51,428 nt of DNA from Plasmodium relictum (Eukaryota > Apicomplexa > Aconoidasida > Haemosporida > Plasmodiidae): NCBI RefSeq assembly GCF_900005765.1, contig NW_021628581.1, positions 1 to 51,428 on the forward strand, given 5' to 3'. This document shows, piece by piece, positions 1 to 51,428 of the stretch (positions are counted from its first letter, which is position 1; each line of letters begins with the position of its first letter). The translations under genes were made by a program, and so were the position numbers. Below the pieces are notes generated by a model. It saw only the letters and a list, made by a program, of their open reading frames with translations. It made no database searches and was not told the DNA's origin.

Positions 1-661
1 TAACTAAGTATACGTTTATATATATATATTCGTTTTTATTATATATATATATACTGTTTTCTTATGATGCATAATATTTAATTGAAGTTAAATTTTACTG
101 CATCTTTTAATAAACTTATTAACAGTTATAAATGAGTTTTTATTTACAAAGAATTAATATATTCTTTTAATTAAAAACATACAAATAATTTATAACAATT
201 TATTAAGTCAAAATTTTATGATATTCAATGTTATTTCAAAAAATATACATTGAATAATACATAAATATTTCTCTTATCTCTTAAGTTTTTAATAAGTTAA
301 CATTTCTTTCTTTTAATTTTTATTTACACTAAAAATTAAAACATAACATAACATAACATTCATTTCTTTTAATTTTTATTTACACTAAAAATTAAAACAT
401 ATTATAACATAACATTTCTTTTTAAAAAAACTCTTCCCAAAAAAAAAAAAAACTTTATAAAAAAAAATATTATTAATTTTTTTTTATAATTACAAAGATG
501 TATATATATGTAAAAAAAACAAACAAAAAAAAATAACTTTATATTTTTTTTTTTTTTTTTTTTTTTGTAGGACTAGCGTCAGTGCATGACTAACTTGTAC
601 GTATACAACTAGCAACTAGCTTAGCATGCTACAAAAGGTTAATAATACCTTTTATTAACCA
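1..661 (-). mobile_element. Family-1 LTR, left end cut by the window edge
   Basis: This matches 50757-51331 almost base for base, so about 69 bp of its start lie outside the window. It ends in the family palindrome (GGTTAATAA, short spacer, TTATTAACC) followed by CA at 660-661. It carries the conserved block CTAGCGTCAGTGCATG near 572-587 and long T and A runs. No gene adjoins it on the right, so it looks like a solo LTR. The next base begins the middle of a family-2 LTR, so this copy was inserted into that older repeat. Its target duplication cannot be tested because the left flank is missing. Confidence 0.8.
301..412. repeat. Tandem duplication inside the LTR, unit about 55-60 bp, two copies
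   Basis: The segment starting CATTTCTTT and running through TTTACACTAAAAATTAAAACAT occurs twice in tandem, at about 301-360 and 361-412. The sister LTR at the right edge has it once, near 51052-51117. This is a local duplication or loss that separates two otherwise nearly identical copies. Confidence 0.75.
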
Positions 662-1125
662 GCTACTAACACATAAATTTCATATGTATAATTTACATAA
701 CTAAGCAGTTATCTTTTCAGATTCATTTACTTACTTTAATAAAAATATCCTTTATTGTTACTAAAAAATTAAATATTCATTAAAATTATTAATTATGTGA
801 AAATTATTTAATTAAAGAAAGAAAATGTATTTAAATTATAATTATTAATATCCCTTTAAAAGGTACATACAAATTAAATATTAACAAAAAAAAATACTTT
901 TTGTTTTTCTCTAAATTTCGAATTTAACTTTTATTTTAAAATTTAATTCAATTGGCAAGAAAAATTTTATAAAAATATTTCATGAACTACCATCTAATCA
1001 TTTATAAAAAAACAAAAATATATATATATCTTTTTTTTTTAAGTTACTGATGGATAGCTAACTTGCTATTTTCCGTATGAGCAACTATCATTCTATAAAA
1101 GGTTAATAATGTTTTTTATTTATCA
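662..1125 (-). mobile_element. Family-2 LTR, remaining two-thirds
   Basis: It aligns by eye with the family-2 copy at about 20000-20458. Shared features are a run of short poly-A and poly-T blocks, a TTGGCAAGAAAAATTTT segment, and a close of TTCTATAAAAGGTTAATAATG to TTTATCA. The first part is missing because the family-1 LTR at 1-661 interrupts it. No coding sequence is seen. Confidence 0.65.
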
Positions 1126-1236
1126 TTGATTAAAAAAACGGTTTAATAAAGAGTATACAAGATAGAAAACATTAATTTTATTTATCATAAGAATGCTTTT
1201 ATGATAAACGTATGAAATAAGTATATTCTATGGCTA
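1126..1236 (-). mobile_element. Short LTR fragment
   Basis: It begins TTGATTAAAAAAACGGTTTAATAAAGAGTAT, which resembles the LTR segment TTGAACAAACAAATTAATAAAGAGTATG found just inside the terminus of other copies. It lies between two LTRs and is probably the target copy into which the neighbours inserted. The match is weak and short. Confidence 0.35.
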
Positions 1237-1815
1237 TGGTTAATAAAAAAAATTCTATTAACTTTTTGTAAAATAAAATGAGCTACCAATCACGAAAATA
1301 TAAGATAGCCACTTACTGAAGCTAGTTAAAAAAAAAAATAATGTGATAATTTTTTTTTGTTTATTTTTTTTTTATATACATTTTTGTAATTAAAAAATCA
1401 AAAAATTAAATTCTTTTTTTTTTACTTGTCGATTGATGTTTGTTCGAATTAAAAAGAGAATTAATTTCTACTTATATAAAAAACTTAATATATGAAAAAG
1501 TATAATGTTTATGTTGTATTTAATGTGTATATTTTGAAATAACATTGAATAAATCAGAGTTTTAATTTTTGTTATTTATTTAAATTTTGTGTGTGCGTTG
1601 TTAATTAAGAGAATATACTTATTTTTTGTAAATAAAAACACATTTATAAAAGTAAACATATATCTGTTAAGCAATACAGAATAATTTAATTCAAATATTG
1701 ATATTATACATTATAAAATACCAATATATATATAATAAAAATAAATATATATATATATATATATAAATGCATATTTAGTTATAAATGCTCTTTATTAATT
1801 TGTTTGTTCAATACT
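1237..1815 (+). mobile_element. Family-1 LTR, cut at the AGTAT site
   Basis: It starts TGGTTAATAA and follows the family-1 consensus in sense orientation: CTAGTT plus an A run, a microsatellite of TA, then CTCTTTATTAATTTG. It stops at GTTCAATACT, which is the reverse complement of AGTATTGAAC. The next base is the TG of another LTR. The missing end is the last about 35 bp. The break falls exactly at the site used in two other nested insertions in this window. Confidence 0.75.
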
Positions 1816-2437
1816 TGGTTAATAAAAGATATTATTAATCTTTTGTAGTACATTAAGTTAGTTTACTAGTCGTGTATATACAAGTCAGTCATGCATTAAC
1901 GCTAGTTAAAAAAAAAAAATAGAGTTACTTTTTTTTTTGTTCGTTTATTTTATTTTATATACATCTTTGTAATTAAAAAAAAATTAAACTATTTTTTTTT
2001 ATTTTTTTTTTTTTTTTGGATAAATGTTTATTCAAAAAAATTAATTAGATAATTAATTTTTACTTAAATGAAAAACTTAATCGATGAAAGTATAATGTTT
2101 ATGTAATATTCAATGTGTATTTTTATTTAATAACATTAAATGAATTATATTTTGACTTGTGTCATTTGTTATAAATTAAGTGTATGTGTTTTTAATTAAA
2201 AGAATATACTTTTTCTTTGTAAATAAAAACTTCTTCATAACAATTTAACATATTTATTAAAAGGTACAGTAAAATTTAATTTAAATTAAATATTATACAT
2301 TATAAAATACCAATATATATATAGTAAAAATAAATATGTATATATATATATAAACTCATATTTGTTTATATGTGCTCTTTATTAATTTTTTTGTTTAATA
2401 CTCTAGCAAAGTCATTAAGCATCCAATTAACAAATCA
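1816..2437 (+). mobile_element. Family-1 LTR, full length, nested
   Basis: Complete copy of 622 bp from TGGTTAATAAAAG to AACAAATCA. The palindrome at the start, the conserved CATGCATTAACGCTAGTT block at about 1891-1908 and the terminal inverted repeat are all present. Left flank is ATACT (reverse complement AGTAT), the interrupted end of the neighbouring LTR. The right flank TATAT does not match it, so the right junction has been rearranged since insertion. Confidence 0.8.
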
Positions 2438-2456
2438 TATATATATAATAAATTAA

Positions 2457-2494
<38 letters not shown>

Positions 2495-2580
2495 CTGTAT
2501 ATCTAGCTACACATTCTCTTTATTAATATGTTTGTTTAATATTCTAGGAAAGTCATTAAACAGGCAATTTATAATATATA
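2438..2580 (+). mobile_element. Family-1 LTR terminal fragment with a TA microsatellite
   Basis: A (TA)n tract of about 30 bp is followed by TTCTCTTTATTAATATG and a degenerate terminus (TCTAGGAAAGTCATTAAACAGGCAATTTATAA). It duplicates the end already present in the adjoining LTR, so it is a separate truncated copy, not the missing end of the copy at 1237. Confidence 0.6.
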
Positions 2581-2701
2581 AATGTTATTTATATTTTAAA
2601 AATCTGTTGGCAATAAATATTTTTTTTTTTAATTTTCGTTTAATTATACAATTTTAATGGAAAAATTATTATAAAAATTTTGATCTATTTCTTAAAATTA
2701 A

Positions 2702-2880
2702 ATTAATTTACTTGATGATATGCTTGGATTACCCAGATGGCACCTAAAGTATATTAATTTATTGGTAAAGATCTAGGATTGAAGATAGTTCTCTATTCCT
2801 TCAGATAGCCTTCTGTTGAACACACAAAGTAGTGAAGAAACCAATAGTTGGACTTTGTTGAAATCTTATATTATAAATAA
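2702..2880. other. G+C-elevated island beside an LTR fragment
   Basis: The lines from 2701 to 2870 are about 35% G+C, twice the background. On the + strand one frame reads LDDMLGLPRWHLKYINLL, hits clustered stops, then reads FSIPSDSLLLNTQSSEE. The minus strand also has a frame with a single stop. It starts about 120 bp after an LTR terminus, so it may be a relic of retrotransposon internal sequence or a decayed gene. Strand is undecided. Confidence 0.35.
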
Positions 2881-3814
2881 AATATTTAATTGGATTATCA
2901 TATTTTATTTTCATTTATATATATATTTTTTATCTAAAAAAAAAAAAAATTGTAAATGTATAAGTGATAATAAAGAGAAAAGAAAATAAAAGAAAATAAG
3001 AACATTTCTTTGGGTTATTATACAACTAATTCTAATACATAAAAGGAGATTATTTTATTATAATTAATATTAAATTCATTATATAGACTAAAGTAAGTAT
3101 AATAAAAATTAAAAATAGAATTTATTATGAAAAATTAATATAATTTCTTTAAGAAATAAAAAATGAGGAATTAGAAATACTGAGATAATAATATTGGTAA
3201 AGATATAATACATAGTAAATATAATTAATTTAAAAGAACCATAATATATAATAGTGAATAATTAATTGTAATTAATGATTAATATCCATGAAGAGTATCG
3301 AATATTAAAATAAATTTTATAAAGGGAAAAAGTTGCAATTAAATGTAATTGTATTGAAAATAATTATAATATTTATGGTATGTTTTAATTTATTATTTTA
3401 ATTTTAATACTTAATTTAATGATTTATTTTATATTTTCATTAAAAATTTTGTACAATTTGTTTATTCGTATATACAATAGTGACATTATTTTAAGATTTT
3501 TCTTTATTAAGGTAAAATTTTAATAAGCAATATAATAGAATAGAAAAAAAAGTTTAAAATTGAGTCTTAAGTTATATGTAAATTAAATTAAGAAAATATG
3601 CAACTATTAAGTACTTTCAAAGTATGTCAATTTAATAAAATATAGTTATTATTAATTTATGAATATTTATAAAATAAAAGACAAAATACTTTTTCGTATA
3701 TATCATAAAGATTCATTTATAATTTTGTTAAACCATAATAATAAAATTTTTGAAATCATAATATTTATATAAAATTTCATATATACATATTTTTGTTACA
3801 TAACTTATTTGTGA

Positions 3815-4088
3815 TTAAGAACATAAAGTACAACTTAAGAAACTCATGAATAATAGAAAAAAATTGATTTATTTTTAATATTTTAAAAAGAAATATATAA
3901 AATTTGTAGGTAATATATTAAGTGAAGTTAACAGTAATAATATAAAAAAATTTACATCAATAGTGTTACCATTTGATAATCCTTTTTTTTTTCTTAAACA
4001 TATAAATGAGTATAAAAAAAATAAAATAGATATCATCAAAGCAAATTTTCTTTATTCTTTTTTCAATAATAAGTATTATTTTATGTAG
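3815..4088 (+). pseudogene. Coding-like remnant, one internal stop
   Basis: About 90 codons stay in one frame with a single TAA. The reading includes KFVGNILSEVNSNNIKKF and later HINEYKKNKIDIIKANF, a lysine, asparagine and isoleucine rich composition typical of Plasmodium proteins. There is no start codon and it ends at TAG. No family is recognised. Confidence 0.35.
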
Positions 4089-6946
4089 AACAAAAAAACT
4101 CTTATTATTTTTATATATATATGTATATTTTTTTTTATACTTTTATTAGTCCACTTAATTATTTTCAATGAATATCTTACGTATGATTTTATTTTATGTT
4201 TCTGATAAGTTTTGAAAGTTAATGTAAATAAGAAAGAACTAAAACTATTTGTTTAAATAGAAAAAACCTACTTAAAAAATTGAAAGGAAAAAAAAGAATC
4301 AATAAATAAAATTATAACACATAATACTTATTCAAAAAATAGTGCGAATATTGAACTGATGTTAACAATTAATAAGGGAAAATAGCAAAAAATATTTTAG
4401 TACAAAATATGATAGAAAAAGATAAAAAAAAAATTTATAAAAAAAAATTTGAATTTTCAAGTATATATAAATAGCGAATATAACACTTTTTATATATATT
4501 AAATCTACACAATGAATTATATGAAAATATATTCTTTATTGAAAAATTTCATATTTATTTTAAAATACATTTATAATATATATATATGATAAGCACCACA
4601 ATTATATTAATTCTTATATTGTTATATATAGTGGTGTTCAAATTTTAAATAATTTTTTTTTTATTATTAAAAACATTAGTATTCTTAAGTTAGAACTACT
4701 TAAACTTTTTAATCTCAGACTATGATATTTTTTTGCTTATTTTCATTTCTATATTAATGTAATTTTGTTTACAAAAGAAGATTAGAAATACGTTTTTATT
4801 AATGAGTATTTAAAAAGATTGATTCTTCTTTATAATGAGATGCCATTAATATATAGAAATTAATTAAATTAATATATATGCATTCACATGAATGGACGAT
4901 AAAAAGTTGAAACATGGAAACAAATAAACAAAAAAATTAAAAATTGTAAAATTAAAAGGAACAATATAGGATTTGTTTGTAAAATGTGATTCTATTTCAA
5001 AATTATTGAGTTCTAATAAACAAAAAAAAAGAAGTCATATTAGGGATATTAAATGTTGAAATAATGAAAACAAGAAAAAAAAAAATTATAATGTTTTTTA
5101 TAAGAAGAAAAAGGATTAAATCATTTAAGAAAATCATTAAAAATATTTTTTCAATCATAATTTAATATTATGAGGTTTTTCTATTATATATAAAACAATG
5201 CCAGCATAAATGGAAATTCATTGGACACATTTATTAAGAATATGAAGAAGTTTTATTAAATCTATTAATTCTATATTTAAAATGAATCGTTTGAATTAAT
5301 TTTATGATTTTCTATAATCTATGAATGATTTACATGTGAAAATATAGAAAGATAAAGAATTAAAATGCTTAAAGTGTATTCATAATATTACAAGTAAAAA
5401 AAATCAATAAAGTCAAAGAATATAATAAATGAATATGAAAAAAAAGAAATAAAAAAAATTTGTTTTTCATTAAACATTTATTGCATCACAATGAGATAAG
5501 TCATTTTTTGTGAAACTTACAACTATACTTCTGCTTACACATTATTACAATTTTTTATTTGAAGATGCATAAGAGATATTTGAATAATGCAAATAGTCTT
5601 TGATTAAAATAAAGAAAAAATGGAATTGAAATAAGTAAGATTGTTCCATATATTACAAATATTTTTAAGAAAAACACCAGATAATATATATGCATTAAAA
5701 TTTTTTTTTTTTTTCAAGATATCCTTTATTAAAATAAAAAAATTTAAGTTATTTAAATTGTGATTAAGATTAAATAAATAAAAATCAAATTAAAATATAT
5801 ATATATGCAATATAATTTCAATAATTAAAATTTATTTCATTCTGATTTGTATTTCATGGACAAAAACTTTACAATTTTATTGAAAATTCAAAATAAAAAA
5901 TACAGCATAATAAAAACAAAAGAATCTTTTTCTTTTTTTTTTTTTTTAAGAGTATAGTATTTTTATTTTTATTTTTATTTATTTTTAAGGGAAAATATTC
6001 ATGTATTTAAAAAATTCAACTTAATTTTTTATCTTGGTAAATACTTCAATAAAAAATTATCTATATAAAAAATTTTTTACAATAATTTAAAGAAGACAAT
6101 AATACATCAATGGACTTGTTTTTATGTGTGTAATATTGAAAAGTAAATATTAATTTAAAAATTTTTTTTACAATATTGTACGTTTTATTATTATAATTTT
6201 TTTTTTATAATAATTTTTCCATAAATAACCCCCAAATGAAGTCGTTCACCTGCTTGCATAGATATATTTTATAATTTAATGAAATTATTTTTTTATATAA
6301 TTTTTAATATGGGATACATTTTTAAGATTTTTTCATTTCAAAATAATTTTTTAATATATTACTAAATGTATGAACTTAACTATAATTTTCATATAATCTT
6401 AAAATTAATTTTATAGAATTATCAAATTATAGTAAATCATTAAAAAATATTTGATAAAATATTTACTAAAAAATTTTAATATATTTATATTTTTACTCTA
6501 TTGGAATATTCTTCTTTTGGATTTTTACAACAAATTAAACTAGATTAAATTCATTAAATTAAGAATATTTGAATTTCTTATTTACTATAATTGGCACTTT
6601 ATTTTGTTAAGTTAAATATCAAAAAAAAAAAATATATATTTAAAAATAATAGAAATTTATGATGCTAATAATGCAAATTACAGTTAAATTATAAGTATAA
6701 TATATTAAATGAAATAATAAAGAATTAAAAAAAAAATAATAATAAAAATTTTTAATGATAAAAATATGGGTATGTATAAATTGCAAGATTTACAACATTT
6801 TAATGATTATGTAATGTCAAGATGATTATTAGTGGTACAAAAAAATTAATTCATAATAAAAATTAAATCTTTGCAAATTTTTATTTAAAGAATAAATTAA
6901 AAAAAAAGACACAAATGTAAAGTCAAAAGGTAAAAATGTATTTTAA

Positions 6947-7093
6947 AACAAGGATAACACACAATATAAACGTTGTTATCATAAAAAGGATGGTGACATT
7001 AAAGATGTAAGTTATAATAGCGAGTACACTTTCGCAATGATATATATTGAAGCGTTGGTAACTTTATTACGTTCTAGAAATATAAAAAAATAA
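6947..7093 (+). pseudogene. Coding-like remnant, 48 open codons
   Basis: This is the clearest island of the decayed region. It has about 33% G+C and one frame reading CYHKKDGDIKDVSYNSEY and then TFAMIYIEALVTLLRSRN before TAA. Just after it, another frame continues NNDEYEIQRLQLSL, which suggests a frameshift at the A run near 7084-7090. The alternation of hydrophobic and charged residues looks like a helical protein. The gene family is not recognised. Confidence 0.45.
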
Positions 7094-10000
7094 CGATGAA
7101 TATGAGATTCAACGTTTACAACTTAGTTTATGAATAAAAAAATAAAGATAATAAAAATCTGGAAAATATAAAAAAAGCCATAAAAGGGAACAATTATTAA
7201 AATATAATTAACTATTTTTGTATATTCTATATTTTTTAAGGTAAAAAATATATAAACTAATTGTACCTTGAAATGTATACAAATTGTGTTAGTATGGTGA
7301 TGTAAATAATAGTAATAAGAACCTTTTAAGTTTATACTTAATTTGGATTCTAGAGAAAATGCTGGCGTTATATAAATGAAACGAAAGAAACGAATGAAAT
7401 AATTTTAGAAAGATTTGTATATATATATATATATATTTTTACATATTTTTTTCATCATATTTCATTATATTAATATTTTAGTCATTCAATTATATACAAA
7501 ACTTTCACTGTAAATATTTAGTATAACTGTAAAAAGTATATTTAGGAAAGTATACGGATAAAAAGTAGGAGAAAAAGGATATCCTAAATTAAATGAAGGA
7601 TTTTAAATAATAGTTATTTATGAATAATATAAAAAAAAAAAAAAAAGTAATAATAAACAAAAAATAAAAATTTATAATTAAATAATATTATACAAAAGTT
7701 AGCTGAATATCGAATTATACTATGAAAAGACTTAATTTTATTATAAGTACTAAAATATAATATATCTTGTAAAATATATTTTTTTTTATAAGTAAATAAA
7801 AATAAAATAAATAGATAATTTTATCATGTATTATAATTTACGTTTACCAAATTTTATATTATTAATATTGTTATTTAAAATATAGGGGTAACAAAATCAA
7901 TGCATTTTAATATTATTGCATATAAATATGATGCAGTAAATGTTATGATAATTAGTTATTATTAGCCAAGTGATATTGGTGTTTATATAATATACGTATT
8001 GTATATATGTATAAGTGATAATAAAAAAAAAATAAAACTCTTGATGTTTATTAGTTCACATATATACATTAAAACAATACATATATAATAATAACTCATT
8101 AAATTAAGATAACTTTTATTTAGTCTTAATAAAAAAAAAAATAAGATCCATTAAATTTTAATTTTTAAAGTAAAATTTTTAAAATTTTTATTAAATACTC
8201 TGATAGATTCTGTGTCAAAAAATGGAATATATATTATATCGATGAAGGTAATGATATATATAAATTTTATGAAAAAAATAGAAAAGAATAAAAATATAAA
8301 TACGAAATTAAAATTTTCTATTTTTTCATATATATTGTTTAGGTGATTTCATATGATTTCATGAATTATAATGAAGAGATTAGAAATTTAAATATGACCT
8401 AATAGATTTATCCTTCTAAAAAGCTTGAATTATTAAATAGATATGCTATTTAAACTTATTTATTGAGTCTTAAATTTCATCCTTTATGAAGCAGTGTGCA
8501 GAAAAAGAATTATACTATGTAAAAGTTTACATATTCCAGAAGAATGAATAAATTATATATTTTTTTTTTTTGTGATTCATACAAGTATAAATATCTGAGA
8601 GAGAAAACTTAGAGTTCCATAATTTACAGTAAAGGGGAAATGAAAGGGGTAAAAAAAAGGAAACCATTTTAAGAGAAAAATATTTTTAAGAACATAAAGA
8701 TATAATTATAAAAATTCTAAACAATATTAAATATTTTAGATAAAATGAAGCTTTAAGATTAATATGTTATGATTCAAAACTAAATTTGAATTTATAAGTT
8801 AAGGAACAATGCCCATATATGAAGCTACATCTGGAAAACTAAAGAAAATTTTAAAATATTTAAAATATAAATAAATATTGTTTTGGATGAACTAGATAGA
8901 GAAAAAAATGAAGATATAAAATAAATAAGGATGAAATGGAATTTTTTCTTTTAAACATGATGCATTTTCATCTTAAAATGTTATTAGTGAAGAGGAAAGT
9001 TAATAGATATCTCAACTAAATAAAATAATTATGAAGCCTAAAATGGTTCGAATAATATTTTTAATAGCTTACAAAAGGTTTAAAATGGCTTAAATTAAAA
9101 AGAAAATAGGCATAAAATAATTTATGTTAAATCTAATAATATTATTAAAAAAATTCAAAGAAATAAATTAAAAGCAAAAAATGAGCAATAGAAAAAATAG
9201 AATCTGTTATTTTCATAAAAAATATATAAAGTATACCTAAAAAGATTAAGAAACTAATCATTAGTAATAATTAATATTGTGAAATTATTAAAAATAAATG
9301 CAATTATATAAAAAAACTCATAGATTCATTAAAAAAAAAAAAAATCAAATACAAAATGAATTGAAAATACATATATAAAAAATTGATCTATTAGAAATTT
9401 TGTTTAGCTAATTTATTACTAACTACTTAACAGTAATGTAGAGTTTAAATGAATTTAAAATAAAAATGCTTATGCTTATTGTGTATTAGTTTTAAGTAAA
9501 TATTACAAATTTTCTTTATATAGGGAAAATTTATTGTCAAATAGTTATTAATATCTTTATTTTAAATATGTATTATTTTAAAAATTTAATGAATTGTGAA
9601 CTAAAATGAAGATCATTTCAAAAGAAAGGAAAAAAAAAAGGAAATGGAGACAATTATATGCTAAATAAATTTTTAATATTAAATAAAACATTAAACGAAA
9701 ATGATAATATACTAAAAGAAACAAGAAAATATAAAGTATAATATTATAGAATAATTATTCAAAGGCATAGTAAAATAAAAAAAAAATATATAAACAATAA
9801 GGGGAACGTTGTAGAAGTTGAAGGATATATAAAAAAACATAAAAGTTAAATACTTATTGTTTATCGTAAAAGTACAAGTGAATATACATTAATAACTAAA
9901 AAATTTATGAAAAAATTAAAACTTAATAAAAAATGAATTAGAAACAAATATAATAAAAATAATTAAATCAAAAAATATAAAAAGAAGTATCCTTTTTATT

Positions 10001-10330
10001 AGGAAGAAAAAAATTATTAAAAAAACGTAAACTATTTACACGTACAAGGAGTTCTGACCTGTCAAAAAAGAAGAATGAAAAAATATCGATTGCATTAAAT
10101 AACTACATACAATAATAAAATAAAGTACAATACGCCCAAAATATTTAAGAATATTGAGTATAATAAAAGAATTAAAGAATTTTTATTTGATTTAATACTC
10201 CAATTTTGTTTTTAATTATATAATATATAAAAACAAAGGAAAAGGAAAGTTTCATTCTAGTAAGGATAAAAACGAATAAAATGAAAAAATACAATTCATG
10301 TTTCTATAGTTATTAGAAGGCATTTTAGTT

Positions 10331-10970
10331 AATCTAATAATTTTTTTTAATTATAGTTTGCACTATTCTATATAAAAAAAAGTATACATAAATTGATATT
10401 AAAAAATAAGTAGATATTAATATTAATATATATTGTATTAACTTATATGGTTACAATAAAAAGATGTAAGACAAAAAAATATTTTTTTATGAATAAAATC
10501 TTAATATATTTTATTTTTAATTAATATTTATATTTTAAATATAAACTTTGTTTTTCTATTGAATATTACTGTTTTTTATATTTTTTTTTTACACAATAAT
10601 TTTGGGGTTTTATTATTATTTTATTACTATTAAGACACCATTTTAAACATAAACTTTATTTATTTTTATATTATAATTTTCTTAATATAAAATAACACTT
10701 TTATCATATGTTAAATAGTAACGCGATTGTAATATTTTAAAAAATCCAAATAATACATATATTTATCTTTTAAAAAAGCAAAAATTCTAAAATTTTAATT
10801 TATTATATTTTTTTTTTTTTAAATTAATATATTTCCTTAACAAAAATAAAATAAATTGTATCATTTTATGCATAATAAAAAAAAATATAATGTCAAATTA
10901 TTATGAAAACTAAATTTCTGAATTAATTACTTTTGAAAAAGTATAAAAAAAAATAACTTTTATGTGTTAA
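10331..10970. other. AT-rich stretch with nothing recognisable
   Basis: Homopolymer-rich noncoding DNA. No open frame, palindrome or repeat relationship to the LTR families was seen. Confidence 0.6.
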
Positions 10971-11573
10971 TGATTTATTAATTGCCTGTTTAATGACTTT
11001 TCTAGAATATTGAACAAACAAATTAATAAAGAGCATGCACAACTAAATATGCAGATTTTTATATATATATATACTTATTTTTATTATATATATATTGGTA
11101 TTTTATAATGTATAATATTTATATTTGGATTAAATTATTCCGTATTGCTTAACAGATATATTTTTACTTTTATAAATATATTTTTATTTACAAAGAATTA
11201 GTATATTCTTTTAATTAAAAACACACACAATTTATAACAAATAACAAAAGTTAAAACTCTTATTTATTCAATATTATTTCAATACATACACACCAAATAC
11301 AGCATAAACATAATACTTTTTATTTATTTAAATTTTTATGTAAGTAAAAATTAATTTTCTTTTTAATTCGAACAAAAGTCAATCGACAAAAAAAAAAAAT
11401 AATTTTTTTTTTTTTTTTTTAATTACAAAGATGTAAGTAAATAAAATAAACAAAAAAAAATATCACTTTATATTTTTTTTTTTAACTAGTGTCAGTGCAT
11501 GGCTAACTTATATTTTCCTGATTAGTAGCCCATTTTATTTTAAAAAGGTTAATAATAACTTTTTTATTGACCA
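10971..11573 (-). mobile_element. Family-1 solo LTR, target duplication GTTAA/ATTAA
   Basis: A complete 603-bp copy starts TGATTTATTAATTGCC and ends TTTATTGACCA. The five bases before it (GTTAA) and after it (ATTAA) agree at four of five positions, as expected for an ageing target-site duplication. It carries the block AACTAGTGTCAGTGCATGG at about 11486-11504. No internal region or partner LTR is close, so it is a solo LTR left by recombination. Confidence 0.85.
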
Positions 11574-13941
11574 ATTAACATAAAATTTATGTAATGAAAA
11601 TTAAAAAAAAATTTTTTTTTTCTTGTTATTTAAAAGAAAAAATATGTTATACAACTTAAGTTTTACTATATTAATTATATTTAGTATTTAAAATGAAATT
11701 ATTAAATAATACTATTAAAATTTTAATTTCTGGATAAATAGGATTTATTTTTTTAAAGTAAATATTTCATTTATATAGAAATAAGTGTATGATTAAAGAA
11801 ATACTTAGAATTTCAATAATAATTTTATAATGTACATTAAATTTAAAATTTTAAAAAAAATATATTCTTAAGAATCTTTTAAAAATAATGATTTTCTAAA
11901 TATGTTAAAGACAAAAAAAAAAAAATCCAAAACATAAATTATTGGAACATATAATACAAATTAGAGGCAATAAGATCACTCATGAATTAAGTATTCATGA
12001 TAATTCATTCAATATAGCACATAAAAGAAGGAAGAAAAAAGGTATATATGATGTTTATAAATGTTATTTTTCTTTTATGTAAATATTTCAAATATACGTA
12101 GATTTATATAAAGAATTTTGCCATATTTTAAAAATTATTTTTATAGTATTTTTTTTTATTATGCAAACGTAAAATTCTTTACATATAATGGTTAATTGGA
12201 AACTAAGTTCTTTGAGTATTAGATTTATTTTATAAATAATTCAGTGGGATATACATATATATATAATGTAATTGCAATATATTTTTTAATTTTTAATTTA
12301 TTTTTTAAATTATAAAACTTGATCTTATATCTACATGAATTTTTATAATGAAGCAAAATAGCTCTATTATAAAAAAAATGAGAGAAGAAACAATTTAAAT
12401 AGTTTCATAAGAATGTAAATTGCTAAAAAATCTATATGTGATATATGAAAATAGATTAATTTATCTGATTTTAAAATTTCATGGGATAAAAAATTCTTTT
12501 TGGTTAAATAAAAAAAAAAAATAATTCAAATTTTAGGAGTTATAAATAATACAATCATGAAATTTTCATTTTTGCAAAAATTTGCTATATAAAAAAAAAA
12601 TAACATTAAAATTTTTATTATTATATTTTATGATATTGAAATAATAATGATTTCAATTTTATTAAATGTAAATTAACTATAGAATTAGTGAAGAATATTA
12701 TTTATTTATGATGCTCTTCTAATGCATAGATAAGGTGGTTACATTTTAAAAGTACTAAAAAATAAATTCAATTTTTTTCTTATATATATTTTTGTTTTTT
12801 TTTGATATATAAATTTATATAATATATAAAAAGGGATAAAAATTTATTTGTAAAATAAATGAAGATCATAATTTTCTTTGTCTAATAAAATTATTGTGTA
12901 AATCAAGATAGTAATATATGCTATTGTAGTGCTTAAAATATTTTTATGAATGGAATACGAATTCATCATATATATATATGAAGTTTTATACTATTATAAA
13001 CACAACAAAGGAACATAAAAAATATATATTTTTTTTCATAAAAATTTTAAATCCTCAAATTTTTGTATGTTTTTTATTATCTTATTAATAAATGCACTGA
13101 TAAAATATATATATGAATAAAAAGTACTCCAATAATAACACTGTATAAATGTAAAATTTATAAAATTTTCGAATTGAATATAGTAAGCTAATATATTTAA
13201 TATAAATATTATTCACTTTTTAAAAGAATTCTTTTTTTTTTATAATTTTTATATTATTATACAAGGAAATGTATAATTTCGAGATATTTGTTGCGATATT
13301 TTTTAGTAATATATAAAAAAAGGTAAATATATACATATATATATATATTATATCACCATACATACTTTAGAAAATTGCATGCATTATTTATATAGTGAGT
13401 TAAATAAATTGTGATTTCACTAAATATAATAATTTGATAATTGTAAAATTTTAATTTTTCACTTGAATAATCATTGGTAATATTCATTTTAAAAGATACT
13501 ATTTCTACGTGTAATATATTAATCACAATGTATGTTTAAAAAAGAAAAAAAATTATTTTTTTTTTTTTAAGATATACAAAAATTATCAAATATCATTTAT
13601 TCAACTTTTACTCTTCACTCATTTGAAATGGCACACTAGAAAAAAAAAAAGATAATATAGTACTATTACGGTTCGTAAATATCGCATGCACATTAAAAAC
13701 ATACTAGAAAAAAAAAATAGAAAATTAATAAAATTTTAAGAGCAAAAATTATTTATATTTTTTAAAATATTTCCATAATTGAAATTTAAAACAAAAAAAT
13801 AAATATATTATTGACAAAATTTTTTTAAATTTTTTCCTAGGAAAAATAAAAAAAATTTAATATCTATCGATAATATAATTCACTTATTGTATTTATTATT
13901 ATAAATAAAACCTTTATTTTTAAATATTCTTTCGCTTCAAA
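11574..13941. other. Intergenic region upstream of the ETRAMP
   Basis: No intact gene was found. The promoter of the ETRAMP gene should lie in the last about 1 kb, which is almost entirely A and T. TATATA tracts and poly(dA:dT) runs are present but no motif can be singled out. One coding-like fragment at 11909-12082 is listed separately. Confidence 0.6.
11909..12082 (+). pseudogene. Coding-like fragment, 57 open codons without a start
   Basis: An open frame after a poly-A run reads NPKHKLLEHIIQIRGNKI, then HELSIHDNSFNIAHKRRKKK, and ends at TAA. The residue mix is protein-like and G+C is above background. No ATG begins it. A possible splice donor (GTATAT) follows the lysine-rich run near 12039, so it may be a lost exon of a basic secreted or exported protein. 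The family is unknown. Confidence 0.3.
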
Positions 13942-14310
13942 ATGAGATTTTCAAAGATATTTAGTTTCTTCGCTTTTATTCTTTCTATTAAATTATTAAA
14001 TCGTTGCCATTGTGACGTAGGAGAAGGCGGCGTAGTTGATACAACAGTAAGTGGTCCAGGTTTTCATAATCCAAGTGGTACGTCATCAGAAGAGAATATA
14101 TTGGCACAAGTTACTGAAGATTTGGAAAGGAAGAGAGCAAAGGAGAAAATAATATTCATTACATCATTAGTTGCTGGATTATTAGCACTTGCAGGTACTG
14201 TAGTAGGAGTAGGAGTATATGCTTCTAAAAGAAACAAGGGTAACAATCCGGAAGATCCTCAAAAAAAAGAAGAGGAAAAAACTGAAGGGGGAGAAGAAGA
14301 ACATAAATAA
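13942..14310 (+). CDS. ETRAMP: Early transcribed membrane protein (ETRAMP)
   Basis: A single-exon 122-residue protein with the complete ETRAMP layout. The N-terminal signal peptide is about residues 1-24 (MRFSKIFSFFAFILSIK to CHC). A short lumenal part follows, with a charged stretch ending ERKRAKEK. One strong transmembrane helix spans about residues 70-94, rich in Gly, Ala, Val and Leu. The highly charged tail ends in Lys/Glu-rich sequence. In malaria parasites ETRAMPs are small integral proteins of the parasitophorous vacuole membrane, expressed early after invasion of host cells, including in liver stages. Their exact role is structural or unclear. The start is supported by the signal peptide and by AT-only DNA just upstream. 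The gene stands alone, with no second ETRAMP in the window. Length and order of parts are normal for the family. The family assignment rests on architecture, since ETRAMP sequences vary outside the membrane region. Confidence 0.9.
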   Translation: MRFSKIFSFFAFILSIKLLNRCHCDVGEGGVVDTTVSGPGFHNPSGTSSEENILAQVTEDLERKRAKEKIIFITSLVAGLLALAGTVVGVGVYASKRNKGNNPEDPQKKEEEKTEGGEEEHK

Positions 14311-15816
14311 ATTCATCAAAATATAAATTGAAGATTAATTTCTATATATATATATGCAAGTATTTATACATTGCTGCAAGATATGCTAAGGAATTATTAG
14401 CAAAATTGGATATTTATTTTTTAGAAAAATTAAAAATTAGTCTCCTTAAAGCAAGAAGACTTTAGGTTTTGGGAAAGTTTAGTGTTTTTTTTATTTGAAA
14501 GAATTTCACGTGTTCATATTTTATTTTTATTCTTTATATATATATATATATTGCATAGTAAATATTTAACTTTTTTGTGAGTAAGAAAAATTTTGTATAA
14601 GTGAATTTTTTATTTTTTTTTATAAGAAAACTTTTATTTATTAAAGACGGTGTATTTTTACGTTTTTCAATAATTGAAAATGTAGTGTTACTATTAATTA
14701 AAGTTAAATGGAATATTTTTATATTTTCATAATTAAAAATATTATTCCTTGATTTGTCAAGAGATTTATATAAAAAAAAATTTTTATAGTAATTTTTTTT
14801 TTTTTATCCTAATTATTTTGGCTTTTAAATATATATGTATTTTTAAGTATTACAAATATATTAAAAATTAATTCCTTTAATTTATTGCTTTGAATTCATT
14901 TAAAACAATAAGTGAAATTTATAAGGTAACCTAAATATTACAAAGTTATAGTAGCTTAATTTTTTTTTTATTTAATTTCAAATATTTATAATTTATGTGT
15001 ATTTAGAAAATAAATTTATTGAAATAGACGCGTATTTGCGTATATAAATGAGCAATGTTTGTTTCAGAATGTGCATATGTTTATATATATAATTTCAATA
15101 TAAAAGTAAAAATATGAAATTTTGTATATTTTACATAAATAGTAGATGCAGCAAAAGTGCAATTTTATTTACTTTAAAGATAAATTGATGAATATAAAAA
15201 TGGCACAAAGGAATATTAAATCTCCTCTTTAATAAAAATAAATTTTATTTTTTTCAAGTTTTAATATAAGTGATTCAATACTATTTCGGCATAAAAAGAA
15301 TATTATTTGGAATATTTTTTATTTAATTTTTGTTTTCCTTTTTAAATATAAAAAGATGTTTTATGTTTAATACATGAATAAAATTGTTCATATATTTTTT
15401 TTGTATATAGAAATTATTTATAATAAAATGAAATTATTTTAGTAAAAGTCATCATTTAAAAAATATTAACTTTTTCATTTTGTCTCAATTTTTATAGAGT
15501 CTACTATACTTTTTCATAAAGAAGTATGTGGTATTACTTTTATAATAATAAAAAAATAAATAACATATAATAGTAATTAAAAGTAAAATTCCGAAAAAGT
15601 TTCAGAGAAAATAAAAAAATTGCATTAAAAGAAAAAATGTGTTATAAGCTTATGTAAAAAAAAAAAATTACAAAAGTTGAATAAACTTGATAATAATAAA
15701 AATGAATATATAAGTTGATAAAAAAATTCCACTTAAGGTGAAGTAGTATTATCTTAATATTACTATTTTAAGTTTTCATCATTGTTATTATATAAAGGTA
15801 AAAATACATTTTATTT
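14311..15816. other. Intergenic, nothing recognisable
   Basis: AT-rich DNA downstream of the ETRAMP, presumably holding its 3' untranslated region. No open frame, LTR terminus or RNA-like structure was noticed. Confidence 0.55.
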
Positions 15817-16032
15817 ATGTTAAAAAAAAAAAAGAAAAGAAATGAATCTATAATTGATATAAATAAAAAAAGAACTCAAAAAGAAGGAAATAAAATATAC
15901 ACATATCCATATTATATTATTTTCCTTTTTAATATGGTTTTTCTTGATGGCTATTCGAATTATAATGAAATAAATGATAATGAAAATAATGCAGATAAAC
16001 GTTTTAATATAAATTGTACTTTGAGATGGTAA
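15817..16032 (+). CDS. Possible first exon of a small exported-type protein, or a relic
   Basis: A 71-codon frame begins with a lysine-rich leader (MLKKKKKRNE), has a recessed hydrophobic stretch at about residues 32-46 (YYIIFLFNMVFLDGY), and then an Asn/Asp/Glu-rich segment. A recessed hydrophobic signal in a short first exon is typical of exported Plasmodium proteins. Possible donors follow at 16030 (GTAATG) and 16051 (GTAAGT), but no second exon is visible within the next 600 bp and no clear RxLxE motif is present. It may be a truncated pseudogene or a chance frame. Confidence 0.3.
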   Translation: MLKKKKKRNESIIDINKKRTQKEGNKIYTYPYYIIFLFNMVFLDGYSNYNEINDNENNADKRFNINCTLRW

Positions 16033-16720
16033 TGATTTTTGATAACCATGGTAAGTATAATTATAAACGTATATAACTTTTGTAATTATTTGAATTACAA
16101 AATGAATAAAAAGTATATCATGAAATATAACAACAAATGAAAACTTTATTAACTCATAATAGTAGCAACATTAGAGTTAAAAAATTAGCTATATATTTTT
16201 TTATAAAGCATATATAAAAAAGATAAAATAAAAAGTTATATATATGCATAAAATGTAATGATAATAGCAGTAAAGATTACTTTATAAAGTATCTTTATAA
16301 TATAAAACTATACAATCTGTAAAATTTTAATGATAAAATTATGTTTACGGTTAAAATTATAATAATTATAAAAAGATAGCAATTGAAATATTAGCTAACA
16401 AATTATTTTATTACATATCTATTAAAAATTAAATTAATATAATAGGGAAACCTCCAATACGATAATAAAGATGATATATATGGTAATTTATTAAGAATAA
16501 TTCCAATGATAGTATAATATGTATTTTGAATTAAATGATTTCTGATAATAATGGAATATATAACTGCAGGAAATTTTTCAATTAAATATGAATCATTTAT
16601 GAGTGTCTAAACATATTTTTTATTTTAAAATTAAGAATAGAGTTTTTTTAATCATTTTTTTTTTTTTTTTTTTATGTGCAATTAACAGATATTATAACAA
16701 TATATCCTGGTTTATATTAT
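16033..16720. other. No gene seen
   Basis: AT-rich noncoding DNA between the possible exon and the LTR cluster. A 19-base T run lies near 16656-16674. Confidence 0.5.
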
Positions 16721-16721
16721 T

Positions 16722-17433
16722 AATTTATTAATCACATTTTCAATGACTTTAGCAGAGTATTGGACGAACAAATTAATAAAGGGTATGCAGAGATGACTCC
16801 ACATTATTTATTGTAAAAATATATTTATAATATTAATTCGAAAACTATGTAATAGTATTGAACAAATACATTAATAAAGAGCGAGTAAATAAATATCTAC
16901 TAACTTTAATTGATTTTTATTAATTCCCTTATGTAAAAGTTGAATTTAAGGCTGAGAGGTTAATTATTTTTAAATGTATAAGTATACACACGTAAATTAT
17001 GTAATTAATATTAAATATCTTATATAAATACAGATATAATATAATTAATGAAATATTTTCTCTTCTAATAATTCATTACGTATTTAGATATCCATATTTA
17101 TGTTTAAGAGCGTTTTTTTTTTGTTTTGATACTCGTTTCCCTTTTTGGTTATTCCAAATTTTTTACTATGTATATTATTCTCTATCAAATATGTACTTAA
17201 TTCAAATTTACAACTTTTTGTAAAAACCCATAAAGTAATTATACATAAATATAATAAAAAAAACTAATAAATATATGTATATAAAGAAAAGTGTGTTTTC
17301 AATTTGTGAAATTAGCAATTTTTTAAGACAATTAATCTTTTATAAATTATTAATTCTCATTCGTTTGAAATATCCTGATGAGTATGTAACTTGGTTTAGC
17401 ACGTAAACGGGTTATTATACACTTTTATTAAGC
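16722..17433 (-). mobile_element. Degenerate LTR relic(s)
   Basis: The left part holds a diverged LTR terminus (TTATTAATCAC, then ACTTTAGCAGAGTATTGGACG and AAATTAATAAAGGGTATGC). At about 16849 a second AGTATTGAACAAATACATTAATAAAGAG begins. The right side ends in a degraded palindrome (GGGTTATTATACACTTTTATTAAGCA, near 17408-17433). This looks like an old copy with another fragment nested in it. Boundaries are approximate and no target duplication was found. Confidence 0.45.
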
Positions 17434-18026
17434 ATTGTATGAATACTTGATTTTTTAATTTACTGTTTGATAAATAAAAGATTTTATTTACCTTTTTGAG
17501 AATTTAAAACAATGAAAGCATTGCCTATAAAAGTTATTAGTATATATATGATATTAAAAAGTTGTATTTATATATATCAACATACAAAGATTTATATAAT
17601 AAGATTTTGCTTATAGAAATAGATGTATATGAGAACATATCTTTAGGTATTTTTTGTAAAGAAAAATACATTATAAAATAAAACCAACATAGTACGTGCA
17701 TTATTTTTTATTAAAAATTAATTTTAATTTTTTTCTTAATAATAATTTTTTTTATGGATATTAATTTTTTTTTTGATTTTATAAACGATTTTTTTTTTAT
17801 GTAGATTTTTATATTTGTGTAGATTGTTTATTTTGTGATAACAAAACTTAAAAACAATTAAAAATAGTTATAACAAAAAACTATTAAAAAGAAAATTTTA
17901 AAATAAAATAAATAAAAGCGATTTATTTATTTTCTATTGTATTGATATCTATTTAAAGAGTATATAATTATTTGCAATAAACTATTTTATAATATATAAA
18001 ATTTAGTACATAGTTTTATGTATGTT
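17434..18026. other. No gene seen
   Basis: AT-rich spacer between an old LTR relic and the family-1 LTR that follows. Nothing else is recognised. Confidence 0.5.
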
Positions 18027-18640
18027 TGATTTATTAATTGACTGCTTAATAACTTTGCTAGAGTATTAAACAAACAAATTAAAAAAGAGGATGTATAAAT
18101 AAATATACGTTTATATATATATATATTTGTTTTTATTATAATATATATAATGGTTTCTTATGATGCATAATATTTAATTTGATTTCAATTTTACTGTATC
18201 TTTTAATAGACATGCTAAACTGTTATAAAAGAATTTTTATTTACAAAGAATCAGTTTATTCTTTTAATTAAAAACATACATACAATTTATAACAATTAAC
18301 AAAAGTCAAAACTCTAATTTATTCAATGTTATTTTCAAAAATATACATAGAATATAACATAAACATTATACTTTTTGTTTCTTTAAGTTTTTCATATAAC
18401 AAAAATTAATTCCCTTTTTAATTCCAATTAACGTCAACCGACAAAAAAAAAAAAAAAAAAAAATTAATTTTTTTTTTTTTTTAATTACAAAGATGTATAT
18501 ACAATAAAAATAAGCAAAACAAAAAAAAATAACTTTATATTTTTTTTTTTTTAACTAGCGTCAGTGTATGGTTGACTTGTACATACACGACTAGTAAACT
18601 AAATATACTAGAAAAAGTTTATAACATCTTTTATTAACCA
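18027..18640 (-). mobile_element. Family-1 solo LTR, target duplication ATGTT/ACGTT
   Basis: 614 bp from TGATTTATTAATTGAC to TTTTATTAACCA. Flanks ATGTT (18022-18026) and ACGTT (18641-18645) match at four of five positions. The conserved block AACTAGCGTCAGTGTATGG sits at about 18553-18571. No internal sequence is present, so it is a solo LTR. Confidence 0.85.
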
Positions 18641-18731
18641 ACGTTCTTTATTAGTTCGACTGTTTATGGTATTATAAAAACATTCAGACACGTAATTAAA
18701 AAATTACTGTTCAAAGAATTTGGTAGAGTAT

Positions 18732-19920
18732 TTATATATTAATTGTCCGTTTGAATACTTTTTCAGTATTTTAAAGAATCATATCAATGAAGAACAAGTA
18801 GACACATCTCTAATATATTTTACTTATTTTAAAATAGCTTATTATAAAAAATTATATACTCTTAACATAATTATTAATTTTATATAAAATAAATATCTCT
18901 TATTTGTTTTATTTTCTTGATCAAATTATAATAGTTTTTATTAAAAACTATTTTTAGTTGCCTATAAATTTTGTTTATTTACCCATAATAAACAATCTAC
19001 GTAAAAATAAATTGTTCATAAAAAAAAGTGAAAAAAAAGGATTAAAATTTATTCTATAATAAAAATTAATAGTTGTAATTTATTGGTTTTAGTTTATATT
19101 GTATACTTCTTTAAAGAAGATATGTAAAAATATGTTTCTATGTACAAATATCTCTATAAACAAAATATTGTTATATTCATCTTCGTATACTTATCTCTAT
19201 ACATGAATTGTTTTAATATTTTGCATACAGTAATATCTTTTATACATAATCTTTTTTATTATATGGGTAATAAAAAATTTGTTATTAACCTTTTGTAAAA
19301 ATGAGATATCGGTCAGGAAAATATAAGCCAGCCCTATACTGATGCTAGTTAAAAAAAAAAAAAATATATATAAAGTTATTTTCTTTTGTTTGTTTTATTT
19401 TATTTATATAAATCTTTGTAAAAAAAAAATATAAAAATTATTTTTTTTTTTTTTTGGATTGTTGTGGATTGACGTTCTCTAGAATTAAAATAAGAATTAA
19501 TTTTTACTTATATAAAAACTTACTAAAATTAATAAACAATGTTTATGTTGTAATCGATATATATATTTATTGAAATAACATTAAATGAATTATAGTTTTA
19601 ACTTTTGCTATTTCTTAAAAAATTGTATATGTTTTTAATTAAAAGAATATACTTATTCTTTGTAAATAAAAACACATTTATAAAAGTAAACATATATCTG
19701 TTAAGCAATACATAGTAAGTTAATTCAAAATAGATATTATACATTATGAAATATCAATATATATATAATAAAAATAAGTATATATATATAAACGTATATT
19801 TAGTTATACGTGCTCTTTATTAATTTGTTTGTTCAATACTCTAGCAAAGTCATTAAATAGGTAATTAATAAATCATTATATTAAAATTTTAAAAAGATAA
19901 ATAAAATCTTTTATTAATCA
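18732..19920 (-). mobile_element. Family-3 LTR, middle layer of the nest, target duplication AGTAT
   Basis: It consists of 18732-19263 plus 19876-19920. It begins TTATATATTAATTGTCC, a variant of the usual TGATTTATTAATTG, and ends TTTTATTAATCA. It is flanked on both sides by exact AGTAT (18727-18731 and 19921-19925). A second, partial copy of the same family lies at 49517-49946. It shares the segment TTTTGTTTATTTAC and the spacing around it. Confidence 0.7.
19264..19875 (+). mobile_element. Family-1 solo LTR, inner layer, exact target duplication TTATA
   Basis: 612 bp from TGGGTAATAA to AATTAATAAATCA, in the opposite orientation to its host repeat. The flanks TTATA (19259-19263) and TTATA (19876-19880) are identical. 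It carries the block CTGATGCTAGTT plus an A run. It is the youngest layer here, since it interrupts the family-3 LTR, which itself interrupts a family-2 LTR. Confidence 0.9.
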
Positions 19921-20458
19921 AGTATTGAAAAAATAAATTAATAAAGAGAATGTATAAATGACTCTACTTATTTTAATTATTGTAAAAATATATTGATGTT
20001 ACGAATACATAAACTATACACACATAGTTTACATAGCTGAGTATTTATTATTCTATAGGTATTTATATACCTTAATAAAAATGATCCCAGTTTTTATTAA
20101 AAAGTTAAATCCTTGTTAAAATTAATAATTATATGTAAAATAATTTTTGAAAAAAAACATACAAATTTAAATTATAGTTATGAAATGTATTTTAAAAATT
20201 CTTAAAAATTAAATATAAATAAAAATAAAATTCTTTTTGTTTTTCTTTTAAATTTAGAATTCAATTTTTATCCTTTTAAGAATTAATTTGACTTGGCAAC
20301 AAAAATTTTGCTAAAAACCATTTTATAAATTTTTTCATCTAAAAGAAAGAAAAATAACATTTATTTATTTTTTTAAATTAGAGAATATGCATAGATAACT
20401 CTCTATTTTCCATTTGAATGACTACATGTTGTAAAAGTTTAATATCTTTTATTAACCA

Positions 20459-20970
20459 ATACATAAAAAAACTAACAAGTAAAAGAAATATGTATGGTCT
20501 ACTTAAGATCCTTGAAAATATAGAAAATTTCACTTTTTCATTTTGGACTAACATATGAACAAGTTAATGTACATTATTGTTAATTAGGAGGTAGTATCGG
20601 CTATAAAAAAAATGTTATATACATAAAAAAAATGTAGATATATAAAAAATATGTATACTGAGTTTATAGATCACGTGAATAAAAAGCGCTTCAATTTATT
20701 TGTTAGATTTACATATCTATAAGTATTAATGTAAATGATTATTGAACAATCATATACAATAAAAATTAAAAATGAATTTTTTGAAAAAGGAAGTAAATAT
20801 TAATATATTATCATTAAAGTATATAATGAAAAAGATTATAATAAAAGAAAAAATATAAAACATCATTTTATAAAAATAATAGTAAGAAATATTTCATCTG
20901 TAAAAATATATACAAAAAAAAAAAAAAAATAATTTAATAAAATGCAATATTTTCAAAAATGGAATTAAAC
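20459..20970. other. No gene seen
   Basis: Spacer right of the nest. AT-rich, with no open frame and no LTR terminus until 20971. Confidence 0.5.
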
Positions 20971-21060
20971 TGATTTATTAATTAGCTGTCCAAAAAATTT
21001 TCTAAAGTATTGAAATAAGTATTTAATAAGTAGAATTTAGAAAAATTTCTACAAAATTTA
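20971..21060 (-). mobile_element. LTR terminal fragment
   Basis: TGATTTATTAATTAGCTG followed at 21007 by AGTATTGAAATAAG and then TTAGAAAAATTTCTAC matches the first about 90 bp of a diverged LTR. The rest is not recognisable. Confidence 0.45.
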
Positions 21061-21188
21061 ATTGTTATAATTGTTTCTTTTATCATAAACTTAAGTTAGT
21101 TAAAAGTTTAATTAATCAAAAATATGTAAACCTCAATAAATAGTACTTACATAATATATAGTAAATACTTTATTCATAAATAAACACA

Positions 21189-21440
21189 ATGCTTCTAATA
21201 AAAATATTTTGCGTCTTAATATTTTTATTTCCATTTTTGGTAAATTTTATTTTCCAAGTATTTCGAGTATATTTTATTGCTTATTTTCTTTGCCTCCAAA
21301 AATGTATCTATAGTAAAATTATGCGTTTTTTTTTTTTATTCTTTAAAAATAGAAGTGGTATGCATATAAAAAAAAAAAAAAAATACAAATATATATATGT
21401 ATATTCCATTTGTGGGGGGTACAAATTTAAAATGTTTTAG
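21189..21440 (+). CDS. Hydrophobic small frame, doubtful
   Basis: 83 codons beginning MLLIKIFCVLIFLFPFLV, which would make a good signal peptide or membrane anchor, followed by more hydrophobic residues and a poly-lysine stretch. Nearly all codons are T or A rich and the run of K comes from a poly-A tract, so this may be chance. No second exon or family match was seen. It is listed because the start looks like a secreted-protein leader. Confidence 0.2.
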   Translation: MLLIKIFCVLIFLFPFLVNFIFQVFRVYFIAYFLCLQKCIYSKIMRFFFLFFKNRSGMHIKKKKKYKYIYVYSICGGYKFKMF

Positions 21441-22140
21441 ATTGAATGAGATTTTTAAACGTGGATGTAGAGAATCATCATTTATAAATAATGGATTAAT
21501 ATATAAACAAATTAATATACATCTTTATTGGAAACATTTTTAAATGCTCATATACATCATTTTTTATATTTCCTATTTTTATCTATGTGTTAAAATTTTA
21601 ATTGATTATTGTTCTTCAAATATTTTCTATTAAAAAAAAGAGAGGAATTAGGTATTAATAGCATAGGAACTACATATAATACATTTAATTAATTTTCTTT
21701 CTATATTTTTTCATTTGTCTATTCATCCCTTTTGAACAATCGATGCATATTTCATGTACTATGATATCTATGGAAACTTCGAAAATTTGATAATTCCACT
21801 AAATTGAATCATAACTTATATATTTTTCTATAAGTTTATAAATTCTTAAATTTTCATCTATTTCTAAATAGAATACTTTTTTATATTATATGTAAAGCTA
21901 TACCTACTGAAAAATATTTTTTTCTTTTTTTCTATTTTCAATTAAACTTATTTATCTCAAAAAGTCATTTATTTTTCATAACGTTCATTGAACATATTCA
22001 TTTACTTATCCTCTTTACATACTAAATATGTTTTCATTTATGGGGAAATTTCTGTTTTCAGTAATATTATATAGGACTTTTTAAAAGACTTATTAACAAA
22101 AAGGCCAATATGATAATTTCATATTAACCTTATTTTAATT
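21441..22140 (-). pseudogene. Coding-like decayed sequence on the minus strand
   Basis: Here the + strand is pyrimidine-rich. Read on the minus strand, a frame around 21960-22070 gives TENRNFPINENIFSM, then (after stops) VNEYVQ and KINDFL. The composition is protein-like, but stops occur every 5-20 codons and no start or motif is seen. It is probably an old gene remnant and the family is unknown. Confidence 0.25.
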
Positions 22141-22159
22141 CATCTACCAATTAAACATA

Positions 22160-22310
22160 TGATTTATTGATTGGTCATTTGAACATTTTTATAGTATTTT
22201 AGACAGATAAATTAATAAAGAGTATGCAGAAAAATCTCTACCGATTTTTTTTATTATAAAAACACTTACTTTATATATTTATATAATATTCATATAATTA
22301 TACCATATAA
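22160..22310 (-). mobile_element. LTR terminal fragment
   Basis: TGATTTATTGATTGGTC, then TAGTATTTTAGACAG and AAATTAATAAAGAGTATGC followed by AGAAAAATCTCTACC. This matches the outer 100 bp of the family-2 or family-3 type. The inner boundary is not determined. Confidence 0.45.
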
Positions 22311-25300
22311 ATTAAAAAAATTTAACTTGTACTTTATTTTTAACAGCATTTTCAATATTTTTATTACAAGTTATAATCATCTGTTATTTTTAAAACTTAA
22401 ATCATTCTCACTCTAACATTATGTGAAAAAAAAAATTTATATATTTTTTTTTTAAATATAAATTAATACTCATATTTTATTATAACTACTTCAATGTATA
22501 TCCTTATATACGTATCTTTCGAACATTCCACATGTACTAGAAATTTTTATAATAATTTTTTTTTTTATCATATTAAAATTTCAAAAAGGTCAATAGTATA
22601 ATTTCTTGACAAGTATTATCTTTTTATTTGTATCATTCTATATCTTACTTCTATTCTATTGTTTTTTCTTTTGATTTTGTACATTTCCTTTATTACTCAC
22701 CTATTTTATTGTTTCCTGCATAATTTTATAGATAACATTTATTAAATAGTAACACAAGTGATGATTTGCCATATTATTAAGATATATGTTACAATTTAAT
22801 TTTAAAATTATAAGTTAAAAAAAATGCTATAAAATGAATGAACCTTTGATTCAAATATACAATTAAAATAATGAAAATTTATTTTTCATTTTATAATCTA
22901 AGCTTTATGTTATATATAGTATAAAAGAGAAAAAAAAAATTTATATTTTAAAAGGTTTAGAATTTGTGTATATCCTATTTAAAGGTTCTATTGTTTGGCT
23001 TTTCAGTAAATACATAAACACGCTTTTTTATATTTAAGATAAGACTAATGAAAATTATTTTTTTTGCGATTTATTATTGGAATAAAACCTCATACACTAA
23101 TGCCACATTTTTAAAAGGAAAAATATTTTTCCTTAATGATAATCTATCATTTATTTATTTTTCACTATTGTCTATAACCCTTTATTTACTTTTGAGATTA
23201 AAATTTTATTTTAAAATAAGAGAAAAACAGTTGATAATAAATGCTCAATATACAGTTTCAAAATAAAAAAAAATAACGAAATTTAATAAAGAACAAAATT
23301 TTTTAACAAATTTTACCTTAATTTTAATATCTTCAAAGTTTCTACTAAAATAATTATTATTAAATATTTTTACGTTTTATTCTTCCTTTATTTTCTTAAT
23401 TTTTTTTTCATTTATTTCTGTTTTCATCTTAAAAAAAAAAAAGAATTGAAACTTTTTTTTATGTTTATATAAAGAATAATACAGAGAACTTTTTGTAGAA
23501 AAATTAATAGAGTAATTTTCCTCTTTCTTGTTTCTATCTTTCCTTGAGGCAACTCACATACACAAACAACTTAAAATTATAAAAAAAACAATGTTTTCAT
23601 CCTAAAAGAATTTTTTTTTTATGAAATTTAAAGTAAATTATTTAAATTAATTTAAATGGTTCTGTAAAGCAATTCATAGCATGTGAGATAAATATAATTT
23701 TTATTTAGAAGCAATGGAACTAATTTTTTATGAAAAAAAAAATATTATAAATTTCATAGAACCTTTTATTAAATTTATTTCCAAATTAATATATTTATTA
23801 TTTCTTCATATATCATTAATTTTTCTTTATATTATATCATTTAACCAATATTATAATTTTTTTATATTTAATATTTGTTATTTTTAATGATAATCATTAA
23901 TATTTTTAAATTATGTAATTTTATTGCTTTTTTTTTAATTAATGAATTTTAATTTAATAACATATTAAAAAAAAAAAAAAAAAAATATGTTAGCTTAAAA
24001 GGTTATTTAGAAGATGCTCATTGGTAAAATTATAAAAAATAATAATAATTCTTCAATGTTCCTGATATTTTAAATCAAAATAAATAATGAAAAAAAATTA
24101 ACTAAAATTATATTTTTCCTTAAGATTTTAATATTTTTTATTATTTATTTAAATCATTTAAATATTATTTTTTTTTTTATTTATAAATAAAAACAAAAAA
24201 ATACGCTGTCTCAATATATTCTGGTATATACATAATAAGTAATTTTTAAGAAAAAAGAAATTATATACAACTGGATAATAAAATGGTTATTACAATGATA
24301 TTATTTTTTTTAAAATAAGTTTTAATTTCACATATTATTTAATTTGTATTCATCATAGTTTTTTGCATATATTTCATTTTTCCTAGAAATATAAATAAAT
24401 TAATGTTATTTTTTTTATTTTATTTTAAATAATTTTAACGCATTATGCTATTTTCTTTTTTTTTTCAATAAAACTATATTAATATTTTTATTTTATTAAT
24501 TTATTGTGGAATAAATTTTTAATAAATGATATAATTATGTGATATAATGAAACAAGTTTTACATAAAACTAAATTATAAAATTCATGTCAAAAACAAAAA
24601 TGTACTTTTAAATACAAAGAAATTTAAAGAAAAAGTAATAAATAAATGAAAATTATATATGTCATAAAATTTTGGTTATTTTTAATGATTATAATATATC
24701 ATTATACCATACAGAAAATGAATATTTCATATTTAAAATATACACAATTGAAGTTACGATTACAAAAATGTGAACATTTCCTTATTTATATATGAATATT
24801 CTTTCCTGATAATTTATTTATAATTTTTTTTTTTTAATACAATTTTACTGATTAATTAAATATTGAAAGAAATTTTTTCTAATTAAAAATATAAAATTTA
24901 ATAAAATTACATGTAGCATAATGGAAATTACTTTAATATCATAATAATTATGTATACTATTTGAATTAAAAAAATTGAAATAATCTTTTTACATTCATAT
25001 TTTTGTAAAAAATAAAAATTAAAAAATATTTTTAAGAAAATACTTCAAATGAAGATTATTAACTTTATTTACTAAAAAAAATTATTTTATTAATTTTTTC
25101 ATAATTATAAAAATAGTAATTTAATAAGAAACATATAACTGGTTATTAACTGCAACGTCTATATAAAAACAGTGTAATTAAGATGAATTTTTCCACATTA
25201 GTTTAAAACAGTATATATATATATATGTGGTATTATTTCTTGATGCATTACTCAAATAAGGTATAAAAAATAAATATACTAAATTTATATTACTCCAAAT

Positions 25301-26911
25301 TATTTAATTTTAAACCATTTAAAACAAATTTATCTTATATTTTTTCATCTAAAATATTGTAACATAAATAAATTTATAATTCATTTAATATAAAATAAAA
25401 ATAAGGTGAAATTATTATTTGATATATGATAGTTATACTCAAGTTTTTTTACTCTTAATTAAATATGTAAATATAATAAATTTAAAATATATAATGGACT
25501 AAAATTTTTCATTTTTTGTAGTTTTTATAACAATGAAAATATTTTCCTCATCATCTGATAAATTTCCATATCATTGGATAAAGATATTTCACTATATCTT
25601 AATATCCGCAAATGAATATTTTCATCCACAAATATGGATATTATTTTATTTAAAAAAAAAAAAAACAATAATACAATCTTGAATTTTTCATATAAAATAT
25701 GAATAAAACAATTTTTATTTTTTCTTATTTATATTTATCGTTTGTATGCTTTTTAAACAGTATCTGTGGAATTCATAATATATATGCAAAAAAGTAATAT
25801 GAAACATAATTTTCATATTATTTTCCTCAGGCTTTTTTTTTTTACTAAAGCGTTGGAAAAAAAAGAAAAGAAATTTATTATATTATTTTGACTTTTATAA
25901 AATTACACATTTATTTCTTTTATATTTCATCATATTCAAATTTGATACATTCTAAAGTAATGCATTTATGCTTTAAAGTTGCTTTATAATGTTTCTAATC
26001 AATATCTATTAAATTATATTTTATTTTAATACTCATTTTGTATTACTTAAATTTAACTTATTATAATGCGAATTAGCATGATTCAGTTTATATGAAGTTT
26101 TCAAAAGTATTTTGTACTATTAAAAGAATAAAACTAACATAATTTCTCAGTTTTATATAAGAGAAAAGATATTTTATATTTATTATAAGTGTATTGAAAC
26201 ATTAAAATTAAATATATAATTTTTATTTCTATCTCTTTATTTATATATTTTTATAAAAAGAAAAGCAATAAAAATATAATACATAAAATGTTTATTTTTT
26301 ATGAACTTTCGTGTATTATTGTTGAGAAAAAATGAAATGAGTTTATATATTTTCTTTAGATTTATATGTAATAAAAGAAAAAGAAAAAAAAAAATGAAGA
26401 TAAAATGTAACAAAATAATATAAAAAAATTAAATTAAAATAAAATGTAAAAATAAAAGTGTAGCAAGTAAAATGATATGAAGGCAAGAAAACACAAAATA
26501 AATAATATAAAAGAAAAAAATAAAAAAAAATAAAATGCAGATTTAAATAAAATAGTTAACAGAAAATATGGTGAATGCAATAAAATGAAAATGCAATTTA
26601 ATAAAAAAATTCGTAAAATAACATAAAACATTACATAATAATAATAAAAAAAAAAATAATAAGATAAAAGAAATACATTTTTTAACTAATAAAAATTATT
26701 CATAATTTTTTTCATTAGCATAAAGTTTTTTTTTTATTTTCACTTGTCTAATTTTTTGATATTTAAAATAAATATAATTATGAATTTAATTACAGTATAT
26801 TTATGTTTTAAATAAAATAAATGCCTTAAAAATATTTTATATTTTTAATTATTTTTTAGTCTTCAATTTATTAATCCCACAATTTTGTAGTCATCATTTT
26901 AACCTCTTTAA
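22311..26911. other. Long gene-poor stretch
   Basis: About 4.6 kb without a supportable gene. A 72-codon frame at 23048-23266 starts MKIIFFAIYYW and has one hydrophobic segment (IYFSLLSITLYLLL), but nothing supports it as a gene. A 49-codon frame starts at 25533. An A-rich tract at about 26380-26680 repeats AAATAAAATG-like words and yields a spurious hydrophobic frame on the minus strand. No RNA gene or LTR was seen. Confidence 0.5.
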
Positions 26912-27417
26912 AACACTAAATTCAAGAGTAGAAGTTCAGTTCATTCAAAGTCTAAAGAAAAAAGATAATATTGTATTCATTCATATCTACGTTATTAGCA
27001 CTATATGTTTCATCTACATTTGGAATAGGATTTTATGATACACAAAAAAAGAAAGCATAAATCTTTGTATGATATGAATTTGGATAACTCAGGAAATAAG
27101 ATTGATTTTTCTAGATATGCTTGGAATAGCAAGTATTTAGGAAAATTAGTGGCTAATATTGTGGACGATGTAATAGAAAAAAGGTAGTATAATATAGAAA
27201 ATCCCTTAAAAAAGGAATATTTAATTTAAAGAAAGTGACACCATCTATCGAAACCATAAAAAAGTATATAATATATTCTGCAGACGAAAAATGCGTGAAA
27301 CTTTCTGATTGTCAAATGAAGGAAATAGAAATAATGGCATATTATTGCTTATACAATATCAAATTTGTATCTTTCCCTAAAAAAGTTAATATGAGTGTTC
27401 TCCATGAATATGAATAA
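26912..27417 (+). pseudogene. Frameshifted secreted or exported protein pseudogene
   Basis: Four reading-frame pieces join up in sense but not in frame. The first is a basic leader (SRSSVHSKSKEKR) at about 26918-26966. The second is a hydrophobic signal-like segment (LYSFISTLLALYVSSTFGIG). The third, starting near 27043, reads KHKSLYDMNLDNSGNK, then DFSRYAWNSKYLGKL, and ends VDDVIEKR at a TAG (27184). The fourth is an open frame from 27193 to 27417, containing KVTPSIETIKKYIIYSADEK, then CVKLSDCQMKEIEIMAYYCL. G+C is well above background. The order of a basic N-terminus, recessed signal and charged body resembles exported Plasmodium proteins of about 150-160 residues. Two or more frameshifts and one stop make it nonfunctional. 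The family is not recognised. Confidence 0.6.
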
Positions 27418-29872
27418 TAAAAGTGAAACAAAACAATAGAAAAATAAAGATATATAATTATCATAATATCAACATTTTTTTTTTTTTTTTAAATTTAGTG
27501 TCTTTTTAATTTTTATTCATGAAAAGAATCAATATTGAGACAATATATGTATGTGCTTCTTTTCTTGATTTTAGCAAAATGAATAATAAAAGAAAATATT
27601 CTTAATTCAAATTAAAAATATTTATATATACATATTATGACATTGTATATAAAATATATTTAATATTAAATTATAGTTTTTTATATTTGTGTTACTCTCT
27701 ATAATCTAGCTTAAAATTTAGATAATAAGCATAAATATACGTTGATTTCTCTTTTACTATCATTTTTTCTTATTTTCATAACACATATGGTGATATTATT
27801 ACCTCAATATATCAATTCACATAAATTTCTTTTTTTATTCTTTTTACTTTTACTTTTTGGTTTTTCTTCTATTATAATCCCACGGATTTAAATTTTATTA
27901 TTATTTTTTTTTTGTTTTTTTGTTTTGGGTAATTATTAAGGAATTCAAGATAGTTTAATTTAATATATTTCATGTGTATTCCGATAGTTTGGGGTACTAA
28001 AAAGGAAAAAGTTTCTATAAAATTATCAAATACATATAGAAAATAAATAACGTTGTATTTCACATAATTGATGAGATATTTAAATTAATGTGATAACTTT
28101 TATTTTCTTCATCTTCTTTATATTAAAGAAAAGAACAAATTATTTTTTTATATAAATAATTTTACAATAATTTTTTACAAAATTTCAAATGAAAAAATAA
28201 AAATTTTGTTTTGCTTTTACTGCTCCCATTCTAACTGGTTTTTTAAATTATTTATTTTTACTCCATCATAATGAATTCGAATGTTAAATTTTATTAGTTA
28301 AAAATCAAATTTATTTACATACTTGTCAACCGCTTATACATGACCTAGAAGAAAAAAAAAAACAATAAAATATATAATAAATATAAATATTATAATTTAA
28401 TGTTTTCATTTTTTACAATATGAAAATAATTTTTAACTAAATTCGTTAGTTATACTTAAATTTTTTTTTCTTTTAAATAAAAACAATTCCAACATGAAAA
28501 GATTAAATTATTTGAAAAAAATTATATTTTTTTTCAAAAAAGTGTCAAAAAAATAAATATTTTTGATATTAGTTCATTTAGAGCAAATTATAAAATTAAT
28601 TATTAAGCATATATAAATATTGCACATTTTTACAATATTGTATTATATTATACTTTTTAATAGTATCTCAAAGATGTAGAAAAAAGTTAACACTTTTATT
28701 ACCTAATAAAATTCAAAATAAATAAGATTATTATATATATATTATTTAAATCAATAGTTAAACTGAAAATTTTAAATATAAATATTTTTTAATATATTGA
28801 TATTATATATGCACTTATATCTTTTGTTTATATTACTCCTAATATTATTACAAACCACCATATAGTTTGCATAAAATCATTAAGAAACGATAAGAAATAA
28901 ATAAAGCATAAAAATAGAATAATTAAAGAAAAATATATTTCACCTTATATATTGAAATTTATTTTAATTATACGAATATTTTTTTTTTCATTAATTTCAC
29001 AAGTTCGAAAAAATAAAATTTTTTAATTTTCGTTTCATTGACTATTGATTTGTTAAATTTTCCATTTAATACTTTTGTAAAATATAAAAAAAAGTTTTAA
29101 TTATCACATTAAGGCACTCTTTTTTTGTACTACATAAAGAAGTAATATATTTAATAGAAATAATTTATTCCAATGGTATGATTCTTCATGCCATATAAAC
29201 TTAAATCATAGTTAATGTTGTAGAGAAAGAAAAGGTTCTACATAAATAAAAAATAAATTCTTCTTGAGTTATTTTTGTTTTTAAATATCTAAAAAAAAAA
29301 AAAAAAAATACTTTTTTTTTTTTTTATAATTAGATTTTCTGTTTGATTATATAAAAATGAAGAGTTCACGTATTTCGAAAATATTTATATTATTTCGTAA
29401 AAATAAAATCGTAAGCATAAAAGTTTTAATAGCTAATTTAATTAACTATATAGTTAAGGTAATTATGAAATTATTAAAATAAAGGCTTTTAATATCTTAA
29501 ACTTTCTTATATGCTAGAAATAATAGATTTTTTTTGGATTAATATAATGGCAGAATAGATACTGTACATTTCATACGTGCAATGTCAAAGGTTAACAAAG
29601 TAAATTACGTATTAATATACATAATTAATTTCAAAAAGGTATAATACTTTAATGATACGATGCTTTAATGTTATTAATTAAAAATAATAAAAAAAGTTAT
29701 TAACCTTTTTATATGCTTTTAGTATTTTGTTAAGAAGAGCGATAAAAAAAAAATAATGTATAGGTTTAGTATTTGCATGTAATTAACAACTTACTAGATA
29801 AGTCGGTTTCGGTGAATAAAAGATATAAAATATTTAGTTTTACATTTTTTTTAATAACTTCTTCTAGGATGT
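27418..29872. other. No supportable gene
   Basis: AT-rich. A minus-strand frame at 27872-28063 (63 codons, MKYNVIYFLYVFDNFIETF) has a protein-like mix but no neighbours or motif, so it is at most a remnant. Around 29580-29720 there are GGTTAAC and GTTATTAACC words resembling LTR palindromes, without a complete element. Confidence 0.5.
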
Positions 29873-30443
29873 TGGTTTATAAAGGATATTATTAAACTTT
29901 TATATAATAATAGTTAGTTTTTCATACGGAAAATAAAGAGTTCTTCATGAATTCGTTAGTTAACAAAAAAAAGAGTGACCATTTTCTTTATGGTGTTATA
30001 ATCAAAGATTTCAACGAGTACGTTTTTGTAAAAATTTTGTTGTCGAACCAAATTAATTTTTAAAATAAAAATTATATTCAAAATATAAGAGAAAAATAAA
30101 AAGGATTATATTTCATTAATATTTAATTTTTACACATTTATAAAATATAGTTAATAACAATAATTAAACTATTTATTTTAATTAATTATTTTATATAATA
30201 AATAATTTTAATGAGAATTTAAATTTTTGATAAAAATAAATCTTTATTTTTATTAAAGTAAATAAGTACCTTTCAAACAATAATGGTTCATTTATGTAGA
30301 TTTTATGTGTAAAATTTACGTATTAGTAGCATAACTATATTTTTACAACAATTAAAAACAGTTGGGGTATCTCTACATGTTTTTTTATTGATTTTTCTCT
30401 TCAATACTCTAACAAAGTTATTGAACGCCCAACTAATAAATCA
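29873..30443 (+). mobile_element. Family-2 LTR
   Basis: 571 bp from TGGTTTATAAAGG to CCAACTAATAAATCA. In sense orientation it aligns with the reverse complements of 662-1125 and 19921-20458. Shared landmarks are CATACGGAAAATAAAGAG near the start and a TTTTGTAAAAATTTTGTTGTC segment. Flanks GATGT and ATACG do not form a clear duplication, so one end may be eroded. No internal genes, so it is probably a solo LTR. Confidence 0.75.
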
Positions 30444-31895
30444 ATACGCTAAAATGTATTTGTAAACTAAAAAGTATACTGAAAATACATACAATAAAAA
30501 AAAAGAAAATATTAATTTTTTTTATGACACTTTCTTGTAATGTAATATGTTTTTTAATGAGATACATATGAAATAAGAATGATATATTTAAAGGATTGTA
30601 AATTTTATTTAAAATAAGTTATTTATTTTATGTTATATAACATAAATAAATAGGAATTATATACTAATTTTAAAATTCTTGAGTTAATGCTCTGTTAAAT
30701 AAATATTTAACTTTTTTCAATATCTTAAAAAAATGATAATTATGTTTGTAAAGTTTACATAAAATTATTTTTTACTAAAAAATTATTATTATTTATCATC
30801 TTTCATCTTGTAATAATATATACATAAACATATATAATTTTTTTTATTTGAGTTTTTCTTTTTCTTCATTTTTTTCCCTTTTTTTTTTGTTTATATATTA
30901 TTTTTCTTTAAGGTATGTATTTCTTTAAATACTTTACATATACACCTAAACTTCAGTTACATTGTATTTCATCTTAATTAAAATTAAAAAGGTTTTATAA
31001 CACTTTTTTATTGATTATATATCAAAAGAAATAAAAATAAAAATACGAATATTTAGTATATTTCTTATATTTATTCTGATATAAATAAACTAAAAACAAA
31101 AAGATAATTTTATAATTACGTTCTTGTAAATGTATATATTCACATGTATATTTGCATAATAGTATAAAAATATAAAACAAGGTAAATTTAACAACACAAT
31201 ACATTTTTAAATACATTTTCATTAAAATATATTATCATTTTTAAAGTAGTTAACATATTAAGAATAATAAAAGCATTGAATTATAATGATTTTAATTAGA
31301 GTATTGTAAGTGTCATATGAAATAAATTTTTTATTACATTTTACGTAGTATAATTATGTAAGGAATATATATTATCTATATTATGCAATTTTATAATAAT
31401 AAAATTAGTAGTTATTACTGTTCATATTCTGTTAATTTTATTGTTCAATGCAATAGATAAATATTGGAATAGATAATAAAAAAATCATATTATAAAAATG
31501 TGAATTTTATAGAAAATATTTATATTAATTAATTTATAATAGTCTAATATAGGTTTATATGTATTTTTTTAAGTATAAATAATGGGAAAAAATAAAATAA
31601 ATATAAATTTCTCTATTTATATAACTTATATAAAAAAAATTACAATTTACCATTCATTGTATTTTAATTTTCCTTAATATGTATGTTTTAATATTAGAAT
31701 ATATTTCCACAATTATTAAAGAGTAAGTTATAAAAAAAATTATATTAGTAGTTATTATTAATGTGTATCTTTTACTATTCTGACTTTCCATTAAGTATAC
31801 TTCATGTGTGATGTTCAAAGAAAATATAATGATTCATAAATTAAAATTCACGTCATCTATATTTGCAGAAAATTTTTTTAGGTCATTTAGAGTAG
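30444..31895. other. No gene seen
   Basis: AT-rich DNA between two LTRs. The hydrophobic frame at 31022-31222 on the minus strand is low complexity and not convincing. Confidence 0.5.
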
Positions 31896-32513
31896 TGGTC
31901 AATAGAAGATGTTATTAAACTTTTATAGTACATTAAGTTAGTTTACTAGTGTATATACAAGTTATCCATGCACTGACGCTAGTTAAAAAAAAAAAAAAAA
32001 AAAATATAAAGTTATCTTTTTTTGTTTTTTTTATTTTATTATATATACCTCTTTGTAATTAAAAAAAATAAAATAAAATTATTTTTTTTTCTTCGGTTGA
32101 CGTTTGTTCGAATTAAAAAGAGAATTAATTTTTATTTATATAAAAAAAACTTAATAAATGAAAAAGTATAATGTCAATGTTATATTCAATATGTATATTT
32201 CGAAATAACATTGAATGAACTAGAGCTAAATTTTAGTTATTTGCTATAAATTTAATGTGTGTGTTTTTAATTAAAAGAGTATACTTATTATTTGTAAATA
32301 AAAACTCCTTTATAACAGTTTAACATGTCTATTAAAAGATGCAGTAAAACTTAAATCAAATTAAATATTATGCATTATAAGAAACCACTAAATATATAAT
32401 AAAAACAAGTATATATATATATATATAAACGTATATTTATTTATACGTGCTCTTTACTAATTTGTTTGTTTAAATACTCTAGCAAAGTCATTAGGTAGGC
32501 AATTAATAAAACA
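31896..32513 (+). mobile_element. Family-1 solo LTR, exact target duplication AGTAG
   Basis: 618 bp from TGGTCAATAGAAG to AATTAATAAAACA. The flanks AGTAG (31891-31895) and AGTAG (32514-32518) are identical. The conserved block CCATGCACTGACGCTAGTT lies at about 31967-31985, followed by a 19-20 base A run. No internal region, so this is a clean solo LTR. Confidence 0.9.
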
Positions 32514-34135
32514 AGTAGCCAAATAAACTAATTTGCTATATTTTTTATAGAGTTTTGTCTCAACATAAAAGGATTTAACATTTTCATATTTTGTCATATA
32601 TTTTCATACTTTTTTTGTTTAATTATATTTCTTAAATGGTATAAAATTTTTTTTTCGAATTAAGTTAAATTTTGCAGATAATAGCATTGTTTCAAAGAAT
32701 TTTAATTAGAAATAATCAATCCAAAAATAATAGCCTACTAAAAGCATTAAAATATATTTTTAATAAAAAAAAATATATCCATATTCTACGATAAATAATA
32801 AAATTTGTTTTATTGAAATATATATTATTAAGAAATGAATCATTATATGATTCTATTTTTAGTAATACATAAAAATAATAAAGGAAGTAATGAAAATTAC
32901 CTTTTTTCCATTAATATATAGGTATTGATAATGTAACAATAAAAATAATTTTTTTCTAGTAACATGTAAAATAATGAATTTTGAAGTTTTAAATATTTAT
33001 TATTTCTAGTGGTAATTTAAAAAAAAAAATTATTTATTTATTAAATTGGTTTATTTTAATAATATAATTCACAAATATATTTTCTTTATATAAAAAAAAT
33101 TTTTTTTTTTAATATCTTTGAATTATTATTAAGATAATTAACGTTATATTTTTCATTTAAAACATATGAATTAAGTGCAAAATATTACTCATGATAAATA
33201 ATTTTTTAATTATATATGATGATGCATATAAATTATTCATATTTTTCAAATGATGCAAAAATAGTAAACCTTTTTTTTTTTTTTAAATTATGTAAAACCA
33301 ATTAGCAACTGTTTATATAAAACAACTATGAGAATATAAAATTAATGCAAAAAAAGAATGAAAAAATAATTTTTACTTCAGATAAATACATGTTACATAT
33401 TTCTCAACTATTTGTTTTATAAATTGTAACATTCAGATAAAAGCGAATAATTTACAATTAATCTAAATTGCATGCACCCTAATTAAGTATTAATTCATTA
33501 ATTTTCCCTTATACTTCTATTTATATAAAATAAATTATTTAGTTGTCATAGAAAAATTAAAAAAAAACAATAATTTATAAAAATAATATTTAGAAAATAT
33601 ACAAATTAAAAAGTTTTAACTAAAAATAATACTTTTAGGTTAAATAATTGATTTTAAAAAACAAATAGACACACTAAATAGTATATAAATATTAGTAACA
33701 ATTGAAAAAAAAGAAAGTAAAAATACAGTTTTAAAAAATTTCTTTATTTCATTTGCATGATCTATAAATTCTAATTAAAATTATTGTGAATATATAAAAA
33801 AAAAATAAACAATTAACTCTTTTAACTTTGTTCAAATATTTAATATTTTGTATTAGCTCAAGAAGGTGAATTATTAGACCTAAAAGGGCAAATAACTATA
33901 TTAATTTTTCATTAACATATGTATCCTTGAGTTACTTCTAAAGTTCATGCAAATTTTAAAAAAATTTTGATGTAAAGATATTCCTATATATATATAATTA
34001 CATAAATAACTTAAAACATGAGAAATTTTTTTTTTATTTTTTGTTTTATAAAATGTAAAAGAAAAAATTTTAAGAATTAAATTAAAGTTTATCATACATT
34101 GAAAGAAAAATAGAGTGCAACTAATAAAATAAAAA
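32514..34135. other. Intergenic region upstream of the six-exon gene
   Basis: No gene seen. The last several hundred bases must contain the promoter of the gene starting at 34136. They are almost pure A and T, so no element can be pinpointed. Confidence 0.5.
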
Positions 34136-37029
34136 ATGATACTTTTATTAATTCTAGCTTTTTATTTATTCATAGTTAAAGAGGAGTATTACATATTTAA
34201 AGTGAATTATACTTATGGATTTTTTTTTTTATCTTTACAATTTTTCGTGCTGAGTAATACTTGCATTTCAGAAGATCCGATAGCAAAAGAAATCCTTGAT
34301 TCGTATTTAAGAATCATTATAATTTTTTAGATATTTTGGCATATATATTTATTATATATATTAAATTTTTTTTTATTTACAGATATAATCTTTTATATGT
34401 CAATAGTTATGAACAACCTAATTTATTAAATACAGTAAACGCAGGAATTAATGAGAGATATGCAGTTAATGAAGATTTAAATTCTCCCTTTAATTTAGAA
34501 CATCTTCCTGATATTTCTAAAATATTTTCTATTGATTCTTTTTTAGAAGGGTTTGAATTTTTTTTTTTTTTTTGTATTTTTATGAATTCTTTCTTTTTAA
34601 ATTAAAATTTATGTAACATACTTTATTTTAAATCTTAGTCTCAATATTAATTTCAACAATGAACATCAAAACAGTGGAACTTCAGTGGAAAGCACTAAAG
34701 AAAATGTAGAAGAAAAAGCGAAAAAGCAAGAAATTTGCAAACAAAAAGGCGACAATATAGTAGATATATCGTGTGGAAGTAGTGAGCATACTCTAAATTA
34801 TAGGATTAGTTCAGGTGGTATCATGTATGAGTGTAAAAATTAAAAATTTTATATTATTACTCTAACATTTTTTATTTAAATTAAATATTTTACATATATT
34901 TACATCTCCTTTTATTTTTAGTGATCACATGAATGTTGATCATGAACAACCAAATATAATGGATCCAAGTGAAAGAATGGCTCAATACTTTCCTGTATGC
35001 CGAACATATAATAGAGAAGAAGATAATGTGAATGAGGAAATTTTCTCGCATAATGTTTCCTCTAATTTACTTACAAATAAGTAGATATATACTTTTTTAA
35101 ATATTTTAACTTTAAAAGCTTTTTACTTTAAATATTTTATATACGTATATTTTTGTTTATTTTTAGTAGATATTTAAATAATATTAATCATAATGGTGAA
35201 GTTTTGAGACCTACAATAGGTACACAAAACACACAAGATAAATGTACTGATGATTTTAATGGTATTGATCTTAGTCTCCTAGAACCTCTTGGAGATCTAA
35301 AAGAATCATTAAATTCATTTATTAAGAGGTATATATTTATTCCTTCTTTTATTGAATATGTTAATGCATAAATTATATTATTTTAATTATAAAAGTTATA
35401 TTCCACTTACACTTTTTTTTTATTTTTAGTTATATTACAAGCAATTCCCCTTGTGAGCAATTCAATATGACCAATCCAATTGAGAGGAAAGATCAAGAAA
35501 TTGAATTAAATTGTAGTAAAGAAAGAAAAAATAATGATAGCCATGAAAGTACTTCAGATAATGCAAACAGTGAACCAGTAGTCAACAAAAATACGCATAA
35601 ATATTTTAAAAGTTTTCTTCATTCTATTACGAATAATGTTTTTAAAATGGAGGCTAAATATATTTCAAATGAAGTACTTCCAAATTTAGATATAATATTG
35701 TATTCTTTAAAAGATAGTTATGATAGCATTAATGGAGCATTTACTAGAGAGATACAACCACTTAAAATTCTTATAAACGAAGAACTCGAAAAATTCGATT
35801 TGCATATATCATTGGAATTGGAAAAAAATTTTACTAATTCTTCTGATTATTTAGATGATCAATCAATAAATAAATATTATAAATATAATTCACTGAAAAA
35901 TAATACATCTTTTGTAATTAATAAAGAAAAAGAACTACTTGCAGTTATAAAGAGTTCCTTAAAAACTTATGAAATGTTAATAGAAAAACTTGAAACTTTG
36001 GAAAAAGTTGTTTCTAATTTAAGAATGATTTTAAATAGTTTAAGTTATAATAGTATTTTTTCTTGTAACCTATCATTTTTGAATTTTGAAGATATATATT
36101 ATATTATAGATGTGTTTAAACTCATTGACAATTTACTAGAAAAGGCTGAATCATCAACTAAAAGAGGATGTTTAAATCTAAGAAAAAAGGAGATACGTGG
36201 TGTCCAAAGATATTTGACTAAAATTAACATTATTTTACATAGATCTTTTTATTCACTCGGTCGTACCTTCGTAAAATTCTTTAGTTTTATTAAATATTCG
36301 AAAGAAGATAATATTCTGCTAATGAAATACCTTTTTTATTTCTTTAATAAAGAACATAAAATGTTGATGGAAGATATGAAAAAAATTATGAATAAACATA
36401 GTGATGTATATGCAACAAAAATGACTTATGATTTTATATTAACACAAATGAAAAATTATTCAGAATATCGTACATATGCTAATAAGTTTTTTAATATAAA
36501 TATTAATGAAAATGAATTGGATAATAATAGTTTACAAGTAATTATGGAAAACGGATTATCATTAAATGGACTACAATATTCCTTAGGAAGAATAAAAAAA
36601 TTAATAGGAATATTATCTTTAAAAAACCAAATAGTATCGATCAGAGATATATTAACTTCGTTAAGCAAAATTAATTTTCATGAGCGAAAACATTCCCCAC
36701 GAATAAAATATAAAATATTATGTAAAGATATGGAAATGAATTTACTGAAAGATTTAAAAGACTTCAAAGATATATATGAAGAAGCTAAACTAAATATAAA
36801 ATCTATTTATTCTTTGAGATATGCAGAAGTAAAAATTTCTGATGCTGAAATTCAAATATTACGGAAAAAAAAACAAATAGAAAAACTTATAAATGGTATT
36901 ACTTCGGCTAAGAATTTAATTAATGACAAAATTCTTAATTCAAATGCTTATGAACAAGTTAAGGCCATTAGAGAATATATTCTCCTATCCAAAGTATTTT
37001 TTATTAAGAAAACTCTAGAAGCATATTAA
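34136..37029 (+). CDS. Six-exon secreted helical protein, 813 residues, family unrecognised
   Basis: Proposed exons: 34136-34302, 34383-34550, 34639-34824, 34922-35080, 35167-35328 and 35430-37029. Every intron is 80-101 bp, starts GT, ends AG after a T-rich tract and falls in phase 2. Together the exons keep one frame to the TAA. The N-terminus is hydrophobic and includes a good signal (FFFLSLQFFVLSNTC), so the protein is probably secreted. Exons 2-5 encode short polar modules of 53-62 residues. From about residue 340 the large last exon encodes a Lys/Asn/Ile-rich, mostly alpha-helical domain with no transmembrane segment. That domain is shared with the gene at 45956-47995 (for example ISNEVLPNLDIILYSLKD against LTNNVNPNLQIVYNDLKN). 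No known domain or catalytic motif is seen. The start is the weakest point: an ATG at 34216 sits just before an 11-base T run but is out of frame. Confidence 0.8.
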
Positions 37030-37584
37030 TGACAAGATACTTAGTAAAGTTGTATTATATATTTATAAAAATAAAAATACTTTCTATATAGACTTTTTTT
37101 GCAAAACATAGTAATATATGATAATTTTTATACAAAAACATTATAAAGAACATTTATTGACTTATCATGGAAAAAAGATATGCATTTTTTATTTTTTAAG
37201 GGTAAGTTTATCTAAGACTGATGTTATATATTGTTGATTAAATATGGAATGTGAATAATTTAAACACATTCATATAAATAAGAAAACAAAAAATTTTTGT
37301 TAAAGTATTGTATTTTGCAAGAATTACTTTGTGATGAAATATTCCATTACATACGAAAGCATTATTTTTAAGAATTTTAGTAAAACAAAAGACATTTTTA
37401 ATACTTTCTATAAATATGTATAATAAATAAAACATAGTTTAATTAGAATAATTTCTTAAAAATATCATTTTACGTTTTACTATATCACATTGTAGCTTCA
37501 TATATTTATTGAACATATCATAGTTTAAGTAAAAATTATAAAAAGAAATAAAGAAAAATATTAATATATATACTTATGATATAA
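37030..37584. other. Downstream spacer
   Basis: AT-rich. Presumably the 3' untranslated region of the six-exon gene. No other feature seen. Confidence 0.5.
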
Positions 37585-37660
37585 TAGTCAATAAAGGATA
37601 TTATTAACTTATAAAATAGTTGTTAGAAAAGTATAAATAAAATAAAAATTTAGGTATATG
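37585..37660 (+). mobile_element. LTR start-like fragment
   Basis: TAGTCAATAAAGGATATTATTAACTT resembles the sense start of the LTRs (TGGTCAATAGAAGATGTTATTAAAC in the copy at 31896). The following sequence cannot be aligned confidently. Confidence 0.35.
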
Positions 37661-38714
37661 CACATTATATTTGGAATAATATCTTAGATAATTATCCAAA
37701 AAATTGTTCTATATCTTTATGAACAAAAATAATTTAATTTTTCTTTTATTTTTAGTTCTAGAATTGTTTTTGTTAACTGTATTTTATATTATGTTGTTTA
37801 AAAAAAAAAAAAGAAAAAGACATTTTTTGTTTTTTTTAAAAAAAATTTTAAGAGAATTTATTTTCATAGAATGAATGAGAATATCTGAAAATTTTTTAAT
37901 AATTTTTATGAACATTTGAATTGCTATAAAAGGTCGCTTCAAACATAAAGGTTTTTATAAGATAAATGTATTGAACTTTAATAAAAATAAGTAAAATGGT
38001 TATTAAAATTTTTATATGTATTATAAATTAATGTTTTAAGAATAAATAAAATATTTTGAAGGAATATTTTATTTAAAGAATTGCAAATGCTATATAGAGT
38101 AAGTTATTTATTTCATGCTATGTGCAATGATTACATAAAAATTACATTATGGGTATATGAAGTATCTGTGCAATAAATAAGATTATTAAGGATTTTCCCA
38201 TATGATATTTATAATTTTTTTTTCAGTATTTCATATAAAATTTCAACCATGTTCAATAATTAATATTATGAATATATTTATATTTTTATTCAGAGGAAAT
38301 TGAATTCAGATGAAATTTTAATAGCCCATATAAAATAATTGTGAAAAATACATACACTAAAATAGGTACCTACAATATGCGAATCTAAAAGTATGTACTA
38401 TAGAATAATTATATATATTACATGCTTTAGTATGTACACAAAAAAAAAAAAACTCCAAAAAAAGAAGAAATTTTTTTCTTGAGGAAGAAATATATATGTG
38501 ATGTTATGAATGATAGTAGTTATGTAGTGTATATATATAATAACTGAAGTAAGAAAAATAATAAAAAATTGATATTAAATGAAAAATCAATAAAGAATTA
38601 GATAAGTGTATCAAATATTTATTTTTAAAATAAAAAAAATTTTGTGTTAAATTATTTAGTATAATTTATAAATAGTTAATTACTTGTAATAATTAATTTT
38701 ATAGGGAACAAAAA

Positions 38715-38807
38715 TAGTAGAGATCTTTCTACATAACCTATTTATTTAATTAGTACTTGCCGAAAGTAATTTAAAAATTTATAAGTGAACGTCTAATTAA
38801 TAAATAA
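38715..38807 (+). mobile_element. LTR end-like fragment
   Basis: AGAGATCTTTCTACATAACC and, 60 bp on, GAACGTCTAATTAATAAATAA. This matches the sense end of family-2 LTRs (GGTATCTCTACATG to AATTAATAAATCA). It could belong with the start-like fragment at 37585, but 1.2 kb is too long for one LTR unless something is nested between. Confidence 0.35.
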
Positions 38808-39001
38808 GTTATTAAACTTATCAGTAGTTCTAGAAAAAAAAATAATAAAAATAACTTATATTTCTCTTTTTTTTTGTCATCATGATCATAAATAAAATAT
38901 AAAAAAAAAAAATAATAGCAATGTAATTAATATAAATTTTAATTTCACAGGGATTCTACTATTTAGTATTTGAGTAAGTATAAATAATATGGATGTGTAC
39001 T

Positions 39002-39683
39002 TGATTTATTAATTGGTTATTAAATAATTTTTGATAAGTATTGAATAGACATATTAACAAAAAGCATGTAGAGAAATATCTACTTGCTTTATTCACTGTA
39101 AAACAATCTTTGTTAAAAAAAAAATAAAAAGTTTAAAGTAATTAAAGTATTTAATGTGAAATAATTACCTTATTTCATATAACTTTTTAAACTCAATAAT
39201 AAAATATATATTAAGTCAATATTTTATTATTCTTCTGCACTCTGATTAATTAAGGAAAAGTTTATATAATTAATAAAAATGTATATACTTATATAAAGAA
39301 AAATATAAAATATTCAATGTGCATTATCATTGAATAATAATTTAAACAATAAGATTCGCAAAATTATAAATTATTAAAAACATCGCAATTTTTTTTAAAA
39401 TGCGTCATAATATATATCACTATAAAGAAAAATATTTTATCACATAATAATTTTTTCTTTTCTTTCAAAAAAAATAATTTTCTAAAAAAAAAGTACTGAG
39501 AAGAATGAAAATTTTCCTGACATACATAAAAAAAACTTTACCTTAAAATAAAATAATAATAAAATATCTTTTTTTTTTTTATGCATTTTTTCAAATATAT
39601 TAAGTACATAATTTAACATTTAGCTGCGTTATATTTCATCCTAATAAGGACTAAGAAAGGTAGATAATACTCTTTGTTGGTCA
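39002..39683 (-). mobile_element. Solo LTR, target duplication GTACT/GTACA
   Basis: 682 bp from TGATTTATTAATTGG to CTTTGTTGGTCA. The flanks GTACT (38997-39001) and GTACA (39684-39688) agree at four of five bases. The termini follow the common architecture (AAGTATTGAATAGAC at about 39036, AGAGAAATATCTAC after it), but the middle is diverged from family 1. It is a member of, or close to, family 2 or 3. Confidence 0.7.
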
Positions 39684-39833
39684 GTACAAAATTATATTTT
39701 TTTGAAAACCTTAGTAGAGATTTATCAATATAAAAAAAATTTAATAATCCTTTTATTAACAAAGATCTGCAAATTATTTTAGAAAGTATATTTAAGATTT
39801 TTTCAATATTTACAATTTAATTAGTTCCATTAT

Positions 39834-40410
39834 TGTATTATTAATTAATTCTCTATTCAATGTCTTTGCTAGAGTATTAAATAAACAAATTAATAAAGAA
39901 CATGTATAATTAAATATACTGGTTTTTATTGCATATACTTATTTTCACATTATATATAGAAATATTTATCATATATGGCATTTAATATATACTAAGCAAT
40001 TCCATATTGCTTAACAGACATATATTTACTTTGACAAACGTACACTTATTTACAAAGAATAAGTATATTTTTTTAAGTTAGGAGCTCACACAAATAATTA
40101 AGTTATGACATATAACAAAATTAAATTCCAAGTTATTCACTGTTATTTCGAAATATACAAATTGAATATAACACAAATATTATACTTTTTATTTATTAAA
40201 AGAAATGAAAATTTTTCTTCTTATTAATTCTTATACATTAATTTTTATATTTTAAGTAAAATTCTTCCTTCAATTATTCAAAAAAACAAAAAAAAAAATT
40301 AAATTTATTTTTTTTTTTTAACTAGCGTCAGTACAAGATTGACTTGAATTTTCTTAACTAGTAAGATAAGCTTTTATATTATAAAAGGCAATAAAATCTT
40401 TTATTAATCA
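39834..40410 (-). mobile_element. Family-1 solo LTR, exact target duplication ATTAT
   Basis: 577 bp from TGTATTATTAATTAATTC to TTTTATTAATCA. The flanks ATTAT (39829-39833) and ATTAT (40411-40415) are identical. The block AACTAGCGTCAGTACAAG is at about 40320-40337. It is shorter than other family-1 copies because A/T runs in the middle are reduced. Confidence 0.88.
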
Positions 40411-40592
40411 ATTATTGACAAAAAGGAAGGAATTAATATAAGAAAAGAAAAACAATAACATATTTGAGAAAGTAAATAAGATGACAAAAATAAATTTTTC
40501 ACTTTCTAAAATTGAAAGACGCCTTATTACATATGTAAAAGTATGAAACTATGATATATAGTATACTTTAACAAGTTAAAGACAGGAATAAT

Positions 40593-40775
40593 ATGTCTTT
40601 ATTTGCTTATTTAACAATGAAGAATCTTGATGATCTTTGGAACACAATAGAAAAAGAATTATGCGCTATTATTGTAAATTGCGAATCTTTCTTTTATCTT
40701 GTTAAAATGTGTAAAACGCAGGTGAAAAATGATTGTAAAAATATGTTGGGAATGTGCTTTATTAACAAAAGATAA
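40593..40775 (+). pseudogene. Coding-like fragment, 60 codons
   Basis: The frame MSLFAYLTMKNLDDLW continues NTIEKELCAIIVNCESFFYL and ends at TAA. It has four cysteines, aromatic and charged residues and about 31% G+C, so it looks like real protein sequence rather than a chance frame. It lacks a signal peptide and sits 183 bp after a solo LTR. It is probably a fragment of a lost gene. A small intact gene cannot be excluded, and no family is recognised. Confidence 0.35.
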
Positions 40776-43700
40776 ATCATATGGGTGAAAATTGAGATTA
40801 TCTAAATTTAATTTGTAATTTATTTTGAACATGTGTAGTTTCAAACAAATTATATATAAAAAATTAAACTCTAGATCCTTAAGATTGAAATATTATCTAA
40901 AAATGTATTTAATTAATTTTTATTTAAAAAATTTATAAGAAATAATAAAATTTGTCTCTTTTTTAGTGATATATATATATAGTAACAAATACTAATATCT
41001 AATTATAGCTTTGCTATTCAAAAACAATTTTTAGAAAGTATCATAAATGGTATTACACTAGTTTAATTTCATAAAATTATTAGTAAATATATTAATTTTT
41101 TTATTAGTATTTCATATTCAATTGATATTAAGATTCTAATATTATATTTTAGTTTCATATATTAATATAATAAATTAAAAATATAATATTTACTTTAGGA
41201 ATTATATGTAATGATGTATAATAAAAATTTTAAAATTATTCAAAAAAAGTAAAAATTGTTAAAAGAATGTCTCAAGAAAAGTCAGTATTTTATATCTCAG
41301 GTAATTGAGATACATAATATATATATAAACATTTTTTAAAATAAAATATTTAATTGCAAATAGCTCCAAATAGTTCAATTAATTATATGCATGCATGTTT
41401 TAAATAAATATTAATTACATTTTTTTTTAGGAAGATTATAAATTTATTGATTTTTTTTTTTTAATTTTATTAAAATAGAAAGAATTTTAATGTTTTTATT
41501 GTAAAATAATGAGAAATAAAACATTTTAAGTTTAGCTATTAATAAATTTAATAATATAAATGAAAAGTATAATATATTCCTAGAATTATAGAAGATACTC
41601 ACATAAACAAAAATATAAAATCATAAAATAATAAAAAATAAAGGATTTTAATTGATAATTTTATTATGCGTATATTTAAAATTATAAAAAAAAAAATACA
41701 TAATGTTCCCAAAATTATAGATGCTTAATTAAAAAAAATATATATTTTTGTTGATGTAGAAACTTTTATGCAAGTAAGTAGCAAACAAGAAAAAAAAATT
41801 TGGAATAATACATAAATAGATATTATTTATTTCATACTTGTGATTAATAGAATTTTTGTATAATATATCATGCAAAATAGGAAACGTATATTAATAAATA
41901 TGTGTAAAAATATATAAGTTTATATAAATATTTATTGTTTTATGTTAATATAAAAATAGAAGTATTTAATTAAAAACAATATATATGTAGTTTAAAATTA
42001 ACCTAATACAAGTAATTATTTTAGGGTATCTTTTTACATAGGTACTTAATTTTATGTTTTTCGTAAAAAGAATAAGAATTTGTACATAAATATATAAATA
42101 ATAATTTAAGGAAATTAATATATCAAAATTATATGCACATTTCATGTAATCAAGAATATATAAAAAAAGAATTTTTATTTGTAATTGCCATCAAAATTCT
42201 TAAATATTAAAATAAAAAAAGTACGAAATATTACTACTTAAGCAGCACTAAATTTGTTTATTCTGATTGTTACCCGTTTTTAATAAAGGATAAATATCAT
42301 ATATAGAAGATAGAGGCTATAAAGAAATTTTTTTCATTAATTTATAGATTTCCATATTAATATTTATTAATCACAATATTATAGATAAAATTTATCTCTT
42401 AACTTATTCTTAGTTTCAATTAAATATTTATACATATAAATATATATATGTGAATAGTTTCTTTACTTTTTGTTATGACATAGATATTTCTTAATGATGA
42501 TAAAAATGACATATTCAACCAAATTAAGAGAAAATTTTAAGAATATAAGATAGAAGGAACAAAAAAGTTCAAAATATATGAAAAAGGAAATAAAAACAAA
42601 GAAATTATTAATGGGAATATTTTAAATATTTGAAATCATAATTCCAATAGTTCAATGGGTATTTAATATGAATCTAAAGAGCATTATCATTTTGTTCATA
42701 TTCTTCTATAAAATATTCTTCCTAATATTAAGAGTTCACGTAATTTATACCTTATTTACTCAAAGTATTTGAAAATGTAAAAGATATATATAATAGACAT
42801 AAGCATATATAAATGATCATTACAAATATAATGTTACTAAACATTTTTGTAAGTAAAGAAGTGATTGACTTCATAAAAAGGATTTATCAATATTACAATA
42901 CTATTGTGGGCATTTTACTGTAAATAAGAGTAACCAAAAGAATTGTATAGAACCATTTTTTAATTTAAGAATAATAAAATATGAATTTAAAAAAAAAAAA
43001 GAGTTAAATGTATAATAGAACAACTTCCTTAATGAAATTTAGTGATCCTTAAAAATGTGAATTTATATTTTTGTAGAAAATAAGAGGAATAATATTAAGC
43101 ATTATAAACAACTTTATTTAAGATTAATTATTTTTTCCTTTAAGAGTACTATTATCAAATGAAAATAAAAGAAATTTTTTTAATATAGTTCTATTAATAT
43201 ATAAATCCCTTTGTAGAAACTCTTTAAATGAATTTTTTTTTAAAAGATAATGCCAATAAATTTATTATTTAACAAAATTTACCTACAAAAAATTCTATAT
43301 GCCTGTAACTTTTCGTAAAATTTTCAGAAATTGTGAACATCTTTTAAGCTTAAATATATTAAATAAAAATTACAAGAATATAAAATAAAATTTTTTTGAT
43401 TATTTAATAAAAAAAAATTTGGAGTAAAAAGAAATTTTAGAATATTCTGTGAAAAAATATTGTGATATAAATTTATAAAAAAGTTTAATATGATTCTATT
43501 AGAAGAAGGAAAGTATATTTTATAATCTCAATATAAGGATATTGAAAGTTTTAATTTTAATGAGATGAAAAAAAATTGATATATGTTCTCATCGAAAAAA
43601 AAATATAAATTAAAAATATTATTTGTTTTAGAAAAAATATATGAAAAATTAATAAAAATTGTATTTTATTATAAACAATTAAACTTTAAGCATAAATAAA

Positions 43701-45955
43701 TTATTAAAAAAAAAAAAATTTAAAGCAAAAAATTTGTAACAAAGTTCATTCAAAGGTACAACTATTTGAAGAAACGAACTGATATAATTTAAAGTTAAAC
43801 AATATTTATTTATACATTTAGTTAAAATATGATAGATGTTAATAAATTTATGTTATTCAAGAAAAAAAAAAAAATAAAAAAAATTATATTGATTTCCCAT
43901 TTAACTAATTTTGCTTCATGAAAATTCAATTAATAAAGGTTTTAATTATAAAAAGTTTAATAAAAAAAATATTTTTCTATTATTATTTTATGTCGTTTAT
44001 TTGATGGTCAAATATACTATAAACGAATTACAATAAAAATATTGTATAAATATATCTAGAAAAAAAAAATTATTTTATAAAAAAATATAATTTTTTTATT
44101 TAAAGATTGATAACTTTTTTAATATAAGAGAAATAGATTTATAAAGAAACTATATAAGTTATAATTATTACTAATGCTTCTATACTTTTAAATATATAAT
44201 GGTTTGTTTTTCTTATTAATAAAAAAAGGATTTTATTAATAATATTATATCGCTTTTTAATTTTTTCCTTTTTTTAAATATGTATTTTTTTTAATAGGAC
44301 GTACTTTATATATACCCTTTATTTTTTGTATTTTTTCAGATAATACTTCTAATTCTTAAAACATATGCAGAGAAACACATACTTATGTTACACATAAATT
44401 TTTGAGGCGTTTAAGCAAAATAATAACATTTTTAATATAGACAATAATATCATAATAAAAAATATAAAAAATTAATATGAATAATATCAAATATTTATAG
44501 TAAATAATTTATATTTTATGTTTGTTTTCACTTTAATAGAGTATAATATATTAGTACATAAATTTAGTTTTTAATCAATTATATCCAATATAAATAAATA
44601 CATGAATTAAAGAATGTATACTTAGTGAATTAAATAAATAAACATACGCAAACATTATATTAATTTTTAAAGGAAGATAAAAATTTATTAATAATTTTAT
44701 CAAATAAATATTATTAATTTTAATAAAAACGGTAAATACTTATATATTTAAACTATTATACATAAATTTAGTATAGATATTTATATAAAGCTTTAGAGAA
44801 ATTTTTTTTTTATCATTATTAAAAAAAATTGTATTAATTATAGTTTATAAGCTTAATATTTTGATTTGAAATACTGCAAATATAATTTTTTATATAAAAA
44901 GATAGTTTTTGAATAATGCAACAGTAATTAGGAATATATCACCTTTTTTTGGTTCATATGTGATAGAAAAATAAAGAAAAAAATATGTATATGTACAATT
45001 TATGATGGAAATTCTTTATGCATAATTTAATTTTAAAAAAAATTTTAAAATTAAATTTAACAATAATTAATAAAAATTCATCTTAATATATTTTTAAAGA
45101 TTATATAAATATTATTAAAATATAAAACTTTGCTCCAATTTTTATTATTTGCATGCATTTAACCTATTGATGCTATTGCATATATTTTTAAATTATATTT
45201 TATACTAGTAATCTTTATTAGATCCATGCTCTCTTCAAACTTTTACAAATTCGTTATTTATATAAATTTTTAGAACAATACTAGCTTTTTCTATATTTCT
45301 ATTTGCTTTTTCATATAGAAAAAAAAATTTATAATACTTAAGAAAAAAATAAAAATCTAAATTTACCAACAATCACATCAAATGAAAAATATGAAATCAA
45401 ATATATAATTATTTTTAGTTATGGAAATTATTTTGACAAAACAATATTAAACTTCAGGTAATATATAAATTTTTAATAAAAAAAAAAAAAGGAAGAAAAT
45501 ATTTGAAATATGATTGAAGAATTACATTTTATTTTCTCTGAAAGATTAAGATTTTCATACAATATATAAGTTAGGAAATTAAAACAGCTAGTTTTTACCC
45601 GAATATCTACTGTTATAGATTAATATAAAGACTAAAATATTTAATTAAAAAGAATAAATGTATAACATAAATTTTATTTGTAGAAAAATATTTATATAAG
45701 ATTTTTAAATTAAATATGTATACTTTTGATATATGTTAAATTAGAAATTAATAATTTATATATTATACAGCGATTTAACTTACAAAAGGTATTATATCAG
45801 AGTTATTTTTATTTTTAATAAGATTCAAAAATAAAAAATTTTCATTAATAAATTAAATCATTATATTTCATAAAATTTTATTATATCATCAGTAAATTTT
45901 CTTATTGTGATTTTTTATTTATTTTTAGAAAAAAAAGTCTCATTATTTTATATAA
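40776..45955. other. Gene-poor region with faint coding-like traces
   Basis: No intact gene. One + strand frame at 42484-42816 has a protein-like composition (LNDDKNDIFNQIKRKF, later NNGNILNI-like and YESKEHYHFVHILL segments) but five internal stops in about 110 codons. That is only moderately fewer than chance at this base composition. The last few hundred bases must contain the promoter of the gene at 45956. No LTR termini were seen. Confidence 0.4.
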
Positions 45956-47995
45956 ATGTTATATATGAATTTTATTTTTTTATTTTTCATATATCTCATA
46001 TTAATTAATGCTAGTTCTTCTGAAGAATGGCAAAATAATGAAAGTAAAAATACACTTGAAGGGTACGTGTTGTGAAGATATTTTTATGTTGAAAAATATT
46101 AATTTTAAATAAATATTTTATATGTTAATTATTCTTTCATTATTAGACCATATTCAATTACTTATTTTAAGGATAATTCTGTTAATAAGGAGTCGATAAG
46201 TGGTGATAATTATGATAATGATAAGTTACATGATTTGGAAAAAACTTACCATAAAATGCAAGTTGTGAAACCTTTTTCTTTCTTAAAAAGGTATATATAT
46301 TTTTAGTGTTTTCAAGTGGAAACTTATTTATTTTAATTAGATATTTCATGTATCTATTTTTATTTTTATTTTACTTATGAAATTAGTGAACATGCTGATG
46401 ATGGTCCTAGCACTAGTGGTTCATTGAAAAGAAAATTAGAGGAAAATAATACAATTAATCCAAAACAGAAAAAATGTAAAAAAAAAGAAAAAGACAATGA
46501 TAATAAAGAAACTTATGAAGATTGTCTGATTAATTCAAGTTCTAGTTTAATGAAGAATTCCAATGGTGTTAAAAATCGTTTGCTTGATCAAAGCGTGCTA
46601 AGTGCCATTTTTGAAATAAATTTGAGTTATTTGACAAATAATGTAAATCCGAATTTACAAATAGTATATAATGATTTAAAAAATAAATATAATTTATTCA
46701 AAGATACTATTAATGAAGCTATTGGTAAATTACAAAATATTTTAAAACATAATCTGCAGAATATTGATGAAAAAGATTTATTGGCAATCAATTATCATTA
46801 TACTAATTTCTTTAATAGTGGAAATATATCATTAGATACAATTTATGAATTTATATCATCATTTAAGCATGAATTGAATTATGAACTTACTAACAAAGAA
46901 CTAGAAGGTGCAATAAAGAATATTTTAGAATTTGTTAATTATTTAAATCCTCAATTTGAGTCGTTAAAGAAAACAATTAAATTTATATTAGAAACTATGG
47001 GAAATATTACATACACTAATATATATAATATTCCAAAAATTTTTTCACATAATGTAAATACAGCAATTATATTGGAATTATTGGATATCATGGAATATTA
47101 TATAAATTCCATTGAAAAATCATTTATAAAAGGATCTAAATATTATAACGATAGAGTTCTATCAAAAAGCCAAAATCTGATGCATTCTATTAGAAAAAAA
47201 ATTTTTAGACCTATAAAAGCACATACAAAGAAATATCTAGAATATTCTAGCTTATTGAATACATCAAGTGATAAGGATATAATAGAAATGAAAGATCTTT
47301 TTTTTTTATTATATAAAAATAACATGAAATGTAAAGAAAATATAGGGTATATATCAAAATATTCTACTAATAGAGTAATTATAGAAGCATTTAATAATAT
47401 TTTATCAGCTGAGGGCAATATAATTTCAGAAACTCATAATAAAGCTTGTGAAATATTTATTTCAAATGAAGAAATAAAAACGAAAATGAATGAAGATTTA
47501 TCTAAAATTCAAAAAGACCAAAATGAGTTAAACCGTTTAATTTTAATGTATGAAAACTATTTTGAATTAATAAGAGTCACAAATATTCAAAATAAATTTA
47601 ATTTAATTATGGAAACCCGTAAATCATTGAAACGTATGAATACAAAGAAAAGCAAATATTCTCTATACAGATCAAATAAAATTTCACCACGTTATTTGCC
47701 ACATCTACTTTCAGAAGTAGAAACTAGAAAAATACAATTAGCAGAAATTAAATCATATATATTAAATGGTTATGAACTTGCTTTCAAAAAGCGAAATATA
47801 TTAGAAATTAGTTATTCAATATTAAATTTACATAAAAAATTAAATAAAATGTCTTCAATTGTTACTATTTTAAGAGACTTGCATCATGAGAGGGCTATAA
47901 AAACATTTGAAGATAAAAAATCCAGTTTAGATGATAATTTTATATTGGCATTATATTATACAAATAAAATAATGGATGATTGCTATATAAAGTAA
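45956..47995 (+). CDS. Three-exon secreted helical protein, 619 residues, paralogue of the six-exon gene
   Basis: Proposed exons: 45956-46062, 46147-46290 and 46387-47995. Both introns (84 and 96 bp) start GTACGT or GTATAT, end TTAG, and are in phase 2, so the frame is continuous to TAA. Residues 1-22 form a clear signal peptide (MLYMNFIFLFFIYLILIN). Exon 2 is a 48-residue acidic, Asn-rich module. Residues 99-103 read RKLEE, which fits the RxLxE export motif, although it lies further from the signal than usual. A basic cluster (KQKKCKKKEK) follows. From about residue 154 to the end lies the helical domain shared with the 813-residue protein. No membrane segment or enzyme motif is seen. It is likely secreted and possibly exported into the host cell. 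The function is unknown. Confidence 0.82.
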
Positions 47996-48297
47996 AATGA
48001 GGATTCATTATATATGAGTAAAAAAAAAAAAAAATTGTCATTAATAGAACTTTCTGATAAGTAAAATAAAAAGAGATTTTTAATATATAAAAAATAAATT
48101 TAATTTTTAGGGAACCTAATTTAAGGATTTAAAACTATTTCAGTTAATTTTATATCTTTTAATGTATAATGATGAGCTTTTTGCTATTATTTAAAAGAGG
48201 ATTTTATGAATTATTATTTTTTACATTTTAACCTTCTTTATTTGCCTTTATTTTATAAAATAGTACACATTATATATATATTATATTTTTTATTATA
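47996..48297. other. Short spacer
   Basis: AT-rich 3' flank of the three-exon gene. Nothing else seen. Confidence 0.5.
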
Positions 48298-48329
48298 TGA
48301 TTTATTAATTTCCTTTTAAATCACTTTGC
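48298..48329 (-). mobile_element. LTR terminal stub, interrupted
   Basis: TGATTTATTAATTTCC followed by TCACTTTGC is the first about 32 bp of an LTR, cut by the solo LTR that begins at 48335. The cut lies in the loop region between the arms of the terminal inverted repeat. Confidence 0.55.
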
Positions 48330-48334
48330 AGGGG

Positions 48335-48949
48335 TGATTTATTAATTGGCTGCTTAATGACTTTGCTGGAGTATTAAACAAACAAATTAATAAAGAGTAT
48401 GTATAAATAAATATACGTTTTTAAATATATATATACTTGTTTTTATTATTATATATAATGGTTTCTTATGATGCATAATATTTAATTTGAATTAAATTTT
48501 ACTGCATCTTTTAATAAATATGTTAAATTGTTATAAATGAGTTTTTATTTGCAAAGAATCGGTATATTTTTTTAATTAAAAACACACACACTTAATTTAT
48601 AACAAATGACTAAAATCAAAATATAATTCATTTAATATTATTAAATAAAAATATACATTGAATATTACATAAACGTTATACTTTTTCATTAAGTTGTTCA
48701 TGTAACAAAAATTTAATTCTCTTTTTAATTCGAAAACAAATATCTAACAACAAAAAAAAAAAAAAAATAATTTAATTTTTTTTTTTTTAATTACAAAGAT
48801 GTATAAAAATAAAATAAACAAACAAAAAAAAATAACTTTATATATATATTTTTTTTTAACTAGCATCGGTGCATGGTTGACTTGTACATACACTACTAGT
48901 AAGCTAGCTTAGTGTACTACAAAAGGTTAATAACATATTTTATTAACCA
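48335..48949 (-). mobile_element. Family-1 solo LTR, exact target duplication AGGGG
   Basis: 615 bp from TGATTTATTAATTGG to TTTTATTAACCA. The flanks AGGGG (48330-48334) and AGGGG (48950-48954) are identical. Because G runs are so rare here, this is the most convincing target duplication in the window. The conserved block AACTAGCATCGGTGCATGG is at about 48858-48876. Confidence 0.93.
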
Positions 48950-48958
48950 AGGGGTCTT

Positions 48959-49516
48959 TGTTAATAACATATATTATTAACCTTTAATAATATAATATTT
49001 GTACTGAAAATATCGAGTTATTCATTCATTTTCTCTAGTTCTTACAAAAAAGAAAAAAATAAATATTATTTTTTTTTTGTGAAATATATAATGAAATAAT
49101 TTTAAAATTTTGTTATTAAATCAAATTAATTATTGAATGAAAAAAAAAATTGAATTAGAAATTTCAAAGGAAAACAATAAGGATTATGTTTTCATTAATA
49201 TTTAATATTTGCATATTTTTAAAATATAGTTAATAACCATAATTAAATTTATTTGTCTGTTTTAAATATTTATTTTATATAATTAATAATCTTAATTAAG
49301 ATTTAAATTTTTAATAAAAATAAAGATTTTATTAAAGAAAATAAATGCTTCTGAAACAATAATTGTTGCGTAAATTATACGTATAAAATTTATGCATTAG
49401 TATAATAATATATTTTTAAAGTATATAAAATCCAGTATATAAATTTCTACATGACCATTATTAATTTATTAGTTCAACAAATTAAGAAAGTCATTAAATA
49501 ACCAATTAATAAATCA
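48959..49516 (+). mobile_element. Family-2 LTR
   Basis: It begins TGTTAATAACATATATTATTAACC (a perfect-arm palindrome) and ends CCAATTAATAAATCA. The body matches the copy at 29873-30443 along its length, including ATAAGGATTATGTTTTCATTAATATTTAAT. No matching flanks were found. Confidence 0.75.
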
Positions 49517-49946
49517 GCAATTAATTTATTGACCTTTTTAATACTTTAAAAGTATTTTAAACAATAAAATTAAAAAAATTATATAGGAATTTATAATAGG
49601 TTTATTTATCATAAAATAGTTGATTACAACTGTTCTTAGTCTCTAGTAAATTTTTGTTTATTTACTAAAAATAAAAAGATAATCTGGAAAGAAAATATAA
49701 AAGTTTTATAAAAAATTGTCGTGAAAAAGAAAATCACTTCCATCAAAGAAAAATTGAAAAAAGAATTTAATTTTTTTTTATAAAAATTGATACAAACATT
49801 TTACTAGTTTTTTCTTCTATTTTTGTGGCATGCCTTTCTGTAGGAAATATTTACAGATAAATTTTACTATCTGTCGGTCTATATAATAAAAGATTGCTAC
49901 ACATATGTTATTATACATGCCTTTATACGTGCATTTTTTCTAGTAT
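49517..49946 (-). mobile_element. Family-3 LTR, truncated
   Basis: It starts about GCAATTAATTTATTGACC. It resembles the family-3 element at 18732, for example in the stretch around TTTTTGTTTATTTAC and AAGATAATCTGG. It is cut at 49946, where CTAGTAT is followed by the TG of the next LTR. Confidence 0.5.
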
Positions 49947-50184
49947 TGATTAATAAAATATTTTATTATCTTTTTATAATATATAAAGTTAGCTTACTGC
50001 TCAGAAAAATACAATTCATGCATTGACACTAGTTAAAAAAAATAATATTTATATATAGCTGTATTTTTTTTTTTGTTTTGTTTACTTTATTCTATATATC
50101 TTTTGTAAGTATCAAAAAAAAATTTATTATTATTTTTTGTTTGTTGTTGCTTTTTGAATTGAAGAGAGAGTTAATTTTAATTAT
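49947..50184 (+). mobile_element. Family-1 LTR, first 238 bp
   Basis: It starts TGATTAATAAAATATTTTATTATC and includes CATGCATTGACACTAGTT plus an A run. It is interrupted at 50184 by the start of another LTR stub. The left flank is AGTAT. Confidence 0.65.
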
Positions 50185-50215
50185 TGATTTATTAATTACT
50201 CACTTAATGACTTTG
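50185..50215 (-). mobile_element. LTR terminal stub
   Basis: The 31 bases TGATTTATTAATTACTCAC to ACTTTG are the outer end of an LTR, interrupted at CTTTG by the oppositely oriented LTR that follows. Confidence 0.6.
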
Positions 50216-50647
50216 TGGTTAATAAAATTTGTTATTAACCTTTTGTAGTACACTAAGATAGTTTACTACTTGTGTACGTACAAGTTAGCCATGCACTGGC
50301 GCTAGTTAAAAAAAAAAAATAATAAAATAAAGTTATTTTTTTTTGTTGATGAAATCATTTTTTTTTGTCATTTTTTGGACTTTTGTGTTCTAAAAATTAA
50401 ATAAGAATTAATGTTTACTCATTAAAACTTAAGAGATAAAAGAATTATGTTTATGTAATATTCAATGTATATTTTTGAAATAACATTGAATAAAATAAAG
50501 TTTTGACTTTATTAATTGTTATAGATTGTCTGTATGTTTTTAATTAAAAGAATAAGTAATTCTTTGTAAATAAAAACTCATTTATAACAATTAGTAAGTC
50601 TATTAAAAGAGGCAGTAAAATTTAACTCAGATTAAATAGTATGTATC
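50216..50647 (+). mobile_element. Family-1 LTR, truncated on the right
   Basis: 432 bp from TGGTTAATAAAATTTGTTATTAACC to AAATAGTATGTATC. It carries GCCATGCACTGGCGCTAGTT. The last about 180 bp, including the TA microsatellite and terminus, are missing where the next LTR begins. Confidence 0.75.
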
Positions 50648-50687
50648 TGATTTATTAATTGCCCGCTTAATGACTTTGCTAGAGTAT
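50648..50687 (-). mobile_element. LTR terminal stub cut at AGTAT
   Basis: 40 bases, TGATTTATTAATTGCCCG to TTTGCTAGAGTAT, followed at once by a second, nearly identical TGATTTATTAATTGCCCG. It is the left piece of an LTR into which the next element inserted. The expected right piece, starting AGTATTGAAC, lies outside the window. Confidence 0.75.
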
Positions 50688-51331
50688 TGATTTATTAATT
50701 GCCCGTTTAATGACTTTGCTAGAGTATTAAACAAACAAATTAATAAAGAGCATATATAACTAAGTATACGTTTATATATATATATTCGTTTTTATTATAT
50801 ATATATATACTGTTTTCTTATGATGCATAATATTTAATTGAAGTTAAATTTTACTGCATCTTTTAATAAACCTATTAACAGTTATAAATGAGTTTTTATT
50901 TACAAAGAATTAATATCTTCTTTTAATTAAAAACATACAAATAATTTATAACAATTTATTAAGTCAAAATTTATGATATTCAATGTTATTTCAAAAATAT
51001 ACATTGAATAATACATAAACATTTCTCTTATCTCTTAAGTTTTTAATAAGTTAACATTTCTTTCTTTTAATTTTTATTTACACTAAAAATTAAAACATAT
51101 TATAACATAACATAACATTCAAAAACTCTTCCAAAAAAAAAAAAAATATTAATTTTTTTTTTTTTTTAATTACAATGATGTATATATATATAAATAAACA
51201 AACAAAAAAAAATAACTTTATTTTTTTTTTTTTTATATAGGACTAGCGTCAGTGCATGGCTAACTTGTACGTATACAACTAGCAACTAGCTTAGCATGCT
51301 ACAAAAGGTTAATAATACCTTTTATTAACCA
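50688..51331 (-). mobile_element. Family-1 LTR, probable 3' LTR of a longer retrotransposon
   Basis: 644 bp from TGATTTATTAATTGCCCG to TTTTATTAACCA, nearly identical to the LTR at 1-661. Unlike the solo copies, its right flank does not repeat the left AGTAT. Instead, reading on the minus strand, a coding tail and a purine-rich stretch lead straight into this LTR. That is the arrangement expected at the 3' end of an LTR retrotransposon on the minus strand. Confidence 0.75.
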
Positions 51332-51364
51332 TACTCCACCACTTAGGGGAAGTAATAATTTTAT
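51332..51364 (-). other. Presumed polypurine tract and spacer
   Basis: The 33 bp between the stop codon and the LTR read, on the minus strand, CCCCTAAGTGGTGGAGTA next to the LTR's TGG. AAGTGGTGGAG is purine-rich and may act as the polypurine tract that primes plus-strand DNA synthesis. It is shorter and less pure than in many elements. Confidence 0.4.
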
Positions 51365-51428
51365 TTATATTTTATTTTCATTAGCTTGTTTTATGACCTC
51401 TAACCCTTTCTGTATTTCATCTTTAACT
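51365..51428 (-). CDS. C-terminal end of a probable retrotransposon polyprotein (partial)
   Basis: On the minus strand the frame from the window edge reads VKDEIQKGLEV, then IKQANENKI and TAA. G+C is about 35%, well above the flanking DNA, and the sense strand is purine-rich, as in Plasmodium coding sequence. It ends 33 bp before an intact LTR, so the likely identity is the end of the gag-pol polyprotein, normally the integrase tail in Ty3/Gypsy elements. Only 20 residues are visible, so no domain can be named. The opposite strand is also open here but is less coding-like. Confidence 0.5.
   Translation of the reverse strand, partial: VKDEIQKGLEVIKQANENKI

Follow-up and report, generated by a model that had tools for sequence, protein, structure and literature searches.

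Does a retrotransposon of the avian malaria parasite Plasmodium relictum insert repeatedly into older copies of its own long terminal repeat (LTR) at one 5-bp site, AGTAT, and if so, what guides it there? The question was raised by a window of 51,428 nucleotides (contig NW_021628581.1, the whole stretch of DNA analysed; C186 among the 514 contigs, 22,602,028 bases, that were searched) with a GC content of 17.6%. The first-pass annotation of this window had placed four junctions at the same site within LTRs and proposed a lineage that prefers its own LTR as target. The published genome account reports 344 LTR retrotransposon fragments in P. relictum, the vast majority of them subtelomeric (Bohme et al. 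2018, PMC5880244), and the P. relictum transcriptome includes a differentially expressed retrotransposon transcript about which almost nothing is known (PMC8093664).

The inserted LTR and its junctions in the window

The features on which the question turns are listed in Table 1. The LTR at 50688-51331 is probably read on the minus strand, with 51331 as its 5' end and 50688 as its 3' end. On the same strand of 51332-51428 a short reading frame closes with VKDEIQKGLEVIKQANENKI-stop and is followed by a noncoding stretch that reaches the LTR, as expected if 50688-51331 is a 3' LTR; we infer that it is, with the element running on past the window edge. In nine loci, representing seven places, the LTR end ...TTAATAAATCA (AAACA in one) is followed by AT and then by TGGCGACAACGGCAGG, which, two bases past the CA of the LTR, looks like a primer binding site (PBS). 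As this PBS-like sequence adjoins LTR 3' ends elsewhere, the end that the first-pass annotation had drawn as the left one is probably the 3' end. The LTR is thus probably reversed relative to the sense first given to it, so that AGTAT would read ATACT and would lie in U5, at 36-40 bp from the 3' end of the LTR. A leader of about 60 bases that starts with the PBS-like 16-mer (L059, L086, L132 and related loci) has a complement that we take, by eye, to resemble the 3' half of a serine tRNA; no tRNA match was returned in the leader loci by Rfam (4 loci) or ARAGORN (8 loci).

Table 1. Positions of LTRs, site pentamers and adjoining sequence in the window
Feature	Position	Strand	Basis or flank score
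ATACT closing an outer LTR (about 1235-1815), with the next LTR, 1816-2437, directly adjoining in the same orientation	1811..1815	+	
AGTAT on the left side of the matched pair; flank weakly similar to the U5 end of a diverged LTR	18727..18731	-	score 21.3
Diverged LTR, inserted here (length by subtraction about 574 bp), with another LTR inside it at about 19264-19878	18732..19920	-	
Right AGTAT of the pair, running into the outer LTR (AGTATTGAAAAAATAAATTAATAAAG)	19921..19925	-	score 39.5
AGTAT preceding an LTR-like start at 49947 (TGATTAATAAAA)	49942..49946	+	flank score 17.0
Outer older LTR, 3'-terminal 40 bp (U5 end), with AGTAT (ATACT on -) at 50683-50687	50648..50687	-	flank score 52.1, ends at reference position 39
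Inserted LTR, 644 bp, TG...CA ("young copy")	50688..51331	-	window sequence
Probable 3' internal end of the element	51332..51428	-	short reading frame

The LTR is abundant in the genome. A 40-base string from one of its ends occurred 1018 times at up to 3 mismatches, one from the other end 510 times at up to 1 mismatch, and near-intact copies of the insertion site numbered 1403. Integrase-core (rve) matches, counted irrespective of LTR linkage, came to at least 45, with at least 25 over the cut-off and 26 without an internal stop. TG...CA ends, which the search required, delimited 583-725 bp in 22 of 24 complete copies, and an exact 5-bp repeat flanked all 24 (this too was required by the search, making the figure a count and not a rate). 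Conservation along the LTR was strongest at reference positions 21-60 (window 50709-50748), the U5 box at the site; across the eight window copies, reference included, these 40 bp had an identity of 0.96-0.97 to the reference copy vs a mean of 0.74. Only two closed reading frames in the window, 35467-37029 and 46424-47995, reach 150 aa, the former without a Pfam match at E 0.01 and the latter with a weak match to Nsp1_C under the curated cut-off.

The AGTAT and ATACT pentamers were all present where the first-pass annotation had reported them. Flanks were placed in the LTR by composition-weighted anchored alignment to LTR copies, for which 150 shuffled flanks gave a mean score of 13.6, an eighth highest of 18.1 and a highest of 24.5. 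A score of 24 was taken as the threshold for LTR (one of the 150 shuffles passes) and scores below 18.5 as non-LTR. Scoring with equal match weights was tried and abandoned, the chance background being too high (60 shuffles, mean 15.3, highest 23). Three of the four window junctions assigned to one LTR site stood under this scoring (those at 50688, 18732-19920 and 1816), and the fourth, at 49942-49946, went unconfirmed with its flank score of 17.0.

The left flank of 50688 was LTR sequence stopping exactly at the site. Its right side falls outside the window, as had been reported: beyond 51331, where the LTR stops, comes non-LTR sequence like the 3' internal end of an element. The insertion at 18732-19920, described as sitting between two copies of AGTAT, does have both, with the right flank at the site (39.5) and the left flank weakly so (21.3, within the shuffle range). 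At 1811-1815 the left flank of 1816 lay at the site (61.7), and 2437 was followed by TATAT, which belongs to a different LTR position and leaves the insertion without a matching pair. A further complete LTR (48335-48949) has AGGGG on both sides; its left flank is an LTR end interrupted close to the hot site and its right flank resembles the final bases of the opposite end of an LTR, as if part of the outer copy had been deleted.

A genome-wide census of LTR junctions

Three samples of junctions were gathered regardless of flank sequence. Sample A consisted of the exact-match LTR 3' ends listed on the first contigs, to C124, minus 4 places on C120-C124; sample B of 72 of the about 100 listed exact 5' ends together with those in other loci up to C102; and sample C of all 49 ends of one LTR subfamily variant. 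The raw samples held 122, 100 and 49 junctions, respectively, a place held in two loci being counted twice. Short flanks (2, 2 and 2) and flanks that were the adjoining element's own interior on the PBS or PPT side (7, 3 and 0) were removed and near-identical flanks merged (28, 24 and 4), resulting in 85, 71 and 43 unique junctions, 199 in total. LTR-nested junctions numbered 43, 37 and 19, a total of 99, and 8 junctions of intermediate score stayed within the 199, assigned neither to LTR nor to non-LTR.

An insertion hot spot was found in LTR U5, with one position strongly preferred. The ATACT site, with mapped starts at 34-36, held 6 of the 43 nested junctions in sample A, 6 of 37 in B and 5 of 19 in C. 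That AGTAT is over-used beyond chance, as first claimed, was borne out by the genome-wide junction count which the first-pass annotation had proposed: 17/99 nested junctions (17/199 overall) lay at the site vs 0.48/99 expected if junctions were spread evenly along the LTR, and all three samples were enriched. Ten of the 17 were opposite in orientation to the outer LTR and seven were the same. Since two insertions (contigs C54 and C70) were counted from both sides, the 17 junctions correspond to about 15 insertions. Genome-wide, with duplicates unmerged, LTR 5' ends joined the site in the same orientation in 41 rows (33 distinct strings) and in the opposite orientation in 58 rows (46 distinct), while a reversed-pattern control for these 5'-end site junctions gave 0 rows. 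The corresponding 3'-end searches gave 74 and 44 junction rows, some with a flank other than the site.

Complete LTRs with exact 5-bp repeats lay at the site in 7 of 24 cases, and their target site duplications (TSDs) were AGTAT in three, GGTAT in two, and GATAT and AGTAC in one each. At each of the seven the variant was identical on both sides, with the outer LTR continuing beyond. These private variants (GGTAT, GATAT, AGTAC), doubled on both sides, indicate that the insertions were independent. Upstream flanks and outer LTR ends were also unlike in most copies, with few pairs alike; flanks recurred across contigs between L016 (C222) and L018 (C65) and between L005 (C435) and L013 (C70). The loci behind the 24 complete LTRs came from a query containing a nested junction and are biased towards nested copies; they served as evidence of independence and entered samples A and B only where they lay on the listed contigs (up to C124 and C102, respectively).

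Some copies showed other arrangements. The LTR of L006 (contig C247, 1500-2214) is longer by a diverged tail of 40 bp, which lies at the hot site. The copy would fit either a nested insertion that collapsed when inner and outer LTR recombined or a duplication of the tail, and it gives no inner TSD pair because its ATGCT repeats bracket the whole unit on both sides. LTR 5' ends repeated at short spacing were seen on C117 (2213-2390; 76 bp, three times), C20 (451-529; 53 bp) and C56 (55-195; 115 bp).

Target motif and local LTR density

Junctions outside LTRs displayed a target preference of their own. Of the 92 non-LTR junctions, 75 had T at -8, 50 had A at -7 and 51 had A at -2, and T at -5 and A at -1 were rare (4 junctions each); the opposite side was the mirror image, making the preference palindromic. 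The hot site, TAG-AGTAT-TRA, conforms to this motif. All LTR positions with at least four junctions fit its core (reference 26, 35, 68, 134 and 170, to which 1 is added for the LTR position), and among positions hit two or three times 287 and 320 fit it and nine do not. Nested junctions away from the site fell in 31 of 82 cases on the 11% of positions (+-1) that match the core motif. The pentamer AGTAT by itself was little favoured outside LTRs (2 of 79 flanks).

An additive motif model expected 3.1 of the 99 nested junctions at the site (bootstrap 95% share 0.4-10.2%, P about 0.005), and the same type of model trained on 174 junctions expected 2.7 (P about 1e-4). The excess at the ATACT site that the motif does not account for is roughly six-fold. 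The motif alone was rejected as the full cause, the site ranking 36/620 in the young copy and 18/626 with the larger training set. CTTTG, at LTR positions 27-31, was ranked above the site with 17 junctions expected and 4 seen, and reference position 68 was expected to have 1.1 and had 5; this over- and under-prediction points to a sizeable model error. Searches for CTTTG junctions returned 12 and 12 rows, some located elsewhere than the CTTTG site. At L026 (contig C151, about 824-923) 31 bp of the LTR end occur three times in tandem with CTTTG, the neighbouring target position, at the joins; this looks like an expanded nested junction.

LTRs as a class received about the share of junctions that their local density would suggest. 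The nested share of 50% (99/199) compares with an LTR coverage of 0.37-0.62 in the DNA at 300-1500 bp beside junctions; coverage of the window itself was 0.16. In contigs over 8 kb the nested share was 0.48 (32/67) vs a coverage of 0.37-0.41, and in shorter contigs 0.51 (67/132) vs 0.56-0.61, the two measures being unequal in method (anchored alignment for nesting, BLAST for coverage), as is evident from a BLAST coverage of just 0.26 and 0.55 in the first 60 bp. Coverage near junctions may also be inflated, because contigs tend to end in LTRs. A slight surplus of hits on LTRs for their local density is possible, at most, in the long contigs. The proposal of a lineage that prefers its own LTR was not upheld, given that the nested share approximates the local LTR density and that the motif found outside LTRs also bears on positions within them. 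A targeting factor may nevertheless act at the site, since it is hotter than the motif predicts.

Explanations for the hot spot and related elements

We consider it probable that motif-guided integration into LTR-rich DNA explains the nests and the hot spot in part. The avian malaria LTR retrotransposon (Ty3/gypsy according to the published P. relictum account) integrates by duplicating 5 bp of target and prefers a palindromic local sequence (T at -8, A at -7, the first of the 5 bp not T and the last not A, mirrored on the other side); we infer the integrase to be the source of this preference. The DNA beside insertions is roughly 40-60% LTR, and for that reason about half of new insertions fall in older LTRs. 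Within the LTR the strongest target lies in the conserved U5 box, probably 36-40 bp from the 3' end (GTTTA-ATACT-CTAGC in the probable true sense), and is used in both orientations. The likeliest cause of the six-fold excess would be a local feature of this conserved box, such as DNA shape, a nucleosome or a bound protein. That a host or element protein sits on the U5 box of the element's own LTRs and guides the integration complex, giving a self-addressed site that would confine new insertions to older copies at chromosome ends, seems to us rather unlikely.

Active self-targeting, in which a protein on the conserved U5 box tethers the integration complex and so builds the subtelomeric nests, is doubtful. 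The position of the site within the 40-bp stretch of the LTR that is best conserved (0.96-0.97 vs a mean of 0.74), its use about six times more often than the motif predicts and its occupation by the diverged window LTR at 18732-19920 as well, although with a weak left flank, all argue for it. However, LTRs overall are not clearly over-hit for the local density, the remaining LTR positions with many hits agree with the motif, both orientations are used, as a symmetric integrase would use them, and the error of the motif model, as seen at position 68 (1.1 expected, 5 seen), could cover part of the excess.

Spread of a single ancestral nested unit has hardly any likelihood, whether by segmental duplication, the case that the first-pass annotation had itself set against its claim, or by gene conversion. 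Certain flanks do recur between contigs (L016/L018 and L005/L013), and 28, 24 and 4 near-identical flanks had to be merged, many of them one place in two overlapping loci and not a count of duplications. Nonetheless, 17 junctions with differing outer LTR ends were left after merging, and their private doubled TSD variants, both orientations and unlike upstream flanks contradict the copying of a single unit. Template slippage that duplicated the terminal 40 bp of the LTR in tandem is very improbable, as is an artefact of short-read assembly. The same-orientation left junction resembles a 40-bp tandem repeat, LTRs are frequent at contig ends, the extra 40 bp of L006 lie within a single outer pair of ATGCT, and contig C151 has its 31-bp tandem copies; yet seven complete copies repeat the 5 bp on the far side with the outer LTR continuing, and the outer 40 bp were unlike the inner 40 bp in the copies compared. 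Slippage is also inadequate because opposite-orientation junctions cannot arise that way.

Ty3 is tethered by a factor to a narrow insertion window upstream of Pol III genes. Tj1 is similar to the present element in having a narrow insertion window but differs in that the window lies upstream of Pol III genes and is factor-tethered (PMC4600332). The closest system is that of nested plant LTR retrotransposons, in which older copies are targeted, a 5-bp TSD is commonest and the target motif is palindromic (Jedlicka et al. 2019, PMC6911290); the plant study also cites the Tos17 target ANGTT-TSD-AACNT. In the plants, however, LTRs are not a common target and the palindrome preference is weak (PMC6911290), whereas here one LTR position takes 17/99. 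Drosophila LTR elements likewise have palindromic target motifs that reach beyond the TSD, but the TSDs of the Gypsy group are 4 bp (PMC3276498) compared to 5 bp here. Target specificity of ZAM has been credited to its integrase, similar to what we propose, although its site is CGCGCg (PMC2527525). The parts of these two Drosophila accounts used here report no hot spot in an element's own LTR (PMC3276498, PMC2527525).

The published elements of P. relictum and P. gallinaceum resemble the one described here in their AT-rich genomes and in LTR fragments, mostly subtelomeric by the published account; their tRNA-type primer site (tRNA-Ser is reported for P. gallinaceum) may have a counterpart in the PBS-like sequence, and rve matches are present in the genome here (PMC5880244, PMC9141347). 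They differ in that the most complete published P. relictum copy has LTRs of 253-257 bp compared to 644 bp here (PMC5880244, PMC9141347). Within the parts of these accounts drawn on here, LTR nesting is unmentioned in both (PMC5880244, PMC9141347) and the target site is unmentioned in the latter (PMC9141347). A literature search for insertion sites of avian Plasmodium LTR elements found none.

To our knowledge, and among the papers found, this is the first target-site motif and the first insertion hot spot described for a retrotransposon of a malaria parasite. Together, hot spot and motif would account partly for the formation of LTR nests in avian Plasmodium, and the 99 five-prime junction rows at one position provide a countable natural record in which integrase preference may be set against factor-guided targeting.
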